From contig NZ_JAAMFB010000016.1 of the NCBI RefSeq assembly GCF_013322225.1, forward strand, positions 1 through 64,000: a stretch of DNA of 64,000 nt, given 5' to 3'. The stretch is from Agrobacterium larrymoorei (GTDB lineage Bacteria; Pseudomonadota; Alphaproteobacteria; Rhizobiales; Rhizobiaceae). Every line of letters starts with the position of its first letter. Position 1 is the stretch's first letter. The notes beneath the pieces were generated by a model that searched no databases, was not told the origin of the DNA, and saw nothing but the letters and a program-made list of their open reading frames with translations. A program made the translations under genes and the position numbers. This document shows positions 1 to 64,000 of the stretch, piece after piece.

Positions 1-34
1 CAAAGCTGAACTGAGAACCGCTCTTCATCGCCAT
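1..34 (-). CDS. Possible 5' end of a gene leaving the window
   Basis: On the minus strand an ATG at 32-34 (a second in-frame ATG at 26-28) follows a purine-rich AGGGG-like ribosome site and opens a frame that is still open at the window edge. Only eleven codons are visible (MAMKSGSQFSF), too few to recognise a product. It would be transcribed away from the rest of the window. This is a tentative start call only; the frame could be chance. Confidence 0.25.
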   Translation of the reverse strand, partial: MAMKSGSQFSF

Positions 35-120
35 GCCACCGCCCCTTCGATCGCTCACAAACAAAGTGAATCATATTCGTCGGGTTTTGCAATGGTCCCC
101 TTGTGGGAGAGAAAGCAATT

Positions 121-184
121 TCAACACCTTAGCCAAAGGCTAAGTGTTAGAAATTGCAAGTGAGGGGTCAGGCACGGTCCCGCA
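121..184. repeat. Dispersed hairpin repeat, copy A
   Basis: A short hairpin with arms TTAGCC and GGCTAA around AAA is followed by a stretch containing AATTGCAAGTGAG and TCAGGCACGG. The same layout, imperfectly conserved, occurs at about 4662-4733, where the arms surround TTT. Both copies lie just beyond the 3' end of a gene. Hairpin plus conserved tail in intergenic DNA is typical of small Rhizobiaceae intergenic elements, but I cannot assign it to a named family. Edges are approximate. Confidence 0.45.
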
Positions 185-198
185 CGCCCGATGGGAAA

Positions 199-843
199 CT
201 ACTCTTTCCCAATCACCAAATGCACCGCATTCTCCCCACGCACCGTCTCCCGACACCGATACCCAAGCTCCGGAAAATCCAGCCCATCGAACAAGTTCTC
301 ACCCTTGCCCAACAACACCGGGCTCTGCGCCAGATGCAGCTCGTCGATCAGTTGCGCCTGCAAATACTGCCGGATCACCGAGACGCCGCCGCCCAGCCGC
401 ACATCCCTGTCCCCTGCCACGGCCTTTGCCGCGTCCAGCGCTTCCTCGATACCACCGGTGATGAAGTGGAACGTCGTTCCGCCCTTCATGTCGAAGGAGG
501 CGCGCGGGTGGTTGGTCAGCACGAAAACGGGAACGTGGTACGGCGGCTCGTCGCCCCACCAGCCTATCCACTCCTCATCCGGCCAAGCCCCGCGGACCGG
601 ACCGAACATGTTTCGTCCGAGAATCCATGCACCCAGATTCTCGAAACCACCGGCGGCGAAACTTTCGTCCACACCAGTCGATCCGCCGTCCTGACCAAAC
701 ATCTTGCGAAAAGTGCGCGTCTCGAACGCCCACTGGTGCAGCGTCTTACCGTTCACGCCGAGCGGGTTTTCCAGGCTCTGGTCCGGGCCAGCACCATATC
801 CATCCAGTGAAATCGAGAAACTGCGAACAACGAGCCGTGACAT
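199..843 (-). CDS. Dihydrofolate-reductase-like protein (RibD C-terminal family)
   Basis: A 214-residue protein of the RibD C-terminal/dihydrofolate-reductase superfamily, probably a cytosolic NADPH-dependent reductase of unknown substrate. The family signature SLDGYGAG is at the N terminus, a glycine-rich RLGGGVSVIRQYL segment near residue 165 fits the nucleotide-binding region, and PVLLGKGENLFDG follows near the end. I chose the ATG at 841-843 because a strong AGGAGG site sits upstream and homology begins there; a longer in-frame extension lacks family features. It is not the housekeeping FolA, which is at 41054-41581. Repeat copy A lies just past its 3' end. Family assignment is firm, substrate unknown. 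Confidence 0.85.
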   Translation of the reverse strand: MSRLVVRSFSISLDGYGAGPDQSLENPLGVNGKTLHQWAFETRTFRKMFGQDGGSTGVDESFAAGGFENLGAWILGRNMFGPVRGAWPDEEWIGWWGDEPPYHVPVFVLTNHPRASFDMKGGTTFHFITGGIEEALDAAKAVAGDRDVRLGGGVSVIRQYLQAQLIDELHLAQSPVLLGKGENLFDGLDFPELGYRCRETVRGENAVHLVIGKE

Positions 844-992
844 GAAAGCCTCCTCATCCTCTTGAGGCAAGGCTACCAGGATTATAACATTTGCGTGTTC
901 TTTTCGAACGCAAAAATGTTCTAATTTTTCAATTTTGCGCATTGTCCGGACGCAAAACCGCTTCGCACTTCTGCTGGAAATGCTCTTGCCGC

Positions 993-1877
993 CTACAATT
1001 CCTGACCGAGATTGACGGCTGTCGGAATTTCCTTGGCGGGCGCACTTTCTTTTTCGCCACCACCAGCAAGAAGATGCGCGGCGATCAGCTCACCATGAAA
1101 TCTTGCAAGCTCGTAGCAATAGGTGATCTCGCGCCTTTCCGCAGACCAATAGACATCCGGCCTTCCGCAAGCCCTCGCCGTCAGCTTCACCTCGCCCTTC
1201 AGGCCATAGGCGCCGAAGCCGCGTGCGATGAGATCCAAAACCTTCGATTCCTTCACCATCGTCGCATAGATGTCGAGAAACGGATCTCTCACCGGCTCAT
1301 AGGACGTCGTGAATTTCGTAGTTCCAGGCGTTTTGACATAAGGTTTCAGTAGCGTGTTCCAACGCGCAACCGTTTGTGGGTACGTGGCCTCGCAAGGTGT
1401 CCACTCGGCCTTGGGTAGCCCCATCATTTCCGCCAGATCGCCATACCCTTCGGCATCTTTGCCAACCATCAGGCAGGCTATCTGCTTGTCGCGCGTTTGG
1501 TCCGGAACGAGCACCGAATGATTTGGGGCATTATGTTCCGGCAACTGCTCCGCACTACGAGCCAGATACCAGCTGTCCGTGGCGTTGACGATTGCCGTGT
1601 CCAGCCACTCCTCATTCGCTTCCAGCATCATGGTCGCCGCAAGCTCGTCCGCCGAATCCTTGACGCCGTCAACCGCGGGCAACGAAAAGTCGGAGATCAG
1701 CATCTGCGCAGCTTCGTGATAAACGCCGAAAATCGCGTTGCCGATGACGAAATTCACCGTCTGCTGCAGTTGCTCGTCGGACAGATCGTCTAGCGCCGGG
1801 GCAACTTGCGCATGCGCAGCAGGTGAAACGAGAGACAGAACGGCGACCGGTAAAACGGTCCAAAACCTGCGCAGCAT
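993..1877 (-). CDS. DUF4344 family secreted protein with degenerate zinc site
   Basis: A 294-residue exported protein matching the DUF4344 putative metallopeptidase family. Residues 1-23 form a signal peptide ending AHA before Q. In the family a zinc-binding HExxH is followed by an acidic G-x-E-D-x-x-D segment. Here the first reads HEAAQ at residues 54-58, so the second histidine is replaced by glutamine, and the second reads GVKDSADEL. The codons are clear on the minus strand (CAC GAA GCT GCG CAG). The rest, including cysteine-containing segments near residues 134, 158 and 238, looks intact, so this may be a non-catalytic homologue. It is a single gene, divergent from the PilZ gene. Confidence 0.8.
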   Translation of the reverse strand: MLRRFWTVLPVAVLSLVSPAAHAQVAPALDDLSDEQLQQTVNFVIGNAIFGVYHEAAQMLISDFSLPAVDGVKDSADELAATMMLEANEEWLDTAIVNATDSWYLARSAEQLPEHNAPNHSVLVPDQTRDKQIACLMVGKDAEGYGDLAEMMGLPKAEWTPCEATYPQTVARWNTLLKPYVKTPGTTKFTTSYEPVRDPFLDIYATMVKESKVLDLIARGFGAYGLKGEVKLTARACGRPDVYWSAERREITYCYELARFHGELIAAHLLAGGGEKESAPAKEIPTAVNLGQEL

Positions 1878-2166
1878 TTAACGTCAACTTTCCAGAACGA
1901 GACGCAAGATTGATCGCTAAAGTAAACGGCACAAGCAATGGGCTGGTTGCCTCGCCACAGAAGAAACGCGGGGAAAGATATGCGTTTGGCCGCCATAGCG
2001 GCAAAGAAGCAACGCAAATAAGGCAGCGCTTGAGATCGCCCGCATATGTACCATCACCGCACATCAACTGAACCGATCTGAAACAGCTTGCTAGAATTTT
2101 ATGAAATATCCTAAGTGGCCTTCAACTTGCAGATGTCATGATGCCTTCAAACAAACGGGGGCTTCC

Positions 2167-2502
2167 ATGACAAAAACCACGGCGATACGGAGCCGAAGCG
2201 CAGATCGCAGCAAGACACGCATCTACGGGACAGTCCAGTATTTCAACCAGTCGGTCGAAGGTCGCGTCGTCGATCTGTCCTCTACCGGCATGGCGCTGGA
2301 CTTGGACGGACCGTTTGCCGCCGTCAAAGGCAGCCATGTTAAAGTAAGGAGTGACGACCTTGGATACATAGAGGGTGTCGTCCAATGGCAGCAGGGCAGC
2401 AGATTAGGCCTTCGACTACAGCTTTCCACCAAAACGCTGGCTCAGCTTTCCTCCTACTTCCGCTTCTTTCATGAAGAGATAAAGCCAACGCTTGCTGGCT
2501 GA
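2167..2502 (+). CDS. PilZ domain protein
   Basis: A 111-residue single-domain PilZ protein. The c-di-GMP-binding signature is recognisable: an arginine-rich segment (RSRSADRSKTR) near residues 8-18 and DLSSTG (D/N-x-S-x-x-G) near residue 37. PilZ proteins bind c-di-GMP and modulate motility, polysaccharide or envelope outputs; the output partner is not evident here. I chose the ATG at 2167, where the family match begins, over one 66 bases upstream. It stands alone between the DUF4344 gene and cpdB. Confidence 0.85.
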   Translation: MTKTTAIRSRSADRSKTRIYGTVQYFNQSVEGRVVDLSSTGMALDLDGPFAAVKGSHVKVRSDDLGYIEGVVQWQQGSRLGLRLQLSTKTLAQLSSYFRFFHEEIKPTLAG

Positions 2503-2630
2503 TATTTATCATCCGGTTCAAAAAAGCGGTACAAGTCACACGCCTGTCATTTTGGTGATGGACTCCTCTGCAATTCATTCTACGCTGCCCGGCGTCTTCA
2601 AGGGCAGTTGAAATCTTTCGGGGAGTTTCC

Positions 2631-4619
2631 ATGTCTTCGCTTATCGGCCTTCACCCAATCACGCGTCGTTCTCTTCTTGGTGGCTTCGCAGCCACCTCCG
2701 CGCTGGTTATGCTGCATCCATTTGCTGCGCGTGCCGCGGGTAATCAGGCGCATCTGCGCATTATGGAAACCACGGATATCCACGTTCACGTCCTCCCTTA
2801 CGATTATTACGCCGACAAGCCTAATGACACTCTGGGCCTTGCCCGCACCGCTTCCATCATCGACAGCATCCGTGCAGAAGCCGGAAACTCCATGCTGGTG
2901 GACAACGGCGATTTCCTTCAGGGCAACCCGCTTGGAGATTACATCGCCTATGAGCGCGGTATGAAGGCGGGCGACAAGCACCCCGTCATCAATGCCATGA
3001 ACGTGCTGGGCTACGATTGCGGCACGCTTGGCAATCACGAGTTCAATTACGGGCTCGATTTCATGTTCAACACGCTGGGCGGCGCGAACTTCCCTTACGT
3101 CTGCGCCAATCTCACTAAGGGCGAACTCGCTTCCGATCCGAAGAAAGACGACCTCTTCTTCAAGCCCTACGTGACCCTCGACAAGCAGATCAAGGATGGC
3201 TCAGGCGCAACCAGCCCGATCAAGGTCGGCATCATCGGCTTCGTGCCACCGCAGATCATGATGTGGGATGCAAAAAACCTTGAGAGCAAGGCACAGACCC
3301 GCGATATCGTCGATGCCGCCAAGGCCTGGGTGCCGGTCATCAAGGAACAGGGCGCGGACATCATCATCGCGCTGTCCCACTCCGGCATCGACGGCAAGGG
3401 CCAGAGCGAGCGCATGGAGAACGCCTCGCTTTATCTGGCAGGCGTCGAAGGCATCGACGCCGTCTTCACTGGTCACCAGCACCTCGTCTTCCCCGGCCCG
3501 AAAACCTGGGATGGCATAGCGGGCGCCGATCCCGTCAAGGGCACACTGATGGGCAAACCCGCCGTCATGGCCGGCTTCTGGGGCTCGCATATGGGGCTTA
3601 TCGATCTGTTGCTCGAAAAAGACGGCAACAGCTGGAAGATCGTAGACTTCACCACGGAGGCCCGGCCGATCTACCACCGCGACGACAATCGGAAAATCGT
3701 GGCTGATGTGAAAGACAAACCGGAAGTCGTCGAAGCGGCAAAAGCGGACCACGAGGCAGCACTTGCGTATGTCCGCCGCCCCGTCGGCAAGACGTCCGCA
3801 CCGCTTTACTCCTATTTCGCGCTTGTGGCAGATGATCCTTCCGTCCAAATCGTATCCAATGCCCAGACCTGGTACATCAAGGACATGCTGAAGGACGGCC
3901 AGTACAAGGACCTTCCTGTGCTATCGGCAGCAGCACCTTTCAAGTCCGGCGGACGCGGCGGCTCTGATTACTACACGGATGTCGCCGCCGGTGACATCGC
4001 CATCAAAAATGTCGCAGACCTCTATCTGTATCCAAACACAGTTCAGGCCGTTCTCATCACCGGTGCACAGGTCAAGGACTGGCTGGAAATGTCGGCGGGC
4101 ATGTTCAATACGGTAAAGGCGGGTTCAAAGGACGCGCCCCTGCTCAACAACGATTTTCCGTCCTATAATTTCGACGTCATCGACGGCGTGAGCTACCAGA
4201 TCGACGTGTCGCAACCGGCCAAGTTCGACAAGGACGGCAAGGCCGTCAACCCAAACAGCAACCGCATCGTGAACCTTCAGTTCCAGAACAAGCCGATCGA
4301 TCCAGAACAGAAATTCGTGGTCGCGACCAATAACTACCGCGCCAGCGGCGGCGGCAAATTCCCCGCCATCGGCTCCGACAAGATCATCTTCGTCGCCCCC
4401 GATACAAATCGCGACGTCATCGTCCGATACATCATCGATCAGGGCACCATAAACCCTTCCGCAGACGACAACTGGTCGTTTGCCCCGGTAGCGGACACGA
4501 CGGCTATCTTCGAAACAGGCCCTAAGGGAAGACGGTATGCAAAGGATGTGAAGGGGGCAAAGATCGAGGAAGCCGGAGACGGTGCGGAAGGGTTTGCAAA
4601 GTTCCGTTTGATTTTGTGA
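2631..4619 (+). CDS. cpdB: 2',3'-cyclic-nucleotide 2'-phosphodiesterase/3'-nucleotidase
   Basis: A 662-residue periplasmic bifunctional nucleotidase that hydrolyses 2',3'-cyclic nucleotides and then removes the 3'-phosphate, scavenging nucleosides and phosphate from RNA breakdown. The N terminus carries a twin-arginine signal (TRRSLLGG, residues 11-18) and a hydrophobic run ending AARA. Metallophosphatase motifs are present: TDIHVHV near residue 48, GNHEFNYG near 134 and GHQHLVFPG near 280. A C-terminal 5'-nucleotidase domain follows, with the substrate-loop-like FKSGGRGG near 437. A GGGGAG ribosome site precedes the ATG. Length fits the CpdB family. It is monocistronic; repeat copy B follows it. 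Confidence 0.93.
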   Translation: MSSLIGLHPITRRSLLGGFAATSALVMLHPFAARAAGNQAHLRIMETTDIHVHVLPYDYYADKPNDTLGLARTASIIDSIRAEAGNSMLVDNGDFLQGNPLGDYIAYERGMKAGDKHPVINAMNVLGYDCGTLGNHEFNYGLDFMFNTLGGANFPYVCANLTKGELASDPKKDDLFFKPYVTLDKQIKDGSGATSPIKVGIIGFVPPQIMMWDAKNLESKAQTRDIVDAAKAWVPVIKEQGADIIIALSHSGIDGKGQSERMENASLYLAGVEGIDAVFTGHQHLVFPGPKTWDGIAGADPVKGTLMGKPAVMAGFWGSHMGLIDLLLEKDGNSWKIVDFTTEARPIYHRDDNRKIVADVKDKPEVVEAAKADHEAALAYVRRPVGKTSAPLYSYFALVADDPSVQIVSNAQTWYIKDMLKDGQYKDLPVLSAAAPFKSGGRGGSDYYTDVAAGDIAIKNVADLYLYPNTVQAVLITGAQVKDWLEMSAGMFNTVKAGSKDAPLLNNDFPSYNFDVIDGVSYQIDVSQPAKFDKDGKAVNPNSNRIVNLQFQNKPIDPEQKFVVATNNYRASGGGKFPAIGSDKIIFVAPDTNRDVIVRYIIDQGTINPSADDNWSFAPVADTTAIFETGPKGRRYAKDVKGAKIEEAGDGAEGFAKFRLIL

Positions 4620-4661
4620 GCCGACCAACTTACCCGTCTGGCAGAGCCTTCTACTAGCAAA

Positions 4662-4733
4662 TCCAACACTTGGCCTTTGGCTAACTGTTGGAACTGCGAG
4701 TAAGATGTCACGGCACACGGACAGTCTCGCGTA
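4662..4733. repeat. Dispersed hairpin repeat, copy B
   Basis: Second copy of the element at 121-184. A hairpin (TTGGCC, TTT, GGCTAA) is followed by a tail with AACTGCGAGTAAG, TCACGGCAC and TCTCGCG that aligns with copy A at roughly seven in ten positions by eye. It occupies most of the gap between cpdB and the DUF922 gene and could also act as a weak transcription stop. Edges are approximate. Confidence 0.45.
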
Positions 4734-4751
4734 ACCCAAGGAAAGCCGACA

Positions 4752-5351
4752 GTGCGTTTCGTCGTAAAATCAGCCCTACTGCTCGCAGCCGTTCTTACCA
4801 CTACCGCAATGGCCCAAACCACTGGCTGGTCTCCCACAGAGCAAACTAAAACCTACGCGATCTCTGGCAATTCTGGCATTGAACTCTACCGATCCATAGG
4901 AGAGAGCGGTCCGCAGGCAGGCGTTCAAGCCGTCGCACACACCACTTTCAAGCTTACCTGGCGCCGGGACTACCGCCCGCAACAGGACGGTTCTTGTATT
5001 CTCGCCACGGCAAGACCAAACCTTACGATTATCTACACCATCCCCAGGGCACCGGCGAAGCTTTCGCCAGATGTCGCCGCAAGCTGGCAACGTTTCATAT
5101 CAGGCGTGGAAAAACACGAACGCATCCATGGTGAACATATTCTCGACCTGGTGAAAAAAATCGAAGCTTATAGCGTCGGCCTCAGAGCTGAAAACGATCC
5201 GAAATGCCAGAAGGTGCGAGAAGTTCTGCAAAAACGGCTAGGCGAACTCTCCGATGAGCACCGTCAGCGCGGTCGCGATTTCGACCGTGAAGAGCTATCG
5301 AATGGCGGTGCGGTGCACCAACTCATTCTGGCGCTGGTGAACGGCCCGTAA
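4752..5351 (+). CDS. DUF922 family predicted secreted zinc protease
   Basis: A 199-residue protein of the DUF922 family (predicted Zn-dependent proteases). It starts at a GTG (4752) and has a signal peptide of about 21 residues ending AMA. The zinc-binding helix is intact as HERIH at residues 122-126, preceded by SGVEK and followed by GEHI, as usual in this family. Two cysteines, one in the DGSCIL segment and one in NDPKCQK, may pair. Substrate and role are unknown. It stands alone between cpdB and the convergent J-domain gene. The intact HExxH contrasts with the degenerate site in the DUF4344 protein at 993-1877. Confidence 0.8.
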   Translation: MRFVVKSALLLAAVLTTTAMAQTTGWSPTEQTKTYAISGNSGIELYRSIGESGPQAGVQAVAHTTFKLTWRRDYRPQQDGSCILATARPNLTIIYTIPRAPAKLSPDVAASWQRFISGVEKHERIHGEHILDLVKKIEAYSVGLRAENDPKCQKVREVLQKRLGELSDEHRQRGRDFDREELSNGGAVHQLILALVNGP

Positions 5352-5366
5352 TACGTAGCGAGCGCC

Positions 5367-5972
5367 CTACTCCGCAGCCTCGCCCTTTAGCACCACAGCC
5401 TCAGTCAGCACAGCCATTTCCAGTTCGTAGGAATATCCTTCAAGCATCGTATAGGCCTGCTCGATGGCCTCGATCTGGTTTTCCGCATTGCGAATGGCTT
5501 CGGCAATGGACTGGCTGCGCGCCCGCAGCATGGAGCCGAGGACGTCCGTTTCAGGCTTTTTACCCAGCCTGTCCATATGCTTGCGCACACGCGTGCGGTG
5601 GCGCTCAAGCTCCAGAATGTGAAAACGACTTTTGAGAATGTCGTCAGTCAGCTTGCGGCGCATGGCAGCCACAGGATCGAAACTTCCGGGTTCACGCTCA
5701 TCCAGAATAAACTCGTTCACCAGCGTTTCCAGCATCAGCAGCCCCTTGAGGTCTTTTGGGTCCGCCAGTTGCGGGTCGTAGCCGGTATCGTCGAAAACTT
5801 TGCGTCGCACCGGGTCTTTCAGCAACTCATAAGCCAGTTGCAGTCTGGCAAACTGGTCGGCGTCGCCGCCACTGTCTGGATGGGCATTCTTTGCCGCCTT
5901 GCGATAGGCAGCTTTGATCGCAGCCTCGTCGGCATTGCGCTCAACACCCAGCAAAACATAAGGATCGATCAC
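5367..5972 (-). CDS. J-domain (DnaJ-like) protein
   Basis: A 201-residue protein with an N-terminal J domain (residues 4-65) carrying the essential HPD tripeptide at 31-33, so it should stimulate an Hsp70 ATPase. No G/F-rich region, zinc finger or DnaJ C-terminal domain follows. Residues 75-200 are charged and helical with coiled-coil character (for example the QSIAEAIRNAENQIEAIEQ segment). It is therefore a class III J protein and its client is unknown. Convergent with the DUF922 gene, 15 bases apart. Confidence 0.88.
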   Translation of the reverse strand: MIDPYVLLGVERNADEAAIKAAYRKAAKNAHPDSGGDADQFARLQLAYELLKDPVRRKVFDDTGYDPQLADPKDLKGLLMLETLVNEFILDEREPGSFDPVAAMRRKLTDDILKSRFHILELERHRTRVRKHMDRLGKKPETDVLGSMLRARSQSIAEAIRNAENQIEAIEQAYTMLEGYSYELEMAVLTEAVVLKGEAAE

Positions 5973-6324
5973 CGAAACACCTGCACTCGCATTCTCAAAA
6001 AAGACGCCGGTTCGTAATGACGAATGCGACGACCAAAGGGATCATACGCATTTTTCAAGCCTCAAGGCACCCCTGACCTGCGGTTTTGAACGCAAAACAT
6101 GGAACCGGGCAGCACGCGTAAATCCGGCAACGCCATCGCTTGCAAATTTGTCTACCACATGACCATGAAGACGCATGGTGCAACAAAATTGTGGAAAGCG
6201 CCCGCGCGCAAAGGTCGCCCGAAAGGGCTCTGGTCTCGGTTTCATCCTGCTTTCAATGGGTTATGGCGCATCTGTTTAAACAGGTGTAGTTTTAGCAAAG
6301 GCTTCTGGAGGGAGGGTCAGAACA
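5973..6324. other. Intergenic region, no gene seen
   Basis: About 350 bases between the divergent J-domain and NTF2-like genes. Open frames here lack family resemblance or credible ribosome sites. It should hold both promoters; the GGAGGGAGGG just before 6325 is the ribosome site of the next gene. I see no RNA gene or repeat. Confidence 0.4.
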
Positions 6325-6678
6325 ATGCCGGAGACGATAACACAGACCGTTGCCGATTACGTACACGCAATGACATATGCCGATGCGAGCCTGTTGCGCG
6401 ACATCTTCGATCCCCGCGCCTCGATCGTAGGCAACTATGAAGGCGCAACCGAATGGTTGTCACTGGAAGACTTCATCGACCAGATCAGGTCGACGGATCA
6501 GGGTTTCCCTCATCCAGAACCATCATTCGAAATACTGGGCATCGACAAATCCGGCGATTCTGCCTCCGTCAAACTAACCACCCGCTTTGCTGGTGTGGAT
6601 TTTTCGGAGTACCTTTCGCTGCTTGAACGTGAGCGCAATTGGACGATTGTCCACAAACTCTATTATCTCACGGGATAA
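6325..6678 (+). CDS. NTF2-like (SnoaL / lumazine-binding-like) protein
   Basis: A 117-residue protein with the NTF2-like fold, closest to the putative lumazine-binding/SnoaL-like group. It has an N-terminal helical segment (TVADYVHAMTYADASLLRDIF), then a -GDSASVKLTTRF- strand pair and a WTIVHKLYYL end typical of these small alpha/beta cones. They bind small hydrophobic ligands or act as isomerases; the ligand here is unknown. A strong GGAGGGAGGG precedes the ATG by about 13 bases. It is a single gene upstream of tRNA-Thr. Confidence 0.75.
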   Translation: MPETITQTVADYVHAMTYADASLLRDIFDPRASIVGNYEGATEWLSLEDFIDQIRSTDQGFPHPEPSFEILGIDKSGDSASVKLTTRFAGVDFSEYLSLLERERNWTIVHKLYYLTG

Positions 6679-6766
6679 AGCGGCGCCTCAGCTTCATTTT
6701 ACGCGGTGAAGCGCAATTTTCGCTTTACATAGAAAAAGAATCTGGTATCTCCGGCGTCACTGGATT

Positions 6767-6842
<76 letters not shown>

Positions 6843-6931
6843 GTAAAATCAATCCCTTAGACTTACAGTGCGCCCAAACGTTCCGAGTTATCTGAACGCA
6901 TTTGTGGTCGTTCTGGAACTATGCTTTGTAG

Positions 6932-7007
6932 TGCTGCATGAGTAGCACCCCATGCAGCAGACTTATCATTCCGTTTAAGCAAGCGTCGAAGAACGGTCTG
7001 CTGCATG
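6932..7007. repeat. Nested inverted repeats of CATGCAGCA
   Basis: Three copies of one motif: TGCTGCATG at 6932-6940, CATGCAGCAGAC at 6951-6962 and GTCTGCTGCATG at 6996-7007. The middle copy can pair with either neighbour, giving alternative hairpins of 9 and 12 perfect base pairs. The region lies between tRNA-Thr and the 3' end of the minus-strand PhzF gene, so it may be a 3' stem-loop of that gene. No T-run makes it a clear intrinsic terminator. Confidence 0.5.
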
Positions 7008-7009
7008 TA

Positions 7010-7843
7010 TTACAGCGTGACGTTGCCCTTGATGAGCGTCGTCACCTTACCGCCGATCCAGATATCGTCGCCGATCCTGTCGACTTTAACGCGCCCTGCC
7101 CGGCCTAACGCCGTGCCTTGGCTTGCGACATAGCTTCCCGGCGCAAGACCAGTCCCGATGAGCCATTGCGCGATACCAGCGTTGAGGCTGCCGGTAACAG
7201 GGTCCTCGACATATTCAAAGAAAGCGCGCACTTCGAAATCGGCATCGACGCCATCCGCCGCGCTGCAAGGAGCGACAACGCCCACCTTGAAATCACCGAG
7301 AGCAGCATAGTCAGGCTGAATCCTGAGAACATCCGCCCGAGATTTCAGCAACAGCGAAAGCCAGCCGGGACCGTTATCCGTCCAGTTCGCGTCCAGCACG
7401 ACATCCCGTGACAGTCCGAAAGCAGCAGCGACTGTATTGATGGCATCGGCATCCACCGGACCGGATTTGCGAAGCGGCGGCGCGGCGAAGGCAAGCGTGC
7501 CATCGCTGATCTTGATCTTGATGAGACCCGCAGCGCATTGCTGGACGATCTCGCTTTTCGCGTTATCGCCCGACTGCGACAGGAATACGTGGCAGGTGCC
7601 AAGCGTTGGATGTCCGGCGAAGGGCAACTCGCCAGTGGGGGTGAAAATCCTCACGCGATAATCCGCACCCGGCACGGTTGGCTTCATCAGAAACGTGGTT
7701 TCGCTGAGGTTCGTCCAGTTGGCAAACGCCGCCATATGCTCGTCTAACCAATCATCCGCATCACACACAACAGCAAGCGGGTTGCCCTTGAGCGGCTGCT
7801 CGGAGAAGACATCAACCTGCTGAAAAGAGTAGGTTTTGGTCAT
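7010..7843 (-). CDS. PhzF family isomerase/epimerase-like protein
   Basis: A 277-residue PhzF-family protein (diaminopimelate-epimerase fold, two similar halves). Family motifs include QVDVFSEQPLKGNPLAVV at the start, IFTPTGELPFAGHPTLGT near residues 66-83 with the FAGHPT signature, and EDPVTGSLNAG near residue 211. The catalytic glutamate of PhzF corresponds to the E in NLSETTF near residue 45. Members isomerise small acids; most in non-phenazine producers have no known substrate, and no phenazine genes are nearby. The ATG at 7841-7843 follows an AAGGAT site; an upstream in-frame start is less likely. Same direction as the downstream tRNA-side repeat, convergent with nothing coding. Confidence 0.88.
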   Translation of the reverse strand: MTKTYSFQQVDVFSEQPLKGNPLAVVCDADDWLDEHMAAFANWTNLSETTFLMKPTVPGADYRVRIFTPTGELPFAGHPTLGTCHVFLSQSGDNAKSEIVQQCAAGLIKIKISDGTLAFAAPPLRKSGPVDADAINTVAAAFGLSRDVVLDANWTDNGPGWLSLLLKSRADVLRIQPDYAALGDFKVGVVAPCSAADGVDADFEVRAFFEYVEDPVTGSLNAGIAQWLIGTGLAPGSYVASQGTALGRAGRVKVDRIGDDIWIGGKVTTLIKGNVTL

Positions 7844-7981
7844 GGCAATATCCTTTGAAAAGTCATGAAAAATAATCATCCTCGGGCTTCTCCCAAGGAT
7901 CCAATCACGCTTCTACAGATGCGACGTCAGTAGATCCTCGGGACACGCCCGAGGACAACGGAGGCGAACAAGCGGTTCAAC

Positions 7982-9226
7982 TCAAACCAGCGGCATCGTC
8001 GCCTTGGTGGTCGTTTCCGCATTCGCAATCAATCGGCCGAGACGCTTCATGCCCTCGTCAATCATCTCCTCGTTGGCACAGGAGAAGCTGATGCGCAGGG
8101 TGTTTGTACCGGAACCGTCAGCAAAGAAAGCCTTACCAGGAACGAAGGCGACACGCTCCGTCGCTATGGATTGTGCCAGAAGTTCTGCGCCATCGAGCCC
8201 TTCCGGCAGTGTCACCCATACAAACATGCCGCCCTCCGGCTTCGTCCAGCGTGCGGACTTGGGCATGTACTTGTCGAGTGCAACAAGCATCGCATCGCGC
8301 CGCGCACTGTAGGCGGCCTTGATTTTGGCAACCTGCTTGTCAAACCCGCGAGATGCCACATGTTCGATGGCCATCTGGTTGATGGTGGAAGAATGCAGAT
8401 CGGCGGCCTGCTTCATCAACACCAGCTTGCGGATGACCGGCATGGAGGCAACGACGAAGCCGACGCGCAAACCCGGTGCCAGCGTCTTGGAGAAGCTGCC
8501 GGAATAGATGGTGCGCGTCTTTTCGATGCCGGCATTGCGGGCGATATCCAGCGCCAGGATAGGCGCCACAGGCTCGCCATCGAAACGCAGATTCTGATAG
8601 GCAGCATCTTCCAGCACAGCGATATCCAACTCATCGGCCAGTTCCAAAAGCTTCTTGCGGCCATTGAGATCGACCGTCTCGCCGGTTGGGTTGGAAAAGT
8701 CTGCCGAGAGATATGCGAACTTGACCGAACCACCAGCCTTGGCAGCGTTTTCGCGATAGGTTTCCGGAGTGCGATTGCCGCCTGGGTTGAGCTGATCATA
8801 GACAGGCTCATAAGCATTGAAAGCCGAAAGCGCGCCCAGATAGGTAGGCCATGTCACGAGCGCGGTATCGCCCGGCGACAGGAATAGCTTACCGAGATAA
8901 TCGAGCGCCTGCTGCGAGCCGGATGTGATGAACACGTTATCGACAGAGCATTCGATACCGATCTTCGCCATATCCTTGACGATCCATTCGCGCAGCGGCT
9001 TGTAGCCCTCGCTGACGGAATATTGCAGAGCCGAATTAACCTGCGAGCCGGAAAAGATATCGGCATAGGCTTGCTTGAATTCCTCATCAGGAAACAGCGC
9101 GGGATCGGGAATGCCGCCTGCGAAGGAAATGATGTCCGGCTGATCCAGGAGCTTCAGTAGCTCGCGAATTTCAGAGGCTTTCATCCGCGAAGAGCGGCTG
9201 GCGAAGATTTGTTCCCAATCAAGCAT
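7982..9226 (-). CDS. PLP-dependent aminotransferase (class I/II)
   Basis: A 414-residue fold-type I aminotransferase resembling 2-aminoadipate/valine-type enzymes (LysN and stand-alone MocR-like groups). Visible features are SFAGGIPDPALFP near residue 34, SGSQQALDYLGKLFL near 107, SADFSNPTGETVD near 183, and the PLP-lysine motif SGSFSKTLAPGLRVGF with the Schiff-base lysine near K247. There is no N-terminal GntR domain, so it is an enzyme, not a regulator. Substrate cannot be fixed from sequence. Its promoter region contains a GTCAGCA/TGCTGAC palindrome. It is divergent from the fucU-like gene. Confidence 0.9.
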   Translation of the reverse strand: MLDWEQIFASRSSRMKASEIRELLKLLDQPDIISFAGGIPDPALFPDEEFKQAYADIFSGSQVNSALQYSVSEGYKPLREWIVKDMAKIGIECSVDNVFITSGSQQALDYLGKLFLSPGDTALVTWPTYLGALSAFNAYEPVYDQLNPGGNRTPETYRENAAKAGGSVKFAYLSADFSNPTGETVDLNGRKKLLELADELDIAVLEDAAYQNLRFDGEPVAPILALDIARNAGIEKTRTIYSGSFSKTLAPGLRVGFVVASMPVIRKLVLMKQAADLHSSTINQMAIEHVASRGFDKQVAKIKAAYSARRDAMLVALDKYMPKSARWTKPEGGMFVWVTLPEGLDGAELLAQSIATERVAFVPGKAFFADGSGTNTLRISFSCANEEMIDEGMKRLGRLIANAETTTKATMPLV

Positions 9227-9283
9227 GGGTCGGTTTCCTCATATTTCGTTTTGTTGCGCAAATATGTATCGAAATATCGATAG

Positions 9284-9298
9284 GTCAGCAATGCTGAC
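9284..9298. promoter_or_regulatory. Palindrome, possible operator
   Basis: GTCAGCA-A-TGCTGAC, a perfect 7-1-7 palindrome, 58 bases upstream of the minus-strand aminotransferase start. An imperfect TATCGA/TCGATA repeat lies just beside it. Its position suits a regulator site for the aminotransferase, but the regulator is unknown. Confidence 0.35.
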
Positions 9299-9464
9299 TT
9301 ATTGGATTCTGGTACGCTTTCAGATTTTTTGCGCATGCTCCCAAGTTACGGATTCTTCAATACAATCTCTCCAGCAACTTCACAATCTGCTTCAAGGCGG
9401 ATTGACGAAAGCGGATTTTCCGGCTCGATTGAGACCACATGATTTGCTGTCTGGAGGAGACGAC

Positions 9465-9917
9465 ATGCTGAAGAATATCGACCCCGCGCTGAACGCAGAC
9501 GTTCTGCACGCGCTTCGCGCCATGGGCCACGGTGATACTCTTGTGGTAACCGACACCAACTTTCCATCGGACAGCATTTCTCAATTTACGAGCGTCGGTC
9601 AGGTGCTGCGCATGGAAAACATTTCCGCCGCCCGCGCCATGAAGGCAATACTCTCCGTATTTCCGCTGGACACCCCCCTCCAGCCATCCGTCGGTCGCAT
9701 GGAAGTCATGGGCGCGCCAGATCAGATCGAGACGGTCCAGCAGGAAGTGCAGGCAGAAATTAATGCGGCAGAAGGCCAGCCCGCGCCGATGTATAGCATC
9801 GAGCGTTTTGCGTTTTATGAGAAGGCCAAGGAAGCTTACTGCGTTATTACAACGGGTGAGACGCGGTTTTATGGCTGCTTTATTTTGACCAAGGGTGTGA
9901 TTGCGCCTTCGGCTTGA
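9465..9917 (+). CDS. fucU: RbsD/FucU family sugar mutarotase
   Basis: A 150-residue protein of the RbsD/FucU family, which interconverts sugar anomers (L-fucose or D-ribose). The hallmark HALRAMGHGDTLVVTDTNFP lies at residues 15-34, with the active-site histidine at 22 and a fucose-type TNFP; IERFAFYEKAKEAYCVITTGE-like C-terminal motifs also match FucU. I chose the ATG at 9465 because GGAGGAG lies eight bases upstream; a longer reading frame starting at 9225 has no family match. No fucose operon surrounds it. The A+T-rich orphan gene starts 8 bases downstream. Confidence 0.85.
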   Translation: MLKNIDPALNADVLHALRAMGHGDTLVVTDTNFPSDSISQFTSVGQVLRMENISAARAMKAILSVFPLDTPLQPSVGRMEVMGAPDQIETVQQEVQAEINAAEGQPAPMYSIERFAFYEKAKEAYCVITTGETRFYGCFILTKGVIAPSA

Positions 9918-9925
9918 GGTGACAG

Positions 9926-10492
9926 ATGACCGGAAAAATAGTGCCTAAAGTAGACAGAGATCTTTGCAAGCACGCGTACGCCGACACCATTGAATCTATA
10001 AGTCGTCTAGCTTCCTATGCGACTTCTAGAAGCCTAAAAGACTTAGGGTATGGAGAATATTACAATATTTCTGAAAATCTTTGTCGAAAAGACTTGCTCA
10101 TCCTCTGCATTTCTACACGTAGATTTGCCGAGATAACAAATACCGTATCTGCCTTAAAATCGCATAACGTTTCCATATCCGATAATGTTGCGCTGACTCA
10201 AGGAGGCGTCAGATCGGACAGCGCGTGGAACATAATTGGTAACATCATTCATGGAAATGAGATGAAGGTCTTCAAGGACCTAGGCACAATTAATTATGCG
10301 TCCGGTCAAATTGACCTGATCAAATGGTTGGATACAAAAGAAGAGATAGACGCAGCTATATCGATTAAGTCCGACAAGTTTGAAAGAAAATATTTTGCGT
10401 TGATGGACTTGCTGACCGCCATCAACACTTACATCGAAAGTGTTTCAGATAGCGTCGAAGGCATATACTTGGGATCAGCTTACGAAATATGA
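9926..10492 (+). CDS. A+T-rich orphan protein of unknown function
   Basis: A 188-residue protein I do not recognise. It is soluble-looking, with no signal peptide or membrane segment, and rich in Ile, Lys, Asn, Ser and Asp. Several 60-base lines counted by hand have 19 to 29 G+C, about 40 percent, far below neighbouring genes. Codon choice (AAA, ATA, TCT, AGA) also differs. The C-terminal half (YFALMDLLTAINTYIESVSD) looks helical. It begins 8 bases after the fucU-like gene and ends inside a hairpin shared with ilvC. This suggests recent acquisition of a single gene. The open frame is long for such composition, so it is probably real. Confidence 0.6.
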   Translation: MTGKIVPKVDRDLCKHAYADTIESISRLASYATSRSLKDLGYGEYYNISENLCRKDLLILCISTRRFAEITNTVSALKSHNVSISDNVALTQGGVRSDSAWNIIGNIIHGNEMKVFKDLGTINYASGQIDLIKWLDTKEEIDAAISIKSDKFERKYFALMDLLTAINTYIESVSDSVEGIYLGSAYEI

Positions 10493-10520
10493 AAGGCCGG
10501 AGCTTTCGCCCCGGCCTTTC
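10491..10520. terminator. Bidirectional hairpin between orphan gene and ilvC
   Basis: GAAAGGCCGG and CCGGCCTTTC form a perfect 10-base-pair stem with a 10-base loop. It overlaps the stop codon of the plus-strand orphan gene and lies 25 bases past the ilvC stop on the minus strand. T-runs are short on both sides, so termination strength is uncertain. Confidence 0.6.
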
Positions 10521-10545
10521 GCAATTCTCGTCCAAGCGACAAAGC

Positions 10546-11610
<1,065 letters not shown>

Positions 11611-12273
11611 TCAGGCAGACTTTCCGCCCGTCTCCGAATGTACCTTTTCCGTGCCGTACAGCGTCAGGAAAGCGGCAACCGCCTTCCGCGCCCGGGCGGA
11701 AAAATCCTTTGCCTGCGCTTCGCCCAGCAGCATGCGAACATGCAGATCCGAGACGATGAGGCCGTAGAAGCTGCGATAGGCATCTTCCAGATCGTCGAAG
11801 CGAAGATAGCCGCAGCGACGCCCCGCCTCGATCAAGCCACGAGCGCGCTTGTCGATCTGGCGACGCCCGCGCTCCAGAAGCAGATTGCCGAGCTTTGAGC
11901 CATCGCGGCTGGCCTGGCCGATGGCAAGACGGTTCAGCGCCAGCGAAACATCACCCGCCAGAACGTCGAGCAGATCATGCGAGAAAACTTCGAGATGATC
12001 GACAAGCTGAGGGGCGGTTACGCGGTCGCCCGCCTTTTCAAAGGTGCGGACCTTGCTCTGCTGAAAGCTGATCATCGCAGCCAACAGACCGTCGCGGTCT
12101 CCGAACCATTTATACAGGCTTTCCTTGGAACAGTTGGCGGCACGCGCAAGACCAGAGGTCGTCAGCGCTTTTTCGCCGCCCTCGACCAGAAGACGCAATG
12201 CCTGCTCCAGAACGGCGTTCTGTCGCGGCGAAAATTCCTGCGCTGTGATCGGATCGGTCCCCACCTTGTCCAC
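11611..12273 (-). CDS. TetR family regulator
   Basis: A 220-residue TetR/AcrR-family repressor. The helix-turn-helix lies at about residues 20-60, including SGLARAANCSKESLYKWFGDRDGLLAAM. The C-terminal ligand domain resembles the AefR-like type (LALNRLAIGQASRDGSKLGNLL). I prefer the GTG at 12271-12273, with GAGAG upstream, because the overlapping palindromes at 12287-12306 then sit in its promoter. A longer reading frame would place those palindromes inside the coding sequence. Its target beyond itself is unknown; ilvC lies 45 bases downstream on the same strand and could be cotranscribed. Confidence 0.85.
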   Translation of the reverse strand: MDKVGTDPITAQEFSPRQNAVLEQALRLLVEGGEKALTTSGLARAANCSKESLYKWFGDRDGLLAAMISFQQSKVRTFEKAGDRVTAPQLVDHLEVFSHDLLDVLAGDVSLALNRLAIGQASRDGSKLGNLLLERGRRQIDKRARGLIEAGRRCGYLRFDDLEDAYRSFYGLIVSDLHVRMLLGEAQAKDFSARARKAVAAFLTLYGTEKVHSETGGKSA

Positions 12274-12286
12274 TCCACTCTCTATT

Positions 12287-12306
12287 ATGTACCGTACGGT
12301 ACGGTT
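12287..12306. promoter_or_regulatory. Overlapping palindromic operators for the TetR gene
   Basis: GTACCGTACGGTAC (12289-12302) is a perfect 14-base palindrome, and it overlaps a second one, CCGTACGGTACGG. Such tandem palindromes just upstream of a TetR gene are typical autoregulatory operators where two dimers can bind. The site lies 14 to 33 bases before the chosen GTG start. Confidence 0.65.
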
Positions 12307-12419
12307 CGAGAGTGATTTAAGCCGAGAGCCTTTCCGGGTCAAGCGGATTTTTATGCGGACGAAGCGATTTGATGCGTCGCAATATGCTCAGATGCCAAAG
12401 TACAGCTGGCAGATTTGCC

Positions 12420-12824
12420 CTATGCTTCGGCGTCGAAACGGGAACGTGCTTGCTTGACCGCCTCGTGGTTATCCAGCGCCCAGCTTATAACCTGAGACAG
12501 CGGTGAGTAGAGCGAGCGACCTAACGATGTCATGCTGTATTCGACACTTGGCGGCTTGGTCGGAAAGACCTCGCGGTGAATATATCCGTCCCGCTGAAGG
12601 TCGCGGAGCGTCTGCGTGAGCATCCGCTGGGAAATATCCGGCACCATGCGGCGCAACTCTCCAAAGCGATAGGGTCTTTCAGCAAGCGCCTGCAAAATCA
12701 GGGTCGACCATTTTCCACCAATCTGGCTCAGCAGATCACGAACCGGGCAATTATCGAAGTCGAGATTGGCAAAATCCGGTAGCGGTGCGGCATCTGGCTT
12801 GAGCTTCGAAACTGTCGCGGTCAT
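12420..12824 (-). CDS. HxlR family regulator (YtfH-like)
   Basis: A 134-residue winged-helix regulator of the HxlR family. Conserved parts include [35 protein letters not shown] and [21 protein letters not shown], followed by [15 protein letters not shown]. The single cysteine in NCPV is the usual redox/quinone-sensing cysteine of this family. It is divergent from a QorB-like quinone reductase gene, the same arrangement as E. coli ytfH-ytfG, so it probably represses that gene in response to quinones or electrophiles. The start at 12822-12824 matches the family N terminus; an upstream in-frame start is less likely. Confidence 0.9.
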
Positions 12825-12941
12825 TGCGGTGGTTCCCTTTTGGTAACGAGTGGACGCGGAAATGCCTCCTTTACAGGTCGAAGTCAATTCTTATTTTAGA
12901 GCTACTCTCTTTTTGAGACCAATAGAAAGGAACTGATTTCC

Positions 12942-13826
12942 ATGAGCAAGATTCTCGTAACCGGCGCGTCCGGCCACCTTGGCCAGTCCGCCCTGCATCA
13001 CCTTTTGGATACCTATAAGGTGCCGGCCTCCGATCTCGTCGCGGCAAGCCGCGACACGTCGAAGCTTGCGTCACTTGCGGCAAAAGGTGTGGAGCTGCGC
13101 AAAGCGGATTTCGACGATTCCACTTCGCTTGAAAACGCTTTCGCCGGTATCGATACCGTGCTCATCATTTCCACGGATGCGCTTGCGGTTCCCGGCCAGC
13201 GTCTCGCTCAGCACAAGGCGGCAGTTGCTGCGGCCGTCAAGGCGGGCGTCAAGCATGTCGCCTACACATCGATGCCGAACCCCGACAAGTCGCTCGTCAC
13301 CTTCGCGCCGGACCATCTCGGCACCGAGGAAGCGGTCAAGACAAGCGGCCTGCCCTACACCATCATTCGAAACGCCTGGTATCTCGACAACTATCTGCAT
13401 GCAATGCCGCACAATCTGGCAACGGGCCAGTGGTATACCGCAACGGGTGACGGCAAGGTGTCGAATATTTCCCGCGACAACTGCGCAAGAGCTGCCGCCG
13501 CCGCGCTTGCAAAGACAACGCCTGAGAACAAGACCTACACGCTGACCGGCCCTGAACTTCTCGATGCCGACCAGATTGCAGCGCTGATTTCAGAAGCTAC
13601 CGGCAAGCCCCTCTCGGCAATCAAGGTTTCGCGCGAGGACTTGCAAAAGGGAATAGAAGGTGCGGGCCTTCCGGACTTCGTGTCGGCAATGCTGGCCTCG
13701 GCAGATGCAAATATCGCTGCGGGCAATTTCGAACTGCTGACCGCCGATTATGAAACGCTGACGGGCGAGAAGCCGCAGTCGGCAAAGGCATTTTTCGAGG
13801 CGAACAAAGCTGGCCTCCTCGGTTGA
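12942..13826 (+). CDS. NAD(P)H:quinone oxidoreductase, QorB/NmrA-like
   Basis: A 294-residue atypical short-chain dehydrogenase of the NmrA/QorB group, predicted to reduce quinones with NAD(P)H in the cytosol. The dinucleotide motif is VTGASGHLGQ (residues 6-15). HVAYTSMPNPDKS and LPYTIIRNAWYLDNYL match the substrate-side motifs of QorB-like proteins. An AAAGGA site precedes the ATG. It is divergent from the HxlR gene 117 bases away, whose product is the likely regulator. A hairpin (13867-13887) follows. Confidence 0.88.
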   Translation: MSKILVTGASGHLGQSALHHLLDTYKVPASDLVAASRDTSKLASLAAKGVELRKADFDDSTSLENAFAGIDTVLIISTDALAVPGQRLAQHKAAVAAAVKAGVKHVAYTSMPNPDKSLVTFAPDHLGTEEAVKTSGLPYTIIRNAWYLDNYLHAMPHNLATGQWYTATGDGKVSNISRDNCARAAAAALAKTTPENKTYTLTGPELLDADQIAALISEATGKPLSAIKVSREDLQKGIEGAGLPDFVSAMLASADANIAAGNFELLTADYETLTGEKPQSAKAFFEANKAGLLG

Positions 13827-13866
13827 AGCAGCTCTGCCGGGAAAATCTCCTGCCAGCGCAACACGC

Positions 13867-13887
13867 GTGGCGGCAAAGCGCCGCCAC
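13867..13887. terminator. Hairpin between convergent genes
   Basis: GTGGCGGC pairs perfectly with GCCGCCAC around a 5-base loop, between the 3' ends of the quinone reductase gene and the NDH-2 gene. There is no T-run on either side, so it is only a possible transcription stop. Confidence 0.4.
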
Positions 13888-13911
13888 GACAACCTCGGCG
13901 AGAAGGGTGGA

Positions 13912-15177
13912 TCAGTTCTCGTCCTTCAATGTTTCCTTTTGCGTGATTAGGCGCGCACTATGCTGGCCGCTGAGGTAAATCCACAGCCAGCTCCACGCGA
14001 CGGCAAGGCGAGAGCGCGTGCCGATCAGGAAGTAGATGTGTGCAAGCCCCCATATCCACCAGGCTATTACCCCTTTCAGCTTGATCCTGCCAAAGTCGAT
14101 CACAGCGGCACGCTTGCCGATGGTGGCGAGGTTTCCTTGATGGCGATAACGGAAAGGAGCTGGTAGCGGCCGGTTCGCCAACCGTGCCTTGATCGCGTTG
14201 GCCACGTAGCTGCCCTGCTGCTTCGCGGCAGGTGCGACACCGGGAACCGGCTTTCCATTTTCCTGCATGACAGCTGCCGTATCTCCAATGATGAAAATGG
14301 TTGGATCTTCCGGGATGTGAAGCTGTGGGCTGACCTCCGCGCGCCCTGCCCGATCCGACTTGACGCCGAGCCAGTGCGCGGCGGGTGAAGCCTGAACGCC
14401 CGCAGCCCAGATGAGAGTGCGCGCAGGAATGAACTCGTCGCCGATCTTGACGCCCTCTTCCGTGCAGGCGGAAACGGGTGTACCGAGCATCACTTGAACG
14501 CCAAGACGCTCTAAAGCCTTCCGGCTATATTCGGAAAGATCCTCGGTAAAAGCAGGCAGGACCCGAGGCCCGGCCTCAACAAGAAGCACGCGGGTCATAC
14601 GCGTGTCGATATTGCGAAACTCAGGCGGAAGCACCTTATTTGCGAGATCAGCGATCATGCCTGCCATTTCCACGCCGGTTGGCCCTGCACCTATGATGAC
14701 GAATGTCAGAAATGCCTTCTTTGCCTCTTCCGTTTGCGCAAGCTCTGCCTGTTCGAAGGCCAGAAGCAGACGGCGACGAATGGTGGTGGCATCTTCCAGC
14801 GTCTTCAGTCCCGGCGCGAAAGGCTCCCACGAATCGTTGCCGAAATAGGCATGGCGCGCGCCCGTTGCCAAAACCAGTGTATCGAAAGGAATGACGCTTC
14901 CATTGGTGAGGTGGACGTTGCGCGATGCGCGGTCGACCCCGGAAACCTCCGCCAGTATCGTCGATACTTCCTTGCGATCCCTGTAAAGACGGCGGATGGG
15001 CCAAGCGATCTCCGAGGTTGCGAGCGCGGTCGTTGCCACCTGATAAAGCAGAGGTTGGAACAGATGATGATTGCGCCGGTCTATCAAGGTGATCCGAACC
15101 GGAGCGCCCTTCAGGTCATGAACGACTTGCAGCCCGCCGAAACCTCCTCCAACGACGACGACTTTGTGATCCTGCAT
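13912..15177 (-). CDS. ndh: Type II NADH dehydrogenase (NDH-2)
   Basis: A 421-residue FAD-dependent NADH:quinone oxidoreductase, a non-proton-pumping entry to the respiratory chain bound to the inner face of the membrane. The FAD motif VVVGGGFGGLQ is at residues 6-16, LVLATGARHAYFG near 104, the NADH motif VIIGAGPTGVEMAG near 160, and FIIGDTAAV near 290. The C-terminal ~60 residues contain hydrophobic stretches (GVIAWWIWGLAHIYFLIG) that fit membrane attachment. I chose the ATG at 15175-15177, with AAGGG upstream. pdxJ lies upstream on the same strand, separated by a terminator. Confidence 0.92.
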   Translation of the reverse strand: MQDHKVVVVGGGFGGLQVVHDLKGAPVRITLIDRRNHHLFQPLLYQVATTALATSEIAWPIRRLYRDRKEVSTILAEVSGVDRASRNVHLTNGSVIPFDTLVLATGARHAYFGNDSWEPFAPGLKTLEDATTIRRRLLLAFEQAELAQTEEAKKAFLTFVIIGAGPTGVEMAGMIADLANKVLPPEFRNIDTRMTRVLLVEAGPRVLPAFTEDLSEYSRKALERLGVQVMLGTPVSACTEEGVKIGDEFIPARTLIWAAGVQASPAAHWLGVKSDRAGRAEVSPQLHIPEDPTIFIIGDTAAVMQENGKPVPGVAPAAKQQGSYVANAIKARLANRPLPAPFRYRHQGNLATIGKRAAVIDFGRIKLKGVIAWWIWGLAHIYFLIGTRSRLAVAWSWLWIYLSGQHSARLITQKETLKDEN

Positions 15178-15201
15178 ATGAGTGCCCTTCAATAAATAAA
15201 C

Positions 15202-15227
15202 AAAACCGCGCAACGGGTGCGCGGCTT
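15202..15227 (-). terminator. Intrinsic terminator of pdxJ
   Basis: On the minus strand GCGCGG-type arms (CCGCGC/GCGCGG, 15219-15224 and 15206-15211) form a G+C-rich hairpin followed by TTTTG and further Ts. It lies about 30 bases after the pdxJ stop and before the NDH-2 start, separating the two genes. Confidence 0.7.
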
Positions 15228-15256
15228 CCTATATAGCGACAAAAAATTGACGTTAG

Positions 15257-16012
15257 TTATGAAATAGACTGACCGCAGGCGCGACAAAACCGCCTAATAG
15301 TCTCGGCCACTCCGTATTCCAGCGCATCGGCTGTCAACCCGTGCCCTATCGAAACCTCAGCCAGATAAGGGATACGCTTCACTAGACCGGGCAGGTTCGC
15401 TACCGTAAGATCATGCCCGCCATTGACCCCCAGCCCATGTTCACGCGCGAGATCTGCGGTCAGGCCGAGCTTCTCGATCCAGACGGCGGCAGCCTCTGGA
15501 TCGTCGTAGCACCCACCATAAGGTCCGGTATAAAGCTCTATGCGATGGGCACCGGTTGCAGCAGCAAGTTCAATTGCCTGCCTGTCACCGTCCCCGTCGG
15601 CAAAGTGAGAGACGCGCATACCTTCAGCTTTAAGACGCTCCACAACATCCTTGAGAAATTCGCCGTGCTTGCAGAAATCCCACCCATGGTCCGAGGTTGC
15701 CTGCAACGGATCGTCCGGGACCAAGGTAACCTGCTCAGGTTGGTTTTCCTCACACAACAGAAGAAAATCCTCAGTCGGATAGCCCTCCATGTTGAACTCT
15801 GCCTCCGGGAATTCATCATCGATAAGTGCGCGAAGGAGCGGCAGGTCTGAGAAGCGGATATGCCGTTGGTCAGGGCGTGGGTGAACGGTCAGTCCACTGG
15901 CCCCGTTTTGCAGCGCCAACCGTCCGAAGTGAACGACATCAGGCCAAGGCAGGTCACGTCGGTTGCGCAACATGGCGATAGCGTTGAGATTGACGGAAAG
16001 TTTGGTCGGCAT
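15257..16012 (-). CDS. pdxJ: Pyridoxine 5'-phosphate synthase
   Basis: A 251-residue TIM-barrel enzyme that condenses 1-deoxyxylulose 5-phosphate and 3-amino-2-oxopropyl phosphate into pyridoxine 5'-phosphate, the last step of DXP-dependent vitamin B6 synthesis. Motifs seen are [14 protein letters not shown] at the N terminus, [13 protein letters not shown] near residue 40, EFNMEGYPT near 71, and [12 protein letters not shown] with [11 protein letters not shown] near the end. The start at 16010-16012 matches the family; a longer frame adds 16 residues without homology. Many bacteria place pdxJ beside acpS; here it is alone. Confidence 0.96.
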
Positions 16013-16318
16013 GATGTTCCAGCCCATTTTTGAAGGTTCCAGAAACCCTGTTTCTTCCACTATCCGGGCCTCCGCAAGCCAAGAGGAAAAATAATTTTTC
16101 TCTGCATGGAACCAGCCTCAACGTCGCGCGTTACAGCGCCGGTATAATGGGGCGAAATAATGAAACATAATTTTTCATATACGAATGCGCACATTGAAAT
16201 GGATAGTGAAACGGGCCTGATCGAGCGGCTGGACCATCCAGCTTCAGAGCGGAAAAATTCACAGGCGATCCTATCCCGCGTTGGTCGCACTAGAAAATCG
16301 CCTTGGAGGGAAAAACCA
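16013..16318. other. Divergent promoter region between pdxJ and the MerR-LuxR gene
   Basis: About 300 bases. An open frame in phase with the downstream regulator extends back to 16160, but it lacks family similarity there and the better start is the GTG at 16319. I see no RNA gene or repeat; it should hold the promoters of both flanking genes. Confidence 0.4.
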
Positions 16319-16996
16319 GTGAGCGACGCACCGTTGAATGCCGCAAACGGTGTGCAGTTCGATGAACACAAGGGCTTCCTCCCTTACGTCCCAATGCCAA
16401 CCCCTTTACCGCCTGAGCCCGTCGCCATTGCCGATATGGCAAACATGTTCGGTGTTACGCACAGAACGCTCCATTTTTACGAGGAAAAGGCAATTATCAC
16501 GTCGCGCCGTTCCGGCCTGATGCGCATCTATTGCCACCGCGACGTTCACCGCATGGCCGTGATCAATACGCTGCGGGAGATCGGCGTCCCCGTCGCAACC
16601 ATTCAGGACGTTATGGCGAAACTGGAAACGGCGCCCTCGCAAACCCAGGCCGACGCGATTTTCCAGGACGCTCTGGAAACACGCAAAAGAGAACTGGCCA
16701 CTGAGATTTCCACCGTTCACCGGCAGATACAGCAGATCAACGAACTGACGATTAGCGATGCTGACGGCGAGCCGGAGCATAAAGCCTCGCGGCCAAAAGT
16801 CGATCTTACCCCGGGCGAACGCAAATGCCTTGAGCTGATGGCCGAAGGCTACGCGCCGGTGCGGCTGTCACGCACGCTTGGTCTTTCCGCGGAAGACGTG
16901 CAAAATCTGGAAGCGGGTATCATAGCGAAATTCGGTGCCAACAACCGCTTTCAGGCGGTGGCAAAAGCCGTATTGGCGGGCGTGATCACCGCCTGA
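16319..16996 (+). CDS. MerR-type regulator fused to a LuxR-type HTH
   Basis: A 225-residue protein with two DNA-binding modules. Residues ~37-105 form a MerR winged helix (IADMANMFGVTHRTLHFYEEK, then LMRIYCHRDVHRMAVINTLREIGVPVATI). A helical linker with coiled-coil character follows. Residues ~163-225 match the LuxR/GerE helix-turn-helix (LTPGERKCLELMAEGYAPVRLSR ... NRFQAVAKAVLAGVI). I chose the GTG at 16319 because GGAGGG stands about 10 bases upstream; a start at 16160 is possible. No target operon is adjacent. The two-HTH arrangement is unusual for MerR proteins. Confidence 0.82.
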   Translation: MSDAPLNAANGVQFDEHKGFLPYVPMPTPLPPEPVAIADMANMFGVTHRTLHFYEEKAIITSRRSGLMRIYCHRDVHRMAVINTLREIGVPVATIQDVMAKLETAPSQTQADAIFQDALETRKRELATEISTVHRQIQQINELTISDADGEPEHKASRPKVDLTPGERKCLELMAEGYAPVRLSRTLGLSAEDVQNLEAGIIAKFGANNRFQAVAKAVLAGVITA

Positions 16997-17025
16997 AATA
17001 ATAGTTACATCCAGAAAGCGAACAA

Positions 17026-17053
17026 CGAAGCGCGTCAAAGACACCGCGCTTCG
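17026..17053. terminator. Hairpin between convergent genes
   Basis: CGAAGCGCG and CGCGCTTCG form a perfect 9-base-pair stem with a 10-base loop, between the MerR-LuxR gene and the end of the helicase gene. It could stop transcription from either side, although T-runs are weak. Confidence 0.5.
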
Positions 17054-17055
17054 CG

Positions 17056-18183
17056 TCAGCGAACGATCGTCAAGGTTTCTGCAGCGCGCGTAATGGCAGT
17101 ATAAAGCCATCTTTCCCGCGAGTCCCGGAAAGCAAAGCTTTCATCGAACAGAACCACATTGTTCCACTGCGAACCCTGCGCCTTGTGAACGGTCAACGCG
17201 TAGCCATAATCGAACTCGTCGTAACGCTTCCGGGTCGACCACGGTATTTCCGTTTCACTTTCCTCGAATGCCGCTTTCAGCAATTTGATCTTTGCCGCGC
17301 CACGATCCATATCGTCGTCTTCGGGGCGGATCATCAGATTGATGCCGGGCTTGACCGTTTCACGCGATGAACTCATGACCTGCCAGAGAGAACCGTTCAG
17401 CAGCCCCTTGGCAGGGTCGTTGCGTAGACACACCAGCTTGTCGCCGGATTGAGGATAGTCGGCCGTAAACCCCTTTAGTTCCCGCAGTCGCTGATTGTAT
17501 CGCTTGCGTGTGCGGTTGGTGCCGACAAGCACCTGATCTGCATCCAGCACCAGTGCCTGGGTTACATCTGACTTGGAGATGACCTGCGCGGTTCCGTAAT
17601 CCCCGCGCATGATCTCCTTGCCCTCACGCACATCCATGGCAATCTGGATGATCGGATTGTCCTTCGCCTGCCGGTGAATTTCTGACAGCAGATAATCCGG
17701 CTCCTGCTCGGTGAAGAAACCGCCTCCGGTCACTGGAGGAAGCTGGCCGGGATCGCCAAGCACCAGGATTGGCGTGCCAAAGCTCATCAGGTCCTTGCCG
17801 AGTTGCTCATCCACCATCGAGCATTCGTCGATGATGATAAGCGCAGCCTTTGAAAGCGGGCTCTGGCGGTTGATGGTAAACATCGGCGCAATCGAGGTCT
17901 TGCCTGTTTCCTCATCCTCAACCGCTTCCTCGCCACGCGGTCGATAGATCAGCGAATGGATGGTGCGCGCGTTGGAAGCGCCGCGAGACCGCAAAACCTG
18001 CGCCGCTTTGCCGGTGAAAGCTGCAAACAGAACCTCGCCATCCACATGCTCTGCGAAATGTTTCGCGAGAGTGGTCTTGCCCGTGCCCGCATAGCCGAAC
18101 AGCCGGAAAACCGGTGAGCGGCCTTCCTTCAGCCAGCGCGAAACAGCCTTAAGGGCTTCATCCTGTTGCGGTGAAAATTGCAT
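17056..18183 (-). CDS. RecD-like AAA DNA helicase
   Basis: A 375-residue superfamily 1 helicase of the RecD/UvrD type, lacking RecD2's long N-terminal domain. Motifs in order: FGYAGTGKTTLAKH (Walker A, residues 29-42), LIIIDECSMVDEQL (Walker B), VLGDPGQLPPV (motif III), LLSEIHRQ (motif IV region) and YALTVHKAQGSQWNNVVLFDE near residue 325 with YTAITRAAETL (motif VI) near the C terminus. It is compact, so probably a Dda-like 5'-3' helicase in repair or replication; direction is inferred from the family. The start at 18181-18183 matches the family N terminus QFSPQQDEAL. Divergent from chemoreceptor 1. Confidence 0.88.
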   Translation of the reverse strand: MQFSPQQDEALKAVSRWLKEGRSPVFRLFGYAGTGKTTLAKHFAEHVDGEVLFAAFTGKAAQVLRSRGASNARTIHSLIYRPRGEEAVEDEETGKTSIAPMFTINRQSPLSKAALIIIDECSMVDEQLGKDLMSFGTPILVLGDPGQLPPVTGGGFFTEQEPDYLLSEIHRQAKDNPIIQIAMDVREGKEIMRGDYGTAQVISKSDVTQALVLDADQVLVGTNRTRKRYNQRLRELKGFTADYPQSGDKLVCLRNDPAKGLLNGSLWQVMSSSRETVKPGINLMIRPEDDDMDRGAAKIKLLKAAFEESETEIPWSTRKRYDEFDYGYALTVHKAQGSQWNNVVLFDESFAFRDSRERWLYTAITRAAETLTIVR

Positions 18184-18507
18184 GCGTTCTCTTCGCAGGA
18201 TTCGAGCGACCAGCGCAACTGAAAAAGAACGAAAGATGAATAAACACGAAAATTGCGACGCGAAAGAATCTAATTTAGGCAATCATAATTATTATAGATG
18301 ACGATTAAAATCTTAACTAACAATAAAGTGATCGTCAATAATATCAAATTGCACGGGTGAAATATTAGGGATGTTTCACCTGCGCCATGAAACGGACCAG
18401 AACGACACGCGGCTTTCCTACGAAACCCCGACAAGAAAAACAAAGTTGTTCGGAGCAACGCCATGCTCACCACGCTGCAATAACTTCGATCATAGGGGCG
18501 GGGAAAA
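18184..18507. other. Divergent promoter region, A+T-rich core
   Basis: About 320 bases between the helicase and chemoreceptor genes. Roughly 18255-18350 is clearly A+T-rich (ATCATAATTATTATAG and similar), as expected for promoters. I find no gene, RNA or convincing operator. Confidence 0.4.
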
Positions 18508-20445
18508 ATGTTCTCTTTCAAGAACCTTTCCACAAAATCAAAAGTCGTGTCTGGAACGTCAGCGCCGGTATTGCTGGCAATAGCCATCGGCACAATCGCA
18601 CTTACCAGCATTTCATCGATGACAGAGAGCAACGGTTGGGTTGACCACACCAACCAGGTGCTGAGCAAATCAGATAATATTACCGCTGCCGCCGTGGACA
18701 TGGAAACCGGCATGCGCGGCTTCATCATAACGGGAAAGCAGGATTTCCTAGCTCCATACCGTAAAGGTGAGCAGGCAATCTATCCGATGATCGACCAGCT
18801 GAAAGCTATGGTCAGCGACAACCCGACCCAGGTCACACGTCTCGATAAAATCCGGACCGCCATAAGCGACTGGCAAAAGAACTTTGCCGAACCGCAGATC
18901 ACGGCGCGCGCCACATTGGCCGACACCACTTCGATCGGCGACATGAACCGGCAGCTCGACGCATCACAGGGCAAGACCTATTTCGACGGCCTGCGAAGCG
19001 TCATTCTGGAGCTGCAGAACGACGAGAAGGTATTACTTACGAAGCGGTCTGCAGCAAATGACGCCGCAGTATCCTCTTCCATCAACATGATCTGGGGCAG
19101 CCTTGCAGGCGCGGTTCTCATCGCCCTTGCGGCCGGTCTCCTTATCGGCTCCGGAATCTCCCGTCCGCTGCTGGCCATGACATCCGCCATGAAGCGTCTG
19201 GCAAACGGCGAAACGCAGGTGGAAATCCCTGGCGTGGGACGCAAGGATGAGATCGGCCAAATGGCCGAAACCGTACAGGTCTTCAAGGACAACGCCATCG
19301 CCAAGATCCAGATGGAACGCGAAGCCGACGCCAATCGCTCGATGACCGAGAAGGAACGGCAGGAACGTGAAGCCCAGAAAGCCAAGGAAGCCGCCGACAT
19401 TCAGTTCGCCGTCGATGCTCTGGCAGAAGGTCTCGGACAGTTGGCGGACGGCAATGTCGCCCACCGCATCGCGTCGCCTTTCGTGGAGCACCTCGACCGC
19501 CTGAGAAAAGATTTCAACAACTCCGTCGGAAAGCTGAATGAAGCCCTCATTTCCGTCGGCAAGAATGCCCGCGGCATCGATGCTGGCGCTAATGAAATTC
19601 GCTCCGCTGCGGACGATCTTTCCAAGCGCACCGAACAGCAGGCCGCATCCGTTGAAGAAACGGCAGCTGCTCTCGAACAGATTTCGACAACCGTTCGCGA
19701 CTCCGCCAAGCGCGCCGAAGAAGTCGGCAGTCTGGTCACCAAGACCCGCATCAGCGCCGAAAATTCCGGCAAGGTCGTTCGCGATGCCGTCATTGCCATG
19801 CAGCAGATCGAAAAGTCTTCAAGCGAAATTTCCAACATCATCGGCGTTATCGACGAAATCGCTTTTCAGACCAACCTTCTGGCGCTGAACGCAGGCGTTG
19901 AAGCGGCGCGCGCCGGTGAAGCTGGCAAAGGCTTTGCCGTCGTCGCCCAGGAAGTGCGCGAACTCGCTCAGCGTTCCGCCAATGCGGCCAAGGAGATAAA
20001 AACGCTGATCGTCACCTCTGGAGAACAGGTAAGGGCTGGCGTCAACCTCGTGGGCAATACGGGTAGTGCGCTGGAAAACATCGTCGCCGAGGTTCAGCAG
20101 ATCAATCATCACGTCAACGCCATCGTGGAATCGGCACGCGAGCAGTCGGTTGGCATTCAGGAGATTAATTCCGCGGTCAACACGATGGATCAGGGCACGC
20201 AGCAGAATGCTGCCATGGTGGAACAATCGACCGCCGCCAGCCACAGCCTTGCCAAGGAAGCGGGAGAACTGAACAAACTGATCGCCCAGTTCAGTCTCGA
20301 GGGGGGAACCGGCCACCGTTCGATCCAGGTCGCTTCACCTGCCTCCACTCCCGTCGCATCGCCGACCCGCCAGTTGATGAAGAAAGTCGCGGGCGCTTTC
20401 GGCGGCGGCTCAGCTTCGGCGGCTCAGTCATGGGAAGAGTTCTAG
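18508..20445 (+). CDS. Methyl-accepting chemotaxis protein with CHASE3-like sensor
   Basis: A 645-residue transmembrane chemoreceptor. The first membrane segment is at residues 12-35. The periplasmic part carries the CHASE3 signature [21 protein letters not shown] near residue 70. The second membrane segment (~195-215) is followed by HAMP ([19 protein letters not shown]), a second HAMP-like stretch near 305-345, and the signalling hairpin tip [22 protein letters not shown] near 455. The protein ends in SWEEF, a CheR/CheB-tether type pentapeptide (xWxxF). There are no che genes in the window. The ligand is unknown. A strong terminator follows at 20468-20496. Paired in type with the receptor at 22223-24145. 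Confidence 0.94.
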
Positions 20446-20467
20446 GATTATCTTGAATTTTAAAACC

Positions 20468-20496
20468 ACGCCCGCGTCAAAAGCGCGGGCGTTTTT
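20468..20496 (+). terminator. Intrinsic terminator of chemoreceptor 1
   Basis: ACGCCCGCG and CGCGGGCGT form a perfect 9-base-pair stem followed by TTTTT on the plus strand, 23 bases past the chemoreceptor stop. Its tail overlaps the last codons of the convergent LysE gene. Confidence 0.9.
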
Positions 20497-21088
20497 ATTT
20501 CAGCATCGGCCAAAGGCTGATGACAAGCAGTATCGCCATGGAAATGTTGAACCATTTCAACCGTACCGGTACCGAGAGCCATTCGCGAAGGACCGATCCG
20601 AAACCCGCCCATGTCGAAACGCTGGGAAGATTGACGGCAGCAAAGGCGAGACCGACGATAAGGACGGTGAAAAAATACTGGTTCTCGTCCGTATAGGTCG
20701 CCATGGCTGTCACCGCCATCACCCACGCCTTCGGATTGACCCACTGAAATGCAGCTGCGCCCAGAAACGTCATAGGCTCCTCACTCGTCTTGCCGTCACT
20801 CAACGACCTGGATGTGCCGATTTTCCAGGCGATCCAGATGAGATACGCACCGCCTGCAAACTTCAGCGCCGTGTAAAGCATCGGAACCGAGTGCAGCAAC
20901 GCGCCAAGCCCGAGGCCAACGCCAACCAGCAGTGACAGAAAGCCTGCGCCGATACCCAGCATATGCGGAATGGTCCGGTGGAAGCCGAAATTTACGCCGG
21001 AGGCAAAGAGCATCATGTTATTCGGTCCGGGCGTGATGGATGTGGTAAAAGCAAAAAGCACAAGCGCTATGAAGGTCTCGATTGTCAT
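20495..21088 (-). CDS. LysE/RhtB family amino-acid exporter
   Basis: A 197-residue inner-membrane protein of the LysE/RhtB superfamily with about six membrane segments. The signature FTTSITPGPNNMMLFASGVNFG is at residues 14-35, followed by hydrophobic segments and FQWVNPKAWVMAVTAMATY near residue 112, both diagnostic for the family. It probably exports an amino acid or analogue by proton exchange; the substrate is unknown. No dedicated regulator is next to it, unlike many LysE genes that pair with a LysG gene. Convergent with chemoreceptor 1. Confidence 0.9.
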   Translation of the reverse strand: MTIETFIALVLFAFTTSITPGPNNMMLFASGVNFGFHRTIPHMLGIGAGFLSLLVGVGLGLGALLHSVPMLYTALKFAGGAYLIWIAWKIGTSRSLSDGKTSEEPMTFLGAAAFQWVNPKAWVMAVTAMATYTDENQYFFTVLIVGLAFAAVNLPSVSTWAGFGSVLREWLSVPVRLKWFNISMAILLVISLWPMLK

Positions 21089-21231
21089 GGTTTTCCCCTT
21101 GGAGACCGAAATCTATTCGCCGGCGTTACCAAAAACCAGCCCGCTACATGAATGGAATTCCCTACAAGTTTTGATGGATCGACCTTGGACCGCCGTAGTT
21201 TATGGTGGGAAGATCAGAATGGGAGAAGACC

Positions 21232-22077
21232 ATGTTCGAAGACTTGCCAACCGTTACCCTGCCCTTTGGTAAAACCGTCCCAGCCCTTGGAATCGGCACG
21301 TGGAATATGGGTGATGCCAAGGCTGGCGAAGCGCAGGAAATTGCCAGCATTCGCAGGTCTGTCGAGCTTGGTATGAAAGTTGTCGATACGGCGGAAATGT
21401 ACGCGGATGGACGCTCAGAGGAAGTCGTGGGCAAAGCCATCAGAGATATACGGGATCAGGTCTTTCTCGTCAGCAAAATCTACCCTTTCAACGCCAGCGC
21501 GACCGGCACCATCGAGGCCTGTGAGCGCAGCCTGAAACGGCTTGGCGTCGATCAGCTTGATCTCTATCTCCTGCACTGGCGCGGATCACACCCGCTGGAT
21601 GAAACAGTTGCAGCCTTCGAGAGACTGAAGCGTGATGGCAAGATCGCGGCATGGGGAGTCTCCAACTTCGATACGGACGATATGGAGGAACTCTTTTCCA
21701 TGCCCGATGGCGCAAACTGCGCTGTCAATCAGATCCTCTATAACGTCTCTCGACGCGGCCCTGAATTCGATCTTCTACCCTGGTGCCAGCAACATGACGT
21801 CGCTGTCATGGCGTACTCACCCATGGAACAGGGTCGTATTCTGAACAATCACGAACTCATTCGGATCGCCAAGGCCTATCAGGCCACACCTGCACAAGTG
21901 GCGCTTGCCTTTCTGCTAGAACGGGAAGGTGTAATCGCGATACCGAAAAGTGCAAGACCGGAACGCGTAGAGGAAAATCGTGGCGCGACGGACCTTGAGA
22001 TAAGCGACGAAGATTGGGCAGCCCTCGACGCCGCATTCCAACCACCGAAACAGCGGACTCCACTTGAAATGTTATGA
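21232..22077 (+). CDS. Aldo/keto reductase
   Basis: A 281-residue NADPH-dependent aldo/keto reductase. The catalytic tetrad is visible: Asp and Tyr in VVDTAEMYADG (residues ~45-55), Lys in VFLVSKIYP and His in LYLLHWRGSHPL near residue 112. The cofactor region AIPKSARPERVEEN lies near 245. It most resembles the 2,5-diketo-gluconate reductase/YeaE-like group, though the substrate is unknown. I chose the ATG at 21232, with GGGAGAAG upstream, over an in-frame start at 21202. A bidirectional terminator follows. Confidence 0.9.
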   Translation: MFEDLPTVTLPFGKTVPALGIGTWNMGDAKAGEAQEIASIRRSVELGMKVVDTAEMYADGRSEEVVGKAIRDIRDQVFLVSKIYPFNASATGTIEACERSLKRLGVDQLDLYLLHWRGSHPLDETVAAFERLKRDGKIAAWGVSNFDTDDMEELFSMPDGANCAVNQILYNVSRRGPEFDLLPWCQQHDVAVMAYSPMEQGRILNNHELIRIAKAYQATPAQVALAFLLEREGVIAIPKSARPERVEENRGATDLEISDEDWAALDAAFQPPKQRTPLEML

Positions 22078-22166
22078 CGGGAATTCAATGCTTTACGGCG
22101 CCTTCCGGAATCAAGCTGAGATCAAATTGATTCCCCGCGTGAAGATGTTGGACATCTGACACAAAA

Positions 22167-22191
22167 AACCGGGCGCTTTCGGCACCCGGTT
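22167..22191. terminator. Bidirectional intrinsic terminator
   Basis: AACCGGG and CCCGGTT arms (with GC extensions) form a hairpin flanked by A6 on the left and T7 on the right. It therefore works for the aldo/keto reductase gene on the plus strand and for chemoreceptor 2 on the minus strand. Confidence 0.9.
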
Positions 22192-22222
22192 TTTTTCGTT
22201 CAGCGACGTGCTGCGGGAAAGA

Positions 22223-24145
22223 TCAAAACTCTTCCCAGTCCTGCTTCACCGCTGCATTGCCATTGAAGGCGGATGCGACCTTGCGACCAAGCGCGCGGGC
22301 CGGTGATGGTGCGGGTCGTTCTGTCGGAGTTGCTGCACGAACCGGAGCCTCGTAGCCGCCTGCAAGCTTGAACTGCGCCAGAAGCTGGTTGAGAGAGGCA
22401 ACCTCACGGGCCAAGCCATGGCTGGCAGCGGTGGATTCCTCCACCATCGCCGCATTCTTCTGCGTGTCCTGATCCATCTGGTTCACAGCCGTATTGATCT
22501 GCTGCAAGCCCGAAGACTGCTCCTGCGCCGATTCAACGATCGCCATCACATGCCGGTTGATCTCCTGCACTTCCGCAACGATGGTTTCCAGCGCACGGCC
22601 CGTCTCGCCCACAAGCTCCACACCCTCCTGAACCTGGGTATTGGAGGTGTTGATCAGCGCCTTGATGTCCTTGGCGGCACTTGCGGAGCGCTGCGCCAGT
22701 TCACGCACCTCCTGCGCAACAACGGCAAAGCCCTTGCCCGCCTCACCCGCACGCGCTGCTTCCACACCGGCATTCAGCGCAAGAAGGTTGGTCTGGAAGG
22801 CGATCTCGTCGATCACGCTGATGATGTTGGAGATTTCAGACGAGGACTTCTCGATCTGCTCCATCGCAACGACGGCCTTGCGCACCACATTGCCGGACTG
22901 TTCCGCACCGGTGCGGGCACGAGACACAAGCTCGCCTGCTTCCTGCGCGCGCCGGGTAGAATCCTTCACCGTGGTGGTGATTTCCTCAAGTGCTGCGGCT
23001 GTCTCTTCGACCGAGGCTGCCTGCTGTTCGGTGCGCTTGGCCAGATCGTCGGCAGCAGAGCGGATTTCGTTGGCACCCGCATCGATACCGCGGGCATTGT
23101 CGGCCACACGCGATAGCGCCGACTGAAGCTTTTCGGCAGAGGCGTTGAAGTTGTTGCGCACCAGATCGAGATGCTGCGCAAACGGCTGGCTGATGCGGTA
23201 GGACACATCGCCTTCCGACAGGCGCGACAGCGCATCGGCTAGATTATCGACCGCAAACTGCGTGTCTGCCGCTTCCCTTGCCTTCTGCTCTTCGCGGGCG
23301 ATCCGCTCCTTCTCCGAAAGGCTGCGATTGGCATCGGCTTCCTGTTCCAAGCGAATACGCTCAAGCGCGTTCTCGCGGAAAACGGAAACAGCCGCAGCCA
23401 TCTGGCCGACTTCGTCCTTGCGCTTCAGGCCGTCGATCTCAGCCTTCGTTTCGCCGTTGGCGAGCGAGACCATTCGGGTACTCAGACGCGCTATGGGGCC
23501 GGTTATGCCGCGTGCAGAAATCAAGAGCGCTGCGATAACGGCAAGGGCGAAGAGTATTCCGAGCGCTGCAAGCGAAGTCAGGATCGTCTTGTCTGTCGTG
23601 GCACTCAATTCACCCGACCTGTCCATTACACCCTTGAGGCTGCTTTCACTGATAGCACGAATGTCGGCCCGCCACTTTTCAATCTCTGGACCAGCCTCAA
23701 GCAACAACCTGCGGCTCGCCCGAAAATCGCCTGTACGCATCGCTTCCCAAGCCTTGTCCATCGATGCCACGATCGCCTTTGCGCGATCATTCATCGGGTC
23801 AAGACTGCTGGCAAGTTCCGGGACGCGTTTTTTGACATCTTCAAGCCGTTGCGAGATAACGCTAGCATCCCTCTTGTAGGTCGCTTCAATCTCGGTCGGC
23901 TTTACCGATTGCTCGGACATAATCAGACCGGCTGTCGTATCGTAGCCTACGGCGACGATTGCTGTGCTGGCGCGAAAAAGTTCGGTCGCAGCAATGGCGT
24001 CAGTCGTAATCAGATCGGAATAGGTGTCATCAGCACTCTTATAATTTGATGATACGAAGCCAACGCCACCCAAGCCGATCAACGAGACGGGAACGATGAG
24101 GGAAAGAATTTTCGTGCGGATTTTCGCGTTCTCAAGAAACGACAT
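22223..24145 (-). CDS. Methyl-accepting chemotaxis protein with four-helix-bundle sensor
   Basis: A 640-residue chemoreceptor. A membrane segment at residues ~11-30 is followed by a helical periplasmic domain of four-helix-bundle (4HB_MCP) type, a second membrane segment (~188-210), HAMP ([19 protein letters not shown]), a HAMP-like repeat near 300-340 and the conserved signalling tip [22 protein letters not shown]. It ends in DWEEF, a xWxxF tether for methylation enzymes. From the HAMP domain onward it is strikingly similar to the receptor at 18508-20445, while the sensor parts differ. This suggests duplication with sensor exchange. Ligand unknown. A perfect palindrome lies about 100 bases upstream. 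Confidence 0.94.
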
Positions 24146-24491
24146 GGGTCCTCGCGTAAGGCAATCTGCCAGATGACAAAAGCGTGCCCACTCCCGGTCC
24201 CCCGATCTAGGTTGGAAGCCATTGCTTTGTCGATCTAAGTGAGACGCTCCATCATGGAGCGAGAGACTCCACAGTTGTGCCGTAAAACCAATTTATAAAC
24301 ATTTAAAATTGTGCAGCCGTGAATGCACTCCAAAGCAAAAAAGAAATCACCGATATAAAAAGATTACTGAGATCATCAGCTTACGCAACGTTAAGCAGAG
24401 CCATCACATGCCGCCAACAACTATCTTGGGTAGAGTGGAGCACATACAAAGATCTGGCTTCTGCCGAAATTAACCGCTGATCGAAGGGCGA
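24146..24491. other. Intergenic region upstream of chemoreceptor 2
   Basis: About 345 bases, with an A+T-rich middle (around 24280-24370). It holds the receptor promoter region, the palindrome at 24245-24261 and, at its right end, a CTGATCG/CGATCAG hairpin (24477-24495) at the 3' end of the next minus-strand gene. I see no gene. Confidence 0.4.
24245..24261. promoter_or_regulatory. Palindrome upstream of chemoreceptor 2
   Basis: CGCTCCAT-C-ATGGAGCG is a perfect 8-1-8 palindrome about 100 bases before the minus-strand receptor start. It could be a regulator site or a 5'-UTR hairpin; no regulator is assigned. Confidence 0.4.
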
Positions 24492-24815
24492 TCAGTCTGA
24501 AAAGACGTTGGCTTTCTTCAAAACCCAGTAGAGGGGAAAAGCCATAATCATCAGGACGATGCTGATCTCGTGGCCGGAAGTCCAGTCTGCCAGCCTGTCC
24601 ACCATCGAGCGGCTGCCGAAGATGCCTGTCGTGAAAAGCCCGGTTCCGAGCACGCCGAAAACGGCGACCAGTGCCCAACCTCCGAAAGACAGTCCTTCCG
24701 CGCTGGATGTAGCTGCATAGATCACGAAAAGCACACCTGCGACCATGATACCACCAAATGTTAAAAGGTAGCTTCGGCAGTATAGCGCCATTGCCTGGCG
24801 GGACTTGGATTTCAT
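24492..24815 (-). CDS. Small membrane protein with three membrane segments
   Basis: A 107-residue protein I cannot assign to a family. Three hydrophobic segments are visible: residues ~17-36 (LTFGGIMVAGVLFVIYAAT), ~44-64 (FGGWALVAVFGVLGTGLFTTG) and ~84-102 (ISIVLMIMAFPLYWVLKK). The N terminus is basic, so it should sit cytoplasmic. Its start overlaps the stop of the upstream gene in an ATGA arrangement (24812-24815), so the two are translationally coupled and probably act together. The Gly-rich membrane helices suggest a packing or channel role, but that is speculation. Confidence 0.65.
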   Translation of the reverse strand: MKSKSRQAMALYCRSYLLTFGGIMVAGVLFVIYAATSSAEGLSFGGWALVAVFGVLGTGLFTTGIFGSRSMVDRLADWTSGHEISIVLMIMAFPLYWVLKKANVFSD

Positions 24816-25069
24816 TCCAGCACCTCAAAAATCTCTTGATGCGTGAAACCTGTGAACAGGGCAATCCCCGCAAACGTCACAAAGAGGAGGAGATGGCACG
24901 CTCCGAAAACCGAAGCCAGATGCGATTTGGCCTCATGAAAAGCAATTGCAGCTTTCTCGCCAGCACGTGGCGCAGTTTCGTGGATGGGAAAAATCGAACG
25001 TGCCCAGAGTTCGCCAAAATCCTTACGGCGCGACAAGCGGTAAAACATCACCAACCAAAACAGGATCAA
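24812..25069 (-). CDS. Small membrane protein, possible frameshifted 5' end
   Basis: An 85-residue product from a TTG start, with an N-terminal hydrophobic segment (ILFWLVMFY) and a C-terminal one (GACHLLLFVTFAGIALF). No family recognised. The TTG overlaps the stop of a short upstream frame (25066-25188) in a TGTTGA arrangement. Joining the two frames by one base would give a continuous N terminus running into LLILFWLVMFY. Either the gene is expressed by reinitiation, or a natural indel, programmed shift or sequencing error splits it. An ATG eight codons inside is an alternative start. Coupled with the next gene by an ATGA overlap. Confidence 0.5.
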   Translation of the reverse strand: MILFWLVMFYRLSRRKDFGELWARSIFPIHETAPRAGEKAAIAFHEAKSHLASVFGACHLLLFVTFAGIALFTGFTHQEIFEVLE

Positions 25070-25188
25070 CAGAAGCGCAGCTCCGCACCGGAGAGAACGA
25101 AAACTTCCTTTGCACTCACTCTTTCGCGATCCTCATTTTCTCCTGAAAATATAAGCTCTTCATCCAAATTCACAACCCAAGCAGGCAT
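25066..25188 (-). CDS. 40-codon frame just upstream, possible lost N terminus
   Basis: The minus-strand ATG at 25186-25188 opens a 40-residue frame (begins MPAWVVNLDEEL, then many Glu and Arg) ending in TGA at 25066-25068. It begins immediately after the T-run of the ilvH terminator and has no clear ribosome site. Its end overlaps the TTG start of the small membrane protein. It is best read as the original N-terminal cytoplasmic part of that protein in another frame, or as a regulatory upstream frame. Confidence 0.35.
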   Translation of the reverse strand: MPAWVVNLDEELIFSGENEDRERVSAKEVFVLSGAELRFC

Positions 25189-25192
25189 GAAA

Positions 25193-25217
25193 AAGCCCGC
25201 GGCAAGGCCACGGGCTT
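25193..25217 (-). terminator. Intrinsic terminator of ilvIH
   Basis: On the minus strand AAGCCCG and CGGGCTT arms, extended by GGC/GCC, form a hairpin followed by TTTTT. It lies 25 bases past the ilvH stop. Confidence 0.88.
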
Positions 25218-25241
25218 CAAGACATAAAGATGCCCGCGAGA

Positions 25242-25814
25242 TTACATCCCCTGTGGGCCGCGGTTCATCGCTGCGATACCGGTGCGGCAGATTTCGATTA
25301 GTCCAAGCGGCTTGATGATCGATACGAACTGATCGATCTTGGAAGACTTGCCGGTGATTTCGAAGATGAAGTGATCGAGAGTCGCATCCACCACCTTGGC
25401 GTGGAACGCATCGGCCAGACGCAGTGTCTCTGCACGGTCTTCCCCGCGCCCGGCAACCTTTATCAGTGCTACTTCTCGCTCGATGGGGCGTTCCTGACCG
25501 GCCTGACGGGCGCGCACTGTAAGATCAACCACGCGGTGAACCGGAACGATGCGTTCCAGCTGCGCCTTGATCTGCTCCAGCACGCCCGGCGTTCCCCGTG
25601 TGACGATGGTGATGCGCGACAGATGCGCTTCGTGTTCCGTCTCCGAAACCGTCAGGCTTTCGATGTTGTAGCCACGACCGGAAAACAGGCCGATGACGCG
25701 GGCGAGAACGCCCGGCTCGTTGTTGACCAGAACGGAAAGCGTATGGTTCTCCACCATCTCCGTTTCCTTCTGGATGAAATAGGCAGAGCCGGTGGGCTGT
25801 AGGTGTGCGTTCAT
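25242..25814 (-). CDS. ilvH: Acetolactate synthase small (regulatory) subunit
   Basis: A 190-residue regulatory subunit of acetohydroxyacid synthase. The N-terminal ACT domain (residues ~22-95: HTLSVLVNNEPGVLARVIGLFSGRGYNIESL) binds valine for feedback inhibition and is followed by the ALS small-subunit C-terminal domain (GKSSKIDQFVSIIKPLGLIEICRTGIAAMNRG). It partners IlvI. AGGA precedes the ATG. The gene lies 22 bases after ilvI in the same operon and ends in a terminator at 25193-25217. Confidence 0.96.
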   Translation of the reverse strand: MNAHLQPTGSAYFIQKETEMVENHTLSVLVNNEPGVLARVIGLFSGRGYNIESLTVSETEHEAHLSRITIVTRGTPGVLEQIKAQLERIVPVHRVVDLTVRARQAGQERPIEREVALIKVAGRGEDRAETLRLADAFHAKVVDATLDHFIFEITGKSSKIDQFVSIIKPLGLIEICRTGIAAMNRGPQGM

Positions 25815-25836
25815 TATTCCTGTCCTCTTCCCCCTC

Positions 25837-27630
25837 TTAAACTAGCTGACGGCCCTTGGCGTCGATGGCGTTTGCAACCGCTTCGTCAGTTGCCTCGTCC
25901 GGCAGCAACATCTCGTTATGTGCCTTGCCCGATGGGATCATCGGGAAGCAGTTGGCGAGATTGGCGACGCGGCAATCGAAGATGACCGGCTTATTGACCG
26001 CAATCATCTCGGCGATCTTGCCGTCCAGTTCCTTCGGATCGTCGCAATACATCCCAACTGCACCGTAAGCTTCCGCCAGCTTCACGAAATCCGGCATGGC
26101 TTCGGTGTAGGAGTTTGACAGACGGTTGCCGTGCAGCAACTGCTGCCACTGGCGCACCATACCCATATACTGATTGTTCAAAATAAAGATTTTGACCGGC
26201 AGGTTATACTGGATGGCGCAGGACATTTCCTGAATGCACATCTGGATCGAGGCATCACCCGCAACGTCGATGACAAGCGCATCCGGGTGCGCAACCTGAA
26301 CGCCGATAGCCGCCGGCAGGCCGTAACCCATGGTGCCGAGTCCGCCAGAGGTCATCCAGTGGTTAGGCTCTTCGAAACCGAAGAACTGCGCTGCCCACAT
26401 CTGATGCTGGCCGACTTCCGTGGTGATGTAGGTATCGCGACCCTTGGATGCCTCATACAGACGCTGAAGCGCATATTGCGGCATGATGACATCGTTGGAG
26501 TTCTTGTAGGCAAACGAATTGCGCGCGCGCCAGCGCCCGATCTGACTGTGCCACTCCGCCGTCTGCGCCTTTTCAGGCTTGTGCGGCAAGGCGCGCCACA
26601 GGCGAACCATATCTTCCAGAACATGGCCGACATCACCGATGATCGGGACATCGACGCGAACGTTCTTGTTGATGGAAGACGGATCGATATCGATGTGGAT
26701 CTTCTTGGAGTTCGGCGAAAACGCATTCAGACGACCGGTAATTCGGTCATCGAAACGCGCACCGACGCAGACCAGAACGTCGCAATCATGCATGGTCATG
26801 TTGGCTTCGTAGGAACCATGCATACCCAGCATGCCCAGCCACTTGTCGCCGGAAGCCGGATAGGCACCCAGCCCCATCAGAGTGGACGTGATGGGGAAGC
26901 CGGTCAGCTCCACCAGTTCACGCAGCAGACGTGTTGCTTCCGGTCCGGAATTGATGACGCCGCCGCCGGTATAGAAGACCGGACGCTTGGCCTTGGACAT
27001 CAGTTCGATAGCGGCCTGAACGGCATTCAGATCACCCTGAACCTTCGGCTTGTAGCTCTTCTGCTGAACGGCAGCGGATGGCGGCGTATAGGTGCCGGTC
27101 GCAAACTGTATGTCCTTGGGAACGTCAACGACAACAGGACCGGGACGGCCAGTCTGGGCAATGCGGAAAGCCTCATGAATGATGCCCGCCAGTTCGTTGA
27201 CGTCCTTTACCAGCCAGTTATGCTTGGTGCAGGGGCGCGTTATGCCAACCGTATCGCATTCCTGAAATGCATCGGAACCGATCAGCGACGTTGGAACCTG
27301 GCCGGAAATGCAGACTAGCGGGATGCTGTCCATCAACGCGTCCTGCAACGGCGTAACGGCATTCGTCGCACCGGGACCGGAGGTAACAAGCATGACGCCG
27401 ACCTTGCCAGTGGAACGGGCATAACCTTCTGCGGCATGGCCTGCGCCCTGCTCATGACGCACTAGAATATGCTGGATGTCTTCCTGCTGGAAAATCTCGT
27501 CATAGATCGGAAGAACCGCACCGCCCGGATAACCGAAGATATGCTCTACGCCGTTATCCTTGAGGGCGCGCAGAACGATCTCTGCGCCCGTCATGCGATT
27601 GCTGTTTTCCGTATTGTCCTTATCCGTCAT
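25837..27630 (-). CDS. ilvI: Acetolactate synthase large (catalytic) subunit
   Basis: The thiamine-diphosphate-dependent catalytic subunit of acetohydroxyacid synthase, which makes acetolactate or acetohydroxybutyrate, the first common step of branched-chain amino acid synthesis. About 597 residues. Key features are GAEIVLRALKDNGVEHIFGYPGG with the catalytic glutamate in RHEQGAGHAAEGYARSTG, GPGATNAVTPLQDALMDS and the TPP-binding VAGDASIQMCIQEM segment near residue 448. The ATG at 27630 (MTDKDN) is preferred; one at 27642 adds four residues. An attenuator with a leader peptide lies 60-210 bases upstream. Operon: leader-ilvI-ilvH. Confidence 0.96.
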   Translation of the reverse strand: MTDKDNTENSNRMTGAEIVLRALKDNGVEHIFGYPGGAVLPIYDEIFQQEDIQHILVRHEQGAGHAAEGYARSTGKVGVMLVTSGPGATNAVTPLQDALMDSIPLVCISGQVPTSLIGSDAFQECDTVGITRPCTKHNWLVKDVNELAGIIHEAFRIAQTGRPGPVVVDVPKDIQFATGTYTPPSAAVQQKSYKPKVQGDLNAVQAAIELMSKAKRPVFYTGGGVINSGPEATRLLRELVELTGFPITSTLMGLGAYPASGDKWLGMLGMHGSYEANMTMHDCDVLVCVGARFDDRITGRLNAFSPNSKKIHIDIDPSSINKNVRVDVPIIGDVGHVLEDMVRLWRALPHKPEKAQTAEWHSQIGRWRARNSFAYKNSNDVIMPQYALQRLYEASKGRDTYITTEVGQHQMWAAQFFGFEEPNHWMTSGGLGTMGYGLPAAIGVQVAHPDALVIDVAGDASIQMCIQEMSCAIQYNLPVKIFILNNQYMGMVRQWQQLLHGNRLSNSYTEAMPDFVKLAEAYGAVGMYCDDPKELDGKIAEMIAVNKPVIFDCRVANLANCFPMIPSGKAHNEMLLPDEATDEAVANAIDAKGRQLV

Positions 27631-27691
27631 TGCCTGTTCCATCCCGATTTGGCTTTGGATATCGTGGGCCTTATGGCCTGTGTGAAGACAT

Positions 27692-27716
27692 AAAAAAAGG
27701 CCCCTTTGAGGAGCCT
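27692..27716 (-). terminator. Attenuator terminator of ilvI leader
   Basis: On the minus strand AGGCTCC pairs with GGGGCCT (one G-T pair) around TCAAA and is followed by TTTTTTT. It lies between the leader peptide and ilvI, not at a gene end, as expected for transcription attenuation. Confidence 0.85.
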
Positions 27717-27722
27717 CGTTCA

Positions 27723-27769
27723 GCGCATGGGTGCTTTCGCCGGATGGTCACACCACCCTGCCCATGCGC
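27723..27769 (-). promoter_or_regulatory. Leader hairpin upstream of the attenuator
   Basis: GCGCATGGG (from 27769 down to 27761) inside the leader coding region pairs perfectly with CCCATGCGC (27731 down to 27723) between the leader stop and the attenuator. A ribosome stalled over the Val/Leu/Ile codons would alter this pairing. It is the likely pause or switching element; an explicit antiterminator pairing was not derived. Confidence 0.65.
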
Positions 27770-27804
27770 CTTCCCACCACGATAAGTACGTTAAGATTTT
27801 TCAT
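27748..27804 (-). CDS. ilv operon leader peptide
   Basis: An 18-residue peptide, MKNLNVLIVVGRRMGRVV, with eight Leu, Ile or Val residues, encoded directly before the ilvI attenuator. Scarcity of charged branched-chain tRNAs would stall the ribosome in this frame and allow readthrough into ilvIH. There is no Shine-Dalgarno sequence before its ATG. A -35/-10 pair (27836-27841 and 27813-27818) with 17-base spacing places the predicted transcript start at, or next to, the A of this ATG, so translation is probably leaderless, as in the Sinorhizobium trpL leader. It is too short for routine gene callers. Confidence 0.82.
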   Translation of the reverse strand: MKNLNVLIVVGRRMGRVV

Positions 27805-27812
27805 GGGGCGGA

Positions 27813-27841
27813 GTGTTAGTCATAAAGGAGGCATCCGTCAA
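27813..27841 (-). promoter_or_regulatory. Promoter of the ilvI leader
   Basis: Reading the minus strand, TTGACG (27841-27836) and TAACAC (27818-27813) are separated by exactly 17 bases, a good sigma-70-type pair. Eight bases separate the -10 from the leader ATG, so the A of the ATG is the expected start site. Confidence 0.7.
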
Positions 27842-28026
27842 CGCAAATTGCGGAAAAAACGGCCGTCGATTTCTTTTATTGCGAAAAACGGTTGGCGGCC
27901 GAAACAAATATGCGCGACAATTACACGAGTTGTTAAATGCGATCGCTTAGTATCTCGCCATACCATCAGAAAATGCAAATGGCTGTATGACACTCTAGCC
28001 GTGAAGACCTATGACAGGGGCGAAAC

Positions 28027-30009
28027 GTGTTCAACGACGATCTTCGCAGATCCGCTAAAGCTGGCGAACAAGATCGCCGCGATGAACTGACGGCGGGCAA
28101 CCGTCGTCTTGGCCATGTCATTTCCTGTACGGGCTCGCGCGCAACGATTTCCGCAACGACCGAACCAGGCAATCAGGAGCTTGCCGAGTTATGGTCCATC
28201 GGCCGTCTCATCTCTATCGATCTCGGCGAAACGCGTGTCGCTGCGCTGACCAATTCCATGACGACGGAAGGGAAAAACTGGTCGGATAAACATAGCAACA
28301 CGTTACTGATCGAAGTGGAATTGCTCGGCGAAATCTATCGCACCACAGATGGCGCAGAACGCTTCTCGAGCGGTATCTCCCGCTATCCTTATCTTGGCGC
28401 CGTAGCGCATCGTATCCGCTCCAGCGATCTCATGCGCATTTATGAGAATTCGGACAGGGGCTCCAGCGTCGTCGGCAAGCTTACTCAAGATGACAGCATC
28501 GATGCGACGATCAGTATTCCGGAAATGCTGTCCAAGCATTTCGCCGTTCTCGGCTCCACCGGCGTCGGCAAATCCACGGCAGTCTCGCTGCTTCTGAACA
28601 AGGCTATCGAAAAAGACCCGAAGCTGCGCGTCCTTATTCTCGATCCGCATAACGAGTTCGCAGCCGCCTTTCCGACCACCTCGGTCGTCATCGATACAGA
28701 CACGCTGGACCTGCCCTTCTGGCTGATGAAACTGGAAGAATTCGCGGAAGTTTTATTCCGCGGTCGGCGACCCAATGCCGAAGAGCTGGATATTCTGCGC
28801 GATCTCGTCCCTGAAGCGAAACGCGCTTTTCGCGGAACGGAGAATGCGCCACTACGCCGCGCATCGGAAAAATCATCGCTTACCGCCGATACGCCTGTTC
28901 CCTACCGCCTGGCAGACCTTCTGGCGCTGATCGATGAGCGGATCGGGAGACTGGAAGGGCGAAACGACAAACCCGTGCTGCGCAATCTGAAAATGCGCAT
29001 CATGTCTGCCGTCAACGATCCGCGCTATCACTTCATGTTCTCCAACAGCACGATCAGCGATACGATCATGGAGACGGTTGCGCATATCTTCCGCGTGCCG
29101 GGAGAAGGAAGACCGATTTCCGTTTTCCAACTGGCGGGCATTCCCTCCGAGGTCGTCAATTCTGTCGCATCAGTCCTCTGCCGTATGGCCTTCGAGCTTG
29201 CCCTCTGGAGCCAAGGCGCAATCCACACCCTCGTCGTTTGCGAAGAAGCGCACCGATATGTGCCTGCCGACCCCGAGCTTGGTTTCTTCCCGACGCGACA
29301 GGCCATCGCCCGCATTGCCAAGGAGGGCCGCAAATACGGCGTGTCGCTCGGCATCATCACCCAGCGTCCCGGCGAACTGGACCAAACCATCCTGTCGCAA
29401 TGCTCGACGGTCTTTGCAATGCGGCTTTCCAACGAAAGCGATCAGGAAATCATCCGCAACGCGGTTCCGAATTCGTCTTCTTCCACCACCAGCTTCCTCT
29501 CCTCCATAGGCAATGGCGAGGCGATAGCGTTCGGTGAGGCGATCACGGTACCCATGCGCATGCGCTTCAATCGCGTGCCGCAACACGTCCTGCCCAAAGC
29601 CAACAGCATCGTCACGCCGATCCACGACGATACGCCGGACACAGTGGACCTGCGCTCCATCGTCAAACGCATGCGGGCCGTCGCTGGCCCGGATATTTCA
29701 GGCTTTCGCCAGAGCTACGACGCGCAATTGGCGAAAGATACCGACGATGAAGAGCTGGACAACTGGAAGCGCGAATTCGGCACGGGCCTTGAAAGCGGCG
29801 ATGAACCCTATCGACCGGATATGCTGCCAAGAGGCCACGCTGGCTCCATACAGCGCGCGCCCTCACCGGCTTTAGACCCAGAAAACGAATTTCGCAGGCA
29901 CGAATTTCAGCGGCAGGCGACCCGCTCGTTCTTCACTGAGGAAAACAGGTCATCCTTGCGTGAGACCTTGATGAAGAAACCGCTGGGCAGTCTCTATAAA
30001 AAGGACTGA
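28027..30009 (+). CDS. HerA-like P-loop ATPase (DUF87)
   Basis: A 660-residue HerA/FtsK-superfamily ATPase. An N-terminal beta-barrel (HAS-barrel-like, residues ~25-145, starting LGHVISCTGSRATISA) precedes the ATPase: Walker A GSTGVGKST at 176-184, LILDPHNEFAAAF just after, Walker B HTLVVCEEAHRY near 400 with the catalytic EE, and a sensor-like IITQRPGELDQTI near 445. HerA proteins are hexameric DNA translocases that usually act with the nuclease NurA or Sir2-type partners in end resection or defence. No such partner is adjacent, so this is an orphan HerA of unknown role. Its stop abuts the miaA stop. Confidence 0.85.
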   Translation: MFNDDLRRSAKAGEQDRRDELTAGNRRLGHVISCTGSRATISATTEPGNQELAELWSIGRLISIDLGETRVAALTNSMTTEGKNWSDKHSNTLLIEVELLGEIYRTTDGAERFSSGISRYPYLGAVAHRIRSSDLMRIYENSDRGSSVVGKLTQDDSIDATISIPEMLSKHFAVLGSTGVGKSTAVSLLLNKAIEKDPKLRVLILDPHNEFAAAFPTTSVVIDTDTLDLPFWLMKLEEFAEVLFRGRRPNAEELDILRDLVPEAKRAFRGTENAPLRRASEKSSLTADTPVPYRLADLLALIDERIGRLEGRNDKPVLRNLKMRIMSAVNDPRYHFMFSNSTISDTIMETVAHIFRVPGEGRPISVFQLAGIPSEVVNSVASVLCRMAFELALWSQGAIHTLVVCEEAHRYVPADPELGFFPTRQAIARIAKEGRKYGVSLGIITQRPGELDQTILSQCSTVFAMRLSNESDQEIIRNAVPNSSSSTTSFLSSIGNGEAIAFGEAITVPMRMRFNRVPQHVLPKANSIVTPIHDDTPDTVDLRSIVKRMRAVAGPDISGFRQSYDAQLAKDTDDEELDNWKREFGTGLESGDEPYRPDMLPRGHAGSIQRAPSPALDPENEFRRHEFQRQATRSFFTEENRSSLRETLMKKPLGSLYKKD

Positions 30010-30903
30010 TCACGGCTCGATACGCCGCCAGTCCTCGTCCATCTGGTTGCGGAACCACGTCATCTGTCGTTTGGCATATTGCCGCGTCGCCGCCGCCGCT
30101 TTTTCGATGACGTCAGCTTCGCTCATCCGTCCAGCCAGCATCTCAGCAATTTGAGATACGCCGATGGCTTTCATCGCGGTAGCATCAGGCGAAAGGCCGA
30201 GCGATAGCAGCGCCTCGACCTCCTCGACGGCCCCGCTTTGCATCATCCCCTCGAAACGACGATTGATGCGGTCATGCAGCACGCTTCTTTCCGGCAGAAC
30301 GACGATTTTTTGCGCCCGCTCGGGATCTATGATCATCGGCCCACTCGTGCTCTGAAACGTTTTGATAGACTGTCCGGTCGTTTCCAGCACTTCCAGCGCC
30401 CGAACGATCCGCTGTCCGTCCGATTGCTTCAAAGCACTTGCCATATCCGGGTCCCGTTGCTTCAACTCCGCATGAAGGCTGGCGCTTCCGCCATTCAATA
30501 GCCGCTGCCGGTAATGGTCGCGGATATCGGCTGGTATGGTCGGCATTTCGGAAAGCCCGCCCGTCAGCGCCTTGAAATAAAGCCCCGTTCCGCCGACGAT
30601 GACCGGCAGACGTCCCTCGCCCCGAAGCCTTTCGAGAAGTGTGGTGATCTCCCGCAGCCATTCTCCGGTGGAGTAAAGCTGGCTTGCTGGCACATGCCCG
30701 TACAGATGATGCGGTACGCCTTCCATCTCCTGCGCCGAAGGACGTGCGGTCAATACGCGCAACGTGTCGTAAACCTGCATACTATCCGCATTGATGACGA
30801 CGCCATTGCTCTCCTGCGCCAAACGAAGCGCAAGCGCGGACTTGCCGCTTGCCGTCGGGCCGGTTATCAGGATCGCATCGAATTCGACATCAAGGTTTTT
30901 CAT
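30010..30903 (-). CDS. miaA: tRNA dimethylallyltransferase
   Basis: About 297 residues. It transfers a dimethylallyl group to N6 of adenosine-37 in tRNAs reading UNN codons. The P-loop ILITGPTASGKSALA is near residue 12, followed by the family motifs NADSMQVYDTLRVLTARPS and HHLYGHVPASQLYS, VIVGGTGLYFKAL near residue 100 and RNQMDEDWRRI at the end. Two tandem ATGs (30903 and 30906) are both possible starts; either overlaps or abuts the serB start on the opposite strand. The gene is convergent with the HerA-like gene with no spacer: TGA and TCA together read TGATCA. Confidence 0.94.
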   Translation of the reverse strand: MKNLDVEFDAILITGPTASGKSALALRLAQESNGVVINADSMQVYDTLRVLTARPSAQEMEGVPHHLYGHVPASQLYSTGEWLREITTLLERLRGEGRLPVIVGGTGLYFKALTGGLSEMPTIPADIRDHYRQRLLNGGSASLHAELKQRDPDMASALKQSDGQRIVRALEVLETTGQSIKTFQSTSGPMIIDPERAQKIVVLPERSVLHDRINRRFEGMMQSGAVEEVEALLSLGLSPDATAMKAIGVSQIAEMLAGRMSEADVIEKAAAATRQYAKRQMTWFRNQMDEDWRRIEP

Positions 30904-30904
30904 C

Positions 30905-31795
30905 ATGGCTCTCGTTGCCACGCTTATCGCCAATCCGTCAAATCCTGTTCTCGTTCCCGCCCTCGGAGAAAAGGCGGCAGCGGCCGTAAATGCCTCCGGC
31001 CTATACTGGCTGGCGGATGGGATAGCTTGCGATCTGGCCTTGCGCGACGGCACGAAACCAGATGAAGCGCGTGAGAAGATTGCCGCCGTTCTGGCGAATG
31101 CACCGATTGATATCGCTATTCAGCAGCAGGATACGCGCCGCAAGAAGATGCTGATTGCGGACATGGACTCCACCATGATCCAGCAGGAGTGCATCGATGA
31201 ACTTGCTGCCGAAGTCGGGTTGAAGGACAGGGTCTCCGAAATCACCGCCCGCGCCATGAATGGCGAAATTGCATTCGAGCCTGCACTACGCGAACGTGTG
31301 AGCCTGCTGAAAGGCCTTCCCGTTTCGGTCATCGACGACGTGATCGAAACGCGCATCACCATGATGCCTGGCGGCAAAGAGTTGATTGCGACCATGAAGG
31401 CGAAAGGCCACTATGCAGCGCTTGTTTCAGGCGGCTTTACCTCTTTCACCGGCCGCGTTGCAGGGATGCTCGGTTTCGATGAAAACCGTGCCAACACGCT
31501 TGGCGAACAGGACGGACATCTTGACGGTACGGTCATGGAGCCCATCCTCGGCAAGCAGGCCAAGGTCGATGCCCTGATCGACATTTCAAACAAGCTCGGC
31601 ATTACGCCTGCTGACGCAATCGCTGTGGGAGACGGCGCAAACGACCTCGGCATGCTGCATCTGGCGGGTACGGGCGTCGCACTTCACGCAAAGCCAGCCG
31701 TTGCCGCCGAAGCGCAAATTCGCATTGACCACGGCGACCTGACAGCGCTCCTGTACATCCAGGGCTATCGTAAAGCAGACTTCGTTACCGCATGA
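30905..31795 (+). CDS. serB: Phosphoserine phosphatase
   Basis: A 296-residue phosphoserine phosphatase, the last step of serine synthesis. The N-terminal ~75 residues form an ACT-like domain and residues ~80-295 the HAD fold. Catalytic motifs are ADMDSTMIQQECIDE (motif I, two aspartates), SGGFTSFTGRVA (motif II serine) and GDGANDLGML (motifs III-IV). I chose the ATG at 30905, which has AAGG about 11 bases upstream and matches the family N terminus MALVATLIANP. It overlaps the divergent miaA start region. The GNAT gene starts inside its stop codon (ATGA), so the two are cotranscribed. Confidence 0.95.
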   Translation: MALVATLIANPSNPVLVPALGEKAAAAVNASGLYWLADGIACDLALRDGTKPDEAREKIAAVLANAPIDIAIQQQDTRRKKMLIADMDSTMIQQECIDELAAEVGLKDRVSEITARAMNGEIAFEPALRERVSLLKGLPVSVIDDVIETRITMMPGGKELIATMKAKGHYAALVSGGFTSFTGRVAGMLGFDENRANTLGEQDGHLDGTVMEPILGKQAKVDALIDISNKLGITPADAIAVGDGANDLGMLHLAGTGVALHAKPAVAAEAQIRIDHGDLTALLYIQGYRKADFVTA

Positions 31796-32364
31796 TCATT
31801 CGCGGGACGCCAAGGTTGATCCTTCGCGAATGGAAGGACACGGATTGCGATCTGTTTCGCGAAATCAATGCCGATTCCAAGGTGATGGAATTTTTCCCGT
31901 TTCGCCGAAGCCACGCGGAATCGGATGTGGCACTGGGAAACGTGAACGATATGATCCGCGCCACTGGCTACGGCTTCTATGCTCTGGAGCTACGCGAAAC
32001 TGCTGAACCCATTGGTTTCTGCGGCATTGCGCCCGCGAATATGGAAGAGGTTTTTCCATTGGGAACGATGGAAATCGGCTGGCGCCTTGCGACCCGCTTC
32101 TGGGGTAGCGGTTATGTGACGGAAGCCGCGAAGTCGCTCTTGACCATGGCCTTCGACGAGAAGCGCTTACCCGAGATCGTCTCCTTCGCCGTTCACGATA
32201 ACCACCGCTCGACCGCGGTGATGAAGCGCATCGGCCTTGTCCGGGACGCCTCGCGCGATTTCGACCATCCCAGGGTGCCGGAAACGCACCCGCATCTAAA
32301 GGCCCATGTGACCTACGCGTTGACCCGAGACCAGTGGAAGGCGATGCACCGGCAAGTGCCGTAG
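31792..32364 (+). CDS. GNAT family N-acetyltransferase (RimJ/RimL type)
   Basis: A 190-residue acetyltransferase of the RimJ/RimL group (Acetyltransf_3). The N terminus reads TPRLILREWKDTD, a family hallmark. EIGWRLATRFWGSGYVTEAAKSLLTMAF near residue 99 carries the acetyl-CoA-binding R-x-x-G-x-G/A-type loop, and FAVHDNHRSTAVMKRIGLV is the usual C-terminal motif. The substrate may be a protein N terminus or small molecule; not known. Its ATG overlaps the serB stop by four bases, indicating translational coupling. Convergent with the sulfonate ABC ATPase gene. Confidence 0.9.
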   Translation: MIIRGTPRLILREWKDTDCDLFREINADSKVMEFFPFRRSHAESDVALGNVNDMIRATGYGFYALELRETAEPIGFCGIAPANMEEVFPLGTMEIGWRLATRFWGSGYVTEAAKSLLTMAFDEKRLPEIVSFAVHDNHRSTAVMKRIGLVRDASRDFDHPRVPETHPHLKAHVTYALTRDQWKAMHRQVP

Positions 32365-32371
32365 ACGGCAG

Positions 32372-33139
32372 TTAATGCAACCCAAAAACATGCAACAACT
32401 CCTCGCGCTGACGCACGAAAGCCGCTGAGCTTCGATCCCTCGGCCGTGGCAGATCTATATCGATGATCCGAGGTGCAGCGCCTTTTTCGCGCGGCAGGAT
32501 CAGAATGCGGTCGGCAAGATAGATCGCCTCTTCCAGATCGTGTGTCACGAGAACCGTGGTCACGTCCTCCTCCCGCCATATCCGCGCCAGTTCCTGCTGC
32601 ATGCCGATCTTGGTCATGGCATCCAGCGCACCTAACGGTTCGTCCAGTAGAAGGATTTCAGGTTGAACGGCAAGCGCACGGGCAATTCCCACCCGCTGCG
32701 CCATACCACCGGAAAGCTGGCGCGGGTACGCGGTCTCGAATTGCTGTAGGCCCACGAGATGAACGTAGCGCCGCACTCTCGTTCTTGCGTCCTCTTTGCC
32801 CAGTCCTTGAGCCTCCAGCCCGAAGGCAACGTTGTCCAGCACGGTCAGCCATGGCAGAAGACGCGGCTCCTGAAAAATGACGGCCCGCTCCTTGCCTACA
32901 CCGCGAAAAGCCGCACCGTCGATCAGCACATCCCCACCATCGGCTTCTTCAAGACCCGCAAGGACACGCAACAGCGTCGTCTTGCCCGAACCGCTTGCGC
33001 CAACGATGGCAAGGCTCTCACCAGATCGTATGTTGAGCGTTATATCCTTCAAAACCTGAAAAGGCTTGCCGTTCAGGTGATAGGATTTGGAGAGATGGCG
33101 GATCGCCACCTCTCCACGAACGGCTTGGGAAGCACTCAT
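32372..33139 (-). CDS. ABC transporter ATPase, sulfonate/taurine type
   Basis: A 255-residue ATP-binding subunit of an SsuB/TauB/NrtD-like importer. Walker A GASGSGKTTLLR is near residue 47, the Q-loop FQEPRLLPW near 89, the signature LSGGMAQRVGIARAL near 142, Walker B ILLLDEPLGALDAMTK near 161 and the switch histidine in VLVTHDLEEA near 195. It is the last gene of a four-gene operon with a flavin monooxygenase, a permease and a binding protein; sulfonate or a similar organosulfur compound is the likely cargo, inferred from family and context. Confidence 0.9.
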   Translation of the reverse strand: MSASQAVRGEVAIRHLSKSYHLNGKPFQVLKDITLNIRSGESLAIVGASGSGKTTLLRVLAGLEEADGGDVLIDGAAFRGVGKERAVIFQEPRLLPWLTVLDNVAFGLEAQGLGKEDARTRVRRYVHLVGLQQFETAYPRQLSGGMAQRVGIARALAVQPEILLLDEPLGALDAMTKIGMQQELARIWREEDVTTVLVTHDLEEAIYLADRILILPREKGAAPRIIDIDLPRPRDRSSAAFVRQREELLHVFGLH

Positions 33140-33148
33140 GTGATTTCC

Positions 33149-34126
33149 TCAGTTGCTTGCGGCTGTTTCGGGAGAATAAAGGATGTCTTTTGCCACGAGT
33201 TGGCCTTCCTTCACCTTGCCCTCGCGCGTCAGGATATCGATCCAGAATTGCAGATCACGGTCGATGGCCCTACCACCGGGGCGGACTCCATATCCGAGAG
33301 AATATTGCGCGATCTCGGGGTTCTCGCTGCGCTCCTCGAGAGCCTTGGCCAATATCCTCTTGGTTTCTTCAGGGTTTTCGCGAGCGTAGTCGAGAGCGCG
33401 CTGCGACTGTTCTACGAAAATCTTCGCCGCTTCAGGATGCTCCTTGATGAAATCTCGACGCAGAACCACGAAGCCGCCAGCGATATCTCCCAGGACATCG
33501 GTGTCATCGAAAATCGCCCGTATGCCGCCGGTCTTCTTGGCCAGCCCCTCAAACGTGGTCTGCCAATAGCCGAATGCAGTGATATCTACCTGCTTCGAAC
33601 GCAGGACCTGCTCGAGTTGCGGCCCCGGCACCACCACCGGCTTCGCCGCATCGGTTGGCAGATCGACCGAATGCAATGCCTCGCGGATCGTGTAATCGAG
33701 ATGCGCACCCAGCGTATTCACGGCAATCGTCTTACCGGCAATGTCCTTGATATCCTTGATGGGGCTGTCTTCCAGAACATAGAAGACGGATTGGACCTGA
33801 TCGTTGATACCGTTGGAAGGATAAGCAGCAACGAAGTCGTTTCCACCGGCGATGGAGTTCAAAACCGCGGCGGTGGCTGCGCTGCCGATCTCAACGTCGC
33901 CGGATGCAAGCGCAAACAGCGAAGCCGGGCCACCCTGGGCATAACCAATATTTTCGATCGTGATACCGGTTCCATCGAAGTAACCAAGCTGGGCGGCAAG
34001 TTCGTGCGCGGCAAGCCCACCCTGGCTGGCCAGATAGCGAAGTTTTACCTCTTCCGCCGAGGCAGCGCTTGTGAGGCCGAAGAGGATCGCTGCCGAGAAC
34101 AACAGCTTGCGAGAATGAAAGGTCAT
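33149..34126 (-). CDS. ABC transporter substrate-binding protein, sulfonate type
   Basis: A 325-residue periplasmic binding protein of the SsuA/TauA/NMT1-like family. A signal peptide occupies about residues 1-24 (ends AASA before EE). The mature part has family features such as YLASQGGLAAHELAAQLGYFDGTGI and TIAVNTLGAHLDYTIREAL, the AVNT-type ligand loop. It captures the substrate and delivers it to the permease at 34170-35018. I chose the ATG at 34124-34126, which gives a clean signal peptide and has AAGGA upstream. It ends 9 bases before the ATPase gene start. Confidence 0.88.
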   Translation of the reverse strand: MTFHSRKLLFSAAILFGLTSAASAEEVKLRYLASQGGLAAHELAAQLGYFDGTGITIENIGYAQGGPASLFALASGDVEIGSAATAAVLNSIAGGNDFVAAYPSNGINDQVQSVFYVLEDSPIKDIKDIAGKTIAVNTLGAHLDYTIREALHSVDLPTDAAKPVVVPGPQLEQVLRSKQVDITAFGYWQTTFEGLAKKTGGIRAIFDDTDVLGDIAGGFVVLRRDFIKEHPEAAKIFVEQSQRALDYARENPEETKRILAKALEERSENPEIAQYSLGYGVRPGGRAIDRDLQFWIDILTREGKVKEGQLVAKDILYSPETAASN

Positions 34127-34169
34127 GACGTGTCCTTTGAAATGAGAAACTGGTGAAATGAAACTGATG

Positions 34170-35018
34170 TCAGTGAGAAGGCTCTGACCAGAGGCACAAC
34201 TTTCGTTGCAGGATAACCAGCACCGCATTGGCGGCGAGACCGAGGAGAGCCAGAAGCAGAATTGCTGCGAACATCAGCGGGATCTGGAAATTGTACTGGG
34301 CATTCATCACCTGAAATCCGACGCCCTTGTTCGCGCCAATCATTTCAGCCGCGATCAACAATAACAGAGCCGTGGTTGCGGACAGGCGGAGGCCGACGAA
34401 GATGGCAGGCACCGATGCAGGCAGAACGACGCGCCGGAAGATGGTGATACGGCCTGCGCCATAGGTTCTGGCCATCTCGATCAGCTTGCGGTCGACTTCC
34501 ATGACGCCGCCAATGGTCGAAAGAAGGATTGGAAATAGCGTAGCCCAAAAGATCACAAAGACTTTCGATGCCTCACCCAACCCCAGAAGCAGGATGAACA
34601 CTGGGTAAAGCGCGAGCGCGGAGGTCTGGCGGAAGAATTGCAACAGTGGATCGAGCGCACGTTCTACCGCAGCCACCTGCCCCATGAACAAACCGAGCGG
34701 AATGCCGACGGCGACCGCTGCGGCAAACGCGATGCCGGATCGTTGCAGGCTGATGGCAATATCATCGATCAAAGCGCCACTGAAAATTCCCTTCCAGAGA
34801 GCCACAATGATCGTATCGAGACGGGGAAAAACGGCAGGGTTGATCCAGCCTAGCACGCTCGATATCTGCCACGCGGCAAGAAAACTCAAAACCAGGCCAT
34901 AGCGGGAGAGAAAAGGTAAAACTAGACGATTGACGGCTTGTAGAGCCTGCGGGGCGGGCTGCTCTTTCTGATAATCAAGCAGCTTGGGATGAAGAGATTT
35001 GGCATCTTCATAAGACAT
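34170..35018 (-). CDS. ABC transporter permease, sulfonate type
   Basis: A 282-residue inner-membrane permease of the SsuC/TauC type (BPD_transp_1). Hydrophobic segments begin at about residue 38; the EAA loop reads IEMARTYGAGRITIFRRVVLPASVPAIFVGLRLS near residues 180-213 with the conserved glycine, the coupling site for the ATPase. The operon order on the minus strand is monooxygenase, permease, binding protein, ATPase. It lies 9 bases after the monooxygenase gene. The ~35-residue N-terminal cytoplasmic extension is common in this group. Confidence 0.9.
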   Translation of the reverse strand: MSYEDAKSLHPKLLDYQKEQPAPQALQAVNRLVLPFLSRYGLVLSFLAAWQISSVLGWINPAVFPRLDTIIVALWKGIFSGALIDDIAISLQRSGIAFAAAVAVGIPLGLFMGQVAAVERALDPLLQFFRQTSALALYPVFILLLGLGEASKVFVIFWATLFPILLSTIGGVMEVDRKLIEMARTYGAGRITIFRRVVLPASVPAIFVGLRLSATTALLLLIAAEMIGANKGVGFQVMNAQYNFQIPLMFAAILLLALLGLAANAVLVILQRKLCLWSEPSH

Positions 35019-35027
35019 TTCAATACC

Positions 35028-36380
35028 TCACTCTGCGGCCTGGACGACCGAGCGTGCAGCGGTCCAGCGGTTGACGGGATAAGGGAGGCCCAGATTTTCT
35101 CGCAGTGTCGTTCCTTCATATTCCGTCCGGAATAAGCCGCGACGCTGGAGTTCAGGAATGACGAGATCGACAAAATCGTCGAGCGCCGTTGGCAACCATG
35201 GCGGCAGGATGTTGAATCCATCCGCCGCCTCGTTCTCGAACCACTCCTGCAATGTGTCGACGATCGTCTCCGGCGTTCCAACGATAGTGTAATGGCCACG
35301 CGCCGAAGCAACCCACTGGTAGAGCTGGCGGATGGTGAAATTGTTTTCGTCGGCGATCTGGCGAAGCAGCGCCTGACGGCTCTTCATGCCCTCGGTTGGA
35401 GGGGCGACAGGCAGTGGGCCATCAAGGTCATAACCGCGAAGATCGAGCGTGCCACCCGTCAAGCCGTTCAACAGTCCAACGCCATCCTCTTCCAGAATGA
35501 GTGATGTCAGACGCTCATATTTTTCCTGCGCCTCGGCGTGGGTGCGCCCGACGAATGGCGAGACTCCCGGCATGACAAGGACGTGATTGGGATTGCGGCC
35601 AAAGCCACGAGCGCGAGCCTTGATGTCGCGGTAAAACTCCTGCGCTGTTTCGATATGTTGATGAGCGGTGAAGATCACTTCTGCCGTTGCGGCGGCGAGC
35701 CCTCGCCCATCGTCTGACTGCCCTGCCTGAACGATCACGGGATGGCCTTGCGGTGAGCGAGATACGTTCAGCGGGCCGCGTACTTGAAAATGCTCGCCAC
35801 GATGACTCGCCTCGTGCAGTTTAGCGCTGTCATAGAATACCCCGCTTTCGACATCGCGAACGAAAGCATCATCCTCGAAACTGTCCCATAGCTTCTTCAC
35901 CACATCCACATGCTCGGCGGCACGCTTGTAGCGGTCTGCGTGTGGCAATTGCGTTTCGCGATTGAAGTTTTGCGCGGTGGGATCACCGGTCGTCGTAACC
36001 ACGTTCCACCCTGCCCGCCCGCCGGAGATGAGGTCGAGAGACGCGAATTTGCGCGCCGTCAAATACGGCTCCTCGTAGGTCGTCGAAGAGGTGGCGATGA
36101 AACCCAGATTCTTCGTGAATGGTGCAAGTGCAGAGAAAAGTGTGGTTGGCTCGAAACCGGCCACGCGCGCGTTACCGCCTTCTCGCGCTCCGCCAAAACC
36201 GATGGCCAGATTGTCTGCCAGGAAGTAAGCGTCGAATAGCCCGCGTTCCGCAGTTTGCGCAAGTTGTCTGTGAAACTCCAGACTCAACGCTCCATCGGCT
36301 GGCTGATCGGGATGCCGCCATGCTGCAACGTGCTGCCCGCCACCCGGTAGAAATGCGCCAAGTCTGATCTTGCGTGACAT
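35028..36380 (-). CDS. Flavin-dependent monooxygenase (NtaA/SnaA/DszA-like, LLM class)
   Basis: A 450-residue luciferase-like (LLM) flavin-dependent monooxygenase of the NtaA/SnaA/DszA group, which uses FMNH2 supplied by a separate reductase to oxidise organosulfur or aminopolycarboxylate compounds. Motifs include LGAFLPGGGQHVAAWRHP at the start, GRAGWNVVTT near residue 130, QAGQSDDGRGLAA near 230 and VGTPETIVDTLQEWF near 375. With the sulfonate ABC genes it suggests uptake and desulfonation of an organosulfur compound, an inference. No flavin reductase gene is adjacent. The start at 36378-36380 has GAGGAA upstream. Confidence 0.88.
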   Translation of the reverse strand: MSRKIRLGAFLPGGGQHVAAWRHPDQPADGALSLEFHRQLAQTAERGLFDAYFLADNLAIGFGGAREGGNARVAGFEPTTLFSALAPFTKNLGFIATSSTTYEEPYLTARKFASLDLISGGRAGWNVVTTTGDPTAQNFNRETQLPHADRYKRAAEHVDVVKKLWDSFEDDAFVRDVESGVFYDSAKLHEASHRGEHFQVRGPLNVSRSPQGHPVIVQAGQSDDGRGLAAATAEVIFTAHQHIETAQEFYRDIKARARGFGRNPNHVLVMPGVSPFVGRTHAEAQEKYERLTSLILEEDGVGLLNGLTGGTLDLRGYDLDGPLPVAPPTEGMKSRQALLRQIADENNFTIRQLYQWVASARGHYTIVGTPETIVDTLQEWFENEAADGFNILPPWLPTALDDFVDLVIPELQRRGLFRTEYEGTTLRENLGLPYPVNRWTAARSVVQAAE

Positions 36381-36392
36381 ATGGTTCCTCAC

Positions 36393-36595
36393 TTTGTTTT
36401 AAGTCGCTGAAATTCATTATATTTCAGCTCAAAAACGTAAAGGCACCATCTCTTCCAAAGCAGCGCCCGCCGCCAAAAGAAGACTACATTGTCTATTATT
36501 TTAATATAGAATTGACGTTGCTAACTTGATCACGTCGCGCAAAAAAAATTTCGATATTCGTCGTCAGCGCAAAATAATCTCAGTCTAACGCACAT
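36393..36595. promoter_or_regulatory. Promoter region of the sulfonate-type operon
   Basis: About 200 A+T-rich bases upstream of the monooxygenase gene, including TATTATTTTAATATAGAATT around 36495. This is the expected control region for the operon and for any sulfur-starvation regulator. I could not identify a defined operator. Confidence 0.4.
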
Positions 36596-36600
36596 GAAAA

Positions 36601-36625
36601 AAGCGGCGAACCCGGTTCGCCGCTT
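36601..36625 (-). terminator. Intrinsic terminator of degP
   Basis: AAGCGGCGAA and TTCGCCGCTT form a perfect 10-base-pair stem around a 5-base loop; on the minus strand it is followed by a T-run. It lies 39 bases past the degP stop. Confidence 0.9.
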
Positions 36626-36663
36626 AGAAACTACAATAAATAGCAGAGGGCTTCGGTGCCACC

Positions 36664-38217
36664 TCATTCCAGCGGTATTGCCACGAAACGAAGATTACCC
36701 TGAGCATCCGCCACCATCACATGTGCGTTCTTGCGACCAGCAGACTTCAGGCCGTTAACGCGGACCAGCACGTCGCCCGGCACCTCCATGAAATCCTGAC
36801 CGACTTCAACGATCACATCACCGGCTTTCACGCCTTTCTCTTCAGCGGCAGAACCCGGCGTTACACTGGAGACGTAAACACCCTCCACGCTCTCGGCCAC
36901 GCCCTTTTCCGTGCGCAGTTCATCTGTCAGCATGACAAGATTCATGCCGAGCACGGTTTGCGGCGCTTCGCGAACGTCCGGTGCCTGCTGCTCTTCGCTT
37001 TCCGCACCGTTGTTTTCTTCAGGCGTGGCCATTTCACCACTTTCGCCGTTTTCCGGGGTCGCCTCGTCCCCGCTGGCACCGGGCTGCTGCTCTTCCGCGC
37101 TGTCCTGTAACTGACCGAGCTTTACCTTGACCGTCTGCTCCTTGCCATCTCGGAACACCACGACATCGACTTCCTTGCCGACCGGGCTTTCCGCGACGAC
37201 CCGGGGCAGGTCACGCATTTCCTGGATAGGCTTGCCATCGAAGTTCAGCACCACATCACCCGCCTGAATCGGGCCGTTTTCAACCGGACCACCCTTCACG
37301 ACGCCGGAAATCAACGCTCCGCGCGGGCTATCCAGACCGATGCTTGACGCGATATCGTCGGTGACCGGCTGCACGCGAACACCAAGCCAGCCACGGCGAG
37401 TCTCACCGAATTCAATCAGTTGCTGGACAATGTTCTGAGCAAGCTCGGTGGGAACCGCAAAGCCGATACCGATGGAACCGCCGCTTGGGGAAATGATAGC
37501 GGTGTTGATGCCGATCACCTCACCCTTCATATTGAAGAGCGGGCCGCCTGAGTTGCCCTTATTGATAGCAGCATCCGTCTGGATGAAATTATCATAGGGG
37601 CCAGCATTGATGTTGCGCCCCCGTGCAGAAATCACGCCAACGGTTAGCGAGCCGCCAAGACCGAACGGATTACCGATAGCCATCACCCAGTCACCGATGC
37701 GCATCGTTCGGGAATCGCCAAACTTAACCGCTTTCAATGGTGCTTTGGGTTCCACCTTGAGCACCGAAAGATCGGTCTTCGTGTCAGTGCCAACCAGCGT
37801 CGCCTTCAGCTTGTTGCCATTGGGGAAGATGACCTCGATATCGTCCGCACCCTCGATGACGTGATTATTGGTAACGACATAACCGGCCGGATCGATGACA
37901 AAGCCGGAACCGAGCGAACTGACCTTACCCCCATTGTCCGGCTTCTGGTTGTCGAAATAATCCTTGAAGAACTCCTGAAACGGCGAACCGTCCGGAATAC
38001 GCGGCGGCGTCGGCCCCTTGCCTTCTGCCTTCACACTCTGCGAGGTCGAAATATTCACCACCGCATCCAGCAAGGGAGCTGCGAGATCCGCCACCGAAGC
38101 GGGTCCGATGCTTTGCGCCTGGGCGCTGACCGGAACGGAGAGACCACCGGCAACGATTGCTAATCCCGCCACTGCGGCGATGCTGCTGCGGAATGGCGAA
38201 AGGGTGGTCACAGGCAT
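36664..38217 (-). CDS. degP: Periplasmic serine protease/chaperone DegP (Do family)
   Basis: A 517-residue Do-family (HtrA) protease that degrades or refolds misfolded periplasmic proteins. A signal peptide of about 35 residues ends AQAQ. The trypsin-like triad is clear: His in TNNHVIEGAD, Asp in GTDTKTDLSVLKV and Ser in NKGNSGGPLFN. Two PDZ domains follow, near residues 285-375 and 425-515, separated by an unusually acidic Gly/Glu/Ser-rich linker (residues ~375-415). I chose the ATG at 38215-38217 because GAGGA lies upstream. It is downstream of hflKC with a cupin gene between. Confidence 0.93.
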   Translation of the reverse strand: MPVTTLSPFRSSIAAVAGLAIVAGGLSVPVSAQAQSIGPASVADLAAPLLDAVVNISTSQSVKAEGKGPTPPRIPDGSPFQEFFKDYFDNQKPDNGGKVSSLGSGFVIDPAGYVVTNNHVIEGADDIEVIFPNGNKLKATLVGTDTKTDLSVLKVEPKAPLKAVKFGDSRTMRIGDWVMAIGNPFGLGGSLTVGVISARGRNINAGPYDNFIQTDAAINKGNSGGPLFNMKGEVIGINTAIISPSGGSIGIGFAVPTELAQNIVQQLIEFGETRRGWLGVRVQPVTDDIASSIGLDSPRGALISGVVKGGPVENGPIQAGDVVLNFDGKPIQEMRDLPRVVAESPVGKEVDVVVFRDGKEQTVKVKLGQLQDSAEEQQPGASGDEATPENGESGEMATPEENNGAESEEQQAPDVREAPQTVLGMNLVMLTDELRTEKGVAESVEGVYVSSVTPGSAAEEKGVKAGDVIVEVGQDFMEVPGDVLVRVNGLKSAGRKNAHVMVADAQGNLRFVAIPLE

Positions 38218-38380
38218 ACAGCGTCCTCGCATCTGCAAAACATGGCCTCTAGCTTAATAGCCAAGCATAAGGCGGAATGATGAAGTGTAAAAATACCTTT
38301 TCGTGAACGCGTGCCAAGCCCGCAAGACATGCATCAGCTTCAAACGTCTGAATAAAATTCGGGTAGACAAGAGGCAGTTG

Positions 38381-38710
38381 TCAATCAACGATGAATAATT
38401 TGGCACCGGTCGCGGTATAGGATCGGTGCGGTTCCGCCTTGTCGGCAACCTGATAGCTCATGCCAGCCTTCAGGATGAAGCTGCGCCCATCTTCCAACTC
38501 GGTGGTGATTTCACCCTCAAGGCAAAAAAGGATATGGCCTTTACTGCACCAGTGATCTGCCAAATATCCAGGCGTGTATTCCACTATCCGTACACGAATG
38601 TCCCCAAATTGACGCGTCCGCCATGTCGCAGAGCCGGTTTCGCCAGCATGAAGTGTCGGTTCGATCTCCGACCAATCCGTCGTTCCAAAAGGAATATTAT
38701 TTATCTGCAA
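38381..38710 (-). CDS. DHCW-motif cupin protein
   Basis: A 109-residue single-cupin protein with the DHCW-like motif (ADHWCSKGHILFCLEGE near residues 51-67) that defines its family. The cupin barrel starts INNIPFGTTDWSEIEP and ends with GMSYQVADKAEPHRSYT and KLFIVD. I chose the TTG at 38710 because GGAG lies eight bases upstream and family members begin there; ATGs at 38752-38755 would add a Trp-containing extension. Ligand and role are unknown. It sits between hflC and degP; in many proteobacteria a DUF2065 gene occupies this place, and none is here. Confidence 0.75.
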   Translation of the reverse strand: MQINNIPFGTTDWSEIEPTLHAGETGSATWRTRQFGDIRVRIVEYTPGYLADHWCSKGHILFCLEGEITTELEDGRSFILKAGMSYQVADKAEPHRSYTATGAKLFIVD

Positions 38711-38794
38711 CTTAAAACTCCAAGGCAATGATCCATTGGCTGTATGCGCCATCATGCACCTGCATTGCCAGAGGAAAATTACGACCAAAAAAGA

Positions 38795-38820
38795 AAGCGC
38801 CGATGTTTCCACCGGCGCTT
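38795..38820 (-). terminator. Intrinsic terminator of hflKC
   Basis: AAGCGCCG and CGGCGCTT form a stem around a 10-base loop, followed on the minus strand by a T-rich run. It lies 24 bases past the hflC stop and overlaps the 5' side of the cupin gene region. Confidence 0.75.
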
Positions 38821-38843
38821 CATCTTTCGTCAATATCGACCAA

Positions 38844-39773
38844 TCAGTTCCCAGAGGGCGCTGGTGTCGGCTGCTGTGCTGGCGGCGTTGCCTGGGCACC
38901 GTTGATATTGTTGAAATAACGGAAGAACGTCGAGTCCGGCGAAAGCACAAGCGTCGTGCCCGTACCGTTCAATGAGTTCGCATAGGCGGTCATCGAGCGA
39001 TAGAACTCGAAGAAGTCCGGATCGCGCTGGAATGCGTCACCGAAGATACGGTTACGTTCGGCATCGCCCTCACCGCGAAAAACTTCGGACTGGCGACGTG
39101 CTTCGGATTCGAATTCGACAACCTGACGATCGGCGATAGCGCGGCGACGCTGACCTTCTTCGTTACCGCGTGCGCGGATCAGTTCGGCCTCGGCAAGACG
39201 CTCGGACTTCATGCGTTCGAACGTTTGCTGCGACACTTCCTGCGTCAAGTCCGTACGGCGAATACGAACATCGACAATGCTCAGTCCCAGCGATTCAGCA
39301 TCGGGACGCAGGTCGTCACGCACTTCCTGCATCATCGATGCACGGGCATCGGAAAGCGCTGCTTCGAAGCCGCGAAGACCATAAACGCGACGCAGCGACG
39401 CGTCGAAACGAGTACGCAGGCGAGATTCCGCAGCAACCTGATCACCCGAAACCGTCTGACGGAAGCGGCGTGGATCGGTGATGCGGTAGACCACGAAAGC
39501 GTCAACCTCGTAGAACTTGCCGCCAGATACCTGAACACGGATGTTGTCATGGTCGAAACGCAAGGCGCGATTTTCGACGTACTGAACGCGGTCGGCATCC
39601 ATGAAGGCGAAAGGAAGCTTGAAATAAAGACCCGGTTCCGTCTTCACGTCCCTGATCTCACCGAAGCGAACGACGATTGCCTGCTGGCGCTCGTTGACGA
39701 CGAAGAACGAAGAGTAGGCAAAGAACAGAACAACGGCCAGACCGACGAGGATAGCAGTTAGACGATTACCCAT
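38844..39773 (-). CDS. hflC: FtsH regulator HflC
   Basis: A 309-residue SPFH/band-7 protein. With HflK it forms a large membrane complex that surrounds FtsH and controls its access to membrane substrates. One N-terminal membrane anchor (TAILVGLAVVLFFAYSSFFVV) is followed by the band-7 domain (residues ~22-190) starting VNERQQAIVVRFGEI, and a helical segment rich in Arg and Glu, typical of HflC. The C terminus is Pro/Gln-rich. The start at 39771-39773 is one base from the hflK stop, so translation is coupled. Confidence 0.95.
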   Translation of the reverse strand: MGNRLTAILVGLAVVLFFAYSSFFVVNERQQAIVVRFGEIRDVKTEPGLYFKLPFAFMDADRVQYVENRALRFDHDNIRVQVSGGKFYEVDAFVVYRITDPRRFRQTVSGDQVAAESRLRTRFDASLRRVYGLRGFEAALSDARASMMQEVRDDLRPDAESLGLSIVDVRIRRTDLTQEVSQQTFERMKSERLAEAELIRARGNEEGQRRRAIADRQVVEFESEARRQSEVFRGEGDAERNRIFGDAFQRDPDFFEFYRSMTAYANSLNGTGTTLVLSPDSTFFRYFNNINGAQATPPAQQPTPAPSGN

Positions 39774-39774
39774 A

Positions 39775-40908
39775 TCAGTTGCCTCCCTGCTGGAGCGCAG
39801 CCGGATTACCACGCATCATTTCATTGAGAGGCAGATATGGCACCACTCCCTGCTTTTCATCGATGATGACCTTGTTCGAACCCTTGAAGACCTGCTCCAT
39901 GGTTTCGATGAACATACGTTCACGGGTCACGTCCGGCGCTGTTCGGTATTGATCGTAGATCGACACGAAGCGCTGCGCCTCACCCTGAGCTTCATTCACA
40001 ACTCGACTTTTGTAAGCATTCGCCTCTTCAACGATCTGCGCAGCCTGACCGCGTGCGGCACCCAGACGCTGGTTGGCGTACTGGTTCGCTTCCTGCACGA
40101 AACGGTCTTCGTCCTGCTCGGCACGCTGAACCTCATCGAAGGCATCGGCCACTTCACGCGGGGGAGCTGCATCTTCGATGGCGACTGCGTTGATCGAAAG
40201 CCCGGCACCATAGCTGTCCATGGTGGTCTGAATGATCGTGCGCACTTCCGCAGAGATCGCCTGACGATTGTCGCGGAAGATATCCTGCGCCGGACGACGA
40301 CCGACGATCTCACGCATGGCGCTTTCCGCGACCTGTTGCAGTGTTTCGGCTGGCGTATCGACGTTGAACAGATAGGACTTCGCGTCGGATACGGTATAGA
40401 GCACGGAGAACTGAACGTTGACGATGTTTTGATCGCCGGTCAACATCACACCGCTCGGGGCGGAGTTGGAGTTGGCGCGACCGCCGATGTTTTGCTGCTG
40501 CTCCGTGACCTTGACGATCTCGACGGTTTCGATTGGCCAGAGATGGAAATGCAGGCCGGGCATGGAGACCTCATCTTTCGGCTTACCGAAACGAAGTTCT
40601 ACGCCGCGCTCATCCGGCTGTACGGTGTAGACAGACTGGATACCGACAAATGCCAGAACGACCAGAACGAGGATCGCAACGACGCCACCGTTGAAGCCAC
40701 CCGGCAGAACGTTCTTGAAACGATCCTGACTGCGACGGATAATCTCTTCCAGATCCGGCGGGCCACCGTTGCCGCCACCCCCACCGCCGCCGCGCGGGCG
40801 GTTCGGTCCCTGACCCCACGGGCCGCCTTGGTTGTTTCCACCACCGCCGCCGCTGCCGTTACCGCCGCCCCAAGGGCCGCCGCCGCCATTTTGATTGCTC
40901 CAGGGCAT
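39775..40908 (-). CDS. hflK: FtsH regulator HflK
   Basis: A 377-residue partner of HflC. The first ~60 residues are a Gly/Asn/Pro-rich cytoplasmic tail (GGGGPWGGGNGSGGGGGNN) typical of HflK. A membrane segment near residue 75-95 (FNGGVVAILVLVVLAFVGIQSV) and the band-7 domain follow, beginning VQPDERGVELRFG, with QQNIGGRANSNSAPSGVMLTGDQNIVNVQF near 140. The start at 40906-40908 has GAGGT upstream. Operon order is hflK-hflC, with degP further on; thyA-folA lies upstream on the same strand. Confidence 0.95.
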   Translation of the reverse strand: MPWSNQNGGGGPWGGGNGSGGGGGNNQGGPWGQGPNRPRGGGGGGGNGGPPDLEEIIRRSQDRFKNVLPGGFNGGVVAILVLVVLAFVGIQSVYTVQPDERGVELRFGKPKDEVSMPGLHFHLWPIETVEIVKVTEQQQNIGGRANSNSAPSGVMLTGDQNIVNVQFSVLYTVSDAKSYLFNVDTPAETLQQVAESAMREIVGRRPAQDIFRDNRQAISAEVRTIIQTTMDSYGAGLSINAVAIEDAAPPREVADAFDEVQRAEQDEDRFVQEANQYANQRLGAARGQAAQIVEEANAYKSRVVNEAQGEAQRFVSIYDQYRTAPDVTRERMFIETMEQVFKGSNKVIIDEKQGVVPYLPLNEMMRGNPAALQQGGN

Positions 40909-41053
40909 CAATACCTCTTTGACTGTAAACCTTCCCGCTCCCTCTCGAATGCGTTCATTAGCATTCGACGGGAATATCGTCCTCGTTATAGGAATAGGAC
41001 GCGTCTCTTTCAACGCGGGGCCGGTAACTTAATACCAGATCAGGGTAAATAGT

Positions 41054-41581
41054 TCACTTTGCATCGATACGCCGTCGATAAGTGACAAAACGCACCGGGT
41101 AGTTATCCTTTTCCCCGGCTGGCAAGGGAATTTCGTCGATCTTCTCGAAAACGGCCGGGTCAATTTCGGGGAAAAACGTGTCCCCTTCCAGCTCCGCCTC
41201 CACATGGGTGACGGAAAGTTGATCGGCAAGAGGCATCGCCTGACGGTAGATTTCGCCACCGCCAGCCACGAAAACCTCATCGACGCCAAGTTCCCGCGCC
41301 TTCGATTTCGCAAGGTCGAGCGCCTCTTCCAGCGACCCGACGACATCCACACCAGAGGGATTATAATCGCTGTTTCGGCTGACGATGATATGCGGCCTGC
41401 CCGGCAATGGGCGCTCGCCGACGGACAGAAACGTCTTGCGCCCCATGATCAGCGGCTTGCCCATGGTCTGCGCCTTGAACCTTTTCAGGTCCGACGACAG
41501 TTTCCACGGCATATCGAGTTCGCGCCCGATGACATTGTTGCGGGAAACGGCTGCAATGAGCGTAATAAGAGGTTCACTCAT
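41054..41581 (-). CDS. folA: Dihydrofolate reductase
   Basis: A 175-residue dihydrofolate reductase that regenerates tetrahydrofolate after thymidylate synthesis. Motifs include [21 protein letters not shown], with the substrate-binding acidic residue of the DMPW segment, [14 protein letters not shown] near residue 42 and [18 protein letters not shown] near 102. Its ATG overlaps the thyA stop in an ATGA arrangement (41578-41581). This is the classic thyA-folA pairing. It ends about 145 bases upstream of hflK on the same strand. Confidence 0.96.
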
Positions 41582-42372
41582 ACCGCAATCGGTGCCTTGA
41601 TGCTTGAATCAGCCTCGTAGTTTTCCAGCGTAAAGTCTTCGAATTTAAAGGCAAACAGGTCGCGCACATCCGGATTTATGCGCATCGTCGGAAGCGCCTT
41701 CGGTTGCCGCGTCATCTGGAGTTCAGCCTGCTCGAAATGGTTCGAATAGATATGCGCGTCTCCTAGCGTATGCACGAAGTCACCCGGCTTGAGGCCGACC
41801 ACCTGCGCAACCATCAACGTCAGCAGCGCATAGGAAGCGATATTGAATGGTACGCCGAGGAAAATATCTGCGGAGCGCTGATAAAGCTGGCAGGAAAGCT
41901 TGCCTTCAGAGACATAGAACTGGAAGAGGCAGTGGCACGGCGGCAAAGCCATCTCGTCTACCAATGCCGGATTCCAGGCCGAAACAATGTGGCGGCGCGA
42001 GTTCGGATTCGTCTTCAGGCTTTCGATCAAAAGCGCGATCTGGTCGATATGTCGACCGTCCGGTGCTGGCCATGAGCGCCACTGCGCGCCGTAGACCGGA
42101 CCGAGATCACCGTTTTCATCTGCCCACTCGTCCCAGATTGTGACGCCGTTCTCCTTGAGATAGGCGATATTGGTGTCACCCTTCAGGAACCACAGCAGCT
42201 CATGGATGATCGAGCGAAGGTGCAGCTTCTTGGTGGTCAGCACCGGAAAGCCTTCGGAGAGATCGAAGCGCATCTGATATCCGAAAACAGAGCGCGTGCC
42301 TGTGCCGGTACGGTCGCCCCGGTCACTGCCGTTTTTCATCACATGCGCAAGAAGGTCGAGATACTGCTTCAT
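41578..42372 (-). CDS. thyA: Thymidylate synthase
   Basis: A 264-residue thymidylate synthase converting dUMP to dTMP with methylene-tetrahydrofolate. The active-site cysteine is in [19 protein letters not shown]; other motifs are [17 protein letters not shown] at the start, [18 protein letters not shown] near 52 and [20 protein letters not shown] near 165. The C terminus APIAV is normal. Cotranscribed with folA by overlapping stop and start. Length is standard. Confidence 0.97.
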
Positions 42373-42468
42373 AGTTCCGCCGCCGATTCCTTAAGTGGCC
42401 TTTATTATAGGCGTCGCAGGCGGCGGAACCAACAGGGAGAAAGAAATGCTCCCCATTATTCTACGGGA

Positions 42469-42777
42469 TCAAAGGGTTTCCAGCTTTCCGAGATCTTTTG
42501 CCACCAGATAGTAGAATGTTACACGGGACTTCGTGCGGTCCGCTGCCATTGCTTTTGCCGCCGCATTCACTGCCTTGTCAGCGTCTGCACCATCGACACC
42601 CAGTTTCTTCCCACACCGACTCGCCTTGACACGGGCAAGCTCGTCCGGGTCCGAAGTCGAAACCATCGAGGAGTCACGATTTCGGAGCGCGATGCCCAAA
42701 TGCTTGACGATTTTGTTTACCACCGCCTCATCGGCACCGGCATCATATTTCTTTACGTCTGCGAAGTAGTCCGTCAT
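42469..42777 (-). CDS. DUF2853 family protein
   Basis: A 102-residue cytosolic helical protein of the DUF2853 family, recognisable from ADVKKYDAGADEAVVNKIVKHLGIAL at the start, a VSTSDPDEL segment near residue 40 and a charged C-terminal helix ending FYYLVAKDLGKL. No function is known. It ends about 95 bases upstream of the thyA start on the same strand and faces the tmRNA gene on its other side. Confidence 0.85.
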   Translation of the reverse strand: MTDYFADVKKYDAGADEAVVNKIVKHLGIALRNRDSSMVSTSDPDELARVKASRCGKKLGVDGADADKAVNAAAKAMAADRTKSRVTFYYLVAKDLGKLETL

Positions 42778-42924
42778 GTCCTATCCTCCAGTTTTCCGGC
42801 GCATTTTAGCGACCGGTTGAACAAGAAGATGTTCCAACCTCATTGCGACGTCAAGAATTGCGCGCAACCTTTCATCGAAATGTCACGAGACCTCTTTTCT
42901 AAGGCAGCAGAAATGCCTATATGA

Positions 42925-43272
42925 CCCTTGCCGGATGCAAATCCGGCTATGGCGATAAACTGTCGGTGTAATAAGCCTATTGGACCCGGGGGCGGTACCC
43001 GGCGCCTCCACCAAAAACCGGCGGCCTCTCGTGAAGGCCGGCTTTTGATGGGGGCGAAATAGGATCGACAAGGGTGTAAAGATCGGTCTTTCGCTCGGCA
43101 TGATACCGCCGTTATCGGGTCACAAGTGTAGTTGCAAATGACAACAACGCTAAGGAATACGCTCTCGCTGCCTAATGGCGGTGCGGGAATTCCGCTCTAA
43201 GTCCTTACGGTTAGCCCCGTAAGGCGGGGTTCGGAGGTACCTGGCAACAGAAACCTCCACCTTCTCCATTCC
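42925..43272 (+). ncRNA. ssrA: tmRNA, circularly permuted two-piece alpha type
   Basis: The acceptor piece comes first and ends GGCGCCTCCACCA (CCA at 43011-43013). A short spacer with a GCCGGC-type hairpin separates it from the coding piece, whose 5' GGGGGCG (from 43050) pairs with CGCCTCC to rebuild the acceptor stem. The tag frame GCA AAT GAC AAC AAC GCT AAG GAA TAC ... TAA (43134-43175) encodes ANDNNAKEYALAA, ending in the ALAA degron. This is the alphaproteobacterial permuted form, matured into two RNAs. It rescues stalled ribosomes with SmpB. Outer ends are approximate. sspB follows about 120 bases downstream. Confidence 0.95.
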
Positions 43273-43389
43273 GCCAAAATTGGCTATATGATGCGAGTCA
43301 CGTGCGTTGGCTGGCTTTTCCGTTGCCGCGCTCTAAGACATTGCGTATACTTAGGTAAAAGACGTTCGAATAAGGAAAGACAGGACCGT

Positions 43390-43899
43390 ATGGGGCAGGA
43401 TCATATCCGTTACGACATTCTCGCACAGGATGCCCTTCGCGGCGTTATTCGCAAGGTACTGAGCGAAGTTGCGGCGACCAGCCGCCTGCCCGGCGAACAC
43501 CATTTCTTCATCACGTTTCTCACCGGCGCTCCCGGTGTCCGTATTTCCCAGCATCTCAAGGCGAAATATGCCGAGCAGATGACGATCGTGATCCAGCACC
43601 AGTTCTGGGATTTGAAGGTCACCGAAACCCAGTTCGAAATTGGTCTGTCTTTCTCGGATACCCCTGAAAAGCTGGTGATTCCGTTCAATGCAATCCGTGG
43701 GTTCTACGATCCATCCGTGAACTTCGAGCTTGAATTCGACGTGCCGCTTTCCGAAGAGGAAGAAGTCGTTGAGGCTGAAATCACGGCCTACCCTGCCCCA
43801 GCCGAAGGCAAGCCTGTTTCTTCCGAAGAGAAGAAGTCAGACGACGAAAAGAAGGCTGGATCGGTCGTTTCGCTGGATGCGTTCCGCAAGAACAAATAA
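43390..43899 (+). CDS. sspB: SspB, ClpXP adaptor (alpha type)
   Basis: A 169-residue adaptor that binds the ssrA tag and delivers tagged proteins to ClpXP. The SspB fold covers residues ~1-125 (IRYDILAQDALRGVIRKVLSEV, then HHFFITFLTGAPGVRIS and LSFSDTPEKLVIPFNAI). An acidic, lysine-rich tail follows and ends SLDAFRKNK, consistent with a ClpX-docking tail. I chose the ATG at 43390, matching the family start; the frame extends further upstream. It lies beside ssrA, the gene for its own substrate tag. It is followed by DUF4169 and ribbon-helix-helix genes on the same strand. Confidence 0.93.
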   Translation: MGQDHIRYDILAQDALRGVIRKVLSEVAATSRLPGEHHFFITFLTGAPGVRISQHLKAKYAEQMTIVIQHQFWDLKVTETQFEIGLSFSDTPEKLVIPFNAIRGFYDPSVNFELEFDVPLSEEEEVVEAEITAYPAPAEGKPVSSEEKKSDDEKKAGSVVSLDAFRKNK

Positions 43900-43955
43900 T
43901 GCCTCTGCGGGCTTTGGCCTGCTCATCTGACCTTGCACCAGACGGAGAGAGCCGC

Positions 43956-44153
43956 ATGACGGGCGATGTCGTGAATCTGCGCCAGTTCCGCAAGCAGAAA
44001 ACTCGTACCGAAAAGGAAAAACAGGCGGAGCAAAACCGCCTGTCATTCGGCAGAACCAAAGCCGAAAAGACCCTGACATCTACCATCAACAAGAAGGCCA
44101 GCCAAAAGCTCGATCAAAGCAAGCTGGAGAAGAAAGACAGCCTGCCGGATTAG
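43956..44153 (+). CDS. DUF4169 family small basic protein
   Basis: A 65-residue, highly charged protein beginning MTGDVVNLRQFRKQKTR, the DUF4169 signature. Lys and Glu dominate (KEKQAEQNRLSFGRTKAEKT). The ATG at 43956 has GGAGAGAG upstream; an in-frame upstream start is less likely. In Rhizobiales DUF4169 proteins commonly sit beside a small ribbon-helix-helix protein, as here at 44401-44613, so the two may work together; this is inferred from recurrence I recall, not shown here. Function unknown. Confidence 0.8.
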   Translation: MTGDVVNLRQFRKQKTRTEKEKQAEQNRLSFGRTKAEKTLTSTINKKASQKLDQSKLEKKDSLPD

Positions 44154-44212
44154 GTAGGTTTTGGATCACCAGCCGGCCGGAACGTGACGACGGTTTCGGA
44201 CAGGCGGGTCGA

Positions 44213-44327
44213 ATGATTGCTGGCAACAAATCCGGCCTTAGCTCCATTGGTGAGTTTAAATTTTTCCGGCACCGGATAAGTGCGGAACTCCCACCGCCGA
44301 TCTGCGTTATCGAGAGCCAGCAATCAT
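44213..44327. repeat. 115-base unit bounded by 12-base inverted repeats
   Basis: ATGATTGCTGGC at 44213-44224 is the exact reverse complement of GCCAGCAATCAT at 44316-44327. The unit lies between the DUF4169 gene and the ribbon-helix-helix gene and contains no convincing reading frame. It may be a small mobile-element relic (MITE-like) or an RNA whose ends pair. I see no flanking target duplication. Confidence 0.45.
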
Positions 44328-44400
44328 AAATTTCATATACTTGCAGGCACAACATGAATCAGACTGACAAAACCCTGAGCCAGTTTGGGAAGCCGCAATT

Positions 44401-44613
44401 TTGATCCGAAAGCACTCCACAACCCTTCACGGCCACCGCACCAGCATCTCGCTGGAGGATGCGTTTTGGGACGAGCTTCGATCAATTGCTGAAAAGCGCA
44501 AAATGAGTTTTGCGGCACTTCTGGCAGAAATAGATGACAATCGCCCAGAAGACAGCAACCTGTCTTCATCTCTGCGAGTGTACGTGCTCAACTGGCTCAA
44601 GTCACATAAGTAG
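44401..44613 (+). CDS. Ribbon-helix-helix domain protein
   Basis: A 70-residue protein with the RHH_4-type ribbon-helix-helix fold: the strand TTLHGHRTSISL (residues 7-18), helix A (EDAFWDELRSIAEKRKM) and helix B (SFAALLAEIDDN). Such proteins bind DNA as dimers or tetramers, or serve as antitoxin-like regulators. The start is a TTG (44401). A 16-codon frame beginning at an ATG at 44354 ends TTTTGA, overlapping this TTG, so translation may be coupled. It is partner to the DUF4169 gene upstream by conserved neighbourhood. Confidence 0.82.
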   Translation: MIRKHSTTLHGHRTSISLEDAFWDELRSIAEKRKMSFAALLAEIDDNRPEDSNLSSSLRVYVLNWLKSHK

Positions 44614-44646
44614 CCATATCAGCTAAATAATCTTTGCGGAGAAACG

Positions 44647-47600
44647 TTAAGGCGTTGCCGTATTCGGCGGGTTGGAGAATTGGCGGATAACCTCCTCCGT
44701 CGGCGGTACGCTAAGAGCTGGACCGGACTGAGGTTGGCTTTGTTCGCGTTGCAGGCGCTCCTGCTGTTCCTTTTTGGCCTGAAGACGTTCCTGTGCAATT
44801 GTGCGTAGTCGCTCTTCTTCCGCCTGCCTTACTTTTTCGGCGGCTTCCGCGCGTTCTTTCGCGGCCTGACGTTCGGCAGCCTGAAAGCGGTATAGCGCAA
44901 CCTCACGCCGAAGCCGCTGCTTTTCCATGACGCTGGCCTGAAGCGCCTCGACGCGGCGGCGCTCGCGCTCGAAGGCGCGCAGCGAAAGATAACCTGTGAG
45001 GCCGGAGACATCCGTAGTCAGTGCCGGTTGCGCGAGCGGACCGGTATAGTTCAGCCGGATCGATGGCTCTGCACCGGCAAGTTCCTCAATCCCGGGATTG
45101 AATTTCATTTCGATACCGCCGTTCAGCGTCTCGGTAGCAAGGTTCAGGGCAAGTTGCCCATTAAACGAGACCTGCTGCGTTGCAGCCGACACATTCTGCA
45201 TATGCAGACTGCCATCGCTGATCGTGAACGGCATTGAGACTTCACCGAGCGGAATTTCGCCCTGCCACAACTGTGCATCCACCAGCGGGCGCACCTTGGC
45301 AGCATCGATATTGCTCTGCAACGCGTTCGCTTCCTGCAGCCATGGCTGAAACGCATTTTGGTTGAGGCCGCGCGCGACAAGACCACCCGTGCGGATTTCG
45401 CCGGAACCACCAGCCGAAGACAAAAGCTCGGCGACGCTTTTGCCGGTTGCTTCCACAGTCATATCGACGGCGAAACGACCGCTCGCGACAGGAGCGTTGC
45501 CGCTCTTCCACATCACGCTGTCGGGGTTGGCACCGGAAATTGCGATTTTCGTGCGGAAGATACCGGCGCTTTCGCCAGTTGCCATCGCCACGCGGCCTGA
45601 AACCTTGCCCCCCATCCAGTCACCTGTCACGTCGTTGAGAGACAATGTGCCGTTGGCGTGGTTCAAGGCGAAGGAAAGCGCGCTTACAGTGCCGAACGAG
45701 CCAGCCTGGAAATTCGCTGCCTTTACCGACAGTGACGCATCGAGCCATGGAAACGCCGGAAGCGCGACTGGTTTGGCGTTGAGTGCGCCAGATTCAGGAT
45801 CTATTACCGGCCCGTACATCGTATCGCCCAGCCAGGCGAGATCGACGTTATCCAGCGTAAGATCACCGGTAACCTTGTGTGGCGAGGCTTTCGCAACAGT
45901 CAGGTTGCCGGAAAATTTGTTACCGCCCGCTTGCCCCAAGAGATTAGAGAACGTTGCCTTCAAACTATCGATGGCGAGCTTCGCATTGCCTTTCATTGCC
46001 ATGCCACCGCCAAGCTGCGGCAGACCGATGGCATTCATGATAAGGTAAGGCTCGATATCGACGCTTTCGAGCGCCAAATCGGCGCTACCTTCACCGAAAT
46101 TGGACGCAGCCAGCGAAAAGCTACCATTGGCGGAAAAATGCGTACGCTCGGTGGAGAAACGGACGTCCGTCTGTGCCGAGGAACCCAATGTTCCATTCAG
46201 CTTCACAGACAGAAGACCTTCACCATCCGCATCGAAAGGAAGCGGATCCAGTCCCACCTGCCCGAACAGAATGGCCGTCGACTGGTTTTTGAGAACCGCC
46301 TCTAGCGTCAACGCCGTGTCGTCGGTGATGGACAAAAAGTCCGGCAGCTTGGCGACGGCCGATACGCGGCTGCCATTGATCGTGCCGGACACGGCAGCGT
46401 TCGCGCCGCCATTGTTGCTGTCGACCGAAAGATCCACCGCGACATCGGAATTTGCATACCAGGGTGCGCTTTTGACGAGACGATCCAGCAAAGGATGGTT
46501 TGGCAGTTTTTGCCGAAGGAGATCGAAAACCGGCTGCATATCGACAGCGTGAACATTGACTGTTCCCTTGCCTGCATATTCCAGCAAGGAACCCTGTAGC
46601 TGTCCCTTGGCACGCACTTCGGCGCCGGCAATATCGCCTGCATTCATCGTGTCGAGCGACAATACACCGTCGGCCAGCGTGAAAGCGGTTTCCACCTTAT
46701 TGGCAGTCACGCCCGACATGTTGAATCGGTCTGCCTTGAACTTCGCGGTGATGCGGTGGTCGAGAACCGTGCCCCCGACCTGATCGCCGAGCGCCAGACC
46801 TCCCAATGCCTTTAGGGCGTCCAGATCTATCTCGTCACCGGAAAGATCGACATCGATACTTGCTCCCTTCTCCATCGACTGACGCACCAGGCTGCCGTGG
46901 AGAGAAGCCTGACCGATGGCGAGCTCGAGATCGTCGAAGCGTTGTGCCTGTGTCGTCAGTGAAACCTTAGAGGAAAAACCCGCTGCGTTGAGCTGCCGGA
47001 TGGCGGGATCGACCGTGCCGGACAGCCAGTTTGCCAGACCGGACGGCTGGTTGGACGCCACCAGCATATCGCCGTTGAAAGCGGGACCACCCGTCAGGGT
47101 CAGCGAACCCTTGCCTTCCAGCTGCGTTCTGCCGGGCAAGACAGCCACTGCATTCACCACTTGCCAGCCCGCGCCATCGGGCTGCACCTCGAGACGGATA
47201 TCGCGAATGGTCGTGTCGTCGGAAACCAGCGCCGGAAGGCTGATACTCGCCTTGCCGGGAACCTGTGGAACGGGAATACGCGCGATCAGCCCCGCGAAGG
47301 CTTCGATGCGCTGCCGCACGGAAGCTGTCGGTACACGAGAGGTCTTCCCCGCCTGTACGGGGGCTGGCGCAAAGCGATTGAAGTCGATCTGCTGGCCATC
47401 CGCCGTCAGCAGGAACTCCGGCTCGGTACCCGTGTCCAGTGTTGCTTCACCGGTTACAATGTAGGGGTTTTCCGTGCCGCCGAGTTCCATGCGGTAGCTT
47501 GGTATACGAACGCGCCCGTTCGTCAGCTCGAAGCTGCCTCGCGTACGCGGCGCGGAAAACATGGACTGGTCGTTCTGCTGCTTCTGCTTGTCGTCCTGCC

Positions 47601-48336
47601 GAAAATTGAAGGCGAAGGAACCGCTGTAAACCGGGCGACCGGCAGCAGCACCAATGCCGCCGTCCAGATCGATCTCGACCGGATACTCATCCGGCTGCAT
47701 CCGCAGACGCAGGCCCATTCGACCAACAGTCGGGTCCGGCTCCCCGCTGCTCAGCGAGAAAGATCCGGCATGACCATCAATCGCAGCCCTGCCATCGGCA
47801 CGCCATGGACCGGCAAGCGATTTTGCCGACATTGCCGCATTCAGCCCGCTGATCGTGCGATTACGACCCGATTGCTCATCGATGAACTCGATCTGTCCGC
47901 CTTCGATATTGACACTTTCCAGAACGACGGTGCGGGCTGGGATTTCAGCGCGACCGCCGCGCATCCAGTCCAGCGTACCGTCTTTCAACAACCGGATTTT
48001 TGCCTTTGGTTCTTCGATGCGCATATCGAAGATACGCGCTTCACCAGAAAGAAACGGCGCCAGTTCAGCATCCATCGAGAAGCGGGCCACCTGAATAAGC
48101 GGCGAGCCATCGGCATCCGTTCCGGCGCGCACGTCGTGCAGCGTGACTGAAGGAAAAGGTAAGAGACGCGCCTCCACAGGGCCGTGAACGACGACCTTCT
48201 TGCCGAGAATACGACTTGCCTGATCTTCGAAATTGCGGCGGAAATCGGTCCAGTCGATAAAGTAAGGTATCAGGAGCGCCGCAAACAGCGTCACGACCAA
48301 GAGCCCGCCCAGAAAAACCAATATGCGTCCGAGCAC
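44647..48336 (-). CDS. AsmA-like family protein
   Basis: A large 1229-residue protein of the AsmA family, anchored in the inner membrane with a periplasmic body. The N-terminal membrane helix (ILVFLGGLLVVTLFAALLIPYF) is followed by the AsmA start motif DWTDFRRNFEDQASRILGKKVVVHGPVEARLLPFPSVTL. Repeated beta-rich segments of VNIEGGQIEF and GSFELTNGRVRIP type follow. An AsmA C-terminal domain lies around residues 900-1100 and the last ~110 residues form a charged coiled coil. Such proteins are proposed lipid carriers or outer-membrane assembly factors. Single gene, convergent with the ribbon-helix-helix gene. Confidence 0.88.
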   Translation of the reverse strand: MLGRILVFLGGLLVVTLFAALLIPYFIDWTDFRRNFEDQASRILGKKVVVHGPVEARLLPFPSVTLHDVRAGTDADGSPLIQVARFSMDAELAPFLSGEARIFDMRIEEPKAKIRLLKDGTLDWMRGGRAEIPARTVVLESVNIEGGQIEFIDEQSGRNRTISGLNAAMSAKSLAGPWRADGRAAIDGHAGSFSLSSGEPDPTVGRMGLRLRMQPDEYPVEIDLDGGIGAAAGRPVYSGSFAFNFRQDDKQKQQNDQSMFSAPRTRGSFELTNGRVRIPSYRMELGGTENPYIVTGEATLDTGTEPEFLLTADGQQIDFNRFAPAPVQAGKTSRVPTASVRQRIEAFAGLIARIPVPQVPGKASISLPALVSDDTTIRDIRLEVQPDGAGWQVVNAVAVLPGRTQLEGKGSLTLTGGPAFNGDMLVASNQPSGLANWLSGTVDPAIRQLNAAGFSSKVSLTTQAQRFDDLELAIGQASLHGSLVRQSMEKGASIDVDLSGDEIDLDALKALGGLALGDQVGGTVLDHRITAKFKADRFNMSGVTANKVETAFTLADGVLSLDTMNAGDIAGAEVRAKGQLQGSLLEYAGKGTVNVHAVDMQPVFDLLRQKLPNHPLLDRLVKSAPWYANSDVAVDLSVDSNNGGANAAVSGTINGSRVSAVAKLPDFLSITDDTALTLEAVLKNQSTAILFGQVGLDPLPFDADGEGLLSVKLNGTLGSSAQTDVRFSTERTHFSANGSFSLAASNFGEGSADLALESVDIEPYLIMNAIGLPQLGGGMAMKGNAKLAIDSLKATFSNLLGQAGGNKFSGNLTVAKASPHKVTGDLTLDNVDLAWLGDTMYGPVIDPESGALNAKPVALPAFPWLDASLSVKAANFQAGSFGTVSALSFALNHANGTLSLNDVTGDWMGGKVSGRVAMATGESAGIFRTKIAISGANPDSVMWKSGNAPVASGRFAVDMTVEATGKSVAELLSSAGGSGEIRTGGLVARGLNQNAFQPWLQEANALQSNIDAAKVRPLVDAQLWQGEIPLGEVSMPFTISDGSLHMQNVSAATQQVSFNGQLALNLATETLNGGIEMKFNPGIEELAGAEPSIRLNYTGPLAQPALTTDVSGLTGYLSLRAFERERRRVEALQASVMEKQRLRREVALYRFQAAERQAAKERAEAAEKVRQAEEERLRTIAQERLQAKKEQQERLQREQSQPQSGPALSVPPTEEVIRQFSNPPNTATP

Positions 48337-48419
48337 GACCCGACGTCTCCTTTAATCCTTGATGAAATTAGCGTTTTTTCGCTTGAGGGCAAGTGTCAAT
48401 TAGAACCTGCCTAACCGCG

Positions 48420-49829
48420 TTAAAGACGGAAAAGCTTGCCCGGATTGAAAATATTATCGGGATCAAGTGACCGCTTGATGGCACGCATCATATCGAGCGC
48501 ATTTCCGGCTTCTTCTTCCAGAAAACTCATCTTTCCCTGCCCTATGCCGTGCTCACCCGTGCAAGTGCCGTCGAAAGCAATTGCGCGACGGTTGAGGCGG
48601 GCGACGAAGGCTTCCGTCTTTGCTACACTTTCGGGGTCTTTGCCATCGAACAGCACCAGAACATGGAAATTACCGTCACCCGCGTGGCCGACGATCGGCG
48701 CTAACATCCCGTTCTCAGCAATGTCCCCCTGCGTTTCGACCACGCAGTCGGCAAGGCGCGAAATCGGTACGCAAACATCGGTCGAAAGGCCGTCCAGATG
48801 CGGCGCAAGCGCACGCGATGCCCAATAGGCATCATGGCGCGCCTTCCAGAGCTTGTTTCGCTCCTGAGCATCGCCTGTCCACTTGAAATCCGTGCTGCCG
48901 TATTCGGCGGCAATTTCCGCGAATTGTTGAGATTGCAGCGCCGTTGTTTCATCCGTGCCGTGAAACTCCACAAACAGCGTCGGCTTCTCGTCGTAACCGA
49001 GGCCGGAATAAGCGTTGCATGCACGAATCTGCACTTCATCCAGAAGCTCGATACGGGCAACAGGAATGCCGATCTGGATCGTCATGATAACCGCATCGCA
49101 AGCAGCCTTGATGCTTTCGAACGAACAAACCCCACCAGCAATTTTTTCAGGAATTCCCTGTAGGCGCAATGTAACGGAGGTCAACACGCCGAGCGTGCCT
49201 TCCGCACCAACGAACAACCTCGTCAGATCGTAACCTGCGGAAGACTTGCGCGCGCGTCTGCCGGTGCGGATTTCCTCGCCATTCGCGGTCACGGCGGTAA
49301 CGGCCAGAACATTATCCTTCATGGTGCCATAGCGTACGGCATTGGTGCCGGATGCGCGTGTGGATGCCATTCCGCCGATGGAAGCGTTTGCGCCTGGGTC
49401 GATTGGAAAAAACAAGCCCGTATCGCGCAGATAGGTGTTGAGCTGCTCGCGGGTGACGCCCGGCTCCACCGTCACATCCAGGTCTTCGGCGTTCACCTCG
49501 ATGATACGGTTCATGCGGCTGAAATCTACAGAAATGCCGCCTGAAGGCGCGTTGACCTGCCCTTCCAGCGAAGAGCCTATCCCAAAGGGAATGACGGGAA
49601 CTTTGTGCTCCGCGCAGGCCTTTACCACCGCCTTCACGTCGTCCGCACTCTCGGCAAACACCACGCCGTCCGGCAACTGTGTCGTCAGATAGGTTGTTGT
49701 ATGGGAGTGCTGTTCACGAAAGGACAGCCCGGTCTGGAGCTTGTCCCCAAGCTGCTGTTTCAGAACACCGAGAACGGCAGAAACAGCCGCTTCGTTTCTA
49801 AATCCCGATACGACATCCTTGAGGGCCAT
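48420..49829 (-). CDS. FAD-linked oxidase, D-lactate/glycolate type
   Basis: A 469-residue flavoprotein of the vanillyl-alcohol-oxidase/D-lactate dehydrogenase family (FAD_binding_4 plus FAD-oxidase_C). The FAD-binding half includes VIPFGIGSSLEGQVNAPSGGISVD near residue 83 and GLFFPIDPGANASIGGMASTRASGT near 145. The C-terminal half has the substrate histidines in PIVGHAGDGNFHVL and GTCTGEHGIGQGKMSFL. Likely a cytochrome-linked D-lactate or 2-hydroxyacid dehydrogenase; single-gene D-lactate type is favoured over GlcD, since no glcE or glcF is nearby. I chose the ATG at 49827-49829, with GGAGA upstream. Confidence 0.87.
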   Translation of the reverse strand: MALKDVVSGFRNEAAVSAVLGVLKQQLGDKLQTGLSFREQHSHTTTYLTTQLPDGVVFAESADDVKAVVKACAEHKVPVIPFGIGSSLEGQVNAPSGGISVDFSRMNRIIEVNAEDLDVTVEPGVTREQLNTYLRDTGLFFPIDPGANASIGGMASTRASGTNAVRYGTMKDNVLAVTAVTANGEEIRTGRRARKSSAGYDLTRLFVGAEGTLGVLTSVTLRLQGIPEKIAGGVCSFESIKAACDAVIMTIQIGIPVARIELLDEVQIRACNAYSGLGYDEKPTLFVEFHGTDETTALQSQQFAEIAAEYGSTDFKWTGDAQERNKLWKARHDAYWASRALAPHLDGLSTDVCVPISRLADCVVETQGDIAENGMLAPIVGHAGDGNFHVLVLFDGKDPESVAKTEAFVARLNRRAIAFDGTCTGEHGIGQGKMSFLEEEAGNALDMMRAIKRSLDPDNIFNPGKLFRL

Positions 49830-49928
49830 GAGGGTCTCCACTGCAATACAAAAGTCGGACTCGCTTTCCGCAAGTCCGGCTTGGTATGAGACACTGATCT
49901 GGCTTTGTCCAGATGCTATGCCGCCACC

Positions 49929-52900
49929 TCACTCGGCAGCGAGAAGCGGCTTGTCCTCTTCGATGGCCCGGCGGCGGATGGCCGTTTCCAGCTCGCGGTG
50001 CAGGCGGATTTCCTCGTCCGCGTGCGGCTTGGCAAAACGGGCCAGCAACAGATAGGACACCGGCGTGATGTAGAGCGTCACCAGCGTCGCGAGGCCAAGA
50101 CCGCCGACGATGACCCAGCCGAGCGCGATGCGCGCTTCCGCGCCCGCGCCCTGCGCCAGCACAAGAGGCACACCGCCGAGGATCGTTGCGATCATCGTCA
50201 TCATGACAGGCCGCAGGCGAATGGTGCACGCCTTCTCGATGGCTTCGCGCACGCTCGCTCCGCGATCCCGCAGCTGGTTGGCAAATTCCACGATCAGAAT
50301 GCCGTTCTTCGCCATCACACCGACCAGAAGCACAAGGCCGATCTGGCTATAGACATTGAGGCTGGAACCGGTGACGAGCAGCGCGATAACGGCGCAGGCC
50401 AGACCCAGCGGGACGGTCGTCATGATGATGATCGAGCTCAATACACTTTCAAACTGTGCCGCCAATACAAGGAAGATGATGGCAATGGCAAAGCCGAAGG
50501 TCAGCAACATACCGCTGGAATTCTCCTCAAGCGTTGCCGCCTCACCGAGTGGCAGAAGACGCGCGCCGGATGGCAATATCGACTGCGCCATCTCATTGAC
50601 CTTCGCGACCGCCTCGCCCAGCGAGACGCCATCGCGCAGATTTGCGGAAAAACCGACCGATGGAAGCTGCTGCTCACGGTTCAGTTCCGGCGCGACGGCT
50701 GTCTCCTTCAGCGTGGCGATGGTGGACATCGGCACCATCCTGCCGTCTTCTGTCTTGAGGAAGACGTTTTCGAGGTCGGTCGGATCGTTGATCGGGCGCG
50801 TTGACGACAAAAGCCGAACTGGAACGGCGTCGCCATTTACGAACACATCCACAATCGAGCGCCCTTCCAGCAACGACTGCATTGCGTGAGACAGGCCGGT
50901 GATATCGATGCCCAGGTCCGATGCCCGTTCACGATTGATCGAAACGGAGAGCTGTGCCTGGTTGGGTTCATTATCCAGTTGCGGTGTGTCGAACAGGCCG
51001 CTTTCTTCCATTGCGCGAAGCAACTTCTGAGTGGCTTCGTTCAGTGCTCCATAATTGCTGCCGACCATCGCCATGCTAAGGCCATTGCCCGCACCGCGAA
51101 TACGCAGGCTGTTCGGCTGCGAAGCCGTTCCGCGAAGGGCCGGAACCTTCTGCGCGGCCGCGTTGACGTCCTGTGCAATCTGGTTCTGCGTGCGCTCGCG
51201 TTCTCCCCAGGGCGCAAGTGTCAGCACCATGAAGCCGGAGTTGGACGAGCCATTCATGCCGGTGATCGAATAGATGTTGCGGATTTCGCCACTATCGCGC
51301 AACGGCTTGAGGTTCTCTTCGATCCGCTGCAATTGATCGCGCGTATATTCAAGGCTCACGCCCTGCGGTGCCGTCACACGCATGAAAAGTGAGGAGCGGT
51401 CTTCGCGCGGCGTCAGTTCGTTCTGCACCATGCCGAAGGCGACCCAGGACACACCTGCAAAAGCAAGCGAGACAACGATAACGATGAGTGGATTGTTGAG
51501 GCATCCTGACAGCGTGTTCTTGTAAGTCGTTGCAAAGACATTGCCAAACCATGCGAGCGGCCCGGTCTGATCCTCCACATTGTTCTTGAGCATTCGGGAA
51601 GCGAGCATGGGGCAAAGCGTCAGCGCGACGATTGACGAAAGACCCACCGCGAATGCCAGCACGAAGCCAAATTCGCGAAACAGCCCGCCCAACTGACCAG
51701 GAAGGAACGATAGCGGAATGAAAACGGCGGCAAGAGTGGCGGTGGTGGCGATGACTGCGAAGAAAACCTCCTGAGTGCCGAGTACGGCAGCCGCACGCGG
51801 CCCCATGCCTTCGGCGCGGCGTCGAAATATGTTTTCCAAAACCACGATGGCGTCATCGACAACCAGACCCGTTGCCAGAACGATGGCGAGCAAGGTGAGG
51901 ATGTTGATGGAAAAGCCCACCATATAGATCGCGACCAGCGTACCGATCAGCGCAACGGGCATGGTGATCGCTGGAATGAGGGTGGCGCGCCAATCCCGCA
52001 GGAAGAGATAAAGCACGACGAGAACGATCACAGCGGAAAGGCCAAGCGCCAGTTCCACCTCGTGCAACGCACCCTCGATAAACACCGCATCGTCGCTTGT
52101 CACGACGACCCGCGTGCCTTCCGGCAGGTTTGGCGTCATCGACTCCACCGCCGCTTTCACGCCGTTGGAAATGTTGAGCGTGTTGGACTGTGCCTGACGA
52201 ATGACGCCCAGACCGACGCCCTGTACGCCATTGGAACGAAGAGAGGTATTTTCGTCATCCGCACCCAATTGAACACTAGCCACATCGCGCAGACGTACCC
52301 GGTCCTTGATCAGCAGGTTTTCAAATTCCGCAGGCGTCGTGAGGTTTGCCGTGGCGCGCACGACGATATCCTGTGTAGAGCTTTTGAGTGAACCCGCTGG
52401 CACATCGAGCGCGGCAGTCGACAAGGCATTCGAAACATCCGTGACCGTCAAGCCCCGACTGGCCAGTGCCGCCTGATCGAGATCGATGCGGAAGACCTTT
52501 TCCTGATCACCGTACATTTCGACGTCGGCCACACCATCCACGGCGGCGAGACGGTCGATGATTTCGTCGTCCACAAGGTTCGTCAGGTCTTCCATGCTGA
52601 GCGTGGAAGAGGTGACCGCAAGCCGCATGATCGGCTGGCTATCGGAATCCGCCTTGATGATCTGCGGCTCGTCGGCATCGTCCGGCATCTGGTTGGTAAT
52701 GCGACCGATAGCATCGCGCACATCGTTCGCCGCAACAGCCAGATCGATATCGTCGCCGAATTCCATCGTCACACGGCTGGTACCGAATTGTGATTCGGAT
52801 GATATGGATTTAACACCGCTGACACGGGCAACGGCGCCTTCGATGGTTTGGGTGACTTCCTGATCGATGGTTTCGGGCGAAGCGCCGTCATAGGTGGTGC

Positions 52901-53093
52901 GCACGGAAATGACAGGTCGGTCCACATCCGGCAGTTCGCGTACCTCCACACCGGCAAGTGCGGCAAGACCGGCAACGACGAGCAGCGTATTCAAAACCGC
53001 AGCAAGGATGGGACGGCGCACGAAAAGCGCGGTAAAGGCCAGCTTCGAATCCTGGCCCGTTTGAGGCGTCTGTCCGTTGATGGAACCACTCAC
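49929..53093 (-). CDS. RND multidrug efflux permease
   Basis: A 1054-residue inner-membrane RND pump (HAE1/AcrB-MexF type) that expels hydrophobic compounds using the proton gradient. The N-terminal helix starts LFVRRPILAAVLNTLLVVAG. The signature GLVVDDAIVVLENIFRR lies in TM4, carrying the conserved proton-relay aspartates, and a matching repeat (VLLVGVMAKNGILIVEFANQL) is in the second half; two large periplasmic loops separate them. The GTG start (53091-53093) overlaps the adaptor stop (GTGA), so both are coupled. No outer-membrane channel gene is next to them. Substrates unknown. Confidence 0.93.
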   Translation of the reverse strand: MSGSINGQTPQTGQDSKLAFTALFVRRPILAAVLNTLLVVAGLAALAGVEVRELPDVDRPVISVRTTYDGASPETIDQEVTQTIEGAVARVSGVKSISSESQFGTSRVTMEFGDDIDLAVAANDVRDAIGRITNQMPDDADEPQIIKADSDSQPIMRLAVTSSTLSMEDLTNLVDDEIIDRLAAVDGVADVEMYGDQEKVFRIDLDQAALASRGLTVTDVSNALSTAALDVPAGSLKSSTQDIVVRATANLTTPAEFENLLIKDRVRLRDVASVQLGADDENTSLRSNGVQGVGLGVIRQAQSNTLNISNGVKAAVESMTPNLPEGTRVVVTSDDAVFIEGALHEVELALGLSAVIVLVVLYLFLRDWRATLIPAITMPVALIGTLVAIYMVGFSINILTLLAIVLATGLVVDDAIVVLENIFRRRAEGMGPRAAAVLGTQEVFFAVIATTATLAAVFIPLSFLPGQLGGLFREFGFVLAFAVGLSSIVALTLCPMLASRMLKNNVEDQTGPLAWFGNVFATTYKNTLSGCLNNPLIVIVVSLAFAGVSWVAFGMVQNELTPREDRSSLFMRVTAPQGVSLEYTRDQLQRIEENLKPLRDSGEIRNIYSITGMNGSSNSGFMVLTLAPWGERERTQNQIAQDVNAAAQKVPALRGTASQPNSLRIRGAGNGLSMAMVGSNYGALNEATQKLLRAMEESGLFDTPQLDNEPNQAQLSVSINRERASDLGIDITGLSHAMQSLLEGRSIVDVFVNGDAVPVRLLSSTRPINDPTDLENVFLKTEDGRMVPMSTIATLKETAVAPELNREQQLPSVGFSANLRDGVSLGEAVAKVNEMAQSILPSGARLLPLGEAATLEENSSGMLLTFGFAIAIIFLVLAAQFESVLSSIIIMTTVPLGLACAVIALLVTGSSLNVYSQIGLVLLVGVMAKNGILIVEFANQLRDRGASVREAIEKACTIRLRPVMMTMIATILGGVPLVLAQGAGAEARIALGWVIVGGLGLATLVTLYITPVSYLLLARFAKPHADEEIRLHRELETAIRRRAIEEDKPLLAAE

Positions 53094-54235
53094 TGGCGTG
53101 CGACCTCCGGTGCTTTCGGTTCATTACCAATCCGCACCGTGCCGCCCTCGCGTACGCGTTGCAAGCCTTCCGTCACAAGCAGATCCCCCTCACCCAGCCC
53201 GGCCTTTACAAGCACGGAATCCGGGTTGCGCTGCACCACCTGTACGCGGACTTTAGATGATTTATTATCCGTGACGCGCCACACGTAGGAGCCCTCGGCA
53301 TCCCACTGCACGGCGAGCGGGTCGACCGAAGGATAATTTTCGCCCTCGAAGCGCATGGTGACGCCAAATGACATGCCGGCGCGCAGCGTATCCTGCGCAT
53401 TGTCGAATACGGCGCGAACCCTGATCGTCCGGCTTGCCTCATCGACGCGATTATCGACCGCTTCAACCTCACCCTTGAAAGTCTCCCCGGGACGCGAAAT
53501 GGACGTCGCTTCCACCGGCATTCCAACCTTGATGGCAGTGGTGAACCGTTCAGGCGCCCAGAAGTTGACCAATATTTTCGAGCGATCATCGAGGCTTACG
53601 ATACTGGACTGCGTTGTTGCGTTGTCCCCGATATTGACCGCCACGATACCCGCGATCCCGTTGATGGGAGCAACGATGTTGCGACGCGTAAGATTGAGTT
53701 CGGAAGTTCTGAGCGCCAGTTTTGCCGCCTCTTCCGCGATCTGCGCGTCCAGAACATCCAGTCGCGCAACGGATTGCAGGTTCTTGTAGGAGCTGGATTT
53801 GTCGATTGCGCTCTTCAGCGCAACCTGCGCCTTTTCCCGCTCGATAACCTGTTCGTCATCATCGAGCCGCGCCAGAACATCGCCTTTCTTGACCCTCTGG
53901 CCGGAGGAAATGAGAATTTCGGAGATAAGACCTGAAGCCTGTGGGGTGACGACAACGGACTGGATCGCTTCCCCGTTGCCGATGGCGCTCACGCGGTCGT
54001 TCACGGTGCCAGTCTTCACAGGTGCAGTTATCACCAGCGTCGCATTATTTCGGCCACCACCCTGTCCACCAGCACGCGCTGGAGAGCCAGATGCAGATTG
54101 CGGAGCAGGCTTTTCAGCGTTGACGAGACCTGCTTTGGCCAACATGTCCTTAGCCGTGGACGAGTTATACGCCCAAAGACAGAAACCAGCGCCGACAACA
54201 GCAAGACTGACACCAACCTGCTTCCAAACCCGCAT
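53090..54235 (-). CDS. RND periplasmic adaptor (membrane-fusion) protein
   Basis: A 381-residue adaptor of the AcrA/MexH type that bridges pump and outer-membrane channel. An N-terminal membrane anchor (VGVSLAVVGAGFCLWAY, ~residues 7-24) is followed by a Gly-rich linker. The lipoyl half (SGLISEILISSGQRVKKGDVLARLDDD) and a short alpha-helical hairpin follow, then the second lipoyl half (RRNIVAPINGIAGIVAVNIGDNA) and a beta-barrel domain. Cysteine 19 lies within the hydrophobic segment but lacks a clear lipobox. First gene of the two-gene pump operon; no dedicated regulator gene is adjacent. Confidence 0.92.
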   Translation of the reverse strand: MRVWKQVGVSLAVVGAGFCLWAYNSSTAKDMLAKAGLVNAEKPAPQSASGSPARAGGQGGGRNNATLVITAPVKTGTVNDRVSAIGNGEAIQSVVVTPQASGLISEILISSGQRVKKGDVLARLDDDEQVIEREKAQVALKSAIDKSSSYKNLQSVARLDVLDAQIAEEAAKLALRTSELNLTRRNIVAPINGIAGIVAVNIGDNATTQSSIVSLDDRSKILVNFWAPERFTTAIKVGMPVEATSISRPGETFKGEVEAVDNRVDEASRTIRVRAVFDNAQDTLRAGMSFGVTMRFEGENYPSVDPLAVQWDAEGSYVWRVTDNKSSKVRVQVVQRNPDSVLVKAGLGEGDLLVTEGLQRVREGGTVRIGNEPKAPEVARQ

Positions 54236-54518
54236 GCAATTCTCCGTATGATCTTTCCGTACCTACGCCACGGCTTTCGCACAGGCAGCCGGATGATTTG
54301 CGGCAGTATCTTTGCTCGTGCTTAACAACGCAACGCAAGATTCCGTTTCTTAACGAATTGTAATTCAGGCTGCTTTGTATCGCAGTGAACGGAAATCGGA
54401 CCGGTTTAAAGTATTTCCGGTTGCGTTATCATGATAAACGACCCTCTTGCCAAGAAAGACGTGAGCCTACGGCCGGTACGGTCTTCAAGCATGATACAGT
54501 CCATCGGAGGGAAAATCG
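54236..54518. promoter_or_regulatory. Divergent control region of efflux pump and AhpD-like gene
   Basis: About 280 bases with an A+T-rich stretch (54325-54375) and a perfect palindrome TTATCATGATAA at 54426-54437. Both promoters must lie here. The palindrome is a possible operator; the protein is unknown. Confidence 0.4.
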
Positions 54519-54929
54519 ATGACCACCGTCTCCAAGCACCAGAATCCGGAAGCCGATCCACGCGTCAAAGCAGTGTTCGACGATATCCGCAGTACGCGGA
54601 AATCCGATTCCATCAACAACATGTGGCTTTATCTCGCATTTGACCCCGATCTACTGGAAAAGACGTGGGGAGAAGTGAAAGCCGTGATGGCCACGCCATC
54701 CGCGCTCGATCCGCTCGTGAAAGAAATGCTCTACATCGCGGTGTCGGTCACCAACGGGTGTTCATACTGCGCCCATTCTCACACAGCCGCCGCAAAGGCA
54801 AAAGGGATGACGAGCGAACAGCATGCCGATCTGATGCGGGTCATTTCGCTTGCGGCAAAGACCAACCAGCTCGCAACAGCACTCCAGCTTCCGGTCGATG
54901 CCGCTTTCGATACGGATCGTGGAGCCTGA
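54519..54929 (+). CDS. AhpD/carboxymuconolactone-decarboxylase-like protein
   Basis: A 136-residue AhpD-like protein. The peroxidase-reductase motif is EMLYIAVSVTNGCSYCAHSHTAAA near residues 70-93, with the redox pair C-x-x-C and the downstream histidine. Proteins of this family reduce peroxides or act as thiol-disulfide partners, or catalyse decarboxylation in the original CMD group; the exact role here is unknown. A GGAGGG site precedes the ATG. It stands alone, upstream of the UvrD/PcrA helicase gene by about 100 bases. Confidence 0.88.
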   Translation: MTTVSKHQNPEADPRVKAVFDDIRSTRKSDSINNMWLYLAFDPDLLEKTWGEVKAVMATPSALDPLVKEMLYIAVSVTNGCSYCAHSHTAAAKAKGMTSEQHADLMRVISLAAKTNQLATALQLPVDAAFDTDRGA

Positions 54930-55029
54930 AAGGAAAAATGCCTTGGAATAGGCGCTTTGCCAATTGATATGGGAATAAAAGAAGAACGAACTTCTAGCGT
55001 TTATATCCCGAATCACTACATTGGGCCAC

Positions 55030-57498
<2,469 letters not shown>

Positions 57499-57507
57499 GC
57501 GGTCACG

Positions 57508-57633
57508 TCAGGGATTTGTTTCGCCTGGCGTGAAGCCGACCAAGTAAATCAGCGCAACGATAACTGCGAGGGTAAAGATCGTTATGACGAAAAGGGTCAT
57601 GCGGTTGAGTGGTTTGCGTGTTGTTTTTTTCAT
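57508..57633 (-). CDS. 41-residue single-membrane-helix peptide
   Basis: On the minus strand a 41-codon frame begins MKKTTRKPLNRMTLFVIT and continues with a hydrophobic segment of about 20 residues (FVITIFTLAVIVALIYLVGF) ending in a short polar tail. The basic start, single helix and tail have the look of a real small membrane protein. No good ribosome site precedes the ATG; an in-frame ATG at codon 12 is an alternative. It is convergent with uvrD, 9 bases past its stop. I know no function or close family. Confidence 0.5.
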   Translation of the reverse strand: MKKTTRKPLNRMTLFVITIFTLAVIVALIYLVGFTPGETNP

Positions 57634-57791
57634 GTCGCAGAAACATGCAGCTGGCCGATTTGTTCCGGTAAAATCGTACCGCGTCTTGAAAGCATGAATG
57701 CTTCCATCAACCTAATTCGTTTTTAATTCCTACATATAGCGGCTAAAGCTGAATCACTTCCTCAAGCTTTGGCTTTCGAAAAGACACCTAC

Positions 57792-58265
57792 ATGACCCCT
57801 GCCCGCGCTCAACCACTTCACCTCGTTGCTGCTTTTGCCAGCGGATGCCTTTTGACCTTGATGGTGCATTTTAATGGAATGCTCGCACGTTATGGCAATG
57901 CGCTGTTTTCCTCCTGGACGGCGCATGGCACCGGCACCGTCGCAGCCCTAATCTATCTCGCTGTCCTCTATCGAAAGCCCGATGGCGGCATACCTGCAAA
58001 GCCAAAAGCGCCACTCTGGGCTTACTTCGGCGGCGTCGTGGGTGCGGCAATTGTCATGCTCACCTCGACCGCGGTGAACTCGCCGCTGGCGCTTTCCGGC
58101 ACCATCGCGCTCGGCTTGGCCGGACAGGTGATCTTCAGTCTCGCGGCGGACTTCTGGGGGCTATTCGGCCTGCCGAAAAGACGACCGGAAGCACGCGATC
58201 TCTGCGCCATTGCGCTCATTCTCGGCGGCAGCGCGCTGATCATCCTGGTTGGGAGATCGGCATGA
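57792..58265 (+). CDS. DMT transporter half, YdcZ/DUF606 type, first of pair
   Basis: A 157-residue membrane protein with about five hydrophobic segments resembling the YdcZ/DUF606 branch of the drug/metabolite transporters, for example FASGCLLTLMVHFNGMLARYGNALFSSWTAHGTGT and GLAGQVIFSLAADFWGLFG. It is followed by a homologous gene whose ATG overlaps its stop (ATGA at 58262-58265). Paired half-size DMT proteins typically form heterodimers of opposite orientation; substrate unknown. Confidence 0.83.
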   Translation: MTPARAQPLHLVAAFASGCLLTLMVHFNGMLARYGNALFSSWTAHGTGTVAALIYLAVLYRKPDGGIPAKPKAPLWAYFGGVVGAAIVMLTSTAVNSPLALSGTIALGLAGQVIFSLAADFWGLFGLPKRRPEARDLCAIALILGGSALIILVGRSA

Positions 58266-58684
58266 TCATCTTCATAGCCATGGCTTTTGCGGGTGGCATA
58301 TTCGTGTCGCTCAGCCGCCAGATCAACGGTCGCCTCAGCCTATCCAACTCACCGTTGATTGCGTCCTTCTGGAACCACATCGTCGGCTTCGTTGCACTGA
58401 CCCTGCTCGGCCTGATCATTGGCGATCTTCTGCCCCCAGGTGCCGCCGATGCCCCATGGTATGCCTTCATAGGCGGCCCGATCGGCGTTGTCTTCATCGC
58501 GTCGGGCAGCTGGCTCATCCCGCGCATCGGCGCGGTCAACACCGCACTTCTGGTCATCAGCGGCCAGATGGTATCAGGCGTGTTGATGGATTTCTTCAGC
58601 GATCAGCCGCCAAAAATCTGGGCGACCGCGCTCGGCGTGATGATGATATTGGGCGGCATGGCGCTCACCCAGCGACGCAAATAA
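58262..58684 (+). CDS. DMT transporter half, YdcZ/DUF606 type, second of pair
   Basis: A 140-residue partner of the preceding gene with the same family features (FAGGIFVSLSRQINGRLSLSNSPLIASFWNHIVGF near the start and LVISGQMVSGVLMDFF near residue 100). Its start overlaps the first gene's stop, so synthesis is coupled one to one, as expected for a heterodimer. It ends just before the convergent DUF2778 gene. Confidence 0.85.
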   Translation: MIIFIAMAFAGGIFVSLSRQINGRLSLSNSPLIASFWNHIVGFVALTLLGLIIGDLLPPGAADAPWYAFIGGPIGVVFIASGSWLIPRIGAVNTALLVISGQMVSGVLMDFFSDQPPKIWATALGVMMILGGMALTQRRK

Positions 58685-59959
58685 TCAGGAATCCGTTCCG
58701 TTTTTCGCAAACATGCCAAACAGCGTCTTGCCACCCTTCGATCCACTACTGGCCGACATTGATGGGCGGCCGGAGAGCTTCGGAACGACAACGATACGCT
58801 TGACTTCGCCGCGTTTGAAGGCTGCGAGGAATTTCGTGTAATCCTTGAACACCACGCAGCCGTTGGATTCGCCGCGCTTGGCCAGCATGTAGGTGTGGGC
58901 AAGCAAGCCGTTGCGACCATGCGGATTGACGCCGTCTTCGGGTGTCAGGCGAATGGCCTCGACGCCGTGGAACAGCGATTCACGCATCGTCAACCGGTAG
59001 CTGGATGGCGGTGTCGCGCCGCGCATCTTCACATGTACGAAGTCCGGGTTGTCACGCATCTTGCCAATGCCCGAATGGGCCTCGAGCTTTTCACCGCTTG
59101 GAAGATGCACGACGCCAGCCGAAATATCGTAGATGGCAGTGCCGTTACCACGATCAGGCCAGGGAACGGCATTCATCTTTGTTTCGCGCATCGGGTTGTC
59201 AGGTCGGGCAAATGCCACCATCGAACTCGTTGCCGGTTGCTGCACGGGCTGGCGCGCAGGCGCCGAAGCGATAGCGGGATCCGCAAGCTGCTTTTCGGCA
59301 GGCGAAGGAGTGGCCGGACGGGGCGTCGGCTCAACCTCGACCGCTCTGGCGATCTCGGGTCGGAAGCTCGGCAGAGGAACGGTTTCCGGAAGCAGATCTA
59401 TCGTGTCGTCAGCCGTGGCCTGCGGCTTGCCCAGCGCAACTTCGAAAGCAGGATGCTCCCGCGCCTGCGTTTCCAGCATCGCGGTCTCGGTGTTCTTGCC
59501 AAGGGCCGAATCGACGATGGCTGACGGGCGTAGTGCCGCAAGCGCCTTTACGGTTGCCTGCCCCTCAGCGTCCATGGCCGCAGAAGCCCCGAAACGGGCA
59601 GCGAACATATTTGCGTTGAGGTGATGCTCCGCCGCGACACGCGTCATTTTCTGATGTTCATGGGTCGTGCTGGAAAGGCGCGAGAATTTGCGAATGTGCA
59701 GGCTGTGTTCCGCAGCATCGAGCGTAGCCGGTGCGATTGCATCGGCCCGAGTCATCAGCATCTTGTCGAAATGCTCGGTCCCACGGGACGCTTGCGCCAT
59801 TCCGTGCATCGATACGAACGCAGTCACCGCACAGACGCCAGCGAAAACGCCGCCGCCCAGCAATGCGGACATCCCGCGCAAGGAAATGCCACGTCGCTTG
59901 GTGGCAGAAGACGCAGCGCGAGAGCGCACGCCGTTATAGGTCACGACTGATGACGCCAT
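58685..59959 (-). CDS. DUF2778 (Tlde1-like L,D-transpeptidase fold) membrane-anchored protein
   Basis: A 424-residue protein with a cytoplasmic start, one membrane helix near residues 30-52, a ~210-residue Ala/Pro-rich linker and a C-terminal DUF2778 domain (~265-395). The domain has AIYDISAGVVHLPSGEKLEAHSG, then HVKMRGATPPSSYRLTMRESL and the catalytic-type AHTYMLAKRGESNGCVVFKDY, with the S-N-G-C cysteine. DUF2778 is the fold of the type VI effector Tlde1, a peptidoglycan L,D-transpeptidase. No secretion genes are here, so a housekeeping peptidoglycan role in the periplasm is more likely; this is inference. Confidence 0.8.
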   Translation of the reverse strand: MASSVVTYNGVRSRAASSATKRRGISLRGMSALLGGGVFAGVCAVTAFVSMHGMAQASRGTEHFDKMLMTRADAIAPATLDAAEHSLHIRKFSRLSSTTHEHQKMTRVAAEHHLNANMFAARFGASAAMDAEGQATVKALAALRPSAIVDSALGKNTETAMLETQAREHPAFEVALGKPQATADDTIDLLPETVPLPSFRPEIARAVEVEPTPRPATPSPAEKQLADPAIASAPARQPVQQPATSSMVAFARPDNPMRETKMNAVPWPDRGNGTAIYDISAGVVHLPSGEKLEAHSGIGKMRDNPDFVHVKMRGATPPSSYRLTMRESLFHGVEAIRLTPEDGVNPHGRNGLLAHTYMLAKRGESNGCVVFKDYTKFLAAFKRGEVKRIVVVPKLSGRPSMSASSGSKGGKTLFGMFAKNGTDS

Positions 59960-60347
59960 GATACTCGTTACTCGAACCGTTTACGCAAAATCGGCCAGAG
60001 GCCGATGGCTTGATGTAGGCTTCGAATATCGGGTGCACGAAGCACCCCTTTCAAAGCGGACAGGTTCGAAGCATGCCGAATTATGGTAACCAAAGTCTTT
60101 ACGAGTCCCCTGAAAACGCTGTCCCAAAAGCGTAGGCCAATTTCGATGCAGGTAAGAATCGGTATTTTCGTAATCATATTACGAAAATCAGGCAGAGGGG
60201 AAGGCTCCGGCGGCGGCTCTCATCTCGTGAGTCTGGACGGTTTCCTCTCCTCGGATCGTCCCACTATCTGCCGAGTTTGCCAAAAATGGGGCGACAAGCT
60301 GCCGCTTCCTTATTAAGCTGCACCGCGATCAACCGGGAATGAGAGAC
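59960..60347. other. Divergent control region upstream of pncA
   Basis: About 390 bases between the minus-strand DUF2778 gene and pncA. Apart from the palindrome at 60164-60188 I see no gene or RNA. Short open frames lack ribosome sites or family similarity. Confidence 0.4.
60164..60188. promoter_or_regulatory. Perfect 11-3-11 palindrome, probable operator
   Basis: ATTTTCGTAAT and ATTACGAAAAT face each other around CAT. The symmetry is perfect over 22 positions. It lies 160 bases before the pncA start and 205 bases before the DUF2778 start on the other strand. It could be bound by a dimeric regulator controlling either gene or both. Confidence 0.6.
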
Positions 60348-60974
60348 ATGAAAGCGCTGCTGTTGATTGATATCCAGAACGGTTTCTGCCCCGGCGGCAA
60401 CCTTGCTGTTACCGATGGTGACAAGATCGTGCCGATCGCCAATGCGCTGATTGAGAATGGCGGATACGACCTGATCGTGGCCTCGCAGGACTGGCATCCC
60501 GCCAACCACGGCAGCTTTGCCTCGCAGCATCCGGGCAAAAAGCCCTTCGACATGGGCGAACTTTCCGGCAAACCGCAGGTCATGTGGCCAGATCATTGCG
60601 TGCAGGAAACGCCGGATGCGGAGTTCCATCCCGACCTCAACACCGACGCTTTCGACTATGTGCAGCAAAAGGGCGAAAACCCCGCCGTAGACAGCTATTC
60701 TGCCTTTCGTGACAACGACCAAAACGCGACGACGGGCCTTTCCGACTATCTTGAACGTCAGGGCGTCAAATCGCTCGATATTTGCGGTCTCGCTACCGAA
60801 TATTGTGTCAGCTTTTCGGTCATGGACGCGCTGGAAATGCTGCCGGACGTCAAGGTCCGCTTCATCGAGGACGCAAGCCGCGGCATCGACCCCGAAGGCA
60901 TCAAGGCCGCGATTGCCGGAATGCGCGCAGGAGGCGTTGTCATCGTCAACAGCAGCGACATTCTGAAAGACTGA
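60348..60974 (+). CDS. pncA: Nicotinamidase
   Basis: A 208-residue nicotinamidase converting nicotinamide to nicotinate in NAD salvage (it also hydrolyses pyrazinamide). The catalytic Asp is in LLIDIQNGFCPGG, Lys in the VDSYSAF region neighbourhood and Cys in ATEYCVSFSVMDAL; the metal-binding DWHPANHGSF segment is near residue 49. I chose the second ATG (60348), with GAGAG upstream; one three codons earlier is possible. A perfect palindrome lies 160 bases upstream. Its stop abuts the convergent DUF2164 stop. Confidence 0.95.
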   Translation: MKALLLIDIQNGFCPGGNLAVTDGDKIVPIANALIENGGYDLIVASQDWHPANHGSFASQHPGKKPFDMGELSGKPQVMWPDHCVQETPDAEFHPDLNTDAFDYVQQKGENPAVDSYSAFRDNDQNATTGLSDYLERQGVKSLDICGLATEYCVSFSVMDALEMLPDVKVRFIEDASRGIDPEGIKAAIAGMRAGGVVIVNSSDILKD

Positions 60975-61223
60975 TTATCGACCTTTCAATGGTTGTTCCA
61001 ACACATCTATATCGCCCGCCGCATCGTCGAGCCTGCGCAAAACGGCAGCATGCGCGTCCCTCAAACCCTTGTTGTAGAAAGCTGGGCCAACCACGTCGGC
61101 GAGATGATCGAGCAGCATTTCAGACTGAAGCCCGCTGATCTCGACATCCAGTTCATTCACGAGAAACGATTGGACGGCTGAAATGAAATCGGCCTTTTGC
61201 TGTTTATCGAGCTTCAAATCCAC
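60975..61223 (-). CDS. DUF2164 family protein
   Basis: An 82-residue helical cytosolic protein of the DUF2164 family: LKLDKQQKADFISAVQSFLVNELDVEISGLQSEMLLDHLADVVGPAFYNKGLRDA matches its conserved core. I chose the GTG at 61221-61223 because GGAG lies eight bases upstream. Function unknown. Its stop codon directly abuts the pncA stop (no spacer). Confidence 0.82.
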   Translation of the reverse strand: MDLKLDKQQKADFISAVQSFLVNELDVEISGLQSEMLLDHLADVVGPAFYNKGLRDAHAAVLRRLDDAAGDIDVLEQPLKGR

Positions 61224-61398
61224 GCAGATGCTCCTGTAACAAATGAAAGGGTAGACCAAGCTTCAAAGAAATCAATCTATGCCATTCCTTAAATTCGTTT
61301 GTGCAAGGTTGGTCAAAGCGTTAGAGCCCTCATTATCCAATCCACGCGCTCTGGCAGCGCCAGAAAGACAATTTCTCCGGCACAGGACCGGTCCACCC

Positions 61399-62112
61399 AT
61401 GGCCCATACCACCTTCAAGTCCGGCGTCCGGCTGGGACTGCCCGTAGCCCTTGCGGTCTTGCCCTTCGGCGCGCTCTTCGGTGCCATCGCCATAGATAAT
61501 GGCCTCAGCATGTTCGAAGCCACGTTGATGAGCGGCATTATCTATGCGGGCGCAAGCCAGCTCGTCGGTATAGAATTGTTCAGCCAAAATCTGCCCGCAT
61601 GGCTGGTCGTGCTGTCCATCTTCGCCGTCAATTTCCGCCACATACTCTACTCTGCCGCCATGGTCCGAATCGTGCCGGAATGGTCCCTCGCCAGAAAGGC
61701 ATTCGGCTTCTTCTTTCTGGTCGACCCTCAATTTGCTGAATCCGTGCGCCTGAAGGAGACGGATGGAAGGGTCAGCTTCGCCTGCTACATGGGTTATGCC
61801 TTCATCGTTTACCTGCTGTGGATGCTTTCGACCGTACTCGGGGCCTCGCTCGGCAATCTTGTCGGAGATCCCAAGGCACTCGGCTTTGACGTGCTGCTGC
61901 CCGTTTATTTCATGGGTATGGTGCTGGGCTTCCGCAAGCGAAGCAATTTCTATCCCGTGATGCTGGCAAGCGCGATTGGCGCCATCGTCGCCTTCCACGT
62001 CGTAGGCTCGCCCTGGCATGTCAGCCTCGGCGCCATAACCGGCATTCTCGTCGCGGTCATCTTTCCCCCTTCCCAGACGGAAAAATCTCTGGCTGACGAG
62101 GAGATTGCCTGA
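61399..62112 (+). CDS. azlC: AzlC family permease
   Basis: A 237-residue membrane protein of the AzlC family, the large subunit of a branched-chain amino acid (azaleucine) exporter. Conserved parts are GVRLGLPVALAVLPFGALFGAIA, SGIIYAGASQLVGIELF near residue 50, NFRHILYSAAM near 83 and DPQFAESVRL near 111. I chose the ATG at 61399, which starts the family match; a longer frame from 61279 does not fit. Its stop overlaps the azlD start by one base. The exporter role fits the ilv genes elsewhere in the window but the link is inferred. Confidence 0.9.
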   Translation: MAHTTFKSGVRLGLPVALAVLPFGALFGAIAIDNGLSMFEATLMSGIIYAGASQLVGIELFSQNLPAWLVVLSIFAVNFRHILYSAAMVRIVPEWSLARKAFGFFFLVDPQFAESVRLKETDGRVSFACYMGYAFIVYLLWMLSTVLGASLGNLVGDPKALGFDVLLPVYFMGMVLGFRKRSNFYPVMLASAIGAIVAFHVVGSPWHVSLGAITGILVAVIFPPSQTEKSLADEEIA

Positions 62113-62426
62113 TGAACGAGCTTTTCGACGTCCAAACACTTATCATCATCTTCGCTGGCGCAGTCGCAACATATATCACCCGCGTCGGCGGTTACGTGCT
62201 GATGACCCGGATGAAAACAATTCCTCCCCGCATGGAAGCAGGGCTGAACGCCGTTCCCGTCGCCGTGCTAACGACCCTCGTCGCCCCCGCTTTTTTCGAA
62301 GGCGGCTATGAGGTCAAACTCGGCATGATCGTTGCCCTCATCGTCGGCCTGCGATTCCCCGGCCTGACCATGCTTGCAGCAGGCTGGGGACTGGTGGTGG
62401 CGATGCGGTACTTTTCGCTGGCTTGA
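62112..62426 (+). CDS. azlD: AzlD family small subunit
   Basis: A 104-residue membrane protein of the AzlD family, the small partner of AzlC, with about four hydrophobic segments, including IIFAGAVATYITRVGGYVLM and PRMEAGLNAVPVAVLTTLVAP. It starts in the TGATG overlap with azlC and so is coupled to it. It is convergent with the aminopeptidase P gene. Confidence 0.9.
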   Translation: MNELFDVQTLIIIFAGAVATYITRVGGYVLMTRMKTIPPRMEAGLNAVPVAVLTTLVAPAFFEGGYEVKLGMIVALIVGLRFPGLTMLAAGWGLVVAMRYFSLA

Positions 62427-62488
62427 GGTCGAGTCAGTGCCGTCAGCCTCGGACTCGACCCAAAGATGACGGCGGAGACAGAAAACTC

Positions 62489-64000
62489 TCAAACCGCCTC
62501 GGTTGCAGCAATTAACCACTCCTGCACACCCGCAACGGAAATCAGCGGCATCAGCTTTTCACGCACGGTCGCATGGTAGTCGTTCAGCCACTGCCGCTCG
62601 TCCTCGCTCAGCAGCGCAACGACGACCAGACGGCGGTCGATGGGGCACCAGGTCAGTGTTTCGAACGAAAGCATCGGCTGATCGCCACCTTCGATTGCCT
62701 CAGCCTCCCGCACATAAATCAGGTTCTCGATACGAATTCCGAATTCACCAGGGCGGTAGTAGCCGGGCTCATTGGACAGGATCATTCCCGGTAGTATTTC
62801 CTGCTGCGAAACGCGGGAGATACGCTGCGGCCCCTCATGCACAGAGAGATAGGAGCCGACGCCATGGCCGGTGCCGTGGCCGTAATCGGCCCCTGCTTTC
62901 CACAGCGCAATTCGAGCCAGCGGATCGAGGTCGCAGCCTCTGGTTCCCTTTGGAAAACGTGCTGCACTAATGCCGATCACGCCTTTCAGGACCAGCGTAA
63001 AGAAACGCTTCTGTTCCTCGGGCACATTGCCGATGGCGACCGTGCGGGTGATGTCCGTGGTGCCGTTGACATATTGCGCGCCGGAATCGACGAGGAACAT
63101 CTCACCGTCTTTCAGCACGCGGTCGCTTTCCGTCGTCACACGATAGTGGATGATTGCTGCGTTCTCACCGGCACCGGAAATCGTATCGAAGGAAATGTCC
63201 TTAAGCGGGTTTTGCATCGCCTGCCCTACCCGCGCGCGAACCTCTTCAAGCGCCTTCACGGCCTGAATTTCGGTGACGCTGCCCGGTTGCTGGCCGTCCA
63301 GCCAGGCGAGATATTCCACCATCGCCGCGCCGTCCTGAACATGTGCGGCAGCGGAACCGGCAATCTCCGCCTCGTTTTTGCAGGCGCGCGGCAGCTTGAC
63401 CGGATCGGTCGCCTCGATCACCTCTCCACCAGCGTCCTTAATGACCCGCGTCAGGGCAACCGGCACGACATCGACATCCGCAAGGATCTTGCCGCCCTTT
63501 TCCGCGATGAGGCGAAGACGCAGTTCGATATCACTCGGTGCGTATTGCGTCGCCAGCGGGGCGAGATATTCGGCTGCCTCTGAACCGATCTTGCGCTTAT
63601 CGAGAAACAGCTCAGCTTCGCCATTCGCGTGAATGATGGCCCGCGCCAGCGGATGCGGTGTGTGTGGCACGTCATTGCCGCGGATGTTGAAAATCCAGGC
63701 GATGGAGGATGGATCGGCAATCAGCACGGCATCGGCGTTGCGCAGCGTCACGATCTGCCCAACCGTGTCGATCTTTTGCCGCGCGGCATGTCCGGTAAAG
63801 GCACCCGGCTGAATGCTGATGGGCTCGAGAGGTTCAACCGGGCGCCCCTCCCATAAAGGATCTAGCGGATTGCTGGCCAGAAGCACGACCGCGCCATTTT
63901 TGGGTGAAAGTGCCTTTTCAAACCGCGCCAGCTCGGCGCTGGTATGCAGCCACGGATCGATGCCAAGCCGGAAACCGTCCGGCGCATTGTCAGCAAGCCA
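62489..64000 (-). CDS. Aminopeptidase P family protein (5' end beyond window)
   Basis: The C-terminal 503 residues of an Xaa-Pro aminopeptidase-like M24 metalloprotease; the frame runs unbroken to the window edge, so the start lies outside. Metal-ligand motifs of the pita-bread fold are present: LVDSGAQYVNGTTDITRTVAIG (Asp pair), GHGTGHGVGSYLSVHEGP (His) and ILSNEPGYYRPGEFGIRIENL (Glu pair). The C-terminal CPIDRRLV and LLSEDERQWLNDYH segments are typical of the ~600-residue bacterial three-domain form. It removes N-terminal residues before proline. Confidence 0.93.
   Translation of the reverse strand, partial: WLADNAPDGFRLGIDPWLHTSAELARFEKALSPKNGAVVLLASNPLDPLWEGRPVEPLEPISIQPGAFTGHAARQKIDTVGQIVTLRNADAVLIADPSSIAWIFNIRGNDVPHTPHPLARAIIHANGEAELFLDKRKIGSEAAEYLAPLATQYAPSDIELRLRLIAEKGGKILADVDVVPVALTRVIKDAGGEVIEATDPVKLPRACKNEAEIAGSAAAHVQDGAAMVEYLAWLDGQQPGSVTEIQAVKALEEVRARVGQAMQNPLKDISFDTISGAGENAAIIHYRVTTESDRVLKDGEMFLVDSGAQYVNGTTDITRTVAIGNVPEEQKRFFTLVLKGVIGISAARFPKGTRGCDLDPLARIALWKAGADYGHGTGHGVGSYLSVHEGPQRISRVSQQEILPGMILSNEPGYYRPGEFGIRIENLIYVREAEAIEGGDQPMLSFETLTWCPIDRRLVVVALLSEDERQWLNDYHATVREKLMPLISVAGVQEWLIAATEAV

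Follow-up and report, generated by a model that had tools for sequence, protein, structure and literature searches.

The ilvIH operon of Agrobacterium larrymoorei is probably controlled by a ribosome-dependent transcription attenuator, in which an 18-codon leader peptide would be translated from a leaderless transcript starting at, or some 2 nt from, A27804. In the window, by which we mean the whole 64,000-nt stretch of DNA analyzed, the elements of this leader and the two genes behind it lie on the minus strand, as follows.

27841-27836, minus strand: -35 element TTGACG, from the sequence; 134 of 188 leader clusters have TTGAC 34-39 nt upstream of an in-frame leader ATG
27818-27813, minus strand: -10-like element TAACAC, 17 nt after the -35 element and 8 nt before the ATG, with the geometry of the genome's own trpL
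27804-27748, minus strand: leader ORF ilvL, 18 codons (MKNLNVLIVVGRRMGRVV) and the stop codon TGA at 27750-27748
27789-27775, minus strand: control codons V6 L7 I8 V9 V10 of ilvL
27770-27722, minus strand: hairpin P1, formed by 27770-27761 with 27731-27722, the end of the ORF being inside it; from folding and covarying pairs
27758-27742, minus strand: inner hairpin, stop codon at its loop; from folding, all 7 of its pairs being changed on both sides in one or more of 46 sequences
27717-27692, minus strand: intrinsic terminator, hairpin 27717-27697 and T7 at 27698-27692
27802-27682, minus strand: covariance-model match to RF02502 (Atu_C8), presumed to be the released attenuator sRNA
27642-25837, minus strand: ilvI, acetolactate synthase large subunit (NF006581, 1218.7 bits, cut-off 974)
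25814-25242, minus strand: ilvH, acetolactate synthase small subunit (NF008864, 222.9 bits, cut-off 119)

This arrangement had been proposed from the letters of the DNA alone, and on re-reading the sequence the frame, the promoter spacing, the stem 27769-27761/27731-27723, the terminator with its T7 and ilvIH all hold. Leucine, isoleucine and valine occupy 8 of the 18 ilvL codons, with ilvIH downstream. When the 51 bases following the ATG were shuffled 20,000 times, 19 shuffles gave an open frame with a run of at least five such residues. The fold of the leader (z = -3.2) was equalled by one shuffle in 200. The start codon is ATG and is preceded by TAACACTCCGCCCC, which has no Shine-Dalgarno (SD) sequence. 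The promoter is absent from the output of a sigma-70 pattern scan of the window; its support comes from conservation rather than from its fit to the consensus. The interval from the ilvI leader to miaA holds a gene for a HerA/DUF87-type ATPase (Pfam PF01935, 166.5 bits; 28027-30009, plus strand), oriented divergently from ilvI.

The ilvL frame recurs in close relatives, being found in all 32 loci read from the genus (of 39 genomes). These share the leader MKNLNVLIVVGRR MGR(M/V)V (in full, MKNLNVLIVVGRRMGR(M/V)V) with TTGAC at -37. Clustering at 80% identity reduced the leaders to 188 clusters, 134 of them from the family. A run of at least four Leu/Ile/Val codons is present in 182 of the 188, a figure biased upward because the reading frame was chosen by that run. 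The valine codons of the control block alternate between GTG and GTA. Every one of the 188 leaders carries a run of at least four T preceded by a hairpin.

The leader stems also show the paired substitutions that were sought in relatives, both in P1 and in the inner hairpin. Among the 134 family leaders, the three most strongly covarying column pairs are pairs of these two hairpins. Two further hairpin pairs fall within the top eleven ranks, and the others there join neighboring columns of the same region. In 46 of the 134 sequences, pairing is retained in 93.3% of cells and 12 of 16 pairs are changed on both sides; the inner hairpin is weak at its outermost pair (unpaired in 24 of 45). None of 500 shuffles reached the observed covariation score, and 11 of 500 matched the number of further pair types. 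Some leaders replace Arg-Met-Gly with Arg-Thr-Arg and keep the stem, so selection here appears to act on RNA structure rather than on the peptide tail.

Start of leader translation

Distances from TTGAC to the leader start separate into two groups, and few leaders have intermediate values. The leaderless type, with TTGAC 34-39 nt before an in-frame ATG, comprises the 134 clusters noted above (119 from the family, 15 from elsewhere). The SD type (33 clusters; 9 and 24, respectively) has TTGAC 50-66 nt upstream of the start and, in most cases, a Shine-Dalgarno sequence. Neither type could be assigned to the remaining 21 (6 and 15).

SD energies and motifs were computed on a first version of these classes (126 leaderless, 31 SD and 31 remaining clusters), using an anti-SD sequence that we take to be appropriate; the motif counts are independent of it. 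The 16S tail was not found in this genome or in five others. Median SD energy is -2.6 kcal/mol in the leaderless type and -7.1 kcal/mol in the SD type (Mann-Whitney p 3e-12), where 29 of 31 clusters reach -4.5 kcal/mol or better and 24 of 31 have an SD-like motif. The clusters lacking a start type are at -5.1. Counted against leaderless translation, 26 of the 126 leaderless-type clusters have an anti-SD duplex of -4.5 kcal/mol or better and 17 have an SD-like tetramer; 109 have none of the motifs sought. Start codons are ATG in 126/126 leaderless-type clusters and in 24/31 of the SD type (the others GTG), under a start-picking rule that favors ATG in both groups; the final leaderless label, which gave the 134 clusters, demands ATG and takes precedence.

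Among the named loci listed, TTGAC stands 34-39 nt before an in-frame ATG in 119 of 119, and this is the furthest-upstream ATG in 110; they are a selected set, because they were located by a conserved-core pattern. As a control, 46 mechanically called ATG ORFs of at least 200 codons were taken from the window, and TTGAC occurs at -34 to -39 in one of them. The same promoter-to-ATG geometry recurs at the genome's own trpL (MNTVSKNIANWWWVS), which reads TTGCCA-N17-TAACAA-N8-ATG.

L367, position 1199 of the reversed locus, reverse strand: ATG of the genome's own trpL leader

The trpL of Sinorhizobium meliloti is described as leaderless in excerpts of the literature. With TTGAC as close as 34-39 nt before the ATG, a 5' leader of the ordinary kind does not fit. 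Given the conserved promoter spacing, the geometry of the genome's own trpL and the leaderless Sinorhizobium trpL, ilvL is very likely translated from a leaderless transcript, whose start we infer to be A27804 or a base no more than about 2 nt from it. The lack of an SD sequence and the boundary of the Rfam model inside the ATG lend this further indirect support.

A FastTree tree was built from 183 IlvI proteins, 162 of them labeled with a start type. The two types need at least 8 changes on it, whereas 200 shuffles of the labels gave a mean of 30.4 and a minimum of 25. The start type is inherited, then, but seems to have been switched repeatedly among relatives. The leaders make up a natural series of a single regulatory RNA with two modes of translation start. 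Since hairpins and control codons are nearly unchanged across the types, the role of leaderless initiation in coupling transcription to translation can be asked of them.

Relation to Atu_C8 and to known attenuators

The leader matches RF02502, the Rhizobiales sRNA Atu_C8, over model positions 1-122 of 122 (106.8 bits, gathering score 50, E 1.8e-22), as a single copy in this genome. Model position 1 corresponds to 27802, the G (third base) of the leader ATG rather than its A. A second Rfam match, SpF41, stays below threshold with 22 of the 52 bits needed. Atu_C8 was reportedly discovered by Wilms et al. in 2012 by sequencing A. tumefaciens RNA. Elsewhere in the window, an alphaproteobacterial tmRNA (RF01849, 300.7 bits) occupies 42891-43261 on the plus strand.

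Counting matches with E up to 0.001, RF02502 was detected in every genome searched from the genus (39/39), in 146/151 from the family, in 161/297 from the order (where 49/297 exceed the gathering score) and in 0/14 controls. The five family genomes lacking it measure 1.2-2.0 Mb, and no intact IlvI orthologue was found in them: the search returned nothing in two and otherwise a 31-residue fragment, pieces with stops and a 27% paralogue. Four smaller genomes that have RF02502 carry ilvI at 71-76% identity. We read 246 loci, 187 from the family and 59 from outside it; the latter were hand-picked among the matches listed, mostly stronger ones, from 149 matching non-family genomes. In 242 of the 246, ilvI follows on the same strand. 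The remaining four (L013, L014, L099 and L205) precede an MFS transporter.

Named relatives with the leader include Agrobacterium, Rhizobium, Ensifer, Neorhizobium, Shinella, Mesorhizobium and Ochrobactrum/Brucella (at least 119 loci). Among the matches listed, the IlvI of the window is closest to the A. pusense protein (96.7% identity), which points to an Agrobacterium host. One contig binned as a gammaproteobacterium (L267, an Arenimonas MAG) has an ilvI leader of the typical rhizobial form and an IlvI with 85% identity, likely a binning error.

Attenuation of this operon is not a new idea. Vitreschak et al. are said to have predicted branched-chain attenuators for alphaproteobacterial ilvIH in 2004. 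Excerpts of later work describe a cis-regulatory element upstream of S. meliloti ilvIH (SMc01431), citing that 2004 study (PMC2573895), and an ilvL leader CDS with attenuation at Caulobacter ilvIH (PMC4117421, Fig. 6C legend; the text says ilvBN). Gene and class of regulation are those of the window leader, and the predicted attenuator and our leader are very probably one element. In the excerpts available, neither PMC2573895 nor PMC4117421 terms these leaders leaderless. RF02502 is likewise the same RNA, filed as an sRNA under a name and description from which the ilvI leader peptide is absent; a catalogued sRNA family is hereby tied to a leader-peptide attenuator. Among the results listed from the open-licence literature, none states that Atu_C8 is the ilvI leader or that an alphaproteobacterial ilv leader is leaderless. 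Nor does any word beginning with "ilv" occur in the available main text of an A. tumefaciens survey (PMC3738593), transcription start site maps of S. meliloti (PMC3616915) and Bradyrhizobium (PMC4842269), or S. meliloti Ribo-seq (PMC10117765).

The sequence-only reading had suggested an ilv counterpart of the leaderless trpL design. The leader type is supported; the leader is not the first of its kind, and its RNA was already an Rfam family. According to the excerpted text of PMC11857589, the C. glutamicum ilvBNC leader MTIIRLVVVTARRLP is leaderless or starts within 1 nt of the transcript start; PMC4046766, as far as excerpted, cites a paper on a C. glutamicum leader lacking a ribosome binding site. 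The Streptomyces lividans leader peptide IlvL (MRTRILVLGKRVG) is likewise called leaderless in the portion available of PMC8079986. As excerpted, both share with the window leader the branched-chain codons and an acetohydroxy acid synthase operon. The S. meliloti trpL/rnTrpL, in what is available of its description, shares the leaderless leader peptide, the released sRNA and the order Rhizobiales, with Trp codons where ilvL has Val/Leu/Ile. With alphaproteobacterial ilvIH attenuation predicted and actinobacterial leaderless ilv leaders known, this kind of switch is a known one. The new points are the repeated switching of start type and the leader copies before an MFS transporter.

Proposed mechanism and alternatives

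Under the attenuator reading, a 70S ribosome would initiate at the 5'-terminal AUG. With ample charged Val, Leu and Ile tRNA, it would pass V-L-I-V-V and reach the stop codon; as this codon lies inside P1, a ribosome completing the frame would open the hairpin. RNA polymerase would then halt at the terminator and release the RNA of about 120 nt that is filed as Atu_C8. When the charged tRNAs are scarce, the ribosome would pause on the control codons, which by footprint reasoning should leave it at the base of P1 or immediately ahead of it. The hairpin could then form beside the terminator, and more polymerases would read into ilvIH. Our best guess is that P1 weakens termination by adjacency, with no competition for base pairs.

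The layout had been called a classic attenuation layout, which is right for the leader codons, hairpin, terminator and ilvIH, but no antiterminator is detectable. Masked folding, pairing of the terminator arm, duplex energies, all-pairs covariation and hairpin overlap were all used to look for a classical antiterminator, and none was found. With the 5' part of the leader masked, which mimics a stalled ribosome, the terminator stays in the minimum-energy fold in 134/134 family leaders (131/134 unmasked). Before its partner is made, the terminator arm has a mean pairing probability of 0.38 in family leaders and 0.43 in the others, and the few early partners listed disagree with one another. Terminator arms are on average less complementary than shuffles to every upstream region in 16 of 16 comparisons; for the whole upstream region the mean z is +1.14 (134 family) and +0.49 (54 other). 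Duplexes at p < 0.05 occur in 0/134 family and 2/54 other leaders. With the terminator persisting under masking and its arms so poorly complementary, no classical antiterminator is seen, which counts against the attenuator reading.

This result is not proof, because the duplex test missed the E. coli his attenuator, and the contiguous cores of 5-7 bp that it finds in the genome's own trpL, E. coli trp and E. coli ilv are not significant individually. The match in the own trpL is 5 bp (alone not significant), whereas ilvL has no contiguous match to its terminator arm. At maximal extension, P1 and the terminator overlap in 31 of 188 leaders (median gap 5 nt), and in the window they abut. In C. 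glutamicum ilvBNC, by contrast, the antiterminator hairpin, which begins at nt 36-38 and adjoins the terminator, overlaps it by a GCC trinucleotide, according to excerpts of PMC11857589. If the lack of a visible antiterminator holds, it would question the architecture that such attenuators are thought to require.

An attenuator of the proposed kind could also work with a short 5' leader, its transcript starting several to about 20 nt upstream and having a weak or no Shine-Dalgarno sequence. The 33 SD-led clusters among the 188 (TTGAC at -50 to -66) lend this some substance, as do the poor match of TAACAC to a -10 element and the missing promoter in the scan output. Nevertheless we consider it very unlikely: the distance of 37 nt between promoter and ATG in the window is that of the 134 leaderless-type clusters, RF02502 begins within the ATG, and the geometry of the own trpL is identical. 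A chance layout, in which an unconstrained short ORF happens to precede an unrelated terminator, has a practically negligible probability. ORFs do arise mechanically in six frames (38 of at least 80 codons in the region, mostly overlapping), but conservation, covariation and codon content contradict this explanation, and a chance ORF was rejected on the conservation of the frame among relatives.

The leader might instead serve mainly as a gene for a trans-acting sRNA and/or peptide, like rnTrpL/peTrpL, with a terminator that amino acids regulate little. Rfam files the RNA as an sRNA, no antiterminator was found, copies also stand before an MFS transporter, and trpL products are reported, in excerpts, to act in trans. 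We nonetheless regard it as unlikely that this is the main role, because the Val/Leu/Ile codons are retained through synonymous change, the RNA is followed by ilvI in nearly all loci and absent together with ilvI, and the peptide sequence varies where the stem varies. Cis attenuation, the reading we prefer, and trans-acting roles of the sRNA or peptide may coexist.

Leader copies before other genes

Among the 14 named loci listed that lack ilvI, 12 have a leader copy before a Bcr/CflA-like MFS transporter (the others are L279 and L354). Two of the transporters were compared with family libraries:

L292, 5197-6456: MFS transporter with a leaderless-type ilv leader upstream; Bcr/CflA-like, Pfam MFS_1
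L321, 5573-6829: MFS transporter with a leaderless-type ilv leader upstream; Bcr/CflA-like

Both score 175-187 bits against the Bcr/CflA family, whose cut-off is 200.9. The same combination occurs at L013, L014, L099, L205, L257, L270, L301, L304, L322, L332, L338, L342, L344 and L349. MFS proteins of the 12 named loci are 60-100% identical to that of L292, and those of L013, L014, L099 and L205 are 50-64% identical to it. In L013 and L014, which belong to another family, the MFS leader scores 83-85 bits, against 47-58 for the native ilvI leader of the same genomes. That the MFS leader outscores the native one suggests transfer. Thirteen more distant MFS homologue loci have no ilv-type leader. 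The roughly 600 nt upstream of the genome's own leuA-like gene showed no leader with a run of four Leu/Ile/Val.

A broader proposal would unite these strands: an attenuator in which P1 acts by adjacency without an antiterminator, switched repeatedly between leaderless and SD-led starts within one order, and copied in front of an efflux-type MFS transporter. We think it unlikely that all of this is correct. If it were, a ribosome pausing at the MFS leader copy would turn on an exporter. Duplicate acetolactate synthase genes, both preceded by a leader, are present in some genomes (L102/L115, L045/L123, L204 and L228/L229).
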